64,000 bases of DNA from Nitratiruptor tergarcus DSM 16512 (GTDB lineage: Bacteria; Campylobacterota; Campylobacteria; Campylobacterales; Nitratiruptoraceae): contig NZ_AP026671.1 in the NCBI RefSeq assembly GCF_027946175.1, positions 682,001-746,000 of the forward strand. The letters are read 5' to 3'. Under the pieces are notes generated by a model. The model worked only from the letters and a program-made list of their open reading frames with translations, was not told where the DNA came from and made no database searches. Both the position numbers and the translations under genes were made by a program. Positions within the stretch are counted from its first letter, which is position 1. Every line of letters begins with the position of its first letter. This document shows positions 1 through 64,000 of this stretch, in pieces.

Positions 1-178
1 ATGAGCTAAATCGACCGCTACATCCGATTCCAGAAACTACACATACATCATCCATATTCCAACCAAGACTGTCAATTGCTCGAATTACTGATTTAAGGAT
101 AATTCCATCACCACATCCCCAACACCAAAGCGTTGGCATCTTGTCCGTTCGTAAATATTCATTGTAATTAAAAGCCAT
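1..178 (-). CDS. oorB: 2-oxoglutarate:ferredoxin oxidoreductase, beta subunit (partial, N-terminal 59 residues)
   Basis: This is the 5' end of the TPP-binding beta subunit that works with OorA, OorD and OorC to carboxylate succinyl-CoA to 2-oxoglutarate with reduced ferredoxin (rTCA direction) or do the reverse. The visible part begins MAFNYNEYL and contains LWCWGCGDG and VSGIGCSGR, the cysteine- and glycine-rich motifs typical of this subunit around its TPP and Fe-S sites. The ATG at 178-176 follows a GGGGGAGAAG ribosome-binding sequence, 12 bases after the oorA stop. The gene runs off the left edge of the window, and oorC probably lies beyond it. It is the last visible gene of the minus-strand rTCA operon. 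Confidence 0.93.
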   Translation of the reverse strand, partial: MAFNYNEYLRTDKMPTLWCWGCGDGIILKSVIRAIDSLGWNMDDVCVVSGIGCSGRFSS

Positions 179-190
179 CTTCTCCCCCTT

Positions 191-1339
191 TTATATACCC
201 ATCTCTTTGAGTTTTTCTATGATTTCAGCTGGGCTGATTGGACGACCGTTTGCTTTATTGAGTGCCACAGGTCGCTTTTTCATAACTCGTTCTACTTCAT
301 CGATATATTGACCCATATTGAGTTCTGGCATCAAGATTTTCTCAGCTGGGAATCTCTCACCAATCTCTTTCATCTTCTCTTCTGGACTTGGCCAAAGTGT
401 AATTGGTCTAAACATACCAATTTTTACACCTTGATCTCTAAGTCTATTGATAGCTTCTCGTGCACTTCTACTCACACTTCCATACGCAACAATGAGCCAC
501 TCTGCATCATCAAGCATATACTCTTCATAGCTATCGAGAAGATCTTTTCTTCTGACATCGATTTTTCTATGAAGTCTCTCAATCAGATTTTGACAGATCT
601 CTGCATCCTCAGTTGGGAATCCTGTAGGCCCGTGGTGGAGACCAGTAAGGTGGAACCTATATCCCTGGAACATTGGAGGAATTACAGCCGGTTTATCTTG
701 CGGAACATCAAAAGGTTTGAACTCCTCTTTTGGAATTGACGGATCAGGTTTTGCGCGATCAACAATCGAAGCTTGTACCTCTTCTAAATCTGGAAGCACT
801 GCTTTTCCATGCATATGTCCAAGAGTCTCATCCAAAAGTACAAATACTGGAGTCATAAGCTCTTCTGCCACATTGAAAGCTCGCACAACTTCAGTGTAGC
901 ACTCTTCAAGGCTACCTGGACAGAAAGTGATAGATTTATAGTCACCGTGTGTTGGTGCTTTTGCTTGGTTGATATCACCTTGCTGCACACGAGTAGGAAG
1001 ACCAGTTGATGGACCACCTCTCATTACGTTTGTAATTACAAGTGGAGTCTCTGTCATAAAACCAAGACCGATCTGCTCAGCCTTAAGACTGATACCAGGG
1101 CCTGAAGTATTTGTCATAGATTTTACTCCACTCATACTAGCACCTAGTGCTACCGCAATACCACCGATCTCATCTTCCATCTGGATAAATTTTCCACCAA
1201 CTCTTGGAAGTAGGACACTCATCTCATGTGCTACTTCGCTCGATGGTGTAATAGGATATCCTCCAAAAAATCTACATCCTGCATCAATTGCTGCTTTTGC
1301 AGCCAATTCGTTACCACTTGATATTACTTCTCTTGCCAT
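191..1339 (-). CDS. oorA: 2-oxoglutarate:ferredoxin oxidoreductase, alpha subunit
   Basis: OorA is the pyruvate:ferredoxin-oxidoreductase domain I/II-like subunit of the 2-oxoglutarate synthase complex, a key carboxylating step of the reductive TCA cycle. The 382-residue length fits OorA/KorA. The N-terminal SSGNELAAKAAIDAGCRFF and FGGYPITPSSE motifs and the TNTSGPGISL segment are characteristic of the family; a C-terminal domain starts near residue 280 (EWLIVAYGSVSRSAREA). A clear ribosome-binding site (AGGAGAGG) precedes the ATG. It lies between oorD and oorB, the D-A-B order usual in Campylobacterota. The identification is secure; the in vivo direction is inferred from the other rTCA genes. 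Confidence 0.95.
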   Translation of the reverse strand: MAREVISSGNELAAKAAIDAGCRFFGGYPITPSSEVAHEMSVLLPRVGGKFIQMEDEIGGIAVALGASMSGVKSMTNTSGPGISLKAEQIGLGFMTETPLVITNVMRGGPSTGLPTRVQQGDINQAKAPTHGDYKSITFCPGSLEECYTEVVRAFNVAEELMTPVFVLLDETLGHMHGKAVLPDLEEVQASIVDRAKPDPSIPKEEFKPFDVPQDKPAVIPPMFQGYRFHLTGLHHGPTGFPTEDAEICQNLIERLHRKIDVRRKDLLDSYEEYMLDDAEWLIVAYGSVSRSAREAINRLRDQGVKIGMFRPITLWPSPEEKMKEIGERFPAEKILMPELNMGQYIDEVERVMKKRPVALNKANGRPISPAEIIEKLKEMGI

Positions 1340-1348
1340 TACCTCTCC

Positions 1349-1687
1349 TTACGCACAAAGTGCTTTGATATCTTCTTCACGAGCCATATAGTGATTTTTC
1401 TTAATTGCTTCTGCTCGCTCTTTCGCTTCTTTGCTGAGTTTTGCAAATTTATACTCTTTTCTATCAGCCACCATAATTGCAAAGTCTGGACACTCAAGCT
1501 CACAGTCATTGCATCCAATACAACTATCTGGATAAACAACCTTTACCATAGCACCAAGAATAGTTTTAGGCTCAGGAACCATTGCCAAAACACCTGCTGG
1601 GCAATAAGCAACACAAAGGTCACACGCTTTACAGTTATTCTCTTCAACCCATACAGGTGTGTTTTCAGGGGCTTTTAATAATCCCAT
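1349..1687 (-). CDS. oorD: 2-oxoglutarate:ferredoxin oxidoreductase, delta (2x[4Fe-4S] ferredoxin-like) subunit
   Basis: This 112-residue ferredoxin-type subunit carries electrons between external ferredoxin and the catalytic subunits of the OOR complex. Two complete [4Fe-4S] motifs are visible: C19-x2-C22-x2-C25-x3-C29-P and C56-x2-C59-x2-C62-x3-C66-P. The C-terminal tail after residue 70 is lysine-rich and probably helical. The ATG is preceded by AAGGAGAATAAT, which overlaps the end and stop codon of the preceding HMA gene, so the two are probably translationally coupled. Length and position directly upstream of oorA agree with OorD. Confidence 0.94.
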   Translation of the reverse strand: MGLLKAPENTPVWVEENNCKACDLCVAYCPAGVLAMVPEPKTILGAMVKVVYPDSCIGCNDCELECPDFAIMVADRKEYKFAKLSKEAKERAEAIKKNHYMAREEDIKALCA

Positions 1688-1688
1688 A

Positions 1689-1982
1689 TTATTCTCCTTT
1701 ATCTAAAGTAAATTTTCCAACTGCACAGCTCACAAAACTTTTTGTTTTGAGGCCTAATTTATCCATTGAGGATAATTTTTGATCATATAAAGGATAACCT
1801 AGACCTATTAATATCTCTTTGAATTTCTCTTCATCGGCCTCATTTTGCAACTCAACTGTTACGATTCGAGGCTCTTTTGTAAGATTAACATCTATGAAAC
1901 TAAAATGAGGAGAAAGCGCTTTTTTGATACTATTCGCGCACCCCTCACATCGAATATTTGCTACTGCAAAACTTTTTTTCAT
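1689..1982 (-). CDS. Heavy-metal-associated (HMA/CopZ-like) domain protein inside the rTCA operon
   Basis: This 97-residue protein looks like a small HMA-fold metallochaperone or metal-binding domain. Residues 1-65 carry the ferredoxin-like beta-alpha-beta pattern, with IRCEGC (C12, C15) in place of the usual GMTCxxC, followed by ANSIKKAL. A tail from about residue 70 holds a third cysteine (SFVSCAVGKF). Its ATG shares a base with the sucD stop, and its stop overlaps the oorD ribosome-binding site, so it is an integral operon member. Copper or zinc handling is the family expectation; a role in metal or Fe-S supply to OOR is only an inference from position. It has no signal peptide, so it is probably cytoplasmic. 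Confidence 0.8.
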   Translation of the reverse strand: MKKSFAVANIRCEGCANSIKKALSPHFSFIDVNLTKEPRIVTVELQNEADEEKFKEILIGLGYPLYDQKLSSMDKLGLKTKSFVSCAVGKFTLDKGE

Positions 1983-2854
1983 TATTTGCCAAGTGCCTTT
2001 GCTACAGTTTTGCCGATATCTGCAGGTGATTTGACAACATGTACGCCAGCTGCTGCAAGTGCTTCCATCTTCTCTTGTGCAGTTCCTTGGCCACCACTAA
2101 TAATCGCTCCGGCATGTCCCATACGTTTGCCTTTTGGAGCAGTCTGGCCAGCAATGAACGCTACAACAGGCTTTGTAATATTTTCTTTGATAAATTCAGC
2201 GGCCTCTATTTCTAACGTTCCACCAATCTCACCAATCATAACAATTGCTTCAGTTTCAGGATCTGCTTCAAACATTGGCAGAAGTTGCTTGTAGCTAAGT
2301 CCGATAATCGGATCCCCTCCAATTCCAACAGCAGTTGTTATACCAAGCCCCTCTTTTACTACCTGATTACTTGCTTCATAAGTAAGTGTTCCAGATTTAC
2401 TAATGAGACCTACTGGTCCCTTTTTGAAAATAAATCCTGGCATAATTCCAATTTTACACTCTTCAGCGGTAATGATTCCAGGACAGTTTGGTCCAATAGT
2501 TTTCATTCCATTTTTTGTAGCATACATTTTTGCATACATCATATCTTTTACAGGTGCACCTTCAGTGATGATGACAGCAAGCTCAATGCCAGCTTCTGCT
2601 GCTTCCATCACAGCATCTGCAGTGAAGGCAGGTGGAACGAAGATCATACTTACAGTTGCCCCAGTAGCATCAACTGCTTCTTTTACAGTATTAAATACTG
2701 GCCTATCAAGGTGTGTCTGTCCACCTTTACCAGGAGTAACACCACCAACTATTTGTGTACCATATTCAATACACTGCTCACTATGAAACGTTCCCTCTTT
2801 TCCAGTAAAACCTTGGACAATAACTTTTGTATCTTTGTTTACCAAAATACTCAT
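1982..2854 (-). CDS. sucD: Succinyl-CoA synthetase (ADP-forming), alpha subunit
   Basis: SucD binds CoA and carries the phospho-histidine of succinyl-CoA synthetase, which in the rTCA cycle makes succinyl-CoA from succinate, CoA and ATP. At 290 residues it has the family length. Visible motifs include the N-terminal [17 protein letters not shown] CoA-binding region, [12 protein letters not shown], and near residue 245 the active-site [10 protein letters not shown] with the phosphorylated histidine. Its ATG overlaps the sucC stop by one base (TAATG), and the HMA gene follows in the same way. Confidence is high. Confidence 0.97.
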
Positions 2855-4026
2855 TATAGCTCTCCTTTCGCAGCTGCAACAGCCTTTCTTGCACCATCAG
2901 CCAAATCAGTAGCAGGAATGATGTTTTTGATATTTGCATTTTTCAATATTTCTGCCGCTTCCTGGGCATTGGTTCCATCTAGTCTGACAATAACTGGCAC
3001 ATTGACTTCTACTTGCTGCGTAGCTTGTAAGATACCATTTGCAATGCGGTCACAGCGAACAATTCCACCAAAGATGTTGACAAAAATGCTCTTAACATTT
3101 TCATCACTCAAAATAAGCTCAAACCCTTTTGCAACAGTATCAGGATTTGCGCCACCTCCAACATCAAGGAAGTTTGCAGGCTCACCCCCTTCATGTTTGA
3201 TAATATCCATTGTAGCCATAGCTAGCCCTGCACCATTTACCATGCATCCAACGTTTCCATCAAGATTAACGTAACTTAATCCGTATTTAGCAGCTTCAAG
3301 CTCAACAGGATCTTCTTCACTTAAATCTCTCATCTCATGAATATCAGGATGTTTATAAAGAGCATTATCATCAAAGCCCATTTTTGCGTCTAATGCCAAA
3401 AATTTGCCATCACCTGTTTTAATAAGCGGGTTGATTTCTATGAGGTTTGCATCTTTATCCATATAGACTCTATAGAGAGCCTCAGAAAACTGAATAAATG
3501 GTCTAATCTCCTCTTTTGCTAATCCCAATCCAAACGCTAGTTTTCTTCCATGAAATCCTTGAAAACCGATTGTAGGATCGATTGCTACTTTGATGATCTT
3601 TTCTGGAGTCTTCGCAGCAACCTCTTCTATCTCCATACCACCTTCAGTTGAAGCCATCATTACTGGCATTTCGCTGCTTCTATCAAGCACCATTCCAAGA
3701 TAGTACTCTTTTTGGATATCTGCGCCCTCTTCGATGTAAACTTTCTCTACTTTTTTCCCTTCAGGACCTGTTTGGTGAGTCACGAGGGTCATGCCTATCA
3801 TCTCTTCAGCAATTTTTTCTACTTCATCAAGGCTTCTTGCTAGCTTTACACCGCCAGCTTTACCACGACCACCAGCATGAATTTGTGCTTTTACAACCCA
3901 GAGGTCACCACCTAGTTTTTGTGCTGCTTCTCTTGCTTCTGGTCCAGTAAAAGCTACCTCTCCTCTTGGAACAGGTACGCCATACGCACGAAAGATCTCT
4001 TTAGCTTGATATTCATGTATATTCAT
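2854..4026 (-). CDS. sucC: Succinyl-CoA synthetase (ADP-forming), beta subunit
   Basis: SucC supplies the ATP-grasp nucleotide-binding domain and the succinate site of succinyl-CoA synthetase. The 390-residue protein begins [12 protein letters not shown], the family signature, and contains the ATP-grasp segment [27 protein letters not shown] near residue 197, and the succinate/phosphate-loop region [10 protein letters not shown]. Two nearby ATGs exist (AAGGAGTAATGAATGAATATACATG). The second, chosen here, gives the standard N-terminus at the better spacing. It follows fumB with a 14-base gap. Confidence 0.97.
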
Positions 4027-4040
4027 TCATTACTCCTTTC

Positions 4041-4595
4041 TTATACTTTTGCCCACTGTTTTCGACCCTCTTCATAGAGATCGTTACCATAGGTATCATT
4101 GACCACAACGACCGGAAAATCTTCTACTACAATTCTGCGAACCGCTTCAGGGCCAAGCTCTGGATATGCTATTACTTCAGCATCTTTTATGCGTTTTGCT
4201 AAAAGTGCACCTGCGCCCCCTACTGCACCAAAGTAGACAGCTTTATATTTTTTACATGCCTCTTTAACTGCATCGTTTCTTTTTCCTTTGCCTATCATAC
4301 CTTTGAGGCCATGCTCAATTAAAATTGGAGCGTAGCTATCCATTCTATAACTTGTTGTAGGTCCAGCACTTCCAATTACTTCTCCTGGCTTTGGGGGAGT
4401 TGGTCCCACATAGTAGATAACTGCTCCATGCAAATCAAAAGGAAGCTCTTTACCTTCAAAAATGAGGTCTACAAGCCTTTTGTGCGCAGCATCTCGTGCA
4501 GTATATATTGTTCCAGTAAGATAGACAATATCTCCGGCTTTGAGTTTTTCGACATCTGCATCACTCAATGGTGTTTGTAATTTGTATTCAGCCAT
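4041..4595 (-). CDS. fumB: Fumarate hydratase class I, beta subunit (C-terminal domain)
   Basis: This is the 184-residue beta subunit of the two-subunit, oxygen-sensitive [4Fe-4S] class I fumarase, the part that in enteric FumA/FumB forms the C-terminal domain. Characteristic segments are AGDIVYLTGTIYTARDAAHKR, PTPPKPGEVIGSAGPTTS and GKGKRNDAV. It interconverts malate and fumarate with the alpha subunit encoded 9 bases upstream. Symbols vary between species (fumB, fumC-beta, ttdB-like). Tartrate dehydratase is a relative, but the neighbouring mdh and sucCD make fumarase the clear reading. Confidence 0.93.
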   Translation of the reverse strand: MAEYKLQTPLSDADVEKLKAGDIVYLTGTIYTARDAAHKRLVDLIFEGKELPFDLHGAVIYYVGPTPPKPGEVIGSAGPTTSYRMDSYAPILIEHGLKGMIGKGKRNDAVKEACKKYKAVYFGAVGGAGALLAKRIKDAEVIAYPELGPEAVRRIVVEDFPVVVVNDTYGNDLYEEGRKQWAKV

Positions 4596-4604
4596 TTTTA
4601 TTCC

Positions 4605-5468
4605 TTAAATGGTTATATGTGCATGACGTGAGCTGTGACACTGAATATTTACTGCAACTGGGAGTGAAGCAATATGGCACATTCTACCTGGTTTATATGT
4701 TTCAATATGAACAGCAAGTGCAGTCTGTGTGCCACCCATACCCATAGCACCGATTCCGAGCTTATTGAGTTCTTCTAAAATCTCTTTTTCAAAGGCATCA
4801 AGTTCTGGATCAGGATTTGGAGTACCAATATCACGAAAGAGAGCATGCTTACTCATAACGGCTGCATAATCAAAGCTACCACCTATTCCAACACCTACAA
4901 CAATCGGAGGACAGACATTTGGCCCAGCATCACTGACAACTTGCTTGACAAACTCTTTTATTCCCTCTTTTCCCTGCGCTGGAGCAAGGACTCTTGCACG
5001 GCTTCCATTTTCACTTCCGCCACCTTTGGCAGCAAACTCTATCTCTATTTTATCGCCTGGAACAATATCAAAATAGATAACCGGAGGGAGGTTGTAACCC
5101 ACACTATCTTTAAGATTTGCTCTGGTAAAACAGTCACATGTAGAAGCTCTTAGATATCCTTCTTCATATCCTTTTTTTGTTCCTTCAAAAATTGCTTCTT
5201 TGAGACTACCGCCTTCTACTTTTACATCTTCTCCCATTTTGACAAAAAAGATTGCAAGTCCTGTATCTTGACAAAGTGGCTTATTTTCGTTTGCTGCAAT
5301 TTCTGCATTTTCTAACAGTTGCTCTAAGACTGCTTTACTAACTAAACTCTCCTCTTTTTCTAGAGCCTCTTGTAAAGCCTTATGCATATCTTCACTTAAA
5401 TGTGTGGTAGAGTAGATGATGGTATCTCGAATTGCTTTAACTATATCACCATATTGCACGGTTCTCAT
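4605..5468 (-). CDS. fumA: Fumarate hydratase class I, alpha subunit ([4Fe-4S] catalytic)
   Basis: The 287-residue alpha subunit binds the catalytic [4Fe-4S] cluster of class I fumarase. Cluster-ligand candidates are visible in the family motifs ENKPLCQDTG (near residue 65), STCDCFTRAN (near 110) and GPNVCPPIVVGVGIGG (near 190). The C-terminal MGMGGTQTALAVHIE is also typical. Its ATG overlaps the mdh stop (ATGA, 4 bases). In the rTCA direction the enzyme dehydrates malate to fumarate, and the oxygen-labile class fits an anaerobe or microaerophile. Confidence 0.95.
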   Translation of the reverse strand: MRTVQYGDIVKAIRDTIIYSTTHLSEDMHKALQEALEKEESLVSKAVLEQLLENAEIAANENKPLCQDTGLAIFFVKMGEDVKVEGGSLKEAIFEGTKKGYEEGYLRASTCDCFTRANLKDSVGYNLPPVIYFDIVPGDKIEIEFAAKGGGSENGSRARVLAPAQGKEGIKEFVKQVVSDAGPNVCPPIVVGVGIGGSFDYAAVMSKHALFRDIGTPNPDPELDAFEKEILEELNKLGIGAMGMGGTQTALAVHIETYKPGRMCHIASLPVAVNIQCHSSRHAHITI

Positions 5469-6424
5469 TTTTTTTCTCCAAAGTAGTCTTGGCTCTCTAA
5501 GATATCAATGAGTTCTTTAACCGATGCCACACTCCTATCAAACTCCTCACGCTCTTTAGGTGTAAGTTGCAACTCAATTATCTCTTCAACTCCATCAGCC
5601 CCAAGAGTTACAGGTACACCATTTGGAATACCATGTACGCCATATTCTCCCTCTAAAAGTGTTGAACATGGATAGATCTTTTTAGAGTCTTTCAAAATTG
5701 CTTCTACCATAATTGCTGTAGCTTTACCAGGAGCGAAATATGCGCTTGTTCCCATAAGCTTGACAATTTGCGCACCACCTTTTTTTGTTGCTTCAACTAC
5801 TTCTGCAAGTTCTCCAGGAGTTAACAGGTCAGTTATTGGAATGCCTGCGACTGTAGAGTAGCGCGGAAGTGGTACCATATAATCTCCATGGCCACCTATA
5901 ACAGTAGCACGTATTTGACCAGCACCAAATCCAAGTTTTTCATAAATAAAGTGGGTCATTCTTGCACCATCAAGTATCCCAGCCATTCCAATAACTCTAT
6001 TTTTTGGAAATCCACTCTTTTTCAAAGCAACATACGTCATTGTGTCAAGGGGATTTGTTACAACAATGATAATGGAGTCTGGAGCATGCTTGACAACATT
6101 CTCTGTTACCTCACTCACAATATCAGCATTTGCAAACAAGAGATCATCTCTGCTCATCCCAGGTTTTCTAGGAAAGCCAGCAGTTATAACAACAACTTTT
6201 GAATCAGCTATATCTTCATAACTCTCTGCTGCTTTCACAACTGAGTGTGTTCTAAGAGCTGCTGCAGCTTGGTTCATATCAAGTGCTTTCCCTCTTGCTC
6301 TATCCTTATCACGATCTACTAAAATAACTTCATGTGCAAGTCCTTGCATTGCAATAGAGTATGCAACGATACTTCCAACATTACCACCTGCACCTACAAT
6401 TGATACTTTTGAACCTTTTGGCAT
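5465..6424 (-). CDS. mdh: Malate dehydrogenase (NAD-dependent, LDH-like family)
   Basis: This enzyme interconverts oxaloacetate and malate. The Rossmann motif VGAGGNVGS is at the N-terminus. The specificity loop GFPRKPGMSRDD carries the arginine that marks malate rather than lactate dehydrogenases, and GGHGDYMVP holds the catalytic histidine. The open frame extends back to a TTG at 6448, but that codon lies in an intergenic hairpin. The AAAGGA at 6436-6431 sits 6 bases before the ATG at 6424, so I start there (319 residues). The gene lies between icd and fumA in the rTCA operon. Confidence 0.95.
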   Translation of the reverse strand: MPKGSKVSIVGAGGNVGSIVAYSIAMQGLAHEVILVDRDKDRARGKALDMNQAAAALRTHSVVKAAESYEDIADSKVVVITAGFPRKPGMSRDDLLFANADIVSEVTENVVKHAPDSIIIVVTNPLDTMTYVALKKSGFPKNRVIGMAGILDGARMTHFIYEKLGFGAGQIRATVIGGHGDYMVPLPRYSTVAGIPITDLLTPGELAEVVEATKKGGAQIVKLMGTSAYFAPGKATAIMVEAILKDSKKIYPCSTLLEGEYGVHGIPNGVPVTLGADGVEEIIELQLTPKEREEFDRSVASVKELIDILESQDYFGEKK

Positions 6425-6438
6425 TGACATTCCTTTCT

Positions 6439-6458
6439 TTGAGGGCAAAAGCCCTCAA
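6439..6458. other. Intergenic hairpin between icd and mdh
   Basis: A perfect 8-bp inverted repeat TTGAGGGC / GCCCTCAA with a 4-base loop fills the icd-mdh gap. On the plus strand it is followed by GTTTTTT and would look like a terminator, but no plus-strand gene ends here. On the minus strand, where the operon reads, the T-rich side precedes the stem as an A-tract, so it is not a strong terminator. It may be an mRNA processing or stabilising element that sets different icd and mdh levels. The structure is visible; the role is inferred. Confidence 0.6.
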
Positions 6459-6463
6459 GTTTT

Positions 6464-8680
6464 TTAAATATTATCAATAATTTCGTTAAATGTTTTGCTT
6501 GGTCTCATTGCTGCAGATGCTTTTTCATCATCTGGATGATAATACCCGCCAATATCGGTAGGTTTGCCTTCAGCAGCTCTTATCTCTTCTAAGATTTTTT
6601 CCTCATTCTCTTTGAGTTTTTGTGCAACCGGAGCAAATTTGGCTTCAAGTTCGCTATCTCCACAGCTTGCAAGCTCTTCAGCCCAGTATGTAGCAAGATA
6701 GTAGTGACTTCCTCTGTTATCAAGCTCACCTACTTTTCTTTTTGGAGTTTTATCATTGTTAAGATATTTACCAACAGCTCTATCAAGAGCATCTGCAATG
6801 ATAGTTGTTTTTTCACTTGCGCCTTGTTTTACTGCAAGTTTGAGTGATTCAACAAGCGCCATAAATTCACCAAGACTGTCCCATCGTAGGTGCCCTTCTT
6901 TTAAAAACTGCTCTACGTGTTTTGGTGCACTACCACCTGCACCTGTTTCAAATACACCACCACCTGCTAAAAGTGGAACGATTGAAAGTGTTCTCGCACT
7001 TGTACCAACTTCTATGATTGGGAATAGGTCTGTGAGGTAGTCTCTTAATACGTTTCCAGTTACACTGATAGTTCCCTCACCTGCTCTAAATCTTCTAAGC
7101 GTATAGCGCATAGCTTTTTCTGGAGCCATAATGTGATACTCAACACCGTTAAGATCTTCATTTCTAAGAACATCAACTACTTTTTTAATTAAGTTTGCAT
7201 CGTGTGCTCTGTTGCTATCAAGCCAGAAAACGATTGGATATCCGCTCTCTTTTGCTCTTCTGACGGCCAACTTTGCCCAGTCTACTACTGCTTCATCTTT
7301 TGCACTGTATGCTCTCCAAATATCTCCTTCTTCTACCTCATGACACATCAATGTATTGCCATCTTCATCGATTGTTTTAATATATCCATCTTCTGGTGGG
7401 AAGAAAGTTTTGTCATGACTTCCATACTCTTCCGCTTTTTTTGCCATCAAACCAACATTTTGTACAGTTCCAACTTTTGCAGGATCATATTGTCCATTTT
7501 TAACAATGTCAGACACAATTTCTTTATACATTCTTGCATAAGTTCTATCTGGAACAGTAATTACTGTATCAGCTGTATTTCCATCTGGTCCCCATCCTTG
7601 CAAACCATTTTTGATAACAGCTGGAATAGAAGCATCGATAATTACATCATTTGGTGCATGGAGATTTGTGATACCTGCATCACTATCAACCATATACATG
7701 CGAGCATTTTTTTGTAAAATCTCTTGAATTTTATTTTTAATATCTTGTTGCACGCCATCAGGAAGTTTAGAGAGTTTATTTTCCAAATCTACTAAACCGT
7801 TATTTGGATCAAATCCAATCTCTTCAAGCTCTTTGCCATACTCATCAAATAGCTCTTTAAAATATACTCTGATCGCATCTCCAAAGAGCACAGGATCAGA
7901 AATTTTCATCATTGTTGCTTTTACATGGAGAGAGAAAAGAATATCTTTCTCTTTTGCATCATTAATAACACACTCATAAAATTCTCGAAGTGTTTTTCTA
8001 TTAAGTGAAGCTGCACTGAAAACCTCACCTTTTTTTACTTCAACCTCTTTCAAAACTTCTGTTTTTCCATCTTTTCCTTCAAATACAAGTTTTACAGTTT
8101 GATCTTTATCGCTAATGAAAGATTGCTCATTTTGATAAAAGTCATTTTTATCCATATGTGCAACATAGCTTTTACTATCTGGACTAACTGGTCTCATTTT
8201 ATGTGGGAATTTTTTTGCATACTCTTTTACTGCTTTACTAAGGCGTCTATCAGAGTTTCCTTGTCGAAGCACAGGGTTTACTGCAGATCCAAGAAGTTTT
8301 GCAAATCTGTTTCTCAGCTCTACCTCTTCAGCAGTTTTTGGCTCTTCTGGGAAATCCGGAATGTCATATCCTTGAGATTGTAACTCTTTGATAGTTGCTA
8401 CAAGCTGTGGAATAGAAGCAGAAATATTAGGAAGTTTAATAATATTTGCTTCTGGCTTAAGTACTAGTTCGCCAAGATATGCAAGCTCATCAGCCTGTTT
8501 TTTATCTTCAGGGAGTCTATCGCTAAATTCAGCAATCACCCTTCCTGCAAGTGAGATATCTCTTAGCTCAATATCTACGCCGCTATCTTTTGTAAAAGAT
8601 TCTACAATTGGAAGCAACGAATATGTTGCTAAAGCTGGTGCTTCATCTATCTTTGTCCAAACCACTTTCGCTTTTGCCAT
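6464..8680 (-). CDS. icd: Isocitrate dehydrogenase, monomeric NADP-dependent type
   Basis: This 738-residue protein has the size and sequence of the monomeric IDH family, unrelated in length to the ~420-residue homodimeric enzyme. Typical segments are the start AKVVWTKIDEAPALATYS, RQGNSDRRLSKAVKEYAKK, LHAPNDVIIDASIPA, and the C-terminal ETGAGGSAPKHVEQF and DIGGYYHPD. In the reductive TCA cycle it carboxylates 2-oxoglutarate to isocitrate with NADPH. It is the first gene of the operon, with AGAGGAGAAAA directly before the ATG, so the promoter should lie in the gap upstream (8681-8785). Confidence 0.97.
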   Translation of the reverse strand: MAKAKVVWTKIDEAPALATYSLLPIVESFTKDSGVDIELRDISLAGRVIAEFSDRLPEDKKQADELAYLGELVLKPEANIIKLPNISASIPQLVATIKELQSQGYDIPDFPEEPKTAEEVELRNRFAKLLGSAVNPVLRQGNSDRRLSKAVKEYAKKFPHKMRPVSPDSKSYVAHMDKNDFYQNEQSFISDKDQTVKLVFEGKDGKTEVLKEVEVKKGEVFSAASLNRKTLREFYECVINDAKEKDILFSLHVKATMMKISDPVLFGDAIRVYFKELFDEYGKELEEIGFDPNNGLVDLENKLSKLPDGVQQDIKNKIQEILQKNARMYMVDSDAGITNLHAPNDVIIDASIPAVIKNGLQGWGPDGNTADTVITVPDRTYARMYKEIVSDIVKNGQYDPAKVGTVQNVGLMAKKAEEYGSHDKTFFPPEDGYIKTIDEDGNTLMCHEVEEGDIWRAYSAKDEAVVDWAKLAVRRAKESGYPIVFWLDSNRAHDANLIKKVVDVLRNEDLNGVEYHIMAPEKAMRYTLRRFRAGEGTISVTGNVLRDYLTDLFPIIEVGTSARTLSIVPLLAGGGVFETGAGGSAPKHVEQFLKEGHLRWDSLGEFMALVESLKLAVKQGASEKTTIIADALDRAVGKYLNNDKTPKRKVGELDNRGSHYYLATYWAEELASCGDSELEAKFAPVAQKLKENEEKILEEIRAAEGKPTDIGGYYHPDDEKASAAMRPSKTFNEIIDNI

Positions 8681-8785
8681 TTTTTCTCCTCTTGTTCAAA
8701 ATTTATTACATTCATATAGTAACAATTAAATAATTTAACTTTTCTCAAGAGAGACTATGAAAGAAAATCTCACAAAGTTTTTGTT
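8681..8785 (-). promoter_or_regulatory. Leader of the rTCA operon (putative promoter region)
   Basis: These 105 bases separate the mltG stop from the icd start, both on the minus strand, and are strongly AT-rich. They must contain the promoter for icd-mdh-fumAB-sucCD-oorDAB unless mltG reads through. TTGAGA and several AT-rich hexamers are present on the minus strand, but no -35/-10 pair with 16-18 spacing stands out. The ribosome-binding site AGAGGAG is immediately before icd. The region is called by position; the exact promoter is not resolved. Confidence 0.35.
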
Positions 8786-9736
8786 TCATTTTTGCACACG
8801 TTTGATATTTTGCAAATGATTTTTATAAGTTTTGCTAAATTTATGTCGTCCTTTTGAGATACGGACAAAGTAGAGATAGGAGGTTTTTGCAGGAAATACG
8901 GCAGCTGCGATTGCTTCTTTGCTGACTATACATACTGGATAGGGTGGAAGTCCGAAGAATTTATATGTATTAAATCTGCTACTATCTTCTTGAATACGTT
9001 TTGGAGATACTTTAATATGAGAATATTGTCCATAGTTGAGTGTACCATCCATTTGTAGAGGCATACCTTTTTTGAGTCGGTTATAGATAACAGAGGCGAT
9101 AAGTGGCATCTCTTCTCTATTTGCAGCCTCTTTTTGGATGATGGAAGCAATAGTTACAATTTTTTCAAACCAAAGTTTTTGATTATATGTGCCATAAAAT
9201 TTGGACGAGAGCTTTTTATGTCGTGCCAGTGAAAGATGAACCAAAAGCTGTATAACTCTTTTGGGTTCCATATTTTTTGGGATCGCATAGGTTTCTGGAA
9301 AAAGTACACCTTCAGGGTATGGCGCCACACTATTATACTCATTTTGTAACACTTTTTGTGACACATGATATCTCTTTGCTAGTTCATCAATGATAGTATA
9401 AGTTGTTTCACCTGGTATCAGTGTAATTTTTATAAGAGCAGCTTTCGATTTTGTTAATAAGTAGAGAAAATCTAGCCTTCTTAGTTTTCTGTGATGCAAA
9501 TCTATCCATCCACTTTGCGGATAGCCAATGAAGCGAAGTGTAAATCTATCTATAAAAAAACTATCTATCCCTCTTTTATCTAGGTATGATATAATCTTGC
9601 TTATTGTCCCTCGAGGTATATAGATTTGAGAGCTTTGTAAATGAATTGGTTCTGCAAAGTAAAAGAGTAGTGAAACGATGATAATTAAAACAGTTTCTAC
9701 AATAAAAAAAATCGCTTTAACTATTTTTCTGACCAC
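8786..9736 (-). CDS. mltG: Endolytic murein transglycosylase MltG (YceG family)
   Basis: MltG cleaves nascent peptidoglycan strands at the inner membrane. The protein has one N-terminal membrane anchor (about residues 8-28), a LysM-like middle region, and the YceG catalytic segment IIQKEAANREEMPLIASVIYNRL around residues 195-220, including the conserved glutamate. LQMDGTLNYG and FGLPPYPVC are also typical. At 316 residues it is near family length. The only reasonable start is a GTG at 9736, inside the 5' end of the divergent AsmA-like gene, so the two coding regions overlap by 59 bases head to head. GAGG lies about 11 bases before the GTG. Confidence 0.9.
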   Translation of the reverse strand: MVRKIVKAIFFIVETVLIIIVSLLFYFAEPIHLQSSQIYIPRGTISKIISYLDKRGIDSFFIDRFTLRFIGYPQSGWIDLHHRKLRRLDFLYLLTKSKAALIKITLIPGETTYTIIDELAKRYHVSQKVLQNEYNSVAPYPEGVLFPETYAIPKNMEPKRVIQLLVHLSLARHKKLSSKFYGTYNQKLWFEKIVTIASIIQKEAANREEMPLIASVIYNRLKKGMPLQMDGTLNYGQYSHIKVSPKRIQEDSSRFNTYKFFGLPPYPVCIVSKEAIAAAVFPAKTSYLYFVRISKGRHKFSKTYKNHLQNIKRVQK

Positions 9737-12179
9737 AATTTTACTCGCCTCACTTTTTTATTTTCTTCTCCAAGAGGGAATAACAATAGAACATCTACGA
9801 CTTCCTCTTTTCCAAATTGGAAAATTGTATCTCAAGTTAGATAAAAAACTAATAGTTGAAGGAAATGATATATATCTTCCTGCTTCGCAATCAAAAAAAA
9901 CTGATATTGGCACTATCAGCAAACTATTAGAGTATTTACCAAAATTTTTTCAACAAATAACATTACGCGATATCCATTTTGATAATAAAAAAGCAACTAT
10001 CATATATAAAAAAGATATTTTTCTAGCAAAAAGCGACAATTTTCAGACACTTTTCCGTCTCTATCCAACTAAAAATGTGATAAGAGCAAAAGTAGAGAAA
10101 TTTTATTTCACTCCTTACAATCTCCGTCTCAATGGTGATCTTGTAATACAAAATAATCATTTAGAATTTAATGGATTCTATAATTTTGAAGGAGTAGAAG
10201 GCTCATTACAAGTAAGAAAAGAGGGAACGCAACTCTTTTGTCTTGCCAACAGTAAACCTTTTACCAATAAAAATCTTCGTTTAATATTTCGTCATTTCTC
10301 ATTACATAATGATATAAAAAAATGGAGTTATGAGTATATCAAAGCAAAAGAGTATAAACTTCTCTCTTTCAGACTACATCACAACCTCAAAAAACCTTTT
10401 ACTCCAAATTCTTTTGAAGCTTTAGCGGAAGCGAAAGGTGTAGTAGTAAAATTTCATCCAAAACTCTCGCCAGCTTTTGTAAAAAAAGTTCATTTACATT
10501 ATAGTAAAGATACTTTAGACTTTAAGCTTTTTGAACCTCATTATAAAAATAAAGATCTTCAAGGCTCATATGTAAAAATTTCAGATTTATCCCATTTTGC
10601 AAAATCTCGTATTTTGATACATTTGCAAACAAAAAGTAGACTTGATAATACAATTAAACAGGTACTTCATGCATATAATATAGATATTCCGATTGAACAT
10701 AAGAAAGGATCTATAGATGCTAAGCTCTCCATTCTTCTCTTTTTTAAAGGTAATAAACTTGATATTGTGGGAGACTTTTTTGCTAGAAATGCATTAATAT
10801 ATTTAGAAGGAGTTAAATTTCATTTTATTGACACACTTTTCAAACTCCATAATGATACCCTCTATCTTAAAAATGGCAATGTAAAAATAGCTGAAATTTT
10901 AGATACAGATACAAAAGGCTTTATAGATTTTGCAAAAGATCAATGTAAATTTTTTCTTCATATCAAACAAGCTTTTCTCCAAAAAGGGTATAGCACTATT
11001 ATTGATGCCAAAAATGTAAAAGATGTAATGCTATGCGATCTTCAAAAAAAGTGGATCCATTTGAAAAATGTTAATATTGATATAAAATTTGACAAAGATA
11101 AAGAGATTATCATTTATGATCTTCCTGCTTTAAAAAAATACTCTCCACTTTTGCATCAGCTTTCGCCAAAACAGGGAAAAGCAAACATTTTTATTAAAAA
11201 AGATGGAATTGATTTTGAAAGTTTTTTTCTCAAGCCAAATAGATTTTTTAGTGAAAATGGAAAATATATAGAAAATTTTTATGTGCGGGGAACTATCAAA
11301 AAAAATGTACATATTTCTCTTAATAATTTTTTAGATGCAGTTATTGATAAAGAGATCGCCATTGCTATAAAAAATGTAGACATAAATCTTACGTCAGGAA
11401 AAAAGAGTGATACTCTCAACAAAAAAATAAAACTATCACTTTTGCATACAACACTCTATATTAAAAATAGACCACTCAAAATTGATAGCGCCCAAGCTAC
11501 TATATACAATCACAATATAATTTTTAATGGAAAATATAAAGAAGGAGAAATAAGTTTCAAACAAAAAGGCAATAGCTTTTCGCTTCTCGCTACTAGGCTT
11601 TCTGACGATTTTGTAAATACATTTTTACAAAAACAGTTTTTTAGTGGAGGAACATTTTCTCTTATAGCACATGGAGACAGAGACAATTTTCGTGGAAAAG
11701 TTACTCTTTCACAAACCCATATTAAAAATCTTAAAGCCCTTAATAACATATTTGCTTTTTTAAATACTGTCCCAGCACTCGTCACATTCAATGATCCTGG
11801 ATTTAGTACACAAGGACTTTTTGTAAAAAATGGATATATAGATTTTGCATATGTAAATGGCAAAATATTTGTTAAAAAACTCTTTTTAGTTTCAAACTCC
11901 CTTACTTTTGATGGATATGGTATTGTCGATTTACCAAAAGATACTATTACTATGCAAATAAAACTCATCACTTTAAAATCTGTAACAAATATTCTCAATA
12001 AAATACCAGTGGCAGGCTATCTCTTATTTGGAAAAGATGGCTCAATTGCAACTACTCTCTCTTTAAGTGGCTCTCTTAAAGATCCCCTAGTAAATACGCA
12101 GCTCACAAAAGATACTCTGCAAGCGCCTTTGAATATTATTAAAAGAACTTTACAAATGCCATTCAAGATTTTTCAATAA
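9678..12179 (+). CDS. Large AsmA/YhdP-like envelope protein
   Basis: This 833-residue protein has a single N-terminal membrane segment (about residues 11-31) and then a long region rich in beta strands, as in AsmA-superfamily (YhdP, TamB, AsmA) proteins proposed to bridge inner and outer membranes for phospholipid transport. The C-terminal 150 residues (LNNIFAFLNTVPALVTFNDPG, then IPVAGYLLFGKDGSIATTLSLSGSL) resemble the AsmA-like C-terminal domain. The ATG overlaps the divergent mltG start. The ribosome-binding site is weak (GAGTAGTGAAACG). Codon use is very AT-rich. The family call is from pattern, not from alignment; the exact subfamily is uncertain. Confidence 0.7.
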   Translation: MIIKTVSTIKKIALTIFLTTILLASLFYFLLQEGITIEHLRLPLFQIGKLYLKLDKKLIVEGNDIYLPASQSKKTDIGTISKLLEYLPKFFQQITLRDIHFDNKKATIIYKKDIFLAKSDNFQTLFRLYPTKNVIRAKVEKFYFTPYNLRLNGDLVIQNNHLEFNGFYNFEGVEGSLQVRKEGTQLFCLANSKPFTNKNLRLIFRHFSLHNDIKKWSYEYIKAKEYKLLSFRLHHNLKKPFTPNSFEALAEAKGVVVKFHPKLSPAFVKKVHLHYSKDTLDFKLFEPHYKNKDLQGSYVKISDLSHFAKSRILIHLQTKSRLDNTIKQVLHAYNIDIPIEHKKGSIDAKLSILLFFKGNKLDIVGDFFARNALIYLEGVKFHFIDTLFKLHNDTLYLKNGNVKIAEILDTDTKGFIDFAKDQCKFFLHIKQAFLQKGYSTIIDAKNVKDVMLCDLQKKWIHLKNVNIDIKFDKDKEIIIYDLPALKKYSPLLHQLSPKQGKANIFIKKDGIDFESFFLKPNRFFSENGKYIENFYVRGTIKKNVHISLNNFLDAVIDKEIAIAIKNVDINLTSGKKSDTLNKKIKLSLLHTTLYIKNRPLKIDSAQATIYNHNIIFNGKYKEGEISFKQKGNSFSLLATRLSDDFVNTFLQKQFFSGGTFSLIAHGDRDNFRGKVTLSQTHIKNLKALNNIFAFLNTVPALVTFNDPGFSTQGLFVKNGYIDFAYVNGKIFVKKLFLVSNSLTFDGYGIVDLPKDTITMQIKLITLKSVTNILNKIPVAGYLLFGKDGSIATTLSLSGSLKDPLVNTQLTKDTLQAPLNIIKRTLQMPFKIFQ

Positions 12180-12182
12180 CGC

Positions 12183-13382
12183 TTATTCGTTACGTAACAC
12201 TTCAATAACATTGATCTTTGTAGCTTTTCTTGCAGGATAAGTAGCAGAAAGAAGAATGATTGCAATTGCACCAAAAATAATAAGAGTAAGATCTTGTAAG
12301 CTCAAATCCACAGGAAGCTTGGCTGTACCATAAACATCTGCTGGGAGTTGAATAATATCGAAGTTTTGCAATATAAAGAGTCCTATAAATCCAAATGCTA
12401 CGCCAAAAAGAATTCCTACTCCACCTATAATTGAGCCGAGTTTGAAAAAAATTGATCGGATCTCTTTTGGAGTGGCACCCAAACTGAGCAACAGCGCTAT
12501 CTCTTTGCGTCTATTCATTACAGTCATCAACAAAGAGCTAACGATATTGAGCGAAGCTATGAGAATTATAAGCATCAAAACTATAAACAGAGCCCGTTTT
12601 TCCATTGCAAGTGCTGCAAAAAAATTGCCATTTTGCTGCCACCAACCAACTATTCCTATACTATTTGGTAATACCTCTTTTATCTTTTGCAAATCTTTTT
12701 GAGGATTCGGTGAATAGATATGAATGCCAGAAAAAGTGTGGGGAGGAAAACGGAGTACTTTGCGCAGACTCTCCAATGTGGTATAAGAGTAAGCTTTGTC
12801 ATATGCAATGAGACCAGAAGAGAATGTCCCTACTACTTTAAATCTTTTAAAAATCGGTGTAATAGAAAATCCACTGGGCTCACTTTTGGTAAATAGTAAG
12901 AAGATCTTTTCTCCAAGAACAAGATAGAGTTCATCAAAGAGCTGCTTTCCTACGACAATCTCAAATTTTTGCGGCACTTTTTTTAAAGAGGATACCAATA
13001 CGTCGTTGATTTGTCGCTCTTTTGCAAAATCTACACCAAAAACAATCCCCCCTTCGAGTTTATCACCTTTTTTATAAATAACTTGTGATGAGATATAGGG
13101 ACTATAGCGCAAAGAGGGAAACTCTTTTTGCAAAGTCTTTAAAATATCTTCATAAAGATAAGAAGAGTATTTTGGAAACACTGTAAGAGGATAATTCATA
13201 GTAAAGAGTTTTTTTTCAAACTCTTTATCAAAACCATTCATTATCGCCATTGCGATAATGAGTACCATCACACCAACCATAATGCCTAAAAAGGCAAGGA
13301 GAGCAGATAAGAAAATAAATGGCTGCTCTTTATCAAAACGAAGATATCTTCGAACTATATAATTGACAAGTTTTTTATCCAT
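12183..13382 (-). CDS. Lipoprotein-releasing ABC transporter permease (LolC/LolE/LolF type)
   Basis: This 399-residue protein has the FtsX/MacB-like layout of Lol permeases: one TM at residues 24-46 ([28 protein letters not shown] region), a periplasmic domain of roughly 200 residues, then three C-terminal TMs starting near 268. The segment [20 protein letters not shown] is the typical cytoplasmic coupling motif. It would extract lipoproteins for LolA, whose gene lies just beyond secA. Its ATG overlaps the secA 3' end by 8 bases. Only one permease gene is seen, so a homodimeric LolF-type arrangement is possible; no LolD ATPase is encoded here. Confidence 0.85.
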
Positions 13383-15987
13383 TGGCTGCAGTTGCTAAGA
13401 CGCCTTTTTTGGGCCCACTCTTGCCGCAGCAATGCTTATATTTCTTACCACTTCCACATGGGCATGGTTCGTTACGCGCTGGCTTTTTTGTACCTACCAA
13501 AGGTTTATGAGAAGATGATTCTTCTTGCTGCATATCTTGGCCATGTTGCAATACAGCAGCCTGTTTGACCTCCTCTTCCATTTTAGCAAGCTCTGCTTCT
13601 AAACGACGCAGCTCTTCCTCTTCAGCTTCATCACGCAGCTGTATCATATGAAGTGTCTTAATTGCTTCAGATTTTATACGGTGAATAAGCTCTATAAAAA
13701 GATTGTAAGACTCTTTTTTATACTCAACGAGAGGATCTTTTTGATTATATCCACGCAAACCTATACCAGTTTTCAAAATATCCATCTGATAGAGATGCTC
13801 TCTCCAAGCATTATCAAGGACTTGTAGATATAAAATTCTCTCAATTTCGCGTCTTTGAGCATTATCTAAACGGCCCATCTTCTCTTCATACTCATTTTCT
13901 AATTTTTGGAGAATATAAGCTTTGAGATCTTCATAATCTCTATTTTGCAACTCTTCTTGTGAAAATGAAGCATTGAAGTCTTCTTGAATCTTTTTTACCA
14001 ATTTTTCAAGTTTGAAATCCTCTTTTGGCATCTCAGGAAAAATTTCACACTCATGCAAGATATCTTCAACAATCTCTGCTCTATTTTCTTTAATTTTGCT
14101 ATCTATGTCATACTCTGGATTGAGAAGTTCTTGACGAAATTTATAAATTGTCTTTCTCTGCTCATTTGCAACATCATCATATTCAAGAATATGTTTACGT
14201 GATTCAAAATGGAGATTTTCTACTTTTTTTTGCGCTTTTTCAACAGCACGGGTTACCATTTTTGATTCGATATGCTCGCCCTCTTCAATTCCTAGGCGAT
14301 TCATAATGTTTTTGATTCTATCTCCACCAAAAATGCGTAGTAAGTTATCTTCAAGACTCAAGAAAAATTGGCTCGCACCTGGATCCCCTTGACGTCCAGC
14401 ACGTCCTCGAAGCTGGTTATCAATCCGTCTACTCTCATGACGCTCTGTACCAAGAATAAAGAGGCCTCCTAACTCTCTTACTTCATCATCGATTTTTATA
14501 TCAACACCACGTCCTGCCATGTTTGTTGCAACTGTTACGGCCCCTTTCTTACCAGCTTGTGCGATGATTTCTGCCTCTTTTTCGTGATGTTTGGCATTGA
14601 GAATCGTATGAGGAATCTTCTCTTTTGTTAAAAGCTTATGAAGCAATTCATTTTTTTCTATTGATGTAGTCCCTACAAGTACAGGCTGACCCTTTTTATG
14701 AAGCTCTTTAATTTTTTTGACTACTGCATCAAACTTCTCTTTTTCTGTTTTGAAAATGAGATCATCTAAATCTTTTCTAATGACAGGTCTGTTAGTTGGA
14801 ATTGAGATAACTTCAAGGCCATAAATCTCTGCAAACTCTGTCGCTTCGGTTTGCGCAGTACCGGTCATACCTGCGAGTTTTTTATAAAGTCTAAAGTAGT
14901 TTTGGAATGTAATATCAGCGAGCGTTTGACTCTCTTCTTGGATCTGTACCCCCTCTTTAGCTTCTAAAGCTTGGTGCAAACCTTCGCTAAATCGTCGCCC
15001 TTCACTCAGTCTTCCTGTAAACTCATCTACAATGACTACTTCACCATTTTTAACAACATAATCTACATCTTTTTGAAAAAGATGATTAGCTTTGAGTGCC
15101 TGATCAAGGTGGTGAGCTAGAATTGCGTTTTCCATGCTATAGAGATTGTCTACACCAAAGAGCTCTTCTGCCTTTGCAATACCCTCTTGGGTAAGAAGGA
15201 TAACTCTATCTTTTTCATCAACAGTAAAATGCTTATCACGCTCGAGCTGCTTGGCAATTTTATCAGCTTTTATGTAAGTATCAAGTTTTCTATTGGTTGG
15301 ACCAGAAATAATCAGAGGGGTTCTTGCTTCATCAATCAAAATGGAGTCCACTTCATCCACTATTGCATAGTTATGCCCTCTTTGTACTATCTCATCAAGA
15401 GAATATTTCATATTATCTCGCAGGTAATCAAATCCAAATTCATTATTTGTACCATAGGTGATATCGCATTGGTACTGTTTTTTACGCTCCAAATCATCTT
15501 GGATTTCACTGGTAATACATCCTGTGCTATAACCTAAAAATTCATAGAGTTTGCCCATTTCAGTAGCATCACGCTTTGCCAAGTAATCATTCACAGTAAC
15601 TACATGGACACCTTCTCCAGTCATTGCATTGAGGGCTACTGCAAGAGTTGCAACGAGGGTTTTTCCCTCTCCTGTTTTCATCTCTGCAATTTTTCCTTCA
15701 TGCAGTACCATACCACCGATCAGCTGTACATCATAATGACGCATTCCAAGAACACGCTTACTTGCTTCCCTTGTAATTGCAAAGGAGTCTTCAAGTACTT
15801 CATCCATAGTAGCTTCGCCATTTTTTACTTTTTGACGTAGTTCATCAAAGGCTTTTTTCAGTTCTTCATCACTCAATTTTTCATATTTAGGTTCAAGAGC
15901 ATTTATTTTTTTCACACGTTTTTGATAACGTTTAAGTTCTCTATCGTTTTTTGTTCCTATAATTTTATGGACAACACTCTTTAGCAT
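13375..15987 (-). CDS. secA: Preprotein translocase ATPase SecA
   Basis: SecA drives post-translational export through SecYEG. At 870 residues it is full length. Walker [14 protein letters not shown] is at residues 103-115, and the DEAD-type [16 protein letters not shown] is near 210. [10 protein letters not shown] and the [17 protein letters not shown] helicase motif follow, and a C-terminal zinc/SecB-binding motif [14 protein letters not shown] lies near residue 850. GAAAGGATAGGGAATA precedes the ATG. It is divergent from lolA and overlaps the Lol permease gene downstream, linking Sec export and lipoprotein sorting in one locus. Confidence 0.98.
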
Positions 15988-16012
15988 TATTCCCTATCCT
16001 TTCAAATTCGTT

Positions 16013-16042
16013 TTGCCATTTTAACACAATTTGGTATATAAT
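16013..16042 (+). promoter_or_regulatory. Sigma70-type promoter of lolA
   Basis: TTGCCA (16013-16018) and TATAAT (16037-16042) are separated by 18 bases, and the gene start is 23 bases after the -10 box. The ribosome-binding site AAGGAGG (16054-16060) lies five bases before the ATG. The match is close to the sigma70 consensus and sits in the 78-base gap between the divergent secA and lolA genes. Confidence 0.7.
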
Positions 16043-16065
16043 CATTTTTCATCAAGGAGGATTCC

Positions 16066-16581
16066 ATGAAGAAATTATTACTATTATTTATAGTAGTTAT
16101 AGCATATTCTTTTGCGAAAATCAATATCAACACATTTCATAGCAAATTTTTGCAAACAATTACGAATGAGCAAAACAGGACTCTTCAATATGAAGGAGAA
16201 GTCTGGTTTAAAAAACCTCTTTTAGTCAAATGGATTTATAAAAAACCTCTTTATAAAGAGATCCATATAATTGCCAACAAAGTAGTAGTTATTGAGCCTG
16301 AACTGGAACAAGTTACAATCAATCATTTACAAAAAGATTTAAATCTTTTGAAAATTTTAGAGAATGCTAAAAAGATTGAAAACGATCACTATAAAGCAGC
16401 TATTGAAAAGAAGAGTTTTGATATCTATTTTCATAATGGAAAATTAAAAAAGATTAGCTATCGAGATGATCTAGGAAATCTTAACGAGATACTTTTTTTG
16501 GATCCGGAGCAAAACATTGAATTAGAAACAAAACAGTTTGGATATAAAATAAACCCTGAATGGGATGTGATTCAAGAGTAA
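16066..16581 (+). CDS. lolA: Outer-membrane lipoprotein carrier protein LolA
   Basis: LolA is the periplasmic chaperone that takes lipoproteins from the inner-membrane Lol transporter to the outer membrane. The 171-residue protein has a cleavable signal peptide (KKLLLLFIVVIAYSFA). The mature part shows the LolA half-barrel pattern, including YEGEVWFKKPLLVKWIYKKP near residue 45 (equivalent of the FxQ...G.lwvkRPgkfRW region). A strong promoter and ribosome-binding site precede it and a terminator follows at once, so it is probably monocistronic. The neighbouring Lol permease supports the call. Confidence 0.85.
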   Translation: MKKLLLLFIVVIAYSFAKININTFHSKFLQTITNEQNRTLQYEGEVWFKKPLLVKWIYKKPLYKEIHIIANKVVVIEPELEQVTINHLQKDLNLLKILENAKKIENDHYKAAIEKKSFDIYFHNGKLKKISYRDDLGNLNEILFLDPEQNIELETKQFGYKINPEWDVIQE

Positions 16582-16605
16582 CAGCGCCAACAGGCGCTGC
16601 TTTTT
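16582..16605 (+). terminator. Rho-independent terminator after lolA
   Basis: CAGCGCC (16582-16588), loop AACA, GGCGCTG (16593-16599), then C and five T residues. The 7-bp GC-rich stem starts right behind the lolA stop. The minus-strand acnB gene ends at 16604, so the hairpin also sits at its 3' end, though without a T-run on that side. Confidence 0.85.
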
Positions 16606-19183
16606 ATACATATTTATGGATCATCTCTTCTAATAATGCATCATCAATCTGATCAAAGTTGAGATATGTATAGACTTTGTCCTCTTTACCTGCTAATTTT
16701 TTCGGAACGATTTCAAGATACTCCTCTTTTGTAGGGATTCTTCCTAAAATCGCTGTAACTGCTGCAAGCTCAGCACTTCCAAGATAGACTTTAGCATCTT
16801 TACCCATACGGTTATCAAAGTTTCTAGTTGAAGTAGAGAATACTGTTGCACCGTCACGTACACGAGCTTGGTTACCCATACATAAGCTACATCCAGGAAG
16901 CTCTGTTCTCGCACCTGCTGCAGCATAAATGGAGTAGTATCCCTCTTCAATAAGCTCCTCTTCATCCATTTTTGTAGGAGGAGCTATCCAGAGTCTTACA
17001 GGAACTTGTCCTTCACCTTTGAGTACTTCACCAAGGGCTCTATAGTGACCAATATTTGTCATACAGCTTCCAACAAATACTTCATCTATTTTATGTGGTC
17101 TGTTTGGATTAGCAAGTACTTCACTCAAAGTTGCAACATCATCTGGATCGTTTGGACATGCAACAATTGGCTCAGTAATTTCATTTAAGTCAATCTCAAT
17201 AACTGCAGCATACTCTGCATTTTTATCCGCTTTCATAAGTGTTGGATTTTTAAGCCACTCTTCCATTTTCTTTTTACGTCTCTCAAGCGTTTTAGCATCT
17301 TGATACCCGGCATCAATCATTTTCTCAATAAGCTTGATATTTGATTTAATATACTCAATTACAGGCTCTTCATCAAGCTCAACTGTACAAGCAGCTGCAC
17401 TTCGCTCAGCACTTGCATCGCTTAGCTCAAAAGCCTGCTCAACTTTGAGAAATGGAAGTCCTTGGATCTCAAGGATTCGTCCAGCAAAGATATTTTTCTT
17501 ACCCTTTTTCTCTACTGTCAAGAGTCCTTGTTTGATCGCAAAGTAAGGGATCGCATTTACAAGGTCACGAAGCGTGATACCAGGCTGTAACTCACCGCTA
17601 AATCTCACAAGTACAGACTCTGGCATATTGAGTGGCATAGTACCAGTAACTGCTGCAAATGCTACTAGACCAGAACCAGCTGGAAAACTAATACCTATAG
17701 GAAATCTTGTATGTGAATCACCACCTGTACCCACAGTATCAGGAAGCACCATTCTGTTAAGCCAAGAGTGAATAACACCATCTCCAGGCTTCAAGCTCAC
17801 ACCGCCTCTGCTTGTAATGAATTCAGGAAGAGTATGCTGCAACTCGATATCTGCTGGTTTCGGATAGGCAGCAGTGTGACAGAAACTCTGCAGCACAAAA
17901 TCTGCTCCAAAGCTAAGAGCTGCAAGCTCTTTAATCTCATCTCGTGTCATTGCTCCAGTAGTATCCTGGCTACCTACTGTAAGAGTCTCAGGCTCTACAT
18001 ACATACCAGGGCGCACACCTTCCATGCCACATGCACGTCCTACCATCTTTTGAGCAAGTGTATATCCAACACCCTCTTTGCCTTCTGGTTGCTCAGGTCT
18101 AGTGAAGAAATCCTCTTCTGGCATTCCAAGAGCTGCTCTTGCTTTTCGTGTCAGGCCTCTACCAATAATCATCGGGATTCGTCCACCTGCTCTATACTCA
18201 TCAGGCAATGTATTAGGTTTTAGTTTAAACTCACTAACAACTTCACCATTTTTGAGGATTTTTCCTTCATATGGTCGAATCTCAATAACATCACCTGTTT
18301 CAAGATTATCTACTGGAGCTTCAATAGGAAGTGCACCAGAATCTTCTGCCGTGTTAAAGAAAATTGGAGCAATAATACCGCCTATAATGATACCACCTGT
18401 TCTCTTATTAGGAACGTGAGGAATATCTTCACCAATCCACCACTGTACAGAGTTGATACCAGACTTTCGGCTAGAACCTGTTCCCACAACATCACCAACA
18501 AATGCTACAGGAAGCCCTTTTTCTTTCAGTTTTTTAATAGTCTCTTGCGCATCTGGCATCTTTGCTTTGAGCATTGAGAGCGCATGCAAAGGAATATCAC
18601 TTCTACTCCATGCTTCACTTGCCGGACTTAAATCGTCTGTATTAGTTTCACCTGGTACTTTAAAAACTACCGCTTTGATTGATTCTGGCAGGGGTTCTCT
18701 GCTAAAAAACCACTCTGCATTTGCCCACGATTCAAGAACCTCTTTTGCATATTTATTTGTTTTTGCTTTTTCTACTACATCATTAAATGCATTGTATACG
18801 AGAAGTGTTTTTTTGAGTGCATCTGCAGCTGCCTGGGCAACTTCTGGATCTTCATGATCAAGTGCTTCTACAAGAGGTCCCACATTGTATCCACCAAGCA
18901 TTGTACCAAGAATTTCAACTGCATGCTTTGGACTAATAGCAGCAGTTTGCGCATGTCCTTGTACAATATCACGTAAAAATGCTGCTTTTACATACGCTGC
19001 TTCATCAACACCAGGAGGAACACGGTTGAGGAGAAGATCCATTAAGAACTCTTCTTCTACTATTGGTACTTGTTTCAAAAGCTTAATGACTTCATTTACC
19101 TGTTCAGCAGTCAATGGTTTTGGCGGAATCCCCATAGCTTCACGTTCAGCAGCCGCTTTTTTGTATTCTTCAATAAATCCCAT
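16604..19183 (-). CDS. acnB: Aconitate hydratase B
   Basis: AcnB interconverts citrate and isocitrate, linking the icd and citrate-cleavage steps of the rTCA cycle. The 859-residue protein has the AcnB domain order: a HEAT-like domain 5 first (residues 1-160, including [23 protein letters not shown]), the swivel domain 4 (about 165-370), then the catalytic domains. Cluster cysteines appear in [13 protein letters not shown] and [13 protein letters not shown] near residues 700 and 765. The ATG follows GGAGTAGGT. A coiled-coil gene lies 9 bases upstream and is probably co-transcribed. Confidence 0.97.
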
Positions 19184-19192
19184 ACCTACTCC

Positions 19193-19699
19193 TTATTGTA
19201 AATTATAGTTGTGTCGAAATTGATCAATTCTCTTTTGAAACTGTTGCAAAATATGCTCAAGTCGTTTGAGATGAACCTCTTTTTCATGAAGAAGGTGAGA
19301 TTTCTCTTCTTCAAGTTTCATCTCTTCATCAAGAAGTTTCATCTCTTGCGATGTCATCTCCTCGTAACGCTCTTTGAGTTCCTCTATAATTTTTTTATGC
19401 TCATCAAGCTCTTTTATAAGTCGTGATCTGTCTCTTTCAAGCATCTCAATTTCACGCTCAGTTTGTGCTTTGAGTGTGGCTTGTTGAATACGTTTCAGAT
19501 GATTGAGAATATCATGAAATCTATGCTCATGCTCTCGTAATTCACGCGAGATTTGCAAAATCTCAGACTCCAAAGAAGCCAACTGCTCTTTTACTTGAGT
19601 GAGCTTAGACTCAAGTTGGGCAATCTCCTCTTTATCTTTTTCAACAAGCTTTTCGAAATGTTCGATTTTTTGCTGCATTTTTTTGAGAAACTCTTCCAT
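19193..19699 (-). CDS. Predicted coiled-coil protein upstream of acnB (function unknown)
   Basis: This 168-residue protein is almost entirely charged heptad-like sequence (glutamate, lysine and leucine rich) from residue 5 to 160, with no signal peptide, no membrane segment and no cysteine. It should form a long coiled coil. The ribosome-binding site AAGGAGGAG lies before the ATG, and the stop is 9 bases before the acnB start. I do not recognise the family. Low-complexity coiled coils give misleading similarity hits, so no function is offered. A weak TTGGAT-17-TACAAT pair on the minus strand upstream is possible, but it would leave almost no leader. Confidence 0.7.
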   Translation of the reverse strand: MEEFLKKMQQKIEHFEKLVEKDKEEIAQLESKLTQVKEQLASLESEILQISRELREHEHRFHDILNHLKRIQQATLKAQTEREIEMLERDRSRLIKELDEHKKIIEELKERYEEMTSQEMKLLDEEMKLEEEKSHLLHEKEVHLKRLEHILQQFQKRIDQFRHNYNLQ

Positions 19700-19806
19700 A
19701 TCTCCTCCTTATAATTGTAATGATATTCTAACAAACATCCAATAATGAACAGTGAAAATGTTACTAATAGTATCAGTGCAAAAAAAGAGTGTAAAGAAAA
19801 GTAACA

Positions 19807-22050
19807 CTATAGAAGAATTTCTCTGCTACCTTTTACATTTGGGGCGGAGAGAACTCCCATGTTTTCAAGCTGTTCAATAATTCTTGCAGCTCTATTGTAA
19901 CCTATTTGCAAGCGTCTTTGAAGATAGCTGATTGAAGTTTTTCTCTCAGTGAGTATGATCTCTTTTGCTTCTTCATAAAGCTCATCGAGCTCTTCGCCCG
20001 ATGCATTCGTAGTACTTGTAGAACTGCTTTCAAGCGTTTCAGCCAAAAATCTCTCTTCATATTCTGGTTCTCTTTGAGCTTTAAGAAAGTCTACTATCTG
20101 CTCAATCTCTTGCTCACTCACCCATGGTGCATGCAATCGAATAATCCCTGCAGCCCCAGGTGGTGTAAAAAGCATATCTCCTCTTCCAAGAAGTGACTCA
20201 GCCCCGATGCTATCTAAAATAACTTTACTATCTATTTTTTGTCCAACGCGAAAGCTAATGCGAGCTGGCAAATTTGCTTTAATCAGTCCTGTTACAACAT
20301 CAACGCTTGGTCTTTGTGTAGCAACTATGAGATGAATACCACTTGCTCGTGCCATTTGAGCAAGACGTGCAATGGAGTATTCTACATCTTTTCCACTTGT
20401 CATCATTAAATCAGCCAATTCATCAATTATAACAACAATATATGGAAGCTCTGGCAAACCCTCTTTGCTGGCTTTTTTGTTATACCCTTCAATATTTTTT
20501 GTCTTTAATTGGCTCATAAGCTGATAGCGACGCTCCATCTCTGCAACCATATTACTCAAAGCTACTACAGCCTGTTTGGATGAAGTAATCACTGGAGTAA
20601 GAAGATGTGGAATATCGTTGTAGATACTAAACTCCAACATCTTTGGATCTATCATAAGAAGCTTCAAGCGATCTGGAGAGTTTCTATACAAAAGGCTGAT
20701 AAGCATAGAGTTAATACCTACACTTTTACCACTTCCTGTTGTTCCTGCAATGAGAAGGTGAGGAAGTTTTTTCAGATCTGTTATAAAAGGTTTGCCAACT
20801 ATATCTTTTCCTAAAGCGAGTGTAAGAGGCGATGCAGCTTTTTTAAAGATATCACTATCGATGATTTCTCTTAAATAAATTGTTTCAAATTCACTATTTG
20901 GAATCTCTATACCAACAACATCTTTTCCTGGAACTGGTGCTTGGATTCTGATCGTTTGTGCACGAAGAGCCATAGCTAAGTCATCAGCCAGATTCAAAAT
21001 TTTTGATACTTTAATATGCGGTGCAGGTTTGAACTCAAATGTTGTAACAAGTGGTCCAGAATAAGTGCGTACCACATCCCCTTCAATTTTAAACTGCTTA
21101 AGCTTACTTATGAGCTCTGTAACCTTGCTATCTATTTCAGCTTCATTAATCTCTTGTTTCTCTTTTGGAGGGCTTTGCAAATACTCAATTGGAGGGAGTT
21201 GAAAATTTTCTGGTTTGTCAATCGCACCTTTTTCAATTGATGCAAGAAGCTTTTCATTCTCTTCTAATGTTTTAACAATTTTGACTTCCTGTATTTTTTT
21301 ATTCTCTTTTTTTATATTTTTATCTTGAAGGGGTCGTTCTTTATCTTTTTGAATACCGTTTATTAAAGTCGACGGCGATTTTTTCTCTTTTTTAGTAATA
21401 TTTATATTTCTATTCTGTTTTTTTGTTGGTTTTGAAGATATATTACTTTCTAGTGGATTTTTAACAAGTTTTATTGAAGATTTCTTCTCTTCTTTGTGAG
21501 ATTTCACTTCATTTTTTTCAGCTACTGTTTCTGAGGTTTCTTGAATCTCTTGCTCTATCTTTTCTTTAATAATGACGGCATTATTATTTTCGTCTATAAT
21601 TAGTTTTTCTTTCTTAACGTTTGCATTTAATAAAGCTTTGAGTCTGTTTGAAAAGAGAAGATAAATTACTCCAACGAGCATGAACCAAAAGAGCCATACT
21701 CCAGCAATACCAATATAAGGTGAGAGCATATTAATAAAACTATTTGCCAGTTTTCCGTTATGAGGGGGAGTAAAAAGAAGAGCTTGTAAAAGGAGTAGTG
21801 CTAGAAAAATTAAAAGTATTGCAAGAAAAAAGTTACCCAACTCTTTTGCAGTTAAATTTTTTTTGTAAGCAAGCCAAAGTGGCAGTAAAAGCAAAAAGGG
21901 ATAAATATATGAAAAATATCCAAAAATCTCTCTATTATATTTTCCAAGGATTGCTCCAAATTTTCCTACAAAATGAAAATCCATAAAAATTGTTGAGATA
22001 CCTAAGTAAATAAGCAGCATGAAAATAAAAAGAGAGGAGATTTTTTTCAA
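19807..22050 (-). CDS. ftsK: DNA translocase FtsK
   Basis: FtsK pumps chromosome ends across the division septum. The 747-residue protein has about four N-terminal TMs (residues 8-145) and a lysine/glutamate-rich linker to about 290. The RecA-like motor carries Walker A GTTGSGKSVG near residue 433 and PYIVVIIDELADLMM. A C-terminal winged-helix gamma domain (EEAKEIILTERKTSISYLQRRL onwards) reads KOPS-like sites. The start is a TTG at 22050 with AAAAGG six bases upstream. The linker is short compared with E. coli, as is usual in this phylum. Confidence 0.97.
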   Translation of the reverse strand: MKKISSLFIFMLLIYLGISTIFMDFHFVGKFGAILGKYNREIFGYFSYIYPFLLLLPLWLAYKKNLTAKELGNFFLAILLIFLALLLLQALLFTPPHNGKLANSFINMLSPYIGIAGVWLFWFMLVGVIYLLFSNRLKALLNANVKKEKLIIDENNNAVIIKEKIEQEIQETSETVAEKNEVKSHKEEKKSSIKLVKNPLESNISSKPTKKQNRNINITKKEKKSPSTLINGIQKDKERPLQDKNIKKENKKIQEVKIVKTLEENEKLLASIEKGAIDKPENFQLPPIEYLQSPPKEKQEINEAEIDSKVTELISKLKQFKIEGDVVRTYSGPLVTTFEFKPAPHIKVSKILNLADDLAMALRAQTIRIQAPVPGKDVVGIEIPNSEFETIYLREIIDSDIFKKAASPLTLALGKDIVGKPFITDLKKLPHLLIAGTTGSGKSVGINSMLISLLYRNSPDRLKLLMIDPKMLEFSIYNDIPHLLTPVITSSKQAVVALSNMVAEMERRYQLMSQLKTKNIEGYNKKASKEGLPELPYIVVIIDELADLMMTSGKDVEYSIARLAQMARASGIHLIVATQRPSVDVVTGLIKANLPARISFRVGQKIDSKVILDSIGAESLLGRGDMLFTPPGAAGIIRLHAPWVSEQEIEQIVDFLKAQREPEYEERFLAETLESSSTSTTNASGEELDELYEEAKEIILTERKTSISYLQRRLQIGYNRAARIIEQLENMGVLSAPNVKGSREILL

Positions 22051-22151
22051 AGCAAGCCTTTTATTTTTTCAAAATTATACAAAAATTTGTAACTTAAAGA
22101 GCAAATCACCCTATTTTTGACACTTTTTTTGAAAAAAATGGCATAAATTCC

Positions 22152-22180
22152 TTGAATTTTTTAAAAAATATTTGTAGAAT
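22152..22180 (+). promoter_or_regulatory. Sigma70-type promoter of the HU gene
   Basis: TTGAAT (22152-22157) and TAGAAT (22175-22180) with exactly 17 bases between, 35 bases before the HU start codon. It lies in the 165-base gap between the divergent ftsK and HU genes, which is otherwise AT-rich with no further structure seen. Confidence 0.65.
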
Positions 22181-22215
22181 TGAATTGTAATCCAATTTTA
22201 TCAAAAGGAATCACA

Positions 22216-22491
22216 ATGAAAAAGAGTGAATTCATCCAAGCGGTTGCAGAAAAAGCTGGGCTTTCAAAGAAAGATACACAAAAGGTCATTGAAGCTGCTC
22301 TAGAGACAATTACAGAGGCACTCAAAAAAGGTGAAGATGTAGCATTTATTGGATTTGGTACTTTTACGACTTCGATGAGAGCAGAAAGAAAAGCAAAAGT
22401 TCCTGGAACAGACAAAGTTGTTACTGTACCAGCAACAAGAGTTGTAAAATTTAAAGTAGGAAAAAAACTTAAAGAAGAAGTAGCGAAATAA
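22216..22491 (+). CDS. hup: DNA-binding protein HU
   Basis: HU is the small histone-like nucleoid protein that bends and compacts DNA. The frame stays open further upstream, but the ATG at 22216 has AAGGAA five bases before it and gives the canonical N-terminus MKKSEFIQAVAEKAGLSK. At 91 residues it has the family length. GFGTFTTSMRAERKAKVPGT is the DNA-binding arm region, with the family's GFGtF motif. It has its own promoter and a strong terminator, so it is a single-gene unit. Confidence 0.96.
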   Translation: MKKSEFIQAVAEKAGLSKKDTQKVIEAALETITEALKKGEDVAFIGFGTFTTSMRAERKAKVPGTDKVVTVPATRVVKFKVGKKLKEEVAK

Positions 22492-22528
22492 TCCAGGAGC
22501 TTCGGCTCTTAGGATTAAATTTTTTTTA
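22490..22528 (+). terminator. Rho-independent terminator after the HU gene
   Basis: AATCC and GAGC pair across a TTCG tetraloop with GCTC and GGATT, with a short internal mismatch. The stem is followed by AAA and a run of eight T residues, and another eight-T run begins at about 22532. It separates HU from the tRNA genes. Confidence 0.85.
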
Positions 22529-22559
22529 ATCTTTTTTTTGTTACTATTTCGTTCCCGAA

Positions 22560-22646
22560 GCCGGGGTGGTGAAACTGGTAGACACGCGAGACTCAAAATC
22601 TCGTGGGCTTTTGCCCGTGAGGGTTCGAGTCCCTCCCCCGGTACCA
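22560..22646 (+). tRNA. tRNA-Leu (anticodon CAA)
   Basis: An 87-base class II tRNA with encoded CCA. The acceptor GCCGGGG pairs with CCCCGGT (one G-U). The anticodon stem CGAGA/TCTCG encloses the loop CTCAAAA with anticodon CAA (reads UUG). A long variable arm (GTGGGCTTTTGCCCGT) marks the leucine type, and the T-arm has GGTTCGAGTCC. The sequence also fits the leucine D-loop pattern GGTAGACACG. Confidence 0.95.
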
Positions 22647-22648
22647 CT

Positions 22649-22724
<76 letters not shown>

Positions 22725-22748
22725 CGTTTTTCTCCTGAAGGTTTATTA

Positions 22749-23264
22749 TTGAAAGTCGCTGTCGCAATCTCAGGTGCAAGTGGTGCACAACTAGGTCTAA
22801 AAGCATATAAATATCTCCCTACATCTATAGAAAAATATCTCATAATTTCAAAAAACGCAAAAATAGTACTGGAAAAAGAGAATAATCTCTTTTACACTGA
22901 TGAGATTTGGGCAGGGCCGGCTAGCGGGAGCTTTGGTCTTGACGCACTCATGATTGTACCCTGCTCAATGAATACATTGGCGAAAATTGCTGTTGGTATC
23001 GCAGATAATCTTGTAACTCGTGCTGCAAGTGTTATGATAAAAGAGCAAAAAAAATTACTTCTTGCTCCACGAGAAATGCCTTTAAGCCCTATAGCCCTTG
23101 AAAATATGCTTAAACTCTCCAAAATAAATGTTATAATTGCCCCACCAATCATGGCTTACTATTCTAAGCAAAAGAGTCTCAAAGAAATGGAAGAGTTTTT
23201 CATTGGCAAATGGTTTGATCTACTTGGTATAGAACATAATCTATATAAGAGATGGGAATGTTAA
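22749..23264 (+). CDS. ubiX: Flavin prenyltransferase UbiX
   Basis: UbiX makes prenylated FMN, the cofactor of UbiD-type decarboxylases used in quinone and aromatic metabolism. [15 protein letters not shown] is the N-terminal FMN-binding motif, and the later [18 protein letters not shown] and [10 protein letters not shown] are strong family signatures. The frame remains open upstream into tRNA-Gly, which cannot be coding. The TTG at 22749 with GAAGG eight bases before it gives a standard N-terminus and 171 residues. No terminator separates it from the tRNAs. Confidence 0.93.
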
Positions 23265-23731
23265 AAAAAGTTATCTATCCAGGAACGTTTGATCCTATCA
23301 CAAATGGGCATCTTGATATTATTAACCGTGCTGCAAGAATTTTTGATGAAGTTATTGTAGCAGTTGCCCTTTCCCAAGAAAAAAAGCCAATGTTTGATAT
23401 TGCAACACGAGTCAAAATGGCAAAACTTGCTACGCAGCATATACCAAATGTTCGCATTAAAGATTTTGACACGCTACTTGTCAACTTTTGTCAAAGAGAG
23501 CAAGCAAAAATCATTATAAGAGGACTTAGAGCAGTAAGTGATTTTGAGTATGAACTGCAAATCGGATACGCTAATCAATCCCTTGATAAAGAGCTTGAAA
23601 CCCTCTATCTCATGCCAAGTTTACAAAATGCTTTTATTAGCTCATCGGTTGTACGTGCTATTTTAAAATTCAAAGGTGATGTATCACATCTTGTACCACA
23701 AGCTATTATCCCTCTTTTAGAGAGTAGATAG
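23252..23731 (+). CDS. coaD: Phosphopantetheine adenylyltransferase
   Basis: CoaD adenylates 4'-phosphopantetheine in coenzyme A synthesis. YPGTFDPITNGHLDII carries the nucleotidyltransferase TxGH motif, IIRGLRAVSDFEYE is the family core, and SSSVVR the C-terminal motif. At 159 residues it is of normal size. Its start overlaps the ubiX 3' end. ATG at 23252 or the in-frame ATG at 23258 (MLKKVIYPG) are both possible, and the upstream AAGAGA fits the second slightly better. Confidence 0.96.
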   Translation: MGMLKKVIYPGTFDPITNGHLDIINRAARIFDEVIVAVALSQEKKPMFDIATRVKMAKLATQHIPNVRIKDFDTLLVNFCQREQAKIIIRGLRAVSDFEYELQIGYANQSLDKELETLYLMPSLQNAFISSSVVRAILKFKGDVSHLVPQAIIPLLESR

Positions 23732-24310
23732 ATGTATATCCTCTTTGAAGGTATAGATAGAGTTGGTAAAAGTACACAAATAGCACTTTTACAAAAAACC
23801 TTTCCTCATGCTATCTTTACCAAAGAGCCAGGGGGTACACCATTAGGCAAAAAAATTCGTGAACTCATTCTTCACACTCAAAATCCTTCCACAATCGCAG
23901 AACTTTTCTTATTTTTAGCTGATCGCGCTGAGCATATAGAAAAAGTTATTATTCCTAATAAAGATAAGCTGATAATTAGTGATCGAGGATTTATTTCAGG
24001 TATTGCCTATGCTAAAACAAAAACATCTATGAGTATTGAAAAACTTCAAGAATTAAACGCTATTGCTTTGCAAAACACCTATCCCGATAAAATTGTATTT
24101 TTAGAGATTTCACCCCAAGAACTAGAGAGGCGTTTGAGCACCCAGCCACTTGATAATATAGAGCAAAGAGGTATTAAATATCTTTTGGAAGTGCAAGAAA
24201 TAATGAAAAATTTGGTAATTCATAGTAAAATTGCATACCTCATTCTTGATGCGGCTGCATCTAAAGAGAAGATATTTGAAAAAATAGTTCAATTTATCAA
24301 GGAAAAATAA
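23732..24310 (+). CDS. tmk: Thymidylate kinase
   Basis: Tmk phosphorylates dTMP to dTDP. The P-loop FEGIDRVGKST is at residues 4-14, the DR motif in SDRGFISGIAYA near 84, and the lid region around QPLDNIEQRG near 137. At 192 residues it is slightly shorter than E. coli Tmk. The P-loop has R-V where many bacteria have G-A or G-S. It begins on the base after the coaD stop and its own stop shares a base with the hisS ATG. Confidence 0.94.
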   Translation: MYILFEGIDRVGKSTQIALLQKTFPHAIFTKEPGGTPLGKKIRELILHTQNPSTIAELFLFLADRAEHIEKVIIPNKDKLIISDRGFISGIAYAKTKTSMSIEKLQELNAIALQNTYPDKIVFLEISPQELERRLSTQPLDNIEQRGIKYLLEVQEIMKNLVIHSKIAYLILDAAASKEKIFEKIVQFIKEK

Positions 24311-25533
24311 TGGCCATCAAAGCGTTACGGGGTATGAAAGATATTTTACCACCAATAAGCAAAAAATATATCGCATTTATTCAAAAAGCGTCACACATTG
24401 CACAAAACTACTCTCATGAGTATATTGAGCCTCCTTTATTAGAAGAAACAGTACTTTTTCGTCGTAGCGTAGGTGAAAGTAGTGATATTGTAGGTAAAGA
24501 GATGTATCAATTTATCGACAAGGGTGGTAATGATGTCTGTTTGCGTCCCGAAGGGACTGCTGGTGTGGTACGCAGCTTCATTGAGCATAAACTCGATCGT
24601 CAAGGAGGCGTACATAGGTTTTACTACTATGGTCCTATGTTTCGCTATGAAAGACCACAAAAAGGAAGACTCCGCGAATTTCACCAATTTGGCGTAGAGA
24701 GTTTTGGTGAAGCAAGTGTGTATGAGGATGCATCAATTATTCTCCTAGCAAAAGAGATATTAGATAGTTTTCACATTTGCTATGAACTTAAAATAAACTC
24801 TCTTGGCTGCCCTCAGTGCTTACCTTCATATCGTAAAAAACTCATTGATTTTCTTTCTAGTAAAGAGGATATCTGTGAAGATTGCAAGAAAAGAAGAGAG
24901 ACCAATCCTATTAGAGTACTTGATTGTAAAAATGCACATTGCCAAGAGATTTATGTGAATGCCCCAAAACTTTTAGAACATTTATGTGATGAATGTAACA
25001 GAGATTTCTCCCAACTGCAAGAGATTTTACAAAGTGAAGGAGTAGCATTTACAATAGATGAAAACTTGGTGCGAGGCCTTGACTATTACACAAAAACAGC
25101 GTTTGAGTTTGTAAGTAGCGATCTTGGTGCGCAAAATGCAGTTGCTGGTGGAGGAAGATATGACAATTTAGTGGAATTTTTAGGGGGGCGCCCTACTCCG
25201 GCAGTCGGATTTGCTATAGGAATTGAAAGAGTCTTGGAGCTTATTCAACTTGACGAGAACAAACGTGAAGGTTTCTATTTTGGTGTAATGATAGCTGAAG
25301 CAATAGAGAGTGCATTTTCTCTCACTATTAAAAAACGTAAACAAGAAAAAGTCTATTTTGAACCTAAACCTAAAAGCCTCAAAGCCCATCTCAAAGCAGC
25401 AGACAAACAAAAAGCTCGCTATGCTTGTATAATAGGCGAAGAAGAGTACCAAAATGGCACTGTGTGGATAAAAGATTTAGAGCAAAAAAGTGAAAAAGTT
25501 GTTACTTTCGAAGAGTTTATGGGGATCCAATGA
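24310..25533 (+). CDS. hisS: Histidyl-tRNA synthetase
   Basis: A class II aminoacyl-tRNA synthetase that charges tRNA-His. It starts AIKALRGMKDILPP. Motif 2 lies in GPMFRYERPQKGRLREFHQFG, the histidine-specific signature is VRGLDYYTKTAFEF, and motif 3 is VGFAIGIERVL. The cysteine-rich insertion region (NSLGCPQC, ICEDCKKR, VLDCKNAHC) is common in bacterial HisRS. At 407 residues it is nearly standard, with a short C-terminal anticodon domain. It overlaps tmk and speA at the stop/start codons. Confidence 0.97.
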   Translation: MAIKALRGMKDILPPISKKYIAFIQKASHIAQNYSHEYIEPPLLEETVLFRRSVGESSDIVGKEMYQFIDKGGNDVCLRPEGTAGVVRSFIEHKLDRQGGVHRFYYYGPMFRYERPQKGRLREFHQFGVESFGEASVYEDASIILLAKEILDSFHICYELKINSLGCPQCLPSYRKKLIDFLSSKEDICEDCKKRRETNPIRVLDCKNAHCQEIYVNAPKLLEHLCDECNRDFSQLQEILQSEGVAFTIDENLVRGLDYYTKTAFEFVSSDLGAQNAVAGGGRYDNLVEFLGGRPTPAVGFAIGIERVLELIQLDENKREGFYFGVMIAEAIESAFSLTIKKRKQEKVYFEPKPKSLKAHLKAADKQKARYACIIGEEEYQNGTVWIKDLEQKSEKVVTFEEFMGIQ

Positions 25534-27365
25534 CAAATTACGGAATCCATTTATGGTCAAATGGGGATTTTTTCATTGAGGAGGGATTTGTAAAAATAAA
25601 CTATAAATCTAAACCCTCACTCTACGAAATTACACAAAAAATTCGAGACACAGGAATTAGAGGTCCTATACTGCTGCGCTTTCCCCATCTGATTAGAAAA
25701 CAGATCGATTCTCTTTTTAGTGAATTTAATAGGGCAATTAAAACTTTCAACTACAAAGGAAAATTTCAAGCAGTCTTTCCTCTTAAAGTCAATCAGTTTC
25801 CCAATTTCGTTACAAGCCTTGTCGATATTGGAAAACAGTATAACTATGGATTAGAGGCAGGGAGCAAAGCTGAACTCATCATTGCGATGGCATTTAATAA
25901 TAAAAATGCTCCCATCACTGTTAATGGCTTTAAAGACAAAAGCATGATTAGCCTAGGTTTTATTGCAAGAAAGATGGGTTTTGATACCACATTAACAATA
26001 GAAGGACTCAATGAACTAGAAAATATTATAGAAGCTGCTAAAGAGTACAAAGATCCTATTCCCAATATTGGCCTTCGTATACGTCTGCATAGCTCCGGTA
26101 TAGGTATCTGGGCAAAAAGTGGTGGTATCAATTCCAAATTTGGTCTTACATCTACAGAACTTCTTGAAGCTGTAGAGCTTTTACGCAAAAATAGTCTCCT
26201 TGATAAATTTACTATGATCCACTTTCATATTGGAAGTCAAATAGGAGAGATAAATCCTGTCAAAAAGGCTCTACGCGAAGCTGGAAATATCTATGCTGAA
26301 CTTAAAAAGATGGGCGCAAAAAATCTCAATAATATCAACCTTGGAGGTGGACTAGCTGTAGAGTATTCCCAACATGAAAATATACATAATCGCAATTATA
26401 CTCTTACTGAATTTACAAACGATGTTGTCTTTTTACTTAAAGAGATTGCAGTCCAAAAAAACGTGGAAGAGCCCAATATATTCACAGAATCCGGACGATT
26501 TATCGCCGCTAGCCATGCCGTACTTATTGCACCGGTACTAGAGCTTTTTAGTCAAGAGTATACAGAAAAAGGACTCAAGCTTAAAAAAAAGAATCCTCCT
26601 TTAGTTCAAGAGCTTTACGATCTCTATAAAAGTATCAATCCCTCTAATGCTATTGAATATTTTCACGATAGTCTCGATCATATGGAATCACTTTTGACCC
26701 TTTTTGATCTTGGTTATATTGATTTGCAAGATCGTAGCAATACAGAAATACTTGTGCATCTCATTATCAAAAAAGCAATTGAGCTTACAAAAGATAAAGA
26801 TCGCTATGAACTTAAGCGGATCCAAGATAGAGTCCAAGAGCGCTACCTTCTTAATTTTTCTCTCTTTCAAAGTTTGCCAGATTTCTGGGGTCTTAAACAG
26901 CGCTTTCCTGTTATGCCTCTCAATAAACTCGATCAAAATCCAACAAGAAGTGCTTCATTATGGGATATTACTTGCGATAGTGATGGAGAGATTGATTTTA
27001 ATATAGATTATCCTCTCTTTTTACATGATGTAGACTTAAGTAAAGAGGAGTACTTTTTGGCTTTTTTCCTCGTTGGTGCTTATCAAGAAATATTAGGTAT
27101 GAAACATAATCTCTTCACACATCCAACAGAAGTGACAGTTGTTTTTGATGAGCATGGCTATAAACTTGAAAATATTGTAGAATCTCAGACAATTTTAGAT
27201 ATTCTCTATGATATGGATTATGACATCAATGAAATTCAAAGTAGACTGAAGCAGTATATTGCAAAAAGTGGTTGCAAAAATAAAGAAAAAATCTTAGAAA
27301 ATCTCCATCTACTCCTCCATGAAAATAACTATCTCAAAATCTCTCCCAAAAAGGTAGCAACATGA
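25530..27365 (+). CDS. speA: Biosynthetic arginine decarboxylase
   Basis: SpeA decarboxylates arginine to agmatine, the first step of polyamine synthesis. The 611-residue protein fits the large PLP-dependent SpeA family (fold III). [12 protein letters not shown] near residue 85 carries the PLP lysine, [13 protein letters not shown] and [10 protein letters not shown] are barrel motifs, and [26 protein letters not shown] provides the C-terminal cysteine-aspartate active site. It is probably cytoplasmic. It overlaps hisS by 4 bases and cysE by 4 bases within the same operon. Confidence 0.96.
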
Positions 27366-28078
27366 AAGGGATCTCCTTTTTTCAGTTAATAAAAGAGGAT
27401 TTTTCAATAGTTTGGGAGAGAGATCCAGCAATTCACTCTAAATTTGAACTTCTTACAAACTATCCAGGAGTATGGAGTATTTTTTGGTACCGTATTGCTC
27501 ATAAACTCTATTCATGGGGACTCAAACTTCCAGCACGTATACTCATGGGCATAAATCAAATCTTTACCGGAATTGACATTCATCCTGCTGCAAAAATTGG
27601 TCGAAGAGTTTTTATCGATCATGGTATTGGTGTTGTTATAGGAGAGACAACAGAAATAGGAAATGATGTTCTTATATATCAACAAGTAACATTAGGAGGA
27701 GTCAGTCTTTCTCACGGAAAACGGCATCCAACTATTAAAGATGGTGTTGTTATTGGTGCAGGAGCAAAAGTGCTTGGTAATATTACAATTGGCAAAAATG
27801 CTAAAATTGGAGCAAACTCTGTAGTAGTTAAAGACGTTCCAGATGAGTCTACAGCTGTAGGTATTCCAGCACGTGTGGTGAGTAAAGGGTTTGATCGTGG
27901 AAAACTCTCTCACAACAAACTTCCTGATATAGATAAAGAGTTGTTCGAATATCTTTTGAAACGTTTTGCGCTCCTTGAACACGCTTATATGTCTGGAGAT
28001 AAAGATCTTCTTAAAAAAGAGGAAGAACTTGATAAAATATATCAAGAGTTTTTAAAATCTATGAAATTAAAGGATTAA
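27362..28078 (+). CDS. cysE: Serine O-acetyltransferase
   Basis: CysE acetylates serine for cysteine synthesis. The 238-residue protein has an N-terminal helical part and a hexapeptide left-handed beta-helix from about residue 70. [19 protein letters not shown] and [17 protein letters not shown] carry the catalytic aspartate and histidine, and [13 protein letters not shown] is the substrate loop. The C-terminal tail (residues 185-238) is longer and more charged than in short CysE forms. The start overlaps speA (ATGA). Confidence 0.94.
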
Positions 28079-28081
28079 TAC

Positions 28082-29254
28082 ATGCTTGCACGCAGAATAG
28101 ATCAATTGAGTGAATCTCTTACTATGGCTATAACTTCATTAGCTAGGGAACTCAAAGCAAACGGTAAGGATGTTCTGAGCTTTTCAGCTGGAGAGCCAGA
28201 TTTTGATACACCGCAGGCTATCAAAGATGCAGCTATTAAAGCGATAAATGAAGGATTTACAAAATATACAGCTGTAGATGGTATTCCTGAGCTCAAAGAA
28301 GCAATAATTGGAAAACTTCAAAGAGATAATGGTCTAAGTTATAAACCGGAACATATAATAGTAAGCAATGGGGCTAAACAGAGTCTCTTTAACCTCACAC
28401 AGGTGCTTATTGATGAAGGTGATGAAGTTATAATTCCATCTCCCTATTGGGTAACCTATCCTGAACTTGTCAAATATGCTGGAGGCAAACCTGTTATAAT
28501 TCCTACTAATGAGTCAAATGGATTTAAAATAACTCCAAAACAGCTCGAAGATGCCATAACACCAAAAACAAAACTACTTATTCTTACTACCCCTTCCAAT
28601 CCCACAGGCGCAGTATATACAAAAGAGGAGCTTGAAGCATTAGCAAAAGTACTAGCTGGAACGAAAATTTTTGTAGCTAGTGATGAGATGTATGAAAAGT
28701 TAGTATACGGTGGAGCAAAATTTACAAGTGCAGCAAGTATTAACGAAGATATGTTTGAACGCACAATCACAATTAATGGTCTGAGTAAATCTGCAGCAAT
28801 GACTGGCTGGCGGTTTGGCTATCTCGCTTCATCTCAAACAGAACTTGTGAAAGCTATGAAAAAATTACAAAGCCAAAGCACATCCAATATCAATTCAATA
28901 ACTCAAAAGGCTGCTATTCCGGGACTTGATGGAACTATAGAAAATGATATTGAGATGATGCGCAAAGAGTTTGAAAAAAGGCGTGACAGAGCAGTAGCAC
29001 TTCTCAATGCAATTGATGGCATTTCAGTTCTTAGTCCAGATGGAGCCTTTTATCTCTTTGTCAATCATTCACAAATCGAAAAAGATTCTATGCTTTTTGC
29101 AAAAAAGCTTCTCGAGCAAGAAGGCGTTGCAGTGGTTCCTGGTATCGGATTTGGGAGTGAAGGGTATTTTCGTTTTAGTTTTGCTACAGATATGACAAGT
29201 ATTGAAGAAGGAATAGAGAGAATAAAACGCTTTGTTGCCACATATAGGGCTTAA
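28082..29254 (+). CDS. aspC: Aspartate aminotransferase (class I, PLP-dependent)
   Basis: Transaminates oxaloacetate/aspartate with glutamate/2-oxoglutarate, drawing directly on rTCA intermediates. The 390-residue protein is of the Igamma type: FSAGEPDFDTPQAIK at the N-terminus, NPTGAVYT near residue 175, and the PLP lysine in NGLSKSAAMTGWRFGY near 237. The terminal arginine motif is GYFRFSFAT. It follows cysE by 3 bases and closes the ubiX-aspC gene run; a bidirectional hairpin overlaps its stop. Related aminotransferases can have wider specificity, so the substrate is by family. Confidence 0.92.
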   Translation: MLARRIDQLSESLTMAITSLARELKANGKDVLSFSAGEPDFDTPQAIKDAAIKAINEGFTKYTAVDGIPELKEAIIGKLQRDNGLSYKPEHIIVSNGAKQSLFNLTQVLIDEGDEVIIPSPYWVTYPELVKYAGGKPVIIPTNESNGFKITPKQLEDAITPKTKLLILTTPSNPTGAVYTKEELEALAKVLAGTKIFVASDEMYEKLVYGGAKFTSAASINEDMFERTITINGLSKSAAMTGWRFGYLASSQTELVKAMKKLQSQSTSNINSITQKAAIPGLDGTIENDIEMMRKEFEKRRDRAVALLNAIDGISVLSPDGAFYLFVNHSQIEKDSMLFAKKLLEQEGVAVVPGIGFGSEGYFRFSFATDMTSIEEGIERIKRFVATYRA

Positions 29255-29271
29255 TTACGAGCCCTATTTTC
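29244..29271. terminator. Hairpin at the convergent aspC / small-ORF stops
   Basis: ATAGGGCT (29244-29251) pairs with AGCCCTAT (29260-29267) over an 8-base loop that contains both stop codons, followed on the plus strand by TTTT. It probably ends the plus-strand aspC operon and may also act on minus-strand transcripts. The T-run is short, so termination strength is uncertain. Confidence 0.65.
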
Positions 29272-29433
29272 AGAATTGTGTTGTTTTATATTTTTTTCTC
29301 TAATAATTTGTTTACCTATGAGAAAAAAAATATAAATTATTCCAGCTAACCACATAATAATAGAAAAATGTCCAAGCAACATAGCTACTAAACCTGCCAT
29401 TATAAATAAAAAACAAAGTACTAACTCTTCCAC
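29251..29433 (-). CDS. Small two-TM membrane protein downstream of pglB (unknown)
   Basis: A 60-residue frame that begins two bases past the pglB stop. I choose the GTG at 29433, with GGA about seven bases upstream inside the pglB 3' end; a TTG at 29445 would overlap pglB but has no ribosome-binding site. Two hydrophobic segments (LVLCFLFIMAGLVAMLLG and IIMWLAGIIYIFFLIG) are followed by a positively charged tail. Its stop overlaps the convergent aspC stop. I do not recognise a family; coding status rests on tight spacing and clean TM pattern. Confidence 0.5.
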   Translation of the reverse strand: MEELVLCFLFIMAGLVAMLLGHFSIIMWLAGIIYIFFLIGKQIIREKNIKQHNSENRARN

Positions 29434-29434
29434 A

Positions 29435-31489
29435 CTATTTTCCAATTAATTGAAATATTTTTGCATCTTTGTCAAAATGCACTGTTTTAAAAAGAGTTTT
29501 ATCAAGATCATTAAAGAAAAAAGCACGGAAAAAAAAGCTATTTATATATTTATAACAACCTATAATATATTTATTTTTATAAATTATAATAGCAAGATCA
29601 TTTTTCCTATAGTTTAAAATATTTAAAATATGTTTTCCATCAATAACATAAAAATTTCCTATTTCATCTTTTCCTTTTGGAGTGTATAAAATTCCATTTT
29701 TTAGGTTTATCCTAACATTGTCACCAATAATTATCCCTTTTGAAGGAGAGTAAGCGCGAAGTTTAGTTATCCAAATAAAACCTCTTTTTTTCTCTCCTTT
29801 CAGATAAGAAAAACTTTCTATTACTGGAAGTTTTGTTAGTATCTTGTCATCAAAATAGTAATAAATATTATATTTTTTTTGTTTTTCTGATAAATTTAAT
29901 TCATTATTATATAGTTTCGTTATAAGTTCATTTAGTGGTATCTTTTTTATTACTTTTGGAAGAATTACGCCAGGATATACTTTATCGTACTGTTTTATAA
30001 AATATTGATCGAATCTTTGAATAAAATTTTGATCATAAGAAAACAGAGTTTTTGCTACTATATATGTATCATATTGATATTTTCCATTATCTATCAGAGT
30101 TCTTTTATTTGTATAATACCATAGTGGCCATCCATAATCCCACCATGTAAGAATATATCCTTTATCATTTTTATTAAGATGTTGAGCTATAGCTTTTAAT
30201 TCTCCTTTTATAAAAAAAGGAGATAGCATATGATTATATTGGTTTAATATATTAAGGTAATAAATAAGTAAGAATGTCGCTGGGACATAATAAACATATT
30301 TTGAAAAAAACCTATTTTCTAATTTTTTATAAAAATACCAAAAAATATAAAGATTTCCCATAATTATGACGGGGACTCCAAATGTAGTAAAACGTACTCC
30401 TGTTTTTATAGACAAGAGGGCTAGTAAATAGGGCAAAAGTAAAAAAAACATAGTACGAAAATGAAAAATTAGTAATAACAAACCTAATGAACCTAAACAA
30501 AAGAAAATAGAAGAGCCGCTACTATATGTAAAAAGTTGATTAAGAGTAATTCCTTTTGACTCAGCAACTGTCTTAAGTGTAGCTGCTATTGCTATTTTTT
30601 TACCACTTTTCTCCTTGAGAATGTATACATCTTTTTTTATTAAATAATCTAATGCTCTATTGTATATGTGGAATCTTATAGCAAAATAAGTAGATGCTAA
30701 AGCCGCTATGATGAATAAAGCCAAAAAAATTTTATACGAAATTTTTATATTTTTTAAAAGATAATAAAAAATGAATGGTACAATTGCAATAAATCCTATT
30801 TTTAACAAGACTGAGATTGGAAAAAATGCTGTACTATAAATAAAAAATGCAAGATATGCAACATTATTTTTACGATCAAATAGAAGAAGATAGAGTACAT
30901 AAAATCCAAGAAGTGCAAAAACTAAAGGTCTTGCTGAGTGATACCAATAAAGAAAAAAAAGCATGCTTAAAGCCCCAGGTATTGACCAAAAAATTTTTTT
31001 AGTTTCTACTGTACCAATAAATGAGGCAATGATCATGAAAAATAAGAAAAAATTTAATATATCTGTATCAGTATATCCTAAATGGGTGCGAAAATAGTAA
31101 TTCATAGCTATAGAAGAGATAATAGCACTCCAAAAACCTAATTTCTCCAATTTGATAAAAGCAAAAATTAAAAAAATAGGAATAACAATCAAAGAAGCAA
31201 AGAAAGCAGGAAGAAAAAAAATCACACTTTCTAAATCAATATGAGTATATTTTACAATCCAAAAAATTACATAACTTAAAAAAGTCTCATTATTTAAAGG
31301 ATGATATACTCCATGGAGTAAATCTTTTGCATAATGACCATAAAGTCCAGCATCAGCAGTCCATAAAGCAATAATATGATTATTGAATAAAAAATCAGGA
31401 TTATTATATGCTACAACAAAAAGTAACAAGCGAAAAAATAAAGAGAAAATATAAGCAGTAAATATATATTTCAGCCAATTTTTATACAT
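29435..31489 (-). CDS. pglB: PglB/STT3-type oligosaccharyltransferase
   Basis: This 684-residue membrane enzyme transfers a lipid-linked oligosaccharide to asparagine in N-x-S/T sequons on the periplasmic side. About 12-13 TMs span residues 1-420, followed by a periplasmic domain. Key features are visible: the EL1 acidic site in LWTADAGLYGHYA, the second acidic pair in GYTDTDILNFF, a TVAE segment near residue 307 resembling the EL5 TIxE motif, and the sequon-binding WWDYG at about 447. It lacks other pgl neighbours apart from an unknown membrane protein. The segment is noticeably more AT-rich than flanking genes. Confidence 0.93.
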   Translation of the reverse strand: MYKNWLKYIFTAYIFSLFFRLLLFVVAYNNPDFLFNNHIIALWTADAGLYGHYAKDLLHGVYHPLNNETFLSYVIFWIVKYTHIDLESVIFFLPAFFASLIVIPIFLIFAFIKLEKLGFWSAIISSIAMNYYFRTHLGYTDTDILNFFLFFMIIASFIGTVETKKIFWSIPGALSMLFFLYWYHSARPLVFALLGFYVLYLLLFDRKNNVAYLAFFIYSTAFFPISVLLKIGFIAIVPFIFYYLLKNIKISYKIFLALFIIAALASTYFAIRFHIYNRALDYLIKKDVYILKEKSGKKIAIAATLKTVAESKGITLNQLFTYSSGSSIFFCLGSLGLLLLIFHFRTMFFLLLPYLLALLSIKTGVRFTTFGVPVIIMGNLYIFWYFYKKLENRFFSKYVYYVPATFLLIYYLNILNQYNHMLSPFFIKGELKAIAQHLNKNDKGYILTWWDYGWPLWYYTNKRTLIDNGKYQYDTYIVAKTLFSYDQNFIQRFDQYFIKQYDKVYPGVILPKVIKKIPLNELITKLYNNELNLSEKQKKYNIYYYFDDKILTKLPVIESFSYLKGEKKRGFIWITKLRAYSPSKGIIIGDNVRINLKNGILYTPKGKDEIGNFYVIDGKHILNILNYRKNDLAIIIYKNKYIIGCYKYINSFFFRAFFFNDLDKTLFKTVHFDKDAKIFQLIGK

Positions 31490-31524
31490 TATTTTTATCC
31501 ATACAAAATATTTTCGGATTATAA

Positions 31525-33210
31525 TTAATAATATTTATCAACCAATATAACATCATTCAAACCTTTCATCTTTTTTGGTTTTACATATACCGCCTCATAA
31601 ACACCAAGTAGGATTTGTTTTAAATCAATCAATTTTGACACAATGGTGCCATTTCGAATTATCTTGAATTTTAATTTATATATAGGCTTATATGATAAGA
31701 AAAATATTTTATCAAATGTTTCAAAAATAAGTACTTCATTCAAATTTTTAGGATTTTGAAAAATCAAAAGTCTAGGACAATTCTTACAACCATTTTTAAA
31801 ATCCTGTTTCTGACCAGTTTTATAATAAAAATATCTATTCCAATAGTTTTTATTTAATCTCATTATAGAGTATTCATGAATATAAAAAGATGAAATATCT
31901 ATAGGTTGATGAATATTTTTATATATTTTACTTTTAATAAATGTATTCATAAGTTTCCATTTTCCACTAGATAAATATAAATACTTATAAATTCCCCTAT
32001 TTGCATATGAATTCATTAATGAAATGAAAACGATCACAACAACGCTTACTTTTATATGATTATTATATTGTACATAAGATGAAGATTGTTTAATATATAA
32101 AAGTATAAATGATAAAATAAAGATATTCATAGCTATTATACTATAATGAGTCGTAACATAATGGAAATTTAAATGTTGTGCCCATATTTGGTATTTTTTA
32201 GTTAATGAGATCGGCAAATTTGGCAAAAATATATAAATAAAGCTAATAATTAATGTCATGTAAATTAAATGCGATGATATTTTTGTAAAATCAATTTTTT
32301 TAAGGAAGTAAAAAGATAAATATCCACCTATAAATGCTTTTATATAATCAACAAAATGTAAGTAAGGTAATTGCAAATGAGGAAAATGATATTCATTGTA
32401 GTGTTTTATGATATGTTTGAGATATAAAATATTAAATAAAGGAAAAGCGGAAGAGGTATGGAAAATAAGAGATTGGACTACAAGTTTTAAAGAGCTGATA
32501 TCAATTTTTGTTCCTGCATATCCTCTAGGATAATGTGTCTTCAAATAAAAATCTAATACTATCAATATAAAAGAAAAAAGTAAAAAAGGAGAAAAATAAA
32601 AAATAATTTTTCTTACCCTCTTTACAAAAGAAATTATGATTATAAAATATAAAACAACATAAATAATATGCATTTCATACATAAAAAGGGGAATAACAAA
32701 AAAAAGAATACTTGAAAAATAATAATAAATTTCTTTTTTTATAAAAAAATCGATTAAAAATACCATAGATAAAGCTAAAAGCGTAATAGCAAAATGAAAA
32801 TAAACAGGATAAGCAAAAAGTATATTATGTTGAAATGTAAATTGCATGAAAATGAAAAACAAAACAATATAAAGATAACTTATACTTTTTTGTTTAAATA
32901 TTTTAAATAATAAAAATGCTACACTTAATATTGAAAACACAAAAAATGCTATTTGAACACTTTTGATATAAAAAAAGTTATCAACTAAATAAGGTATTTG
33001 CATAATAAAAGGAAAAAGTGGCCTTGTTCCTACATGTGTAATATACTTAAAACTCTCTTCAAAAAGATTTGGATGTTGAATATAAAAAAGATAAAAATTT
33101 GCATCATCATTAGTAGTAAACAGAACTTTATAGAGTGGTAAAATATAGAATAAGCAATATAATACCAATAATATAGTTACAAAATAATTTTTTTCTTTTA
33201 ATTTTTTCAT
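31525..33210 (-). CDS. Polytopic membrane protein upstream of pglB, possibly GT-C-like (unknown)
   Basis: A 561-residue protein with about 10-11 predicted TMs over residues 10-400 and a soluble C-terminal domain of about 160 residues. The first loop has TNDDANFYLFYIQ, an acidic pair just after TM1, as in GT-C glycosyltransferases and in PglB itself, but no family signature is certain. A C-terminal NGCKNCPRLLIF holds two cysteines. It is 35 bases upstream of pglB on the same strand and equally AT-rich, so the two were probably acquired or evolve together. A role in glycan transfer or flipping is inference from location. Confidence 0.6.
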   Translation of the reverse strand: MKKLKEKNYFVTILLVLYCLFYILPLYKVLFTTNDDANFYLFYIQHPNLFEESFKYITHVGTRPLFPFIMQIPYLVDNFFYIKSVQIAFFVFSILSVAFLLFKIFKQKSISYLYIVLFFIFMQFTFQHNILFAYPVYFHFAITLLALSMVFLIDFFIKKEIYYYFSSILFFVIPLFMYEMHIIYVVLYFIIIISFVKRVRKIIFYFSPFLLFSFILIVLDFYLKTHYPRGYAGTKIDISSLKLVVQSLIFHTSSAFPLFNILYLKHIIKHYNEYHFPHLQLPYLHFVDYIKAFIGGYLSFYFLKKIDFTKISSHLIYMTLIISFIYIFLPNLPISLTKKYQIWAQHLNFHYVTTHYSIIAMNIFILSFILLYIKQSSSYVQYNNHIKVSVVVIVFISLMNSYANRGIYKYLYLSSGKWKLMNTFIKSKIYKNIHQPIDISSFYIHEYSIMRLNKNYWNRYFYYKTGQKQDFKNGCKNCPRLLIFQNPKNLNEVLIFETFDKIFFLSYKPIYKLKFKIIRNGTIVSKLIDLKQILLGVYEAVYVKPKKMKGLNDVILVDKYY

Positions 33211-33301
33211 AATTTCACTACAATTTATAATATTTTCAATATTTTCTATAACTTAAAACAAACTATGCTTATTTTTATTAATTTTTAAATAAGGAATTAT
33301 A

Positions 33302-35254
33302 ATGTACGTTAAAAATAAGTTTATTTTATCATTAGAAACTAAAGAAGAGCTAAAAAAGCTTCCAGTAAGTTTTGGATTCGGACTTTTTAGTGAAGTAGTG
33401 TTTTATCGTAGCTATAGTCGAATAAAACCAGATAGTTCTAATGAAAATTGGAAAGATGTAGTAATTCGTGTTACTGAAGGCGTTTTTTCAATCCGTAAAG
33501 ACTACTATATAAAACACCATCTCCACTGGGATGAAGAATATTGGCAAAGCTTTGCCAAAAAATTTGCAATAGCTATGCATCAACTCAAATGGCTCCCTCC
33601 TGGTAGGGGACTCTGGATTATGGGAGCGGAATATATGTATGAAAGAGGAAGTGCAGCGCTGTATAATTGCGCAGCAGTAGATAGCTCTGATCTTGCTCTT
33701 GCAGCTGAGTGGGCAATGGATATGCTCATGGTTGGTGCAGGAGTAGGATTTAATACTGCATGGGATGGGAAAGCTTATAGGCCTGATAAAAAAAATTACA
33801 AACTTTATGAAATAGAAGATAGCAAAGAGGGTTGGGTAAAATCTGTGAGACTTCTTTTGGAAAGCTATACTAAAAATAGACCATTTTATCATTTTGATTA
33901 CTCTCAAATAAGGCCAGCAGGAACGCCTTTGAAAACATTTGGCGGCGTTGCAGCGGGTCCAGAACCGCTGCAAAAACTCCATAGAGCACTAGAAAATACT
34001 CTTGATGATTATCTTGATGGAAAAATTGATAAAACGCGTGCTATTGTTGATATTTTCAACCATATAGGCGTATGTGTTGTCTCTGGAAATATTCGCAGAT
34101 CTGCTCAAATTGCAATTGGAGACCCAGATGATGAAACATTTCTCAATCTGAAAAACTATGAGCGCTATCCTGAGCGAAAAGAGTATGGATGGATCTCTAA
34201 TAATTCAGTAATATTAAAAAATATCAACGATTTTCATCATATTGATAATCTCACAGAACATATTTACCAAAATGGAGAGCCAGGTATTTTACATTTAGAA
34301 AATATGCAAAAGTATGGAAGATTTGGACAAATCATAGAAGATAAAGCATGGCTCAGTAATCCCTGTGGCGAAATAGCACTGGAGAGCTATGAGTTATGTA
34401 ATCTTGCAGAGATCTTTATCTCAAAGTGTGATAGCTTAGAAGAGTTTTTAGAACTGGTTGCGTATGCTACATTTTATGCATCAACCGTTAATCTTCTTCC
34501 TACACATAGAGAAGAGACCAATGCGATAGTAGCAAGAAATAGAAGAACAGGTGTAAGTGTCTCAGGAGTAGCAGATGCAATAGAAAAAATTGGTTTCGAT
34601 ACTCTTATCAAATGGCTTCGTAAAGGCTACGAAAAAGTGCGTAGTATCAATACTTCCTTGGCACTTGAAGCTGGAATCCCTCCCTCTTTGAAAGTGACTG
34701 CAGTAAAACCATCAGGTACAATTAGTCTCCTAGCTGGCACAAGTCCTGGAATGCACTATCCTCTTGCTCCCTATTCTTTACGCCGCATAAGAGTAGGGCT
34801 TCATACACCTTTAGCACAACTCCTTATACAAAATGGCATGGAGTATGAAAAAGATATTTATGATCCACAAACTGCTATTTTTGCATTTCCTCTCCACTAT
34901 AACAATCCTAGATCTTTGCAAAATGTAACTGTTTGGGAACAGATGATGGTACTTACAACGCTTCAAAGAGAGTGGGCAGATAATATGGTCTCTAATACTA
35001 TTGAATTTGATCCAAAACAGTATCGACCAAAAGATCTTGCAAAAATTCTCAAAATATTTCTACCAATGCTCAAATCAACTACCCTTATGCCAAAAGAGAA
35101 TGCGATTTATCCACAGCAACCTTTTGAAGCGATCACACAAGAAGAGTATGAAAAGAGAGTCAAAAAAATTCCAAAAATTCCATGGAATGAATTACGTCAC
35201 CATAGAGCAGTCTCACAAGAGTACTGCAGCCCTAAAAGCTGCAGCCTCTCTTAG
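33302..35254 (+). CDS. Adenosylcobalamin-dependent (class II) ribonucleoside-triphosphate reductase, monomeric RTPR type
   Basis: Reduces ribonucleotides to deoxyribonucleotides with a B12-derived radical and without oxygen. The 650-residue protein has the full catalytic cysteine set with the spacing known from Lactobacillus leichmannii RTPR: YNC123AAV, thiyl-radical site NPC355GE357, partner C366 eleven residues on (YELCNL), and a C-terminal shuttle pair C642-x4-C647. It is about 90 residues shorter than the Lactobacillus enzyme. The ATG has AAGGAA five bases upstream. No cobalamin riboswitch fits in the 91-base gap before it. Confidence in the family is high. Confidence 0.93.
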
Positions 35255-35547
35255 TCTCCACCAATTCCTTCCTCATTGTCAAGTGGCGTAGCATGCTCAC
35301 TTGGAACATAGTCTTTACCAAACTCTTTTTTTGCAAGTTCTAGCGCTTCAATGAGATCATCAATATTTTCGTAAGGGATATGCACCTTCCATTCTGGATC
35401 AAGAGCATTACCTTTCAAAGAGATCCCTATACTCACAACTGGCTCGCTCCCTTCCCCATAAGGCTCAGTAATGTGTGCTACACTTACAACTCCATCTTTT
35501 GTTCCATGAAGATGGAATAGTTTAATCTCACTATGTGTTTTTGCCAT
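35251..35547 (-). CDS. Small conserved-looking hypothetical protein (98 residues)
   Basis: An acidic 98-residue protein with a beta-rich first half ([19 protein letters not shown]) and one helix ([17 protein letters not shown]), no signal peptide and no membrane segment. A strong ribosome-binding site AGGAGGGCGAT precedes the ATG. Its stop overlaps the convergent ribonucleotide reductase stop by four bases. I do not recognise a family. It lies 63 bases after lpxD on the opposite side and is probably its own unit. Confidence 0.75.
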
Positions 35548-35610
35548 ATCGCCCTCCTTTATTGTTTACAACGATTATAACAAAAACATCCGTTTTTCAA
35601 TGATACTTTT

Positions 35611-36570
35611 CTAGCAGTTACCTCTTTTAAGAAGTCGAGCGAGAAGTGCTTGAAGTTTGAGCCACTGTTTATGCTCCATGAGAGGAAAACCGGAATAGAC
35701 TTTTCCGCCAGGAATAGATTTTGTTACTCCGCCTCGTGCCGCAATGACTGCATAATCTCCAATTGTAAGATGTCCTGCAGTTGCGGCCTGTCCCCCAATA
35801 GTAACATTTTTACCAACAATAGTAGATCCAGAAAGCCCGGACTGTCCAGCCATGAGAACATTTTCACCTACAATACAGTTATGTCCAATTTGTATGAGAT
35901 TGTCAATTTTTGTGCCTCTTTTTATGATGGTTGATCCAAAAACTGCCCTATCAATTGCACAGTTTGCCCCAATCTCTACATCATCTTCGATAATTACATT
36001 GCCGTTTTGATATATTTTAACGTGTCTTCCATCTTTTGTATGAGCAAAGCCATATCCATCACTCCCTATCACGGTTCCTGCATGAATGATGCAGTTTTTT
36101 CCTATTTGACAGTCACGATAGATTGTAACATTAGGATAGACGAGTGTATTATCGCCTATTGTTACATTCTCTCCTACGACAACTCCGGGCATTAAAGTGA
36201 CATTATCGCCAATGACAGAATTAAATCCGATGGAGACATTTTGAGCTATAGTGCAGTTATTGCCAATTTGAGGCTCTTTTCCGCTTTTACTCATAGGCTC
36301 TTTTGCAAAAAGTTTGGAGATATAGGCTAAGGTGAGATAGGGCTCTTCACTAATAAGAGCACTTACCCCTTTTGGCAAAAGGGATAATAACTCTTTTTTT
36401 ACAATAACTGCACCAGCTTGTGTTTTTTTGAGTGCATTGAGGTACTTTTTATTTTCTAAAAAAGAGAGTTGATCTGGCTTAGCATCTTGCAAGGCTGCAA
36501 GAGAGTGGATCTCTTTATCCTCTCCTACAAGTTCAAGATCAAACTGTTTTGCTATATCACTTAATCTCAT
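35611..36570 (-). CDS. lpxD: UDP-3-O-acylglucosamine N-acyltransferase
   Basis: LpxD adds the second acyl chain in lipid A synthesis. The 319-residue protein has the uridine-binding N-terminal domain (residues 1-100) and a left-handed beta-helix of hexapeptide repeats (about 105-290), with catalytic-type histidine in the stretch IDNLIQIGHNCIVGENV and SGLSGSTIVG following. It overlaps ilvH by 4 bases. The ilvI-ilvH-lpxD order is, as I recall, also that of Campylobacter jejuni. Confidence 0.95.
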   Translation of the reverse strand: MRLSDIAKQFDLELVGEDKEIHSLAALQDAKPDQLSFLENKKYLNALKKTQAGAVIVKKELLSLLPKGVSALISEEPYLTLAYISKLFAKEPMSKSGKEPQIGNNCTIAQNVSIGFNSVIGDNVTLMPGVVVGENVTIGDNTLVYPNVTIYRDCQIGKNCIIHAGTVIGSDGYGFAHTKDGRHVKIYQNGNVIIEDDVEIGANCAIDRAVFGSTIIKRGTKIDNLIQIGHNCIVGENVLMAGQSGLSGSTIVGKNVTIGGQAATAGHLTIGDYAVIAARGGVTKSIPGGKVYSGFPLMEHKQWLKLQALLARLLKRGNC

Positions 36571-37040
36571 CGCTCTATCGCCACAACACCGCTTCTTACT
36601 ATCTCTTTTGGATTAAAACGTTTTAACGCACTAATAAAGTTTGCAATCCTACTTGGCTCATCTGCTGCCATAATAATAGCGCTATCTTGTCCTATATTTA
36701 CAATATTACCATTGTATGCACGACATAAAGCTTCAACATCTGAAAGCCTCTCTTCTAGAGGGATTTTTGCCATTACCATCTCTTTTTCTACTAGCTCACT
36801 ATGTTCAATAACTTTATATACTGGTATGAGTTTGTGCAGCTGCTTTATGATCTGCTCTATGACACGAGGACTCCCACTCGTTACTATTGTCAAACGTGAA
36901 TATTTGCTGTTTGGAATAGGTGCAACAGTCAAGGTCTCAATATTGTATCCCCTTGCTGCAAAAAGCCCGGTAATACGTGTAAGTACGCCATGCTCATTCA
37001 ATACGATTACCGAAATTACTCTTCTTTCACTCATTATCAA
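36567..37040 (-). CDS. ilvH: Acetolactate synthase, small (regulatory) subunit
   Basis: The 157-residue regulatory subunit gives the acetolactate synthase its valine feedback. The N-terminal ACT domain is visible (VIVLNEHGVLTRITGLFAARGYNIETL, with NIETLTVAP) and a C-terminal ACT-like half follows (about residues 80-157). It overlaps both ilvI upstream and lpxD downstream by four bases, so translation is probably coupled along the three genes. Confidence 0.96.
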   Translation of the reverse strand: MIMSERRVISVIVLNEHGVLTRITGLFAARGYNIETLTVAPIPNSKYSRLTIVTSGSPRVIEQIIKQLHKLIPVYKVIEHSELVEKEMVMAKIPLEERLSDVEALCRAYNGNIVNIGQDSAIIMAADEPSRIANFISALKRFNPKEIVRSGVVAIER

Positions 37041-38731
37041 TCCTTATACTCTAAAAGCATATTGTAAAGACTTCCCCCAGCAGGAACCATAGGTAATACA
37101 TTTTCATATCTATCGATCACAACATCGATAAGTGCTACAACGCCTTTGCTAATAGCATCATCAAGCGCTTTATCAAACTCATCTTTCGTTTTGACGCGAT
37201 ACCCGACTCCTCCAAAGCTCTCAGCCAATCTCACAAAATCTGGCTGCATAGAGAGATCGGTTTCAGCATAGCGTTTATCGTAGAAAAATGTTTGCCACTG
37301 ACGAACCATGCCCAGATAGTTATTATTTAAAATAATATTAATAACTGGCAATCTATACTCCACTGCTGTCATAAGCTCTTGGATATTCATCAAAATTGAA
37401 CCATCTCCGCTGATATTGACACTTATTTCATCAGGTATACCCTTTTTCACCCCCATAGCTGCTGGGAAACCAAACCCCATTGTTCCCAGTCCACCACTTG
37501 TAATGAACTCTCTTGGGCGCGTGAAAGGGTAAAATTGTGCAGTCCACATCTGATGCTGCCCCACATCAGTAGAAATTCTTGCTTTTCCTTTGAGTTTTTC
37601 TCCAACTCTTTGGATTACCCATTCAGGTTTTAGCACTTCATCACTATCTTCATATGTTAAAGGATGAAGCTCGTTATAGCGTCTAAGTATATCTCTCCAT
37701 GGCTCATATCTGCTTGGATCCACCTTCTCTTTTGCTTGAGGCACCATCTCTTCAAGGACTTTTTTGAGATCCCCAACAATTGGATAGTCTACATGTACAA
37801 GCTTTCCAATACTACTTGGATCAATATCTACATGGATGATTTGTGCATATTTAGCAAATTCTGAAAGCTTTCCTGTAACTCTATCATCAAAACGCGGCCC
37901 TAAAGCTATCAAAAGATCTGCTTCGCTCATCGCCATATTTGCTGCATATGTTCCATGCATACCAACCATACCAAGAAGCAATTCATCATCATAGCGAAGA
38001 GTTCCTCGAGCCATGAGAGTCTCAACAGCTGGGATCTGTGTAGCTTGGACAAGTTCACGCACTAAATCTGCACTATTTGAGTGAATAATACCACCACCAA
38101 GATAGAATACCGGTTTTTTAGCTTGTGCAATCGCTTCAATTGCCTTTTTTATCTGGCGTGCATTTCCTTTGATGGTTGGCTTGTAGGTTTCTAGCTTTAT
38201 CTCTTTTGGATAGTTAAACTCGGCTATCTGTGCAGTAACATCTTTTGGAATATCTACATGTACCGGACCAGGTCTTCCCGATCTTGCAATATAAAAAGCC
38301 TCAGCCAAAATATGTGGTAGCTCTTCAGCACTTTTGACTAAATAGTTATGCTTCGTACACGGTCTACTGATACCTACAGCATCTATCTCCTGGAATGCAT
38401 CTGTCCCGATCATAGAAAGGGGTACCTGTCCACTCACAACTACTAAAGGAATAGAATCCATATATGCTGTTGCAAGACCTGTTACTGCATTGGTAAATCC
38501 AGGCCCACTTGTGACAAACGCTACACCAACTTTTCCTGTTGCTCTTGCATAGCCATCTGCTGCATGGACAGCTGCTTGCTCATGACGTGTAAGAATATGT
38601 TCAAAATAGCGATGTTTATAAATCTCATCATATACATTCATGATTGCACCACCGGGGTATCCAAAAACTACTTCTACCCCCTCTTCTCTCATGGCTTCAA
38701 CTACCATCTGTGCACCGCTCATCTGTGCCAT
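37037..38731 (-). CDS. ilvI: Acetolactate synthase, large (catalytic) subunit
   Basis: A TPP- and FAD-dependent enzyme that starts valine, leucine and isoleucine synthesis from pyruvate (and 2-oxobutyrate from IlvA). The 564-residue protein carries FGYPGGAIMNVYDEIY, the catalytic glutamate in RHEQAAVHAADGYAR, a central FAD domain, and the TPP motif GDGSILMNIQELMTAV. A good ribosome-binding site GGAGTAGGAG precedes the ATG, 60 bases after ppx. Either symbol ilvB or ilvI would be acceptable. Confidence 0.96.
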   Translation of the reverse strand: MAQMSGAQMVVEAMREEGVEVVFGYPGGAIMNVYDEIYKHRYFEHILTRHEQAAVHAADGYARATGKVGVAFVTSGPGFTNAVTGLATAYMDSIPLVVVSGQVPLSMIGTDAFQEIDAVGISRPCTKHNYLVKSAEELPHILAEAFYIARSGRPGPVHVDIPKDVTAQIAEFNYPKEIKLETYKPTIKGNARQIKKAIEAIAQAKKPVFYLGGGIIHSNSADLVRELVQATQIPAVETLMARGTLRYDDELLLGMVGMHGTYAANMAMSEADLLIALGPRFDDRVTGKLSEFAKYAQIIHVDIDPSSIGKLVHVDYPIVGDLKKVLEEMVPQAKEKVDPSRYEPWRDILRRYNELHPLTYEDSDEVLKPEWVIQRVGEKLKGKARISTDVGQHQMWTAQFYPFTRPREFITSGGLGTMGFGFPAAMGVKKGIPDEISVNISGDGSILMNIQELMTAVEYRLPVINIILNNNYLGMVRQWQTFFYDKRYAETDLSMQPDFVRLAESFGGVGYRVKTKDEFDKALDDAISKGVVALIDVVIDRYENVLPMVPAGGSLYNMLLEYKD

Positions 38732-38791
38732 ATGTTCTCCTACTCCAAATTAACTTTTTTTAATTTTATCCAATTTGCGAAAAAAATCAAA

Positions 38792-39700
38792 CTAATTTTC
38801 TCCTATTTTACACATTTCCAGGGCAACACCTTCACGCACACCCTCATCAATCACTACCATTTCACTATATCCAGCTACTTTACAAAGCTCTTCAAGTATA
38901 ACAAGACCTGCTACTATTGCATCTTCTCTTCCTGTTCCCACAAGTTTTGCTCTTTTGCGAGGATCAAGGCGTATAAGCTCATAAAAAGCCTCTTTTATAT
39001 CATCAATATTTATTATTGAACCGCTAACTTTTGTAGCATCATAGGTAGCATACTCCATACCAAGCTTCAAAGCTGCTACTGTTGCAGGTGTACCACCAGT
39101 ACCTACAAAAATTTTTGGTTTTCCAAAAAACTCAAAACTATCTTGCAAAAACTCCCTTATAGCTCCCATCTGCTTTTTAATTCCTAAAACAATCTCTTCT
39201 CGACTTTTATACAGAGATATTGTAGTTAAAATTCCCAAGGGGAAACTATGAAAGAGTAATCTGCTTCTATGTTTGAGAATTATTTCTGTAGATCCACCTC
39301 CAATATCAGCCATCAAAAATTTCTCTGTATCTTTACCGGCATTTCGAAGACCAAAGCTTACACCCTGCACACTGTAAAAACACTCCTGTTCCTCATCTAT
39401 GATCTCTACATTGATACCAGTTGCTTGTCTAATTTTTTCCACTGCCTCTTTTGCATTGTTAGCTTTGCGAAAAGCAGCTGTTGCAACCGCTTTGAACGGT
39501 TCATCAAATCTAATTTTCTCTTTTGCTTCTTGTAAGGCATCAATAATACGTTTCGTTGCAGCTTCAGAAATTTTTTTTGTACTTGCAAGTTCTTCAGCAG
39601 TTCGTACTACCTTTTCATACTCAGCAACTTTTTTTAGTGTTTCACAATTGATTTTGACCACGCGAAGAGAGTTTGAACCGATATCAATACCAATTGCCAT
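38792..39700 (-). CDS. Ppx/GppA-family phosphatase
   Basis: A 302-residue member of the exopolyphosphatase/pppGpp phosphohydrolase family with the actin-like ATPase fold. AIGIDIGSNSLRV is phosphate-1, ADIGGGSTEIIL phosphate-2, and FVGTGGTPATVAAL follows. It has only the N-terminal two domains, lacking the C-terminal HD part of E. coli Ppx, as common in this phylum. A GTG at 39703 is possible, but ATG at 39700 has GGAGAAGTG ideally placed. It overlaps the ilvA stop. Which substrate (polyphosphate or pppGpp) it hydrolyses cannot be told. Confidence 0.9.
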   Translation of the reverse strand: MAIGIDIGSNSLRVVKINCETLKKVAEYEKVVRTAEELASTKKISEAATKRIIDALQEAKEKIRFDEPFKAVATAAFRKANNAKEAVEKIRQATGINVEIIDEEQECFYSVQGVSFGLRNAGKDTEKFLMADIGGGSTEIILKHRSRLLFHSFPLGILTTISLYKSREEIVLGIKKQMGAIREFLQDSFEFFGKPKIFVGTGGTPATVAALKLGMEYATYDATKVSGSIINIDDIKEAFYELIRLDPRKRAKLVGTGREDAIVAGLVILEELCKVAGYSEMVVIDEGVREGVALEMCKIGEN

Positions 39701-40911
39701 CACTTCTCCTCATAGAATCTAAATCCATGACGAGTGAGAAGTTCGCGGATCTGCTCTTGATGCTCCTTGCCTTTTGTTTCAAGCCCAATAGAGACATTGG
39801 CATCTCCATAGGCAAGATTTGCTGAAGTTCTATCATATCCGATCTGTACAATATTGGCACTTACACTTGCTAAAATCTCTGTAAGCTTCATGAGGCTTCC
39901 AGGCTTATCTACAAGTGTTACAATAAGTTTCATCTTACGATAGGATTTGATAAGACCTTTTTCAATAATGACACTGAGCATTGTTACATCAATATTACCT
40001 CCACTAAGTACTACTGCAATATTTGCATTTTCAGGAAGAGTCAATTTTTCATACAAAAGCGCTGCAACTCCAACAGCTCCAGCACCTTCTACAACAAGCT
40101 TTTGGTTTTCAAGTAAAAACAAAATTGCATCTGCAATCTCTTCATCATCAACTTCTACTATATCATCTACTGTTTCTAAAATTATTTTTAGAGTAACTGG
40201 AGAGGTGTCACGTACCGCAATGCCATCTGCAATAGTGCGTACTTGTGTAGAATCAACAGGACGTCCAAGTTGGAAAGATTCACGCATCGCAGGTGCTCCT
40301 GCAGCCGTCACACCGATGATTTGAATTTTTGGATTTATCTGCTTAATAGCACTTGCTATTCCTGCAATCAATCCACCACCACCTATTGGCACTAAAATAG
40401 CATCGAGATCTTTTGCTTGATCTAAAATCTCTAAGGCTATTGTTCCCTGCCCTGCCATCACATCATAATCAGCAAATGGATGGACAAAGGTTTTATTATG
40501 ATCTTTTGCATACTGCACTGCATAAGCATAGGCTTCATCATAATTGCTGCCATGAAGGATGACACTAGCACCATAAGATTTCACACCATTGACTTTTGTC
40601 AAAGGTGTATTTTCTGGCATGACAATTGTAGCTGGAATTTGAAAGTAGTTGGAACTAAAAGCAACTCCTTGAGCATGATTGCCCGCACTTGCTGCCACAA
40701 CGCCTCTATTTTTTTCTTCTTGAGAGATTTTTGCAATTTTATTAAAAGCACCTCGCAGTTTAAAAGCACCTGTTACTTGCAGATTCTCTTTTTTTAAAAA
40801 GATTTTATATCCGCATTTTTTACTTAAAATCGGTGCATACGCATAGGGAGTTTTACTCGCTACTGACTCAATACGCTTAGCAGCTTGTTGGATATCTTGT
40901 AGTGCTATCAT
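39700..40911 (-). CDS. ilvA: Threonine ammonia-lyase (threonine deaminase)
   Basis: A PLP enzyme that makes 2-oxobutyrate for isoleucine. The PLP lysine lies in KLRGAFNKIA near residue 50, with AASAGNHAQGVA near 75 and the glycine loop VPIGGGGLIAGI near 175. A single C-terminal ACT domain (about residues 328-403, KLIVTLVDKPGSLMKLTEIL) suggests the shorter regulatory form. It sits in the same minus-strand run as ilvI and ilvH, which use its product. Starts overlap the CoA-binding gene by four bases. Confidence 0.94.
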   Translation of the reverse strand: MIALQDIQQAAKRIESVASKTPYAYAPILSKKCGYKIFLKKENLQVTGAFKLRGAFNKIAKISQEEKNRGVVAASAGNHAQGVAFSSNYFQIPATIVMPENTPLTKVNGVKSYGASVILHGSNYDEAYAYAVQYAKDHNKTFVHPFADYDVMAGQGTIALEILDQAKDLDAILVPIGGGGLIAGIASAIKQINPKIQIIGVTAAGAPAMRESFQLGRPVDSTQVRTIADGIAVRDTSPVTLKIILETVDDIVEVDDEEIADAILFLLENQKLVVEGAGAVGVAALLYEKLTLPENANIAVVLSGGNIDVTMLSVIIEKGLIKSYRKMKLIVTLVDKPGSLMKLTEILASVSANIVQIGYDRTSANLAYGDANVSIGLETKGKEHQEQIRELLTRHGFRFYEEK

Positions 40912-41345
40912 TGCGCACCAAAGAGCATTTTATGATCTACCATTGTGCAGCGATTTTGCACTACTTTCATACCAGCTTCTTGCGCCTTTTTGGCAGCTTC
41001 ATTGTTCACGATGCCTTTTTGCAGCCAAACTGTATCGATATCTCCTCTTTGGATAGCAGCCTCTACAATGGGCATTACAGCAGCTGGTTTACGAAATATA
41101 TCGATCATATCTATCTTGAAAGGAATTTCTGCAAGAGATCTGTAGACTTTTTCTCCCAAAATCTCATCTTCTTTAGGATAGATGGGAACTATTTTAAAGC
41201 CAACACTTTGTAAATAGGCGGCTACTCTATGACTATCTTTGGTAGGATTTGGAGAGAGACCTACTACAGCAATTGTTTGAGTCTTTTCGAAAATAGCCTT
41301 TATTTCATCCATATTTGCATTGATTGTAGGAAATTCGCACTCCAT
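40908..41345 (-). CDS. CoA-binding (YccU-like) protein
   Basis: A 145-residue protein of the small CoA-binding domain family: TIAVVGLSPNPTKDSHRVAAYLQ, then IVPIYPKEDEILGEKVYRSLAEIP and VWLQKGIVNNEAA. These are the Rossmann-like signatures seen in succinyl-CoA synthetase alpha relatives. No catalytic residues are evident and the biological role is unknown. GGAGTACT precedes the ATG. It heads the ilvA-ppx-ilvIH-lpxD run. Confidence 0.87.
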   Translation of the reverse strand: MECEFPTINANMDEIKAIFEKTQTIAVVGLSPNPTKDSHRVAAYLQSVGFKIVPIYPKEDEILGEKVYRSLAEIPFKIDMIDIFRKPAAVMPIVEAAIQRGDIDTVWLQKGIVNNEAAKKAQEAGMKVVQNRCTMVDHKMLFGAQ

Positions 41346-41386
41346 AGTACTCCTTTATAAATTGATGCGATTTTAACAAATAATAA

Positions 41387-42169
41387 CTAAAATCTCCTTG
41401 AGCAATCCCGTTTGATGGTAATAAGTTCTTTTATATATTTACGTAAAGCTTCTATCCGGTGTTCGTCAGATGGATGGGTAGAGAGAAACTCTGGGACTTT
41501 TTTCCTGCTTTGCTGCATCATTTTATACCAAAACTTTATTGCTTCATAGGGGTTATAGCAAGCCTTATACATAAGATAAAGTCCAAGTTTATCAGCTTCA
41601 TATTCAAATTTTCTACTATATGGGTAGAGAACACCATACTGTGCCGTTACACCATAGGCAAGATCAAAAAGTGGTCCCCATCCTCTCTCATTAATATTCA
41701 AGCCTTGTGCTAAGAGTTTCTTTCCAACTTCACCAATCATAGCCATAGATACTCTCTCACTGCCATGACGCAGTATTGCATGTGCTACTTCATGGCCTAT
41801 AACAGCTGCTAGTTGATCTGGATTATCAATAAGCTTTAAAAGTCCAGTATAGACAAATATCTTCCCACCAGGAAGACAAAAAGCATTTACTTGTGGAGAC
41901 TCTAATACATAAAACTCCCATCTATATCCTGGATGAAATTCCTCATCCGCAACTTTAGCAATACGCGTTGCAACCTCTTTGACAAGACGATTGTAATAGG
42001 GGTTGTGAGAAACTTTTGCTCTTTGAAGTATCTGCTGCTTGGCATTCAGACCTATCTGGATCTCTTGCTGTGGAGATATGAGAATGAGTTGTGATCTATG
42101 TATATAGGGGTTTTTAGTACAAGCTACAAACAAAAGAAGTACTGTAATAAGTGCAAAAAATTTTTTCAC
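41387..42169 (-). CDS. M48-family metalloprotease, predicted lipoprotein
   Basis: A zinc metallopeptidase of the BepA/LoiP type, likely for outer-membrane quality control. GHEVAHAILRHGSE carries HExxH, and EYEADKLGLY the third ligand. The open frame starts at a TTG (42196), but the GTG at 42169 has AAAGGA six bases upstream and gives a lipoprotein signal peptide (MKKFFALITVLLLFVAC), so I use it (260 residues). The ribosome-binding site lies inside a perfect hairpin that also ends the feo operon. No TPR domain is present. Confidence 0.88.
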   Translation of the reverse strand: MKKFFALITVLLLFVACTKNPYIHRSQLILISPQQEIQIGLNAKQQILQRAKVSHNPYYNRLVKEVATRIAKVADEEFHPGYRWEFYVLESPQVNAFCLPGGKIFVYTGLLKLIDNPDQLAAVIGHEVAHAILRHGSERVSMAMIGEVGKKLLAQGLNINERGWGPLFDLAYGVTAQYGVLYPYSRKFEYEADKLGLYLMYKACYNPYEAIKFWYKMMQQSRKKVPEFLSTHPSDEHRIEALRKYIKELITIKRDCSRRF

Positions 42170-42193
42170 AGAAAATCCTTTAAGGATTTTCTG
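42169..42193 (-). terminator. Perfect 12-bp hairpin after feoB overlapping the M48 peptidase start
   Basis: CAGAAAATCCTT and AAGGATTTTCTG form a perfect 25-base inverted repeat with a one-base centre, 16 bases after the feoB stop. On the minus strand it is followed by GAAAAAATTTTTT. It looks like a terminator or processing hairpin for the porin-feoAB transcript, yet it contains the AAAGGA ribosome-binding site and touches the GTG start of the next gene, so it may also restrain that gene's translation. Confidence 0.7.
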
Positions 42194-42208
42194 CAATTAT
42201 ACTATATG

Positions 42209-44305
42209 TTAATACCCAAGGAGTGCTAAAATATTATAAACTCCAAATGCCATAAGCCAAGCCAAAACATTTGGATAGATGGTATAAAAAGTTCTCCATG
42301 CCCATTGTGGTATCTCTGCGTAAAATGTACTCATAGCAGCGACACAAGGACTATAGATCATTATAATAATAATGAGAGCGATAGCTGCTTTGAAATCCAC
42401 ATTTTGACGAAGTTTTGTAATGAGTGTAGAGCTCTTCTCATCTGCCTCACCAACTGCGTATAGTGTTGCAAGCGTGGATACAACTACCTCTTTAGCAGCA
42501 AGCCCACTAATAACAGCCACACTCATTCTCCAATCAAAACCTAGTGGAGCAAATATTGGCTCAATGGCCTTTCCAAACTCTCCAAGATAGCTATTTTCTA
42601 GATTTTTTGCTGCCAACTCATTTTGTAATTGAGTTTTTTCCTGCTCGCTCTTTGCAAGTTCAATCTTTTGCTCATAAGTTGTCACTAGCTTTTCATTTAC
42701 CGGATAACTGCTTAAAAACCAGATAATCATCGCAGCTCCTGCAATGAAAGTCCCAGCTTTTTTCACAAAAAGCTTTGTTTTAATCCAAAGCTCCATTGCC
42801 AGTGCTTTCATTGATGGAAAACGATATGGTGGCATCTCCATGACAAATGGCTCAGGCTCACCTTTAAAAAGGACAATGCGGAGAATTTTTGCAACAATAA
42901 GACCCAAAATAGCTCCGCCTATATAAATAGCAAAGAGTACATTACCTGCACTGTGTGTTGGAAAAAAAGCTGCTATCAAAAGCACATACACAGGTAGTCT
43001 TGCACTACAGTTCATAAATCCAAGTACGAGCATAGTAATAAGTCGATCTTTTGGGTTTTTAAGAGTTCTTGCTGCCATATAGGCTGGAACAGTACAACCA
43101 AAGCCACTTACAAGTGGTATAAAGGCTTTTCCTTGTAGACCAAACTTCTTTAAAAAGCCATCAAGTAAAAATGCAGCTCTCGACATATATCCTGTCTGCT
43201 CAAGCAAATTAATCCCCAAAAACAGAATCAAAATATTTGGCAAAAACATAATAATCGCACCAACAGCTGGAATTACACCATCAGTAATGACAGAATTAAA
43301 ATCTCCTGGAGGAAGTATTCCTTTGAGCCAATCAGCAAAATTTGTAACTGTCTCATCTATATAATCCATTGGAATAGAACCAACTTCAAAGGTAAGTTGA
43401 AAGAGAGCCCACATAAAAAACAAAAATATCGGTAAACCAAAAATTGGATGAATTAAAATTTTATCGATTTTATCTGTAAGAGACTCTTTGCGAGGCGCTT
43501 GCATGACCTGCATTACAATAGATTTTGCAATAGAGTTTCTCTCATTTGCTATGATGTCAGCTACACTCTCCTCATCAAATTCTAGTTGCAAACGATGCAT
43601 ACTTTTGCCTAGTGCTTCATGAAACTCTAAAAATATTGGTAGATCATGCACCTCTTTATAGACATCCTCATCTTTTTCAAAAAGACGAATAACATAAAAT
43701 CTCGCGCGATCTTCATCTGTAAAATGGGGAGATTTCAGTAGAATTTTTTGCAATGATGTGATCTCATCTTCTATTTTTTCATTATAGAAGATTTTTCTTC
43801 GCTCTTTTGGAGTATTATATTCATCAATAACCAAATCTATAATATCATCTATTCCCCTTTTCTCTTTTGCAGAAGCCAAAACTACAGGACGACCGATTAA
43901 TTCAGAAAGTTTTACTGCATCAATCATGCCACCTTGCTTCTCAACTTCATCAATCATATTAACAACAAGTATCATCTTCGGATTCATATCAAGAAGTTGC
44001 AAAGTGAGTATAAGATTTCTTTGCAATACATTCGCATCAACTACATTAATAATAAGATCGTAATCTTCATATAATAGATAGTTTTTTGTTACCTGCTCTT
44101 CAGGAGTATAAGCATTGAGTGAGTAGATTCCTGGAAGATCCACTATATTTATATCATACTCCCCTTTTTGGAGTCTCACCTCTTTCTTTTCTACTGTTAC
44201 TCCAGCAAAATTCCCAACGTGCAATCTTGCATTGCTCATAGCATTTATAATGGAGGATTTTCCTACATTGGGCTGCCCTACCATTGCAACTTTTATCTGT
44301 TTCAT
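42209..44305 (-). CDS. feoB: Ferrous iron transport protein B
   Basis: The inner-membrane Fe(II) permease. It has an N-terminal G domain with G1 GQPNVGKS (residues 10-17), G3 DLPGIYSL, and G4 NMIDE, then a helical GDI-like linker to about residue 275. Around eight TMs follow, including two Gate-motif regions (for example SGFGCTVPAYMAARTL and GLAAKEVVVSTLATLY). At 698 residues it is a little shorter than E. coli FeoB and lacks the cysteine tail. It overlaps feoA by four bases, in a Fur-box-linked operon. Confidence 0.97.
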   Translation of the reverse strand: MKQIKVAMVGQPNVGKSSIINAMSNARLHVGNFAGVTVEKKEVRLQKGEYDINIVDLPGIYSLNAYTPEEQVTKNYLLYEDYDLIINVVDANVLQRNLILTLQLLDMNPKMILVVNMIDEVEKQGGMIDAVKLSELIGRPVVLASAKEKRGIDDIIDLVIDEYNTPKERRKIFYNEKIEDEITSLQKILLKSPHFTDEDRARFYVIRLFEKDEDVYKEVHDLPIFLEFHEALGKSMHRLQLEFDEESVADIIANERNSIAKSIVMQVMQAPRKESLTDKIDKILIHPIFGLPIFLFFMWALFQLTFEVGSIPMDYIDETVTNFADWLKGILPPGDFNSVITDGVIPAVGAIIMFLPNILILFLGINLLEQTGYMSRAAFLLDGFLKKFGLQGKAFIPLVSGFGCTVPAYMAARTLKNPKDRLITMLVLGFMNCSARLPVYVLLIAAFFPTHSAGNVLFAIYIGGAILGLIVAKILRIVLFKGEPEPFVMEMPPYRFPSMKALAMELWIKTKLFVKKAGTFIAGAAMIIWFLSSYPVNEKLVTTYEQKIELAKSEQEKTQLQNELAAKNLENSYLGEFGKAIEPIFAPLGFDWRMSVAVISGLAAKEVVVSTLATLYAVGEADEKSSTLITKLRQNVDFKAAIALIIIIMIYSPCVAAMSTFYAEIPQWAWRTFYTIYPNVLAWLMAFGVYNILALLGY

Positions 44306-44523
44306 TGCTCCACCTCAATAGCTTGTGCTTCTTCTTTACGCAATGCTACACGTGTACCTTCCACATCAACTTCCCATGTCTGTTTCTGTAAGGTATGATC
44401 GAGTAGTTTTATTTTATTGCCTTTTGCAATTCCCATAGATACCAACCTTGCTTTAATAACATCATCAGCTTTTATCTTTTTAATGATTGCTTCATCACCT
44501 ATTTTCATATCAGTTAATTTCAT
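44302..44523 (-). CDS. feoA: Ferrous iron transport protein A
   Basis: A 73-residue SH3-like cytoplasmic partner of FeoB. MKLTDMKIGDEAIIKKI, then RLVSMGIAKGNKIKLLD and GTRVALRKEEAQAIEVE follow the FeoA pattern. GGAGTGTTGT precedes the ATG. It begins 9 bases after the porin gene and ends in an ATGA overlap with feoB, so all three are almost certainly one transcript. Confidence 0.95.
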   Translation of the reverse strand: MKLTDMKIGDEAIIKKIKADDVIKARLVSMGIAKGNKIKLLDHTLQKQTWEVDVEGTRVALRKEEAQAIEVEQ

Positions 44524-44532
44524 ACAACACTC

Positions 44533-45678
44533 CTAAAAACTTTTTTTCACTATTATGCGAAATATATCTCTGTCTTCCCCATTTGGTAATTTATCATCAA
44601 TAGAAGCATAAACAATTTCACTCTCTACTCCAAAAATTTGCATAGTAGCATAGAGATCAATTTCATCTGTATCAAATTGCGATTTCTTTTTTGCTCGAAA
44701 ATTTCCATACATTACACCAAAATCAATGCTCTCATTATAACTATATGAAGCACCTAGTACAAAACTTCGTGCTTTTTTAGCATCTACAGCATCAATAGTG
44801 AAATCTTCCATGGAAGTAAAAAATGGTCCTCCTCCAAAACTTGACATACTAGGTGTATTACCAAATTCTTTATTTGCTGCTAATTGCAATGATATATTTT
44901 GATACGTTGTTTCTAAAAAGATACCAAAAGTTTTAGAATCTAAATTTCCTATTAAACCATCACCTGTATCAGTTGCTCTATCAAACTGTATTGATGCAAG
45001 AAGTGAAAATTTGTTCCAGATAAAAGTATGTGACAACTCCCCATACAAAACATTGGCTATCTGATCAATATGATAATACCAAAGGAAAGCTCCGTTATTC
45101 TCATCTTCATACCCTATACCGGTAAAAAACATTCCATCAATTTTTTTATTTATTCCAAATACTTCACTAAGACGAACAAATTTTTTTATATCACCTCCAT
45201 TTTCCCATCCTGCCATTTTGGTAACATATCCAGCTTCAATATTTACATTATCCCAACTCTTTTGATAATGTACTCCTTCAAAATAGTTTGGAACCATTCT
45301 AATATCATCACTATCAGCATGGGGTGTATCTATACTCATACGCCCTACTTGTAACATATTAGTTGCATCACTATATTTAATATATGATTGCCCCAAAAAA
45401 GCAAAACCTCCATCGTATAAGCCAAAGAAATCGCTATTACTCCCTTGTATTGGAGCCACAGCATAAATCATAGCACCAATTTGTAATCCATTAAATGATG
45501 GTGTATCAAAATGTATATGTCCACCAATCGCAGCTGCACTTTTGTCACCGTCTATATACCCCACTCGCAATTCACTTTGCATGTGTCGCTCTTCATCAGA
45601 TGCACCAAGTTGCTCACGCAAAGACTCTTGTGCCATAGCCATGACACAAATTATGCTAAAAGTTACTACTTTTTTCAT
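44533..45678 (-). CDS. Outer-membrane beta-barrel porin, first gene of the feo operon
   Basis: A 381-residue protein with a signal peptide (MKKVVTFSIICVMAMA), many alternating strands rich in aromatic residues and glycine, and a C-terminal phenylalanine (IIVKKSF), all typical of outer-membrane barrels; the length fits OprD/Campylobacter-type porins. AAAAAGGACTGAA precedes the ATG. It is 9 bases upstream of feoA and shares the Fur-box promoter. Entry of Fe(II) across the outer membrane is a reasonable inference, not shown. It could also be a general porin under iron control. Confidence 0.8.
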   Translation of the reverse strand: MKKVVTFSIICVMAMAQESLREQLGASDEERHMQSELRVGYIDGDKSAAAIGGHIHFDTPSFNGLQIGAMIYAVAPIQGSNSDFFGLYDGGFAFLGQSYIKYSDATNMLQVGRMSIDTPHADSDDIRMVPNYFEGVHYQKSWDNVNIEAGYVTKMAGWENGGDIKKFVRLSEVFGINKKIDGMFFTGIGYEDENNGAFLWYYHIDQIANVLYGELSHTFIWNKFSLLASIQFDRATDTGDGLIGNLDSKTFGIFLETTYQNISLQLAANKEFGNTPSMSSFGGGPFFTSMEDFTIDAVDAKKARSFVLGASYSYNESIDFGVMYGNFRAKKKSQFDTDEIDLYATMQIFGVESEIVYASIDDKLPNGEDRDIFRIIVKKSF

Positions 45679-45748
45679 TTCAGTCCTTTTTCTCTTTTAT
45701 TCATGCACGAAATAATAGAAAAATATTGCTTACAGGTAACTTAATTAT

Positions 45749-45767
45749 GATAATCGTTATCGTTATT
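45749..45767 (-). promoter_or_regulatory. Fur box upstream of porin-feoA-feoB
   Basis: On the minus strand AATAACGATAACGATTATC matches the classic 19-base Fur consensus at 15 of 19 positions by my count. About 9 bases downstream, TTACCT and TATTAT with a 16-base spacer (45739-45712) could be the promoter, though this pairing is weak. The site lies in the 205-base gap before the porin gene, the longest non-coding stretch in the window; the rest of that gap is AT-rich with nothing else recognised. Confidence 0.75.
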
Positions 45768-45883
45768 GATAGTTTTACTATTTCATCACATATCTACTTT
45801 TTTCGATTAGTTTCTTCAAAATTAAAAAAACAAAAATTTTATATTTGTACGAAGTAAAAATGATGCTTTGTAGAAGCAGTTTG

Positions 45884-46174
45884 CTATGTTTGTTCTATTT
45901 GATTGTAATATGCCATTAACTTAGCGCGCACATCAGCTATCATTTGAGGCGTTGCTTGAGGAGACTCGAGCCATACTGCTTGGAAATTCTCTTTTGACGT
46001 TGTATAGACACACTCATTCAAAAATGCACTATACTCCTCTATCGTTTTGCAATAGCGCTCTTCACCAGTTTCTGTATTGACACAGCGAATCATCCAACTA
46101 CCAAGTCCGTTAGGTACGATTTCAGCCTCAACTATTAAAATATCCTCTTTTGGAATATTGTTTTCACTCTCCAT
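45884..46174 (-). CDS. Small hypothetical protein following psd (96 residues)
   Basis: An acidic 96-residue protein: residues 12-50 look like paired beta strands (ILIVEAEIVPNGLGSWMIR, then a turn with TGEERYCKT) and the C-terminus has helices (TPQMIADVRAKLMAYYN). Two or three cysteines are spread without a metal motif. The ATG lies in the psd 3' end, overlapping by 11 bases. No family is recognised; coupling to psd is likely from the overlap. Confidence 0.7.
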   Translation of the reverse strand: MESENNIPKEDILIVEAEIVPNGLGSWMIRCVNTETGEERYCKTIEEYSAFLNECVYTTSKENFQAVWLESPQATPQMIADVRAKLMAYYNQIEQT

Positions 46175-46970
46175 ATTTAACCTTTGCTATTTGTTGTCCA
46201 AATTTTACTGTAGTATTTGATTGTACCACAAGCTCACAAAAATCTTTCTCAAAAAAGAGCAATACCGTCGATCCCATTTTAAAATATCCTAAAAGTTCTC
46301 CCTTTTGTAACCAAAGATCTTTATACTCATATATTGCAATCTCTTTTGCTCTATTTGTCTCTATGCGACTCTCAAATACTAGCGTCATCTGTCCAACATT
46401 TAAAGCACCTACTAAAACAATAAAGAGAGTCTTTCCCTCTTTAGTTTCACATTCTAGTATTACACGCTCATTTTCTATAAAGAGATTAAGTTTTTTACGC
46501 AGGTAGCGCAAGTTTACTGGATAGAGTTTTCCTGGTACATGTACAACCCGTTTTATTTGTAGCGTATATGGCATATGGTAGCGATGATAATCACGGGGAG
46601 AAAGGTAGCAGTTGACATACTCTCCATTATATACACGCGAAGCATCACACTCTATTAAAAGCTCATCGATACTATACTGCATTCCCTTTATTTGCAGTGC
46701 CCTATTTTGTTCTAATATCCCTGCATGCGTTATCAAAGAGTCTGTTGGAGCTATGATGCCTTCTTCTATATCTCTTCTTTTTTGCAATGCTCTAGTAAAG
46801 AGCGCATTGAGACTCTCATACTCTTTTGGATCTCTAAACTCCTCCATATCGAGCTTGAGGAGTTTAACATAAGAAGTATTAATAAACTTTTGTAATAATG
46901 GATGAAATCTGTGGCTAGCAAATTTTCCAAATCCACGGGAAACTATATTTGACAGTACCCTCTTTTTCAA
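46164..46970 (-). CDS. psd: Phosphatidylserine decarboxylase proenzyme
   Basis: Makes phosphatidylethanolamine; self-cleaves to form a pyruvoyl group. The cleavage motif appears as KMGSTVLLF near the C-terminus (the family's LGST with M for L). SPRDYHRYHMPY is the conserved histidine region, and YESLNALFTRAL is near the N-terminus. The frame is open to 47009, but TTG at 46970 has AAAAGGA five bases upstream and gives a typical start (268 residues). It is divergent from gltX. Confidence 0.92.
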   Translation of the reverse strand: MKKRVLSNIVSRGFGKFASHRFHPLLQKFINTSYVKLLKLDMEEFRDPKEYESLNALFTRALQKRRDIEEGIIAPTDSLITHAGILEQNRALQIKGMQYSIDELLIECDASRVYNGEYVNCYLSPRDYHRYHMPYTLQIKRVVHVPGKLYPVNLRYLRKKLNLFIENERVILECETKEGKTLFIVLVGALNVGQMTLVFESRIETNRAKEIAIYEYKDLWLQKGELLGYFKMGSTVLLFFEKDFCELVVQSNTTVKFGQQIAKVKYGE

Positions 46971-47026
46971 TCTTTTCCTTTTAACAAAATTTATATTACA
47001 ATTGCACAAACCAAAAAAGGATAAAG

Positions 47027-48319
47027 ATGCTTAGATTTGCACCAAGTCCAACAGGTGATATGCATATTGGCAACTTGCGTGTTGCGATTTTTAACTTTAT
47101 TGTAGCAAAACAGCGCAAAGAGAGATTCATTATACGTATAGAAGATACAGATAAAGAGCGTAATATCGAGGGAAAAGATAGAGAGATTCTTGCAATTTTA
47201 GATACTTTTGAACTAAAATACGATGATGTTGTCTATCAAAGTGCCAATTTCTCTTTTCATCGCAATTTTGCATATAAACTCTTAGAAGAAAAAAAAGCCT
47301 TTGCATGTTTTTGTACACCTGAAGATCTTGAAAAAGAGCGAAAAGAAGCAGTAGAACAAAAACGAGCATATCGCTATAGTGGAAGATGTGAGAGCATCAC
47401 TTTAGAAGAGGCGCAAAAAAGAGATGAGCCATTTGTAGTTAGAGTAAAAAAACCTGAGCGTGCAATAGCATTTCAAGATATTATCAAAGGCAATTTACGC
47501 TTTGAGCCAAATGAAGTTGATAGCTTTATCATTTTACGTATTGATGGCACTCCAACATACAATTTCGCCTGCGCTATTGATGATATGCTCTATGATATCT
47601 CTCTCATTATCCGTGGAGAGGATCATCTCTCTAATACCCCCAAACAGATTCATATAAGAAATTTGCTAGGATATGACAAAGAGATTGAATATGCCCATTT
47701 GCCAATTATTCTCAATGAAATGGGCAAAAAAATGAGCAAAAGAGACGAAGCATCTTCTGTAAAATGGCTTTTAGATGAAGGTTTTTTACCAGAGGCTATT
47801 ACAAACTATCTCATACTTCTTGGTAATAAAACACCTAAAGAGATTTTTACCTTAGATGAAGCAATTACATGGTTTGACCTCAAAAATATCTCCAAAGCTC
47901 CTGCACGATTTGATATGGAAAAACTGCGATTTATCAACCGTACACATTTAATGCAAAAAGATCCTCAAGAGCTTGCAAAACTCCTTCAAATCCACCCAAG
48001 TTTAGGAGAGCTTGCAAAACTTTACTTAGAAGAGGCAAGTACACTCAAAGAGCTTAAAGAAAAACTTGATAAAATATTTTCAAAACAAAAAGATTTCAAA
48101 GAGTTCGCACAAGAGGCAGCTATCCTAAAAAATATTATCGAGAAGATGCAACTACCCGAAGATTTCGATACTTTTAAACAAGAGCTCATGCAACAAAGTG
48201 GTCTGAAAGGAAAGCGTTTTTTCAAACCGTTGCGTCTTTTGCTCACTGGCGCAGAGCACGGACCAGAGATTTCTCTACTTTACAAATATCTTAAACCCCA
48301 TATCAAAGAGGTGATATAA
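47027..48319 (+). CDS. gltX: Glutamyl-tRNA synthetase
   Basis: Class I synthetase. FAPSPTGDMHIGNLRVA carries the HIGH-type motif (HIGN) near residue 13, and GKKMSKRDEAS the KMSKS motif near 235. The 430-residue length is shorter than E. coli GltX (471). Campylobacterota often have two GltX paralogues, one of which charges tRNA-Gln in the amidotransferase pathway; which type this is cannot be settled here. AAAGGATAAAG precedes the ATG, and it ends sharing a base with yggT. Confidence 0.96.
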   Translation: MLRFAPSPTGDMHIGNLRVAIFNFIVAKQRKERFIIRIEDTDKERNIEGKDREILAILDTFELKYDDVVYQSANFSFHRNFAYKLLEEKKAFACFCTPEDLEKERKEAVEQKRAYRYSGRCESITLEEAQKRDEPFVVRVKKPERAIAFQDIIKGNLRFEPNEVDSFIILRIDGTPTYNFACAIDDMLYDISLIIRGEDHLSNTPKQIHIRNLLGYDKEIEYAHLPIILNEMGKKMSKRDEASSVKWLLDEGFLPEAITNYLILLGNKTPKEIFTLDEAITWFDLKNISKAPARFDMEKLRFINRTHLMQKDPQELAKLLQIHPSLGELAKLYLEEASTLKELKEKLDKIFSKQKDFKEFAQEAAILKNIIEKMQLPEDFDTFKQELMQQSGLKGKRFFKPLRLLLTGAEHGPEISLLYKYLKPHIKEVI

Positions 48320-48621
48320 TGATTATTGTAGCTACATTTTTACAAGCACTCGCACAGATTTTACACATGGTTATTAATATCTATATTTGGGTTGTTATCA
48401 TAGCTGCTCTTATTACTTGGGTACGTCCCGATCCTTACAATCCAATTGTACAGACACTCTTCCGTCTCACTGAACCAGTATATGCCCTTGTACGACGCTA
48501 TATTCCTACTGTTATTGGCGGCATAGACCTTGCGCCACTTATCATTATTATTGGGCTGCAATTTATAGATATGTTTTTTGTGCGACTTCTTATGCAATTT
48601 GCAATGAGGCTGGGAGCTTGA
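48319..48621 (+). CDS. yggT: YggT-family integral membrane protein
   Basis: A 100-residue protein with two membrane segments (about residues 5-32 and 68-92) joined by the loop TWVRPDPYNPIVQTLFRLTEPVYALVRR, which is the YggT/Ycf19 hallmark. The family is linked to cell division and cation handling in other bacteria. Start and stop overlap gltX and slt. Confidence 0.9.
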   Translation: MIIVATFLQALAQILHMVINIYIWVVIIAALITWVRPDPYNPIVQTLFRLTEPVYALVRRYIPTVIGGIDLAPLIIIIGLQFIDMFFVRLLMQFAMRLGA

Positions 48622-50195
48622 TTAAGCTCCTATGGCTCATACTTCCTTTCGCTCTTTTTGCAAAAGAGATAACTTTAGAGTTTCTCAAAAGCAAACCTCG
48701 TTCAACTGCAAGAGACTACTATATCTGGCGCTACTTGGATCAAAACATCACCCCTGTCCAGGCACAGCATGCATTGACTCTGGCAAAGAGAGTCAACAAA
48801 AAAATTCTTCTTCGCTATGCAAAAAAGATAGAAGATAACGCAACAAAAAGAGCAGTATTATGCCTCTATAAGCCTATTTCACAACTCATCAAAGAAGATA
48901 ACACTTGTCTTGCAGCAGGGATGAATATAGCAAAAGCTTCTCTGCTACAAACAAAAAAGCGTATTGCACTTTTTAAAAGACTCACTGGATTTTCCATTCA
49001 ACAAGATCTAAAATTTATGCTAACAGACAATCCTTTCGGTGTCCTGCACAATAATCCACAAAAATTTTTGGAAATCTTTCTTAGTTCTTCTTCAAAATAT
49101 CGAAAAAGGTATTTCAATAGAGCCTATTCCAAAGAGTTTCTCAAAAAACTCTCTCAATATCCTGCATTTAATGCTTTTGCAACTACAGCCATTTTTGAAG
49201 AGCACAACAAAATAGTCTTCTCACTTATCCGTTTTTCACCACAATATTTCAATGCTAAAAGTGCTTTTTATATAGGATTGGCTGCTTTTAAAAGAGGCTA
49301 TCCACACATAGCACAATCATTTTTACAAAGAAGTCTTGCAAAAGCATATTTCAAAAAAGATAGAGACAAAGCCCTCTTTTGGCTCTACAAAATCACAAAA
49401 AAAGAGATCTTTTTAAATAAACTTCTTAAATCAAAAGATCTCAATATCTATACTCTCTTAGCTTCATATATTACAGGCAATAAATACACAAATTTTTACA
49501 CTCCCCAACTCAAAGGAAAAAAGAAAATCAAGCTCAAAGATCCTTTTGTATGGCTTGCTATAAAAAAAAGAATAAATAGCGAAGATCTTACAAAGCTAAA
49601 AAAGGAGTTTTCTTATCGCAATACACAAAATGTGTATGCAATTATAGATGAAAAACTCTCTTCTTATACAAGACACCCCTTTATTTTGCCGTATGAAAAG
49701 TATCTTCAAGACCAAAACACTTCTCAAAAGGCTCTCATTTACGCTATTGCAAAGCAAGAGAGCAGATTTATCCCTAGTGCAATTTCATCATCCTATGCAC
49801 TAGGTGCGATGCAGTTTCTCCCCTTTTTAGCCAAACACATTGCTAAAAAGCAAAAGATAAAAAACTTTGATCTTGATATGATGTTTGATGAAAAAATAGC
49901 CCTCACTTTTGCAAAGCATCATCTTCACTATCTCCAATCATATCTTTACCATCCTTTGCTTGTTGCCTACGCTTACAATGGAGGGATTGGATATACAAAA
50001 CGTTCTGTTATAAAGATTTTTCATAAATATGAGCCATTGATGGCAATGGAGATGATACCTTCTAATGAGAATAGAGAGTATGGAAAAAATGTCTTAGCAA
50101 ATTACATAATCTATATGAAAATTTTTGGAAAAAACCTCAATCTACCTCATATCGTTCAAATGTTACAACGGCCGGAGGATAGTTGCGGTTTTTGA
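48618..50195 (+). CDS. slt: Soluble lytic murein transglycosylase (Slt70-like)
   Basis: A periplasmic peptidoglycan lyase. It has a short signal peptide (MIKLLWLILPFALFA) and a long helical superhelix domain (about 20-360). The C-terminal SLT domain carries the catalytic glutamate in AIAKQESRFIPSAISSSYALGAMQFLP near residue 380 and AYNGGIGYTKR near 455. The start is TTG at 48618 in the yggT stop. At 525 residues it is somewhat shorter than E. coli Slt70. Its last 59 bases overlap the convergent lipoprotein gene. Confidence 0.93.
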   Translation: MIKLLWLILPFALFAKEITLEFLKSKPRSTARDYYIWRYLDQNITPVQAQHALTLAKRVNKKILLRYAKKIEDNATKRAVLCLYKPISQLIKEDNTCLAAGMNIAKASLLQTKKRIALFKRLTGFSIQQDLKFMLTDNPFGVLHNNPQKFLEIFLSSSSKYRKRYFNRAYSKEFLKKLSQYPAFNAFATTAIFEEHNKIVFSLIRFSPQYFNAKSAFYIGLAAFKRGYPHIAQSFLQRSLAKAYFKKDRDKALFWLYKITKKEIFLNKLLKSKDLNIYTLLASYITGNKYTNFYTPQLKGKKKIKLKDPFVWLAIKKRINSEDLTKLKKEFSYRNTQNVYAIIDEKLSSYTRHPFILPYEKYLQDQNTSQKALIYAIAKQESRFIPSAISSSYALGAMQFLPFLAKHIAKKQKIKNFDLDMMFDEKIALTFAKHHLHYLQSYLYHPLLVAYAYNGGIGYTKRSVIKIFHKYEPLMAMEMIPSNENREYGKNVLANYIIYMKIFGKNLNLPHIVQMLQRPEDSCGF

Positions 50196-50628
50196 AAATG
50201 AGTTGAAGTTTCTTTCCCTTTGATTTTGGAAAAGTTACAATATAAAGTCTGTACCATTTTTGTACAAATGGCATTGTTTTAGCTAACTTACTGTCACTCT
50301 CAACCTCTTTAATAGTTAAAGGTTTATGCCCATTGAGTGTTATAGTATAGTATGGATTAAAAAGCCCCGATTTTTTAGGATCTTCAAAATCATTATCGAT
50401 ATAGACCCTTACAAAAAAATACTCTTTATCATTTCTCTTTTGCAAAGGGTTGAGGTAGGTAGCAATAATCATTGCTTTATTTTCCAAAGAGAGGACTATG
50501 TCACCTTTTTTAGTGTAGCGTAATGCCTCTACATAAGGCTTATCTTTAGCAAAAATATTTATTTCCTCTTTAACTGCACATCCTGTTAAAATAGCTATTG
50601 AAAAAATAATTATTGCAAGACGTTTCAT
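50137..50628 (-). CDS. Predicted lipoprotein (unknown), convergent with slt
   Basis: A 163-residue protein with a clear lipoprotein signal (MKRLAIIIFSIAILTGC; lipobox LTGC at residues 14-17) and a beta-rich mature region. It carries no recognised domain. AGAAAAGGTAGGG precedes the ATG. It overlaps the slt coding region tail to tail by 59 bases. As I recall, Campylobacter jejuni also has a lipoprotein gene in opposite orientation between slt and mobB. Outer-membrane location is probable, as residue +2 is alanine. Confidence 0.8.
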   Translation of the reverse strand: MKRLAIIIFSIAILTGCAVKEEINIFAKDKPYVEALRYTKKGDIVLSLENKAMIIATYLNPLQKRNDKEYFFVRVYIDNDFEDPKKSGLFNPYYTITLNGHKPLTIKEVESDSKLAKTMPFVQKWYRLYIVTFPKSKGKKLQLIFKNRNYPPAVVTFERYEVD

Positions 50629-50709
50629 CCCTACCTTTTCTTATTTTTCACAATTATAGCTTAGCTTAACTTTTTATAGGATAAAATACTTCTTAAAAAA
50701 GAGGTACAT

Positions 50710-51195
50710 GTGCGAAAAGCTGTAGCGTTTACAGGCCCATCCAATAGTGGTAAAACCACTATCATAGAAAAAGTCGCTAAAAAATTGGTGGGCAAGTATA
50801 AGATAGCAATAATCAAAAATGATCCCAAAGATAAAGCACAATTTGATATAGAGGGTAAGGATAGTTATAAATTCTTCCAAACTGGAGCTGAAGTGGTTGT
50901 CACCTCCCCTACGCGGACTACTTACTTTTCTCATAGGAAAAAAGAGTTAGAAGATATTATTAAAATGGTAGATGATTTTGATATTTTGCTTGTTGAAGGG
51001 TTAAAATATCTCCCTCTTCCTCGTATAGGTGTCTTTCGCCAAAAGGTAGATGAGAGCTATTTTGACTACATAAAAGCAGTAGCCATCGATACAACGATAG
51101 ATAAAAACAGTATTCCAAAACATATAGAAACACTCGATCTCAACGACACTGATCAAATAATAGAGTGGATAATGAACAACGCGCAAGAGGTGTGA
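50710..51195 (+). CDS. mobB: Molybdopterin-guanine dinucleotide biosynthesis adaptor MobB
   Basis: A 161-residue P-loop GTPase ([15 protein letters not shown]) that supports MobA in adding GMP to molybdopterin. Other family features are [20 protein letters not shown] and [12 protein letters not shown]. It starts at GTG 50710 with GAGG five bases before it, and lies one base before fbp. The cofactor is needed for molybdoenzymes such as nitrate reductase, none of which are in the window. Confidence 0.9.
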
Positions 51196-51196
51196 G

Positions 51197-52042
51197 ATGA
51201 CAGAGATAATTGAAGCTATAAAAAGAAGTGCATTGCGCATTAGCAAAGCTATTGTAGAAGAGGAGTTTGGATACGAAGGTAGTATAAATACCTGCGGAGA
51301 AGAACAACTCAAACTCGATGTTCTCAGTGACAAAATCATAGAAGAGGAGCTCTTTAAAGCTTCATCTATCAAAAAGATCGCGAGTGAAGAGAAGAGTGAA
51401 GAGACCCAGTTTCACGAAGATGGAAAATACCTTGTAGCATATGATCCTCTTGATGGAAGTAGTCTTGTGGATGTAAATTTGAGTGTAGGCTCAATTTTTG
51501 GCATTTATGAAAAAACGTGGAGTGGGAAAAACCTTGTAGCTTCAGCATATATAGTCTATGGTCCTCGTGTAGAACTTGTTGTGGCAACAGTAAAGGCTGA
51601 GCGCTTTATTTTGCGCAATGGTGAGTTTGAATTTATGCAAGAGTTGCAACTTGAACAAAAAGGAAAACTCAATGCTCCAGGCGCAACACAAAAATATTGG
51701 TATCCTCACCATAAAGCTTTAGTAGAATCTCTCTTTCAAGAAGGGTATCGTCTCCGCTACTCTGGGGGGATGGTTCCAGATCTCCATCAAATTCTTGTCA
51801 AAGGCGGTGGACTTTTTAGCTATCCTGGAACAGAAGACAAACCGCAAGGAAAGCTACGCAAACTCTTTGAAGTGTTTCCATTTGCAAATATATATGAAAA
51901 AGCTGGAGGAGAAGCAATCGATGCAACGGGGAGAAGACTGCTTGAACTTAATTGCAACTCCCTCCACGAAACAACCCCATGTTTTTTTGGTTCACACTAT
52001 GAAGTAGCAAAAGTAAAAGAGTACTATGCAAAAAAAGCTTGA
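51197..52042 (+). CDS. fbp: Fructose-1,6-bisphosphatase class I
   Basis: Catalyses the irreversible gluconeogenic step needed by an autotroph. The metal- and phosphate-binding motif [23 protein letters not shown] is near residue 93, and [21 protein letters not shown] is the C-terminal sugar-phosphate site. At 281 residues it is shorter than the E. coli enzyme (332), as in related species. A short Cys-rich gene starts inside its last 17 bases. Confidence 0.95.
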
Positions 52043-52220
52043 TAGATATGAAGAGCGCTTAATTATAGCAACAAAAGAGCTCAAAGAGTGCCAACAAAAG
52101 CACAATCTCAACTCTTGTCTCAAGTGTAAAAAAATTATAGGCTGCCGCATTCGCAATGAGTATGTGGACGCAGTGTATAAGAGCATGAATAAAGGGCAAG
52201 GGGGAGGATTTGAATTTTAA
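52026..52220 (+). CDS. Small cysteine-rich protein between fbp and metG (64 residues)
   Basis: A basic 64-residue protein with four cysteines at 22, 31, 34 and 40 (ELKEC, then [11 protein letters not shown]), a layout that could bind zinc or an Fe-S cluster, and a glycine-rich end (GQGGGFEF). The ATG is inside the fbp 3' end, and the stop is 9 bases before metG, whose AAGGAG overlaps the gap. From memory a similar small gene sits between fbp and metG in Campylobacter jejuni. Function unknown. Confidence 0.75.
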
Positions 52221-52229
52221 GGAGAGTCG

Positions 52230-54140
52230 ATGAAAAAATATATCACTACACCAATATACTATGTCAACGATGTTCCGCATATTGGACACGCCTACACTAC
52301 CATCATAGCAGATGCTGCAGCACGCTATTTTAGACTAAGAGGGTTTGATACATTTTTTCTTACTGGTACCGATGAGCATGGACAAAAGATAGAAGAGGCT
52401 GCAAAAAAAAGAGGTAAGAGTCCTCAAGAGTATGCAGATGAAATAAGTGCAAAATTTCGTAAACTTTGGGATGAATTTGAGATAAGTTATGATAAATTTA
52501 TCCGTACCACTGATCCTGATCACATAAAAGGTGTCCAAAAAGCGTTTGAAATAATGTATAACAAAGGGGATATCTATAAAGGAACATATGAAGGACATTA
52601 CTGCATAAGTTGTGAATCTTTTTTCCCGGAATCTCAACTCATAGACAACGAATTTTGTCCCGATTGCGGTAAACAGACCTCTATTGTCAAAGAGGAGAGC
52701 TACTTTTTTAAACTTTCTAAATACCAGGACAAACTTTTAGAACTTTATGCAAATGAAGAGAAGTTTGTATTACCAAAATCAAAAAAGAATGAGGTGATTC
52801 GCTTTGTGCAAGGAGGTCTGCAAGATCTCTCTATTACGCGTACGAGTTTTAGCTGGGGCATTCCTCTACCAAAATCAATAAACGATCCAAAACATGTCAT
52901 GTATGTATGGCTTGATGCACTGCTTAATTACGTCACAGCTCTTGGATACGGAACTGATGAAGCCCTTATGCACTATTGGCCTGCTGATTATCACCTTGTA
53001 GGAAAGGATATACTCCGTTTTCATGCTGTTTATTGGCCAGCATTTTTAATGAGCCTAGAGTTACCAATGCCAAAACATATAGCAACACATGGTTGGTGGA
53101 CGAGAAATGGCGAAAAGATGAGCAAATCCAAAGGAAATGTCATCGATCCAAAAGTCGTAGCAGATGCCTATGGATTGGAAAATTTTCGCTATTTTCTTCT
53201 TCGTGAAGTACCTTTTGGGCAAGATGGAGATTTTAGTCAAAAAGCACTCATAGATCGTATCAATAATGATCTTGGCAATGACCTTGGTAACCTTCTGAAC
53301 CGCATTATAGGTATGAGTGGAAAATATTTTGACTATACTATTGATAGCAAAGATGTAAAAAAACTTCATAAAAAAGAGCTCGAAGAAACAAAAACAATTA
53401 TCGAAACGCTTCCTCCGTTAATAGAAGATATGAAATGGCACCGCTTTTTAGAAGAGCTATGGAAGATTCTTACAATCGCAAATAAAGCAATCGACTATCA
53501 TATGCCTTGGGCTAAAATGAAAGAGGGTAAAGAGGATGAAGCGATGGCGCTCATTGCTTTAGTTGCAAATATTTTAGCTAAAACCGCCATCCTTTTGCAT
53601 CCTGTAATGCCAAAAACCACACAAAAGATTGCCCAGTCATTAGGATTTTCTATAACGCAAGAGAGTTTTACACATTTTATTGAACATAATAACCTTTTGG
53701 AGAAATTTACAATCCCAAAAACACCTCCACTCTTTCCAAAAATAGAGGCACCTCTTTTGCAAGAAGCAAAAAAAGAGGCTCCACAGCAAAAAACTCCAAA
53801 GACACAAGAAGAGGGAGTCATTACAATAGAGGATTTTTTTAAAGTCTCAATAAAAGTAGGAACCATTAAAGAGGCTGAAGAGGTGCCAAAAAGCAAGAAA
53901 CTTCTTAAACTCTTGGTAGATCTAGGAGAAGAGAAACCAAGGCAAATAATTGCAGGTATCAAGGAGTTCTATACTCCACAAGATCTCATTGGGGAGCAGG
54001 TGTGCGTAGTTGCTAATCTCAAGCCAGCAAAATTGATGGGATATTTAAGTGAAGGAATGGTACTTGCTGCACGTGATGAAGAGGGATTAACGCTCATCGG
54101 CCCTAAAACACGCAAAAAAGAGGGAACACCAGTGAAATGA
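52230..54140 (+). CDS. metG: Methionyl-tRNA synthetase
   Basis: Class I synthetase of 636 residues: YYVNDVPHIGHAYTTI (HIGH motif), a zinc knuckle with CISCESFFPESQ and FCPDCGKQ (four cysteines, residues 127-147 region), and GEKMSKSKGNVIDP (KMSKS, near 295). From about residue 530 a C-terminal tRNA-binding domain is fused by a proline-lysine linker (IEDFFKVSIKVGTIKEAEEV), which gives dimerisation. AAGGAGAGTCG precedes the ATG. Confidence 0.97.
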   Translation: MKKYITTPIYYVNDVPHIGHAYTTIIADAAARYFRLRGFDTFFLTGTDEHGQKIEEAAKKRGKSPQEYADEISAKFRKLWDEFEISYDKFIRTTDPDHIKGVQKAFEIMYNKGDIYKGTYEGHYCISCESFFPESQLIDNEFCPDCGKQTSIVKEESYFFKLSKYQDKLLELYANEEKFVLPKSKKNEVIRFVQGGLQDLSITRTSFSWGIPLPKSINDPKHVMYVWLDALLNYVTALGYGTDEALMHYWPADYHLVGKDILRFHAVYWPAFLMSLELPMPKHIATHGWWTRNGEKMSKSKGNVIDPKVVADAYGLENFRYFLLREVPFGQDGDFSQKALIDRINNDLGNDLGNLLNRIIGMSGKYFDYTIDSKDVKKLHKKELEETKTIIETLPPLIEDMKWHRFLEELWKILTIANKAIDYHMPWAKMKEGKEDEAMALIALVANILAKTAILLHPVMPKTTQKIAQSLGFSITQESFTHFIEHNNLLEKFTIPKTPPLFPKIEAPLLQEAKKEAPQQKTPKTQEEGVITIEDFFKVSIKVGTIKEAEEVPKSKKLLKLLVDLGEEKPRQIIAGIKEFYTPQDLIGEQVCVVANLKPAKLMGYLSEGMVLAARDEEGLTLIGPKTRKKEGTPVK

Positions 54141-55084
54141 GACTTCTTAGTCTCGTCTCCTTAATAGGAGGAGAACTGAAAAACTCCCCAGCCATATCTA
54201 CAATCACAGGGTTTACATCTCATCCTGCAACAGTAAAAAGAGGAGCTCTTTTCTTCGCAAAAGATAAATCTCAAGTCTCTGATGCCATTGCTAATGGAGC
54301 CTATGCAATCGTTTATGAAGGATGGATCCAAAGAAGCGATGAGGAAATTGCCTGGATTAAAGTTGACTCTTTGCTTGCAGCTGTACAAAAACTTATACGG
54401 TTTTTACTTATAAAAAATCAAGCCTACATTATTACTCTTTCACCTCTTGGATTAGAACTTGCGCAAATTGTAATTCAAGATGAAAAGATAGCCTTCTTTC
54501 GAGATAGCTATTTTGATTTTTTGGAGCAGTACCACACTCAAGAGTTCGTTGCAGCTCCAAAAGAGTTTGCATTACAATTAGCTTTAGATAGTACACAATC
54601 CCCTATAGCTACTATAAAAGTGATACAAGAGAGACTTTTTGAGACATCTTTTATCTATAGAGGTAAATTCTATGCAAGGCAGAGGATTTCGCCACTCTTT
54701 TTGCAAGAGTTTCAAGAAGTTCTCGGACTTATTGATATGTATAATTTTTTCTTCGATTTTTACCATCTCAAAGATTTTCCCCATTTTCGTCCACATTTTT
54801 TAGAAAGAGACTTTACAGAGTGTGAGTTTGGTACAAGTGATCGCGTTATCATTACTGAGCCAGACATCACACTCCTGCCAAGAGAATCCATTTTTTTGCA
54901 AGAAAAAGCCCCATGGGCACAACTACTCTTTTTCTGTTTCTCTTGCAATCTTAAAACTTTTGATACAATCAAAATTGATGGAGTCAAGAATTTTTTATAT
55001 AATCGCAGGTTCAATTATGCATTATGCGAAGAGTTTGATGTCGAAACTCTCGCAAAACAGCAGCAACAAAAAACACTATTTTAA
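54137..55084 (+). CDS. Mur-ligase N-domain-like protein without P-loop (unknown)
   Basis: A 315-residue protein starting in the metG stop. Residues 20-80 (ITGFTSHPATVKRGALFFAKDK, then AIANGAYAIVYEGW) resemble the UDP-binding N-terminal domain of MurE/MurF. The ATP-binding GTNGKT motif that should follow is absent; the region where it would lie reads IITLSPLGLELAQIV. The rest is aromatic-rich with no known motif and no signal peptide. It may be a diverged, non-catalytic relative. The similarity is from reading, not alignment, so the assignment is tentative. Confidence 0.65.
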   Translation: MRLLSLVSLIGGELKNSPAISTITGFTSHPATVKRGALFFAKDKSQVSDAIANGAYAIVYEGWIQRSDEEIAWIKVDSLLAAVQKLIRFLLIKNQAYIITLSPLGLELAQIVIQDEKIAFFRDSYFDFLEQYHTQEFVAAPKEFALQLALDSTQSPIATIKVIQERLFETSFIYRGKFYARQRISPLFLQEFQEVLGLIDMYNFFFDFYHLKDFPHFRPHFLERDFTECEFGTSDRVIITEPDITLLPRESIFLQEKAPWAQLLFFCFSCNLKTFDTIKIDGVKNFLYNRRFNYALCEEFDVETLAKQQQQKTLF

Positions 55085-55095
55085 GGAGGAAGTAG

Positions 55096-56250
55096 TTGCA
55101 AAGTGACAGTTCGCCCGTATTTCGAGATTTAATTGAAGACTATTGGGATATTGCCGTAGGTTTATTAGCCGCATTAGTTGCATTTTACTTTCACTCAACA
55201 CATCATGGGCATACAGCTACATTTATCGCTGCTCTTTCAATTGTAGCACTCTCAGTTACTGTAAGTGAAGTTGCCGAAATTTTAGCTGAAAGACTTGGAG
55301 AACCGTATGGCAGTTTTGTTCTTACATTTAGTGCAGTAGCAGTTGAAATTATTTTACTCTTCATGATACTTACAACAAGAGGAGATGCGCAACAAGAAAA
55401 CCTTGAAATTGTCAAAAGTGGTATTATCTCTGCAGTGATTGTTGATATGAATGTTTTACTCGGACTTGCCGTTTTTATTGGAGGCTTGGCGTTTGCAGAG
55501 CAAGAGCATAATGAAGATACCTCAAGCACATATACCACTATTCTTTTTATCTCTTCCATTGCCCTCTTGGTTCCTAGTCTCTTAGTCTATACTCCTGATG
55601 GCTCTTCAAAACTACTCAAAGCAAGTATTATCATATCTATCATGTTATTTACCTACTATATTATTATCTATGTTTTTCAAACAAAAACACACTCTCACTT
55701 TTTCAAATCAACCGCTAGAAGTAGAATTTTGCGCCTTAAAAAACGCAAGAAAATACTTGAAGATGAAGAGCATGAAGATACATATATATTTGAAAAACTG
55801 CCTATCTGGGCAAATCTGATTGTAATCTTTTTACTCATCTTTCTCACTGGCATCATGGCTGAAATCTTTGCACATGACTCTCACACTCTTTTCCAATCAT
55901 TTGGGATCTCTTCAGGCCTTGCAGGTCTTATCATTGCTATTATTAGTGTCTCTCCAGAACTCATTACTGCCGTCAAAGCAGCTAAAAATGATCAGATCCA
56001 ACGAGTTGTTAATATAGCTATGGGGGCAAGTACAGTCTCGATTCTTGTGACAGTTCCAGTCCTCATGGCACTAGCCTATTTCAATCATATTCCCTTTACA
56101 TTGGATTTCAATGCACTGCAAATAGGTGCACTCCTTTTAACTGTCATACTCGCTTGGAAAACAACTGATAATGGTGAAACAAACTATATCGAAGGTGCAT
56201 CACATCTTATGTTTTTTGCATGCTTCGCTGTCATTGCAGCAATGTATTAA
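55096..56250 (+). CDS. CaCA-superfamily cation/proton antiporter (ChaA/CAX type)
   Basis: A 384-residue membrane protein with about 11 TMs and two inverted CaCA repeats. The acidic alpha motifs appear as LSVTVSEVAEILAERLGEPYGSFVL (near residue 50) and IAIISVSPELITAVKAAKN (near 280). A charged cytoplasmic loop of about 40 residues (RILRLKKRKKILEDEEHED) lies in the middle. It should exchange Ca2+ or Na+ for protons. The start is TTG 55096 with AAGGAGGA five bases upstream; no ATG fits. Confidence 0.88.
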   Translation: MQSDSSPVFRDLIEDYWDIAVGLLAALVAFYFHSTHHGHTATFIAALSIVALSVTVSEVAEILAERLGEPYGSFVLTFSAVAVEIILLFMILTTRGDAQQENLEIVKSGIISAVIVDMNVLLGLAVFIGGLAFAEQEHNEDTSSTYTTILFISSIALLVPSLLVYTPDGSSKLLKASIIISIMLFTYYIIIYVFQTKTHSHFFKSTARSRILRLKKRKKILEDEEHEDTYIFEKLPIWANLIVIFLLIFLTGIMAEIFAHDSHTLFQSFGISSGLAGLIIAIISVSPELITAVKAAKNDQIQRVVNIAMGASTVSILVTVPVLMALAYFNHIPFTLDFNALQIGALLLTVILAWKTTDNGETNYIEGASHLMFFACFAVIAAMY

Positions 56251-56259
56251 AGGATTATC

Positions 56260-57351
56260 ATGAAAAGAAGAGGTTTTCTTGGAGTTACTGCAGCAGCAGC
56301 AACAGCACTTTTGCTCGGAGGTTGTAAAAGAGAAGAATCAAAAAAGGTGTACATCTCCAAAAAAAGAAAAATAACAATAAAACTTGCAACAAGCTGGCCT
56401 GCTAATTTTCCTATTATGGGTGAAGGTGTCAATGAATTTGCCAAACAGGTGCACAATGCCAGTGGAGGAGAAGTAGTAGTCAAAGTATTTGCAAAAAATC
56501 TTTTAGTACCTGCATTAGGTGTTTTTGACGCCTGTAGTGCTGGTCAAATCGAAGCTTTTCATTCTGGCCCGTATTACTGGAAAGGTAAAAATCCAGCCTT
56601 TAGCCTCTTTGGTGGCTTTCCTTTTGGTTTCACATCCAATGAAATGAATGCCTGGATGCTCTATGGTGGAGGACTTGAAATCTGGAGGAAGCTTTATAGT
56701 AAATACAATCTCTATCCCCTTCTAGGAGGAAATACAGATGTACAGATGGGTGGCTGGTTTCGCAAAGAGATAAAGAGCCTTGGGGATCTCAAAGGCTTAA
56801 AGATGCGTATTCCAGGACTTGGGGGAGAAGTTATGGCAAAGTTGGGTGTCAATCCTATACTTTTGCCTGCTGGAGAGATCTATACTGCCCTTGATAGAGG
56901 CACTATTGATGCAACTGAGTGGGTTGGTCCTGCTCTTGATATAAAAATGGGATTTTATAAAGTTGCAAAATTTTACTATAGCGGTTTCCATGAGCCTGGA
57001 AGTGTACTTGAGCTTACTTTCAACAAAAAATTTTGGCAAACGCTTCCGCATGATATTCAATCGCTTCTAAAAAGCTGCGCAAATGAGCTTAATGCAAAGA
57101 TGGTATATAACTTTCAGGCAAAAAATGCACAAGCTCTCCAAGAGCTTAAAAAACTAGGCGTAACCTTGAAAAATTGGCCAGATGAGATAGTAGAGGCTGC
57201 CAAAAAAGCTCTTTTTCAAGTTATAGAAGAGCAAAGTAGTAAATCACAAGATTTTAAAGAGGTTTGGAGTAAGATTGAACCATTTTGGCAACAAAATAGA
57301 TCATGGACTTCGCTGGGTCTTAAAAACTATCTTGAAATGCGTGATGGCTAA
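56260..57351 (+). CDS. TRAP transporter solute-binding protein (DctP/TakP type), predicted Tat lipoprotein
   Basis: A periplasmic receptor for carboxylate-like solutes. The signal sequence has a twin-arginine motif (KRRGFLG) and a lipobox (LLGGC22), so it is probably exported folded and anchored. The mature part has the TRAP pattern: WFRKEIKSLGDLKGLKMRIPG with the ligand-binding arginine near residue 185, and DRGTIDATEWVGPALD. No DctQ or DctM membrane subunit is near. The start is ATG 56260 after AAAGGATTATC. The ligand (for example 2-oxoacids, as for TakP) cannot be told. Confidence 0.88.
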   Translation: MKRRGFLGVTAAAATALLLGGCKREESKKVYISKKRKITIKLATSWPANFPIMGEGVNEFAKQVHNASGGEVVVKVFAKNLLVPALGVFDACSAGQIEAFHSGPYYWKGKNPAFSLFGGFPFGFTSNEMNAWMLYGGGLEIWRKLYSKYNLYPLLGGNTDVQMGGWFRKEIKSLGDLKGLKMRIPGLGGEVMAKLGVNPILLPAGEIYTALDRGTIDATEWVGPALDIKMGFYKVAKFYYSGFHEPGSVLELTFNKKFWQTLPHDIQSLLKSCANELNAKMVYNFQAKNAQALQELKKLGVTLKNWPDEIVEAAKKALFQVIEEQSSKSQDFKEVWSKIEPFWQQNRSWTSLGLKNYLEMRDG

Positions 57352-57355
57352 AAAT

Positions 57356-58021
57356 TTAAGTCGCTTTATATGGAATTTTGTCCTTTAAACCTGCTTTTTT
57401 AAACCCTTTGAGGCGAAGGCGGCAACTATCACATACGCCGCAAGCTTCATCTTCATTTTGGTAACAGCTCCACGTCAATTCCAAAGGAACACCAAGGCTA
57501 TAAGCCTTGCTTACAATATCTTCTTTTTTGAGATGAATAAGAGGAGCTTTGATAGCGATATTTGTTTCATCCTTGGTACCAAGATTTATCGCTTTTTCCA
57601 TTGCTTCAATAAAACTTTCCCTACAATCAGGATATCCACTGCTATCCTCTTCTACAACACCAATATAGATAGCTTCTGCTCCCTCTTTCTCAGCTATTGC
57701 AGCAGCTATACTTAAAAATATACCATTACGAAATGGTACATAAGTAATTGGAACTCCTGGTTTTATTCCATCAACTGGTACAGCTATATTCTCATCTACT
57801 AAAGCAGATGCACCAATCTGTTTGAAAAAAGGAAGATCTATTTCGTATATTTTTGCTCCAAGCTCTTTGGCAATAGCACGAAATGCTTCAAGCTCTTTTG
57901 TCTGTGTTCGCTGTCCATAGTTAAAATGTATCGCTATTATGGAATAACCCTCATTTTTTGCTATAAAGCTCGCAAGAGTACTATCCATTCCTCCACTCAG
58001 TATACAAACCGCTTTCTTCAT
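57356..58021 (-). CDS. queC: 7-cyano-7-deazaguanine synthase
   Basis: Converts 7-carboxy-7-deazaguanine to preQ0 in queuosine synthesis. The PP-loop ATP site [12 protein letters not shown] is at residues 8-19 and the zinc site is C-terminal ([20 protein letters not shown], four cysteines near 190). At 221 residues it has the family length. Its ATG is in the cheR stop, so it is the last gene of the chemotaxis run, although functionally unrelated. Confidence 0.96.
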
Positions 58022-58791
58022 TCTGGTAACTTCTTATAAAAAATTTTATTATCGCAGATTATTTTATCAAAACCTGCATGCTTTTTAAAATAGTCTGAAA
58101 AGCTCACAAAAAGATACCCTTCAGGCTTGAGTACCTTGTGAAATATATGAAGTGCTTCTTCTTTTTTTACTGCATCAAGATAGATAAAAAGATTTCGACA
58201 AAATATAAAGTCATACTTCCCAAATGTAAGAATAGCATCATCAAAGAGATTTAGAGTATAAAAGTTAATAAATTGTTTTAAAAAATTTTTAACAACACAG
58301 TATCTATCTTTGCAGTTGAAAAATCTCTTTTTGATATTTTCATCAAGATTTATTAATGCTCTTTTTTCGTATTTGCCATTCATAGCTTTCTCAATAGCTT
58401 TAGGATTAATATCAATCGCATCGATAGAAAAACTCTCTATACCATTTTGCAAGAGGACAATAGCAATACTATAAGGCTCTTCCCCATTAGCACAAGGAAG
58501 AGAGAGGATAGATGGAGCAATGATATGCTCTTTGTGGATAAGTTCAACAAGAATATCAAAGTGTGAACTTTCTCTAAAAAAGAAGCTCTGTGATACAGTC
58601 AACTCCTCTATAAAAGTTTTAAAAAGATTCTCATCGCTTTGCAGTGATTGTAATAGCTCCTCGCAAGAAAAAATGGATGCATTTTTCATAATTTCTGCAA
58701 TTTTTATATAGAAAATCGCTTCTTTATTAACAAACGTTATTCCTGTTTTTTCATAAAAGAGACGCTCTATCTTTTTGAGACAATTATACAT
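58018..58791 (-). CDS. cheR: Chemotaxis protein methyltransferase CheR
   Basis: Methylates receptor glutamates using S-adenosylmethionine. The 257-residue protein has the helical N-terminal domain and then the SAM-binding fold: [14 protein letters not shown] with the active-site arginine (near 90), [17 protein letters not shown] (near 115), and [13 protein letters not shown] near 205. It overlaps cheB by 8 bases and queC by 4. No beta-subdomain changes are obvious. Confidence 0.93.
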
Positions 58792-59356
58792 CTTGCAAGA
58801 ACTGCTTTATCATTGTTACTATTTCTTCAAAACTGAGTACTTCACTACATGCATTTTGTTGCACTGCTCTTTTTGGCATACCATATACCGCTACACTCTC
58901 TTTAGAAGCCACAACAGTCTTTGCTCCATTTTCATAAAGTTTTTTGAGACCCTCAATGCCATCATCTCCAATACCTGAGAGTAAAATTGCTACAACTTCA
59001 CAAAGTTCTTTTTTATTCTGCACAACAGATAAAAGAAGTTGATTGATATCTGGTTTATAAAGAGATTCTATTTGTGTATCATCATGCAATATCTCTTTAT
59101 CATTAGCATTATCATATATTGTCACATTTTTTGAATCACATATATAGATTTGATTTTTTTCCAAATTAATTTTTTTGTCTACTTTTTTAATTGGTACAGA
59201 GCTATTTTCTCGCAAAATTTCTACAAACCCATCTATATAGTTTTCTTGGAGATGTACCGCCATAATTATAGCTCCATCAATATTGTTGAGGCTTTTTACT
59301 ATCTTATCAAGACTACAAATACTCCCTGCCGATGCTCCTATAAAAACAAGTTTCAT
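58784..59356 (-). CDS. cheB: Protein-glutamate methylesterase CheB, stand-alone catalytic domain
   Basis: A 190-residue methylesterase domain without the response-regulator domain of E. coli CheB, a form known in Campylobacter. [14 protein letters not shown] carries the catalytic serine (residue 9 region), [13 protein letters not shown] the histidine, and [13 protein letters not shown] the aspartate. It removes methyl groups or deamidates the receptor encoded directly upstream, with a 4-base overlap of the two genes. Without a receiver its activity cannot be switched by CheA phosphorylation in the usual way. Confidence 0.92.
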
Positions 59357-61338
59357 GTCTTATACTCTTGTAATTTATTGCGTAAAAGTTCAATTTGTTT
59401 ATAGAGATACTCTGTTGAAGTAGCAATCTCTTCCACATTTCTTGCATTGAGTGAAGAGAGTTCATTTATCTTATCAATATCGGCTATTATATCTTCAATA
59501 TTTTTGAGAATATTTTTAATCTGTTGTGAAGAGTGAAGCGAATTTTTTACTGTTTCATCCATTACACTCGATATCGAATCCACATCTGCTTCTATATTAT
59601 CAACAGAATTTGAAAGATTCATAATATTTTTTGCATTTTTAGCTATCTCTTTGCTAATGCTATTTATTTGTGTGAGGAGTTGTGTAATAGTAGTATTGAT
59701 TTTCTCAACATGATGTCTCGATTTTTCAGCCAATCCTCTTACCTCTTCAGCCACAACAGCAAAACCTTTACCATGCTCTCCTGCACGCGCTGCTTCTATG
59801 GCAGCATTGAGAGCTAAAAGGTTCGTTTGATTTGCTATCTCTTCAATAAGTGTTAACACATTTGTAGTTTCATTTGTTAAATTGACTAATTTATTTAGTT
59901 CATTAGCAATAAACTCCTCTTTATTTGCACTCTGCTTTACTTCTTTAACAAGCTTTAAAATATTCTCTTTGGAAAATTGTAGAAGATTATTTGCTTGTTG
60001 CATATCTGTCTGCGCATTATCAAGACTCTCCACAGAATTAAGGAGTGGACTTTTGATTTTTTGAGCATTTTGTGCACTCTGTGACACAAAATATGCCTCC
60101 TGCTCCATATTGTTACCAATATCCATAGCCGTTTGTGCAAGCTCCTGGGCTACTTTTGAATCGTTTTGTACTCCATTTTTGGCATGGGAAATTGCATCCT
60201 TTGCAAAATTTATCAACGTATTGATGTGATGCACTATTTTACTCAACTCATCTTGTGAAGTTATTGGGATCTGTTTAGAGAAATCTTTTGTTTTTACAAT
60301 CTCTTCAAGATTAGTATTGATGGTTTGGATATAGGTATTGATTGTTCTTTCAATAATCAAATAACCTATAAATAGTACAAGAGAAATTCCTAATAACGTT
60401 ATAAAAAGAGTAACAATAAGTTCTTGCTTATTCTGCTTTATGATTTTTTGATTGTCTTGAATGATTATATAAGCTATTTTATCTTCAATATTTTTCAAAA
60501 GATTAATCTTTTTCGTAATAGTATCAAACCAATAGTCTGGATCTATTTCAAATCCGCCAGTAGCCTGATGCTCTATTGCAATTTGCTCCATTCTTTTTAC
60601 CTCTTCAATGGCTCGACCCTTCAAAGTGTTTTTGTAGATATGTAAAAGTTTTGCAGGAGCCGCAATTTCAAATGCATCTAAAAAGGCTTTTTGCTCACTC
60701 ATAAGCCTAATAAATTTTGCAAAGAAACCCGGCATAAAAGCATCTTTAGCAAAAGTTGCTGAAAGTACTGCTCTTTCTATTCCAGCTCGCTCTTTTGAAA
60801 GTAGAAAATCATCATAAGCGATGAGCTCTTTAGCTATGAGAGCATCATCACATTTTTTAGCTATTTCACCAATCGCAAGCAAAAAAGCTCCATTAATGCT
60901 TGTATAAAATCCTATGGCCTTTTTGGTATCAATATTTAATGCAAGTACCTTGTTTCTTATTGTATTTAATTGGCGCAATGATGTAAGAATCTCATTTATT
61001 CGTGAATGTATAGAACTTTTTCTTTTTTGATTTTGTTCAGAAGATAAAAAAGTTGTTAACTCTTTGAGACGTTTATTAGTTAATTGGTATTGCATTCTTA
61101 TTTTTTTTACAAATTTCTTTCCACCACTTCCAAGATACCCTGCACTTCTACCACGCTCTTTTTGTAACTCATGTACAAGATTGGAAATTTTAATACTCAA
61201 TAAAACATCATATTTTCGCTGCTGTGCTGCTTGATACTCTTTGTAATCTCTCATGAGATCTCTTACACCAACCACACCTGCATACACCAAAAATATAAGT
61301 ACGAGAAGAAGCATTTTCCCTTTTATTGTTTTTATCAT
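59353..61338 (-). CDS. Methyl-accepting chemotaxis protein with nitrate/nitrite-sensing (NIT) domain
   Basis: A 661-residue receptor with TM1 near residues 9-25, a periplasmic helical region (about 28-300), TM2 near 308-330, then HAMP-like and signalling parts. The periplasmic part shows the NIT signature ([20 protein letters not shown] near residue 52, and a second [11 protein letters not shown] segment near 185). The signalling tip is [36 protein letters not shown] precedes the ATG. It heads the MCP-cheB-cheR-queC operon. Sensing nitrate or nitrite follows from the family, and is not proved here. Confidence 0.88.
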
Positions 61339-61383
61339 ATCCCCTGTCCTTTTTGGTACAATATCATCAAAAAATGGATTGTA

Positions 61384-61803
61384 ATGATCGAACTAGACAA
61401 TCGAACAAAAATTTCGTTTGATATTACTATTATCGAAAAAATTGCCGATCTTTTGACAGATAAAGATATTGAATTACTCATAGTCGATAATGAGGAGATT
61501 CGCAAACTCAACAATCTCTATCGCGGCATTGATAAACCAACAGATGTTTTAAGTTTTCCCCTGCAAAATGCACCTATGACACCACTTGGTAGTATCGTCA
61601 TCTCCATTGAAAAGGCACATGAAGCAGCAAAAAAATTTGGTCATACTCTTGATGAAGAGATTGCTCTGCTTTTTACTCACGGTTTATTACATCTTCTAGG
61701 ATACGATCACGAGGCAGATAGTGGGCAAATGCGCAAAAAAGAGCAAGAGATTATTGAGCATTTCAATCTTCCAAAAAGTCTTATAGTAAGGACAGAAGAG
61801 TAA
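61384..61803 (+). CDS. ybeY: Endoribonuclease YbeY (rRNA maturation)
   Basis: A zinc-dependent RNase for 16S rRNA 3'-end processing and ribosome quality control. The metal motif [12 protein letters not shown] (HxxxHxxxxxH) is near residue 100, and the N-terminal core has [17 protein letters not shown]. The open frame extends far upstream across the divergent MCP start, but the ATG at 61384 gives the standard length (139 residues), with GGA five bases before it. The stop shares a base with the next gene. Confidence 0.93.
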
Positions 61804-62729
61804 TGGATTATATTATTTTTATTATTTCTATGGCAGCACTTATTAAAGGTGCCGATCTCATTATAAAAGAGTCTGAAAAAATTGCACTCCATTTTGGCAT
61901 AAGCGAATTTGTTATTGGTGCTACACTCATAGCATTAGGCACAAGTCTTCCAGAAATGGCTGCAAGTATAGCTGCTAGCTTTAAACATAAAAGTGATCTT
62001 GCCGTATCTAATGTTATAGGAAGTGTTACACTTAATATTACCTTAGTTTTGGGAATTGTTTTTTTACTTGCAAAAAAGCTTTCGCCTTCACGTGATATAT
62101 TTGGAAAAGATAGTTCATGGGCTCTTTTCCCCATATTTATTTTTTTCCTTGTTGCTTTTGATGGTACTATAACACGCTTAGAAGGGGGGCTCTTTCTCTT
62201 ATTGATGGGGGGATATCTTCTCTTTCTCTCGCAAGAACCATCAATTGTTGCAGAAGAGATAGATGAAGAGATTTTGCAAGAAAAGTTTAATTGGCCACCC
62301 ACTTTAGTGTTTTTGCTTCTTGGATTTATAATGGTCATCTATGGAGCAGATTATGCAGTGCAAAGTGCTAGTAATATAGCACGCCATCTTGGAGTAAGTG
62401 AATGGATAATTGGGCTTTTTCTTGTATCATTTGGTACCAGCCTGCCAGAACTCATTGTAAGTGTTGTAGCAGCTATCAATAAAAAAGCTGATATGAGTAT
62501 AGGTAACATAATAGGCTCAAATGTAGCAAATTTTAGTGTAGTTCTTGGTTCTGCAGCAGTTGTCAATCCTTTGCTTGTAAATATTCAAGCATACGCTTTT
62601 GATATTGCTACAGCATTCATAGCATCACTTATGCTTGTCTTTATCGCCGCTAATAGACTCTATAACAAATCGGCAGGAATTGTGCTCCTAGTAACACTGG
62701 GGGTTTTTGTACTTAATCACGTGCCCTAA
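61803..62729 (+). CDS. Calcium/sodium antiporter (YrbG-like, CaCA superfamily)
   Basis: A 308-residue membrane protein with ten TMs in two inverted halves. Each half has the CaCA alpha signature: FVIGATLIALGTSLPEMAAS near residue 40 and WIIGLFLVSFGTSLPELIVS near 205, the GTSLPE motif holding the ion-binding glutamate. A short acidic cytoplasmic loop is between the halves (EEIDEEILQE). It overlaps ybeY by one base and its 3' end overlaps mrdA by 17 bases. Confidence 0.94.
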   Translation: MDYIIFIISMAALIKGADLIIKESEKIALHFGISEFVIGATLIALGTSLPEMAASIAASFKHKSDLAVSNVIGSVTLNITLVLGIVFLLAKKLSPSRDIFGKDSSWALFPIFIFFLVAFDGTITRLEGGLFLLLMGGYLLFLSQEPSIVAEEIDEEILQEKFNWPPTLVFLLLGFIMVIYGADYAVQSASNIARHLGVSEWIIGLFLVSFGTSLPELIVSVVAAINKKADMSIGNIIGSNVANFSVVLGSAAVVNPLLVNIQAYAFDIATAFIASLMLVFIAANRLYNKSAGIVLLVTLGVFVLNHVP

Positions 62730-64000
62730 AATAACCTAACTCAATCATTTTTGTATATATAGCATTTACAATTGGTCCTGCGGCTGCACCACCATGTCCA
62801 CCATGCTCCACAAGTACTGTTACTATATAGCGAGGTTGTTTAAAGGGAGCATATGTAGTGAGCCAAGCGTGTGAACGGGAGTAATATGCCAATTCCTCCT
62901 CTTTCATTCTCTCTTTTTCATCTTGCGGTATACCCACAATTTGAGCTGTACCTGTTTTTCCTGCTATTTTTATTGGCAAAGAGATATGTCTTGTGGCTGT
63001 ACCTTTTGGATGATTACACACCTCATACATTCCTCTTCGTATAAATTTAAGATTGCGTTTTTGCAATGGAGTTAAAACATCTTCTTCTTTTGGAATATAG
63101 TTTTTATAAGTAAAACTCCTTGCAAAATGGGGAGTTGGAAGCTTCCCCGTAGCAAGCAAAGCGGTATAACGAGCAATTTGCATAGGTGTGACAAGATCAT
63201 ACCCTTGTCCTATAGAAGATACTACAGTTTCCCCTTGATACCAATTTAATCCATATTTTCTCTTTTTCCACTCTTTATCAGGAACAACACCAATAAATTC
63301 ATTTGGAAGATCTACACCACTCTTTTTACCAAAGCCCATTTTACGAAGATCAAAAGCAATTTTGTTTATACCAACACGCAAGCTCCCTTCATAAAAATAG
63401 ACATCACAACTCTCTCTAATAGCTTTAATAAGTCTCACCTCTCCATGACCTGTATGTTTCCAGCACCGAAATTTGCGCTTTCCTAACTCTATAGCTCCAT
63501 TGCAATAAAAAGGTGTATAGGGAGATATTTTACGTGAATCTAAAAATGAGAGTGCAACTCCCATTTTGATAGTAGATCCTGGAGGGTAAAGACCATTTAT
63601 AAGTTTATTTGTAAAAGGGTGATTGAGATCATTTATAAGTTCTTTCCACTTTTTACGGCTAATTCCAGAGACAAAAAGATTGGGATCAAATTCAGGAAAA
63701 CTTCCAGCTGCTAGAATTTCTCCATTTGTTTTCATTACAATTGCTACACCTGCTTTATTTTGAAAAAGTTTATGGATAAACTCTTGCAGTCTCAAATCAA
63801 GAGTCAAGTAGAGATCTCTATTTTGTATTGGCTCCTTTTCTTCTACGACATCGATAACTCTATTAAAAGCAGTGACTTTAAGTTTTTTATATCCCAACTC
63901 TCCTTCTAGATAATCATTGTAATATTTTTCTATACCAGATTTGCCTATAATTCCAGTAATTTTGGCAACTTTATCTCTTTGTGTATCTTTTGTATTTGCT
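62713..64000 (-). CDS. mrdA: Penicillin-binding protein 2 (partial, 5' end outside the window)
   Basis: An elongation-specific transpeptidase of the rod system. The frame is open to the window edge at 64000 without a stop, and contains GIIGKSGIEKYYNDYLEGELG, the usual linker just before the transpeptidase domain. Active-site motifs are visible: S-T-I-K in PPGSTIKMG, SCD in RESCDVYFYEG, and KTGTAQ. The TTG at 63897 is an internal codon, not the start. The PBP-dimer domain and TM lie beyond the edge. Convergent with the antiporter gene. Confidence 0.95.
   Translation of the reverse strand, partial: ANTKDTQRDKVAKITGIIGKSGIEKYYNDYLEGELGYKKLKVTAFNRVIDVVEEKEPIQNRDLYLTLDLRLQEFIHKLFQNKAGVAIVMKTNGEILAAGSFPEFDPNLFVSGISRKKWKELINDLNHPFTNKLINGLYPPGSTIKMGVALSFLDSRKISPYTPFYCNGAIELGKRKFRCWKHTGHGEVRLIKAIRESCDVYFYEGSLRVGINKIAFDLRKMGFGKKSGVDLPNEFIGVVPDKEWKKRKYGLNWYQGETVVSSIGQGYDLVTPMQIARYTALLATGKLPTPHFARSFTYKNYIPKEEDVLTPLQKRNLKFIRRGMYEVCNHPKGTATRHISLPIKIAGKTGTAQIVGIPQDEKERMKEEELAYYSRSHAWLTTYAPFKQPRYIVTVLVEHGGHGGAAAGPIVNAIYTKMIELGYFRARD

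Follow-up and report, generated by a model that had tools for sequence, protein, structure and literature searches.

An OprD/Occ-type porin gene adjoining feoAB behind a Fur-box-like site in Nitratiruptor tergarcus and its relatives in Campylobacterota

The porin-feoA-feoB locus and its upstream site

The window, a 64-kb stretch of the genome of the vent-type bacterium Nitratiruptor tergarcus DSM 16512, contains three closely spaced genes on its minus strand. The first gene of the proposed operon encodes an OprD/Occ-type outer-membrane porin (44533..45678; ATG start, 381 amino acids, signal-peptide-like start), followed by feoA (44302..44523; PF04023, E 3.3e-20) and feoB (42209..44305; TIGR00437, 608.9 bits). 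The gap between the porin stop and the feoA start is 9 nt, feoA and feoB overlap by 4 nt, and a consensus scan alone places a terminator-like hairpin 3′ of feoB (42166..42196, minus strand; 14 pairs and then a T-rich tail). The ORF coordinates thus bear out the 9-base spacing reported in the first-pass annotation; its description of the porin as ‘fused’ was loose wording, as the porin is a separate gene that adjoins feoA, with no fusion. Pfam and TIGR profiles identify FeoA and a full-length FeoB that carries both the GTPase and the gate domains; in Feo systems, FeoB with FeoA transports Fe(II) through the inner membrane. For a second feoAB of the same genome (L149), the surrounding stretch that was read contains no porin, and the best upstream Fur-box match is 14/19.

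Upstream of the porin is a Fur-box-like array of two overlapping 19-bp registers (45743..45767, minus strand), scored against GATAATGATAATCATTATC, which we take to be the consensus. The register in the first-pass annotation, 45749-45767, does match at 15/19; shifting the register by 6 nt to 45743-45761 gives 16/19, at -83 to -65 relative to the porin ATG. The latter is the sole 16/19 site in the window, where shuffles average 0.07. The whole genome contains 6 matches of at least 16/19, at 5 distinct places, versus 3 for a reversed control pattern; because such sites are not rare genome-wide, the box alone is not decisive, and we rejected it as proof by itself. It is the site’s position and conservation that make it convincing. 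The stretches preceding the four TonB-receptor Plug matches of this genome contain no Fur-box match above 12/19. We predict that Fur binds the box and that porin, feoA and feoB are co-transcribed. The stronger of the FUR-family matches in this genome is encoded at C1:435055-435414.

Linkage and upstream sites among relatives

The association of the porin with feo genes was examined in several sets of genomes and loci. In a cross-check set of 50 profile matches of at least 247 bits from genomes with a known FeoB position (one position per genome), 30 porins lie within 2 kb of feoB, 5′ of it in 23 cases and 3′ in 7, with none on the opposite strand; a hand count added a linked porin (G209), bringing the total beside feoB to 31 of 50, and 19 fall outside the 2 kb around the listed feoB. 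Of 298 genomes retrieved by their similarity matches to the window porin, all eight counted from the window’s own family (f1) have a feo-linked best porin match, with three further f1 genomes outside this count. The distribution of the gene order in other genomes, a check proposed by the first-pass annotation, was tallied for 53 named loci: 33 are feo-linked, 12 as porin-feoA-feoB and 21 in the reversed order feoB-feoA-porin. Because PH[AML]DSDDI and S[FL]GGGP[FY]FT served as the search patterns for these loci, motif conservation among them is partly by construction, and near-copy rows (for example L014/L090, L013/L091, L020/L115 and L080/L102) mean that Fisher p values are not to be taken at face value. 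When contigs were scanned with the window porin alone, the 13 pattern stretches returned included no relative, but a scan based on alignment A1 succeeded. In a tree built by a ‘quick’ method and rooted on L003 by choice, from alignment A3, which leaves out L104, L117 and truncated loci, all 53 linked porins that it includes fall in one 76-row clade (SH-aLRT 99). Of 20 extra controls, hand-picked from lower-ranked or unlinked rows, two (L178 and L179) also fall inside this clade.

Fur-box-like sites recur before these porins. A box of at least 15/19 precedes the porin in all 10 assessable porin-first loci of the named set, and in 12 of 18 in a second locus set. The six that score lower are L006 (13), L011 (9), L021 (14), L022 (14), L029 (11) and L032 (10); the start of L032 was mis-set, and this locus was omitted from the tree and charge counts; L072, a near relative of L006, reaches 17/19 over a longer upstream stretch. 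Such boxes are also found where no feo genes are visible, specifically in 12 of 14 assessable Campylobacterota loci, of which three (L073, L109, L112) are truncated at the edge of a contig and two (L079, L083) offer only a short upstream stretch; among the remaining nine, seven reach at least 15/19, with L106 at 13 and L117 at 12. Among six unlinked porins of the second locus set, from which the two paralogues of the window’s own genome were excluded, three have a box (L012, 16; L014, 15; L026, 17) and three do not (L016, 10; L023, 9; L024, 10). For the feoB-feoA-porin class, a site of at least 15/19 lies before the porin in 7 of 21 loci; before feoB, 4 of the 16 loci examined reach at least 15 and all 16 reach at least 14. 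By comparison, 0.4% of simulated windows (n=500) reach at least 15/19 and 2.6% reach 14. None of 22 paralogue controls has an upstream box of at least 15/19 (scanned over 200 nt for L002 and L003 and 410 nt for the others), and 4 of the 20 extra controls reach 14/19. Five relatives outside the Campylobacterota, none with a feo match in the flanking stretch available, score 15/19 (L119) or 11-13 (L094, L113, L114, L118).

Fold, charge and loop residues of the porin

The porin matches Pfam OprD PF03573 (E 1.4e-15; 57.7 bits, cut-off 25) and has no Pfam OprB match; it lies below the thresholds of the NCBIfam Opr porin subfamilies (opr_porin_1, 42 bits against a cut-off of 100). Its AlphaFold2 model is an 18-stranded barrel with a pLDDT of 91, for which VIA-align gives OccD3 and OccK1 as nearest folds (Z 37-38; 38.4 for OccD3), and the top 24 rows are all OprD-type porins (Occ, Opd and one BenF-like; Z 32.1-38.4). 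A basic ladder in the channel interior, serving anionic substrates, is a familiar trait of the OprD/Occ family. The ladder typical of its carboxylate channels is absent here, as the interior of the window porin has a net charge of -9. Because the ladder is a mark of anion channels rather than a defining trait of the Pfam family, assignment to OprD/Occ by fold stands. The porin thus shares with OccD3, OccK1 and OccD2 the fold, the 18 strands and long conserved loops at the loop 3 and loop 7 positions, but differs in sequence (14-20% identity across the OprD/Occ matches) and in its acidic interior, the charge contrast having been measured against paralogues only.

With inward-facing residues assigned by hydropathy rather than from coordinates, mean interior strand net charge is -8.8 for linked porins (n=53), -7.2 for unlinked porins with a Fur box (n=12) and +2.4 for controls (n=22). 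Exceptions occur on both sides, with linked porin L022 at an interior net of 0 and controls L178, L179 and L180 acidic. Loop charge (-14.9 in linked porins versus -9.9 in controls) and whole-protein charge (-24.2 versus -12.3) shift in the same direction, so the interior acidity is in part a general acidity; moreover, the interior difference is largely a single clade-level shift and amounts to about one evolutionary event.

Several loops carry conserved acidic residues. Loop 3, the predicted constriction loop between strands 5 and 6, contains the motif TPHADSDDIRMVPNYF (residues 118-133; 45280..45327, minus strand) in alignments A1-A3. From alignment and group counts, loop 4 contains MAGWENG with Glu159 (residues 155-161; 45196..45216, minus strand), and loop 7, between strands 13 and 14, contains SFGGGPFFTSMEDFTIDA with Glu291, Asp292 and Asp296 (residues 280-297; 44788..44841, minus strand). 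Of the 53 linked rows, 51 to 52 have an acidic residue at each of positions 122, 159, 291 and 296; the Asp pair 124/125 of loop 3 is frequent in controls as well (14/22 and 15/22). In addition, group counts reveal an HxH in strand 2 (residues 54-56; 45511..45519, minus strand): among 53 feo-linked rows, 40 have H54 and 43 have H56, compared with 4 and 5, respectively, of 22 controls. We considered these histidines as a defining feature and rejected them, as they are missing from the f8 linked porins examined. Together, the acidic interior and the conserved acidic loops suit a cation channel.

Proposed role, alternatives and known systems

We favour the reading, with a probability of roughly two in three, that porin-feoA-feoB is one Fur-repressed Fe(II) operon whose porin passes Fe(II) and probably other small cations. 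As cellular iron falls, Fur would leave the box before the porin, and porin, FeoA and FeoB, judging from their spacing, would then be made together. Fe(II), probably along with other small cations, would cross the outer membrane passively through the acidic OprD/Occ-fold barrel, whose narrowest point would be lined by conserved Asp and Glu of loops 3, 4 and 7, plus His in one subclade; the next step, over the inner membrane, would fall to FeoB with FeoA. Because porin, importer and sensor site tend to stay together in relatives, the porin is probably a dedicated Fe(II) entry gate. An iron-controlled porin for Fe(II) entry is what the first-pass annotation had envisaged; linkage, boxes and the acidic pore uphold the control and the pairing with Feo, and Fe(II) as the substrate itself is what we infer.

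A general small-cation porin, induced by iron limitation and helping Feo only through higher outer-membrane permeability, without favouring Fe(II) above Mn, Ni, Cu, Ca or Mg, is a serious possibility, if somewhat short of evenly balanced. It overlaps with the Fe(II) reading, selectivity being the sole difference. Porins are mostly weakly selective. Campylobacter jejuni MOMP, a fold relative, is reported to be cation-selective in KCl and to bind Ca2+ at its constriction (PMC5090048), and Francisella FupA appears to carry Cu besides Fe(II) (PMC4905997). Against generality stand the tie to iron through Fur-box-like sites and feo linkage, and the near-invariant acidity of the four loop positions. 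MOMP also weighs against the favoured Fe(II) reading: it turns anion-selective once Ca2+ is bound (PMC5090048), so free passage of divalent metal does not follow from acidity at the constriction.

We think it unlikely that the porin instead carries an anionic iron chelate or organic acid, with Feo taking up the iron once it is freed in the periplasm. Acids, amino acids or aromatics have given their names to many solved OprD/Occ members, and same-class paralogues adjoin a DUF485/SSF pair (by Pfam for L002, by eye elsewhere), but the interior is acidic where that of paralogues is basic, with 6.4 inward basic residues in linked porins versus 13.3 in paralogues. A functionless neighbourhood inherited by chance, conceivable if the gene order is simply old inside one family, is very improbable and was rejected as largely refuted by conserved linkage, since the association spans five family groups and two gene orders, always on the same strand, and many of the porins located outside the operon have a Fur-box-like site upstream.

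The Fe(II) operon reading has precedents. The first-pass annotation states fairly, though not absolutely, that a dedicated outer-membrane gene is usually absent from Feo systems: Acidithiobacillus feoPABC, described in 2008, includes a porin, FeoP, called OprB-type, with a Fur box and a proposed role in Fe(II) entry (PMC2631029, PMC2621215). The window locus shares with it a porin gene before feoA, an upstream Fur box and the proposed Fe(II) role, and fits a FeoP-like layout in that the porin adjoins feoA behind a single Fur-box-like site, Fur control being judged from that site alone. For A. caldus, a porin apart from feo and yet with a predicted Fur box is reported (PMC2631029, PMC2621215). 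The window porin differs from FeoP by family assignment, OprB in the published description versus Pfam OprD PF03573 here, and among the loci compared here the order feoB-feoA-porin occurs as well. The idea of a feo porin was therefore already known, and what is new is an OprD-type counterpart, widespread in Campylobacterota. The literature matches listed (titles and abstract starts of open-access papers, which do not prove absence) include no paper joining feo and a porin in Campylobacterota, and in two papers on Feo evolution no main-text word begins with ‘porin’.

We tentatively propose, at close to even odds, that the charge of an OprD/Occ anion channel was inverted in Campylobacterota to give a dedicated Fe(II) porin, that loops 3, 4 and 7 form a divalent-metal selectivity site through a cage of Asp/Glu(/His), and that the gene enters and leaves feo operons, often with its own Fur box, with an origin separate from OprB-type FeoP. 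If so, Feo would have gained outer-membrane partners more than once. An iron-controlled porin conserved alongside Feo in Campylobacterota would mean that Fe(II) entry through the outer membrane can be dedicated and regulated. The loop motifs provide exact residues for mutation, and the paralogues outside feo operons are natural comparison channels.

Two further outer-membrane proteins offer partial likenesses. C. jejuni MOMP shares the 18-stranded fold (Z 28.9) and an acidic constriction that binds a divalent ion, but has 12% identity and is a general porin, anion-selective with Ca2+ (PMC5090048). Francisella FupA is an outer-membrane Fe(II) protein working with FeoB, but it is reported to mediate high-affinity uptake and to have a predicted barrel plus a periplasmic plug domain rather than an open porin (PMC4905997).

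Proposed operon structure and spread of the feo-linked porins

The first-pass annotation placed the porin gene 9 nt before feoA in a porin-feoA-feoB order, and the ORF coordinates bear this out: on the minus strand, the porin gene (381 aa; 45678-44533) is followed after a 9-nt gap by feoA (44523-44302), which overlaps feoB (44305-42209) by 4 nt. The protein matches Pfam OprD and, in profile comparison, solved Occ channels. An AlphaFold2 model (46 aligned sequences; pLDDT 91, pTM 0.87) has 18 strands and long loops at residues 115-131 and 272-303. Its top structural match is OccD3 (Z 38.4, 340 residues, 2.1 Å); OccK1/OpdK (Z 37.0) ranks above the C. jejuni porin MOMP, which trails both (Z 28.9).

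Searching 298 genomes of the class with this porin gave 44 matches at E ≤ 1e-20 in 39 genomes, and crossing these with FeoB positions showed a same-strand feoB adjoining 27 of them; tblastn added a 28th linked porin (G209:C89). The alignment profile A2, run over 397 genomes, matched at E ≤ 1e-30 in 123, many of these matches being other Opr porins. Among 50 profile matches of at least 247 bits from genomes with a listed FeoB, 31 were feoB-linked (one counted by hand) and none of these lay on the strand opposite feoB. By family group, the linked fraction was 8/11 in f1 (the window's family), 7/11 in f4, 14/22 in f8, 1/4 in f11 and 1/2 in f13; all 7 linked f4 loci run feoB-feoA and then porin, and in the other four groups the porin comes first. 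Linkage was also seen at 33 of 53 named loci, drawn from Nitratiruptor, Sulfurovum, Hydrogenimonas, other Campylobacterota and five others.

Several features flank the three genes. A terminator-like minus-strand hairpin (42196-42166) lies 3′ of feoB. The following gene encodes an M48 protease (Pfam) with a lipoprotein-like signal; the hairpin runs over its probable GTG start at 42169, so the listed TTG start (42196) is likely wrong. On the other side, a 96-aa ORF (45884-46174; no Pfam match) ends 205 nt before the porin; many of the relatives in the window's family keep it 5′ of their porin, where it adjoins a relative of window ORF 46164-47009. The 1.94-Mb genome has a second feoA-feoB pair, without a porin in the surrounding stretch (L149:3227-5588), whose FeoB is ~33% identical to the first.

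Fur-box-like sites before the porins

The Fur box proposed at 45749-45767 matches the 19-bp consensus at 15/19 positions, as claimed, and a register 6 nt away reaches 16/19, the sole such site in the 64-kb window (0.07 expected by shuffling). Genome-wide, the pattern at ≥16/19 gives six matches (five places) vs three for the reversed pattern, and thus the box needs backing from conservation. In 410-nt upstream windows, at least 15/19 was reached at 10 of 10 assessable porin-first loci. Of the 14 assessable loci in Campylobacterota where no feo was visible, 12 reached it, including three of Hydrogenimonas (L088, L090, L093); at L012 and L014, of the Hydrogenimonas group, the neighbour genes were read and are not feo. 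With 200 nt, this threshold was reached by 12/18 porin-first loci, 1/6 of the feoB-feoA-porin class and 3/6 unlinked porins. Simulated sequence reached it in 0.4% of 500 windows, and none of 20 paralogue controls did (top score 14). Within the genome itself, which has two FUR-family genes, the two porin paralogues score 11/19 each (200-nt scan), and nothing above 12/19 precedes the four TonB-receptor Plug matches. We consider iron control of the porin very likely.

Two other places in this genome were scored. The best match 5′ of the second feoA-feoB pair is 14/19. At L155:1501-2584 (C1:1179423-1182441), two sites (16/19 and 15/19) precede a gene for an outer-membrane-like protein (Pfam Phenol_MetA_deg); the next gene appears by eye to encode a periplasmic binding protein, although its 146-aa fragment has no Pfam match. 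These are possibly another iron-controlled pair.

Pore charge and a predicted loop cage

Taking the more polar face of each model strand as inward, we found a mean inward net charge of -8.8 in linked porins (n=53) vs +2.4 in 22 paralogues; the face assignment was the same from linked porins as from controls for 16/18 strands. Unlinked porins with Fur boxes (n=12) average -7.2 and nine other rows -6.6. The linked porins have more inward acids (15.1 vs 10.9 in controls) and histidines (2.6 vs 0.7) and fewer basic residues (6.4 vs 13.3). This pattern is absent from the outward face (linked +1.1, unlinked with Fur box +0.6, paralogues -2.9) and present in part in the loops (-14.9, -16.8 and -9.9, respectively).

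Particular acids are nearly invariant among linked porins: Asp at 122 (51/53 vs 2/22 controls), Glu/Asp at 159 (51/53), Glu/Asp at 291 (52/53; Glu in 2/22 controls) and Asp/Glu at 296 (51/53). Asp at 124 and 125 is frequent in controls as well (14/22 and 15/22). In MOMP, a constriction site made up of Asp120, Gln152, Asp155 and Glu288 (loops 3, 4 and 6) binds Ca2+, and this ion flips selectivity from cation to anion (PMC5090048). By analogy, loops 3, 4 and 7 of the window porin may form a MOMP-like cage; metal selectivity through this predicted cage is a tentative proposal.

Probable dedication to Fe(II) entry and clade members away from feo

A quick-method tree of 96 porins (outgroup L003, a paralogue from the same genome) places 53/53 feo-linked rows within one 76-row clade (SH-aLRT 99), separate from two paralogue clades and from L003; among the named relatives with the nearest-grouping porins, several are Nitratiruptor or unclassified Campylobacterales MAGs. 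Two porins from the control set, L178 and L179, also fall in this clade, with inward charges of -8 and -10; L180, another control, is acidic (-5) yet lies outside it. Beside the L178 porin are genes for ferritin and for imelysin-family and DUF2325 proteins, as well as a FUR-family gene (neighbourhood L178:256-4200; Pfam), and L179 adjoins similar ferritin-like and imelysin-like ORFs (by eye). Both speak against a strict 'only feo' rule, yet fit an iron-related clade.

The earlier reading, an iron-controlled porin for Fe(II) entry, is supported, and the observation behind it is confirmed; we put dedication to Fe(II) entry at roughly two in three. An outer-membrane partner for Feo is not a new idea. 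Acidithiobacillus FeoP is described as a porin, assigned to the OprB family, 5′ of feoABC under a Fur box, and in A. caldus it lies away from feo with the predicted Fur box kept (PMC2631029, PMC2621215); Francisella FupA is likewise described as an outer-membrane Fe(II) protein working with FeoB (PMC4905997). The OprD-type lineage, its spread, its shifting place relative to feoAB and the contrast in interior charge were not found in the portions of the literature searched.

Other neighbourhoods were seen. L178 and L179 show that the window's genus has a second porin neighbourhood with an iron theme. The paralogues L002 and L161-L177 are often followed by genes for a DUF485 protein and a symporter of the SSF family (Pfam for L002, by eye for the others), which suggests that in this class porins are commonly paired with the inner-membrane transporters they serve. 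In a Paraglaciecola MAG (L113:3824-8792), a porin relative converges on genes for an ABC transporter and a solute-binding protein (Pfam ABC_tran with TOBE_2, SBP_bac_8), which we take to resemble an iron(III) importer.
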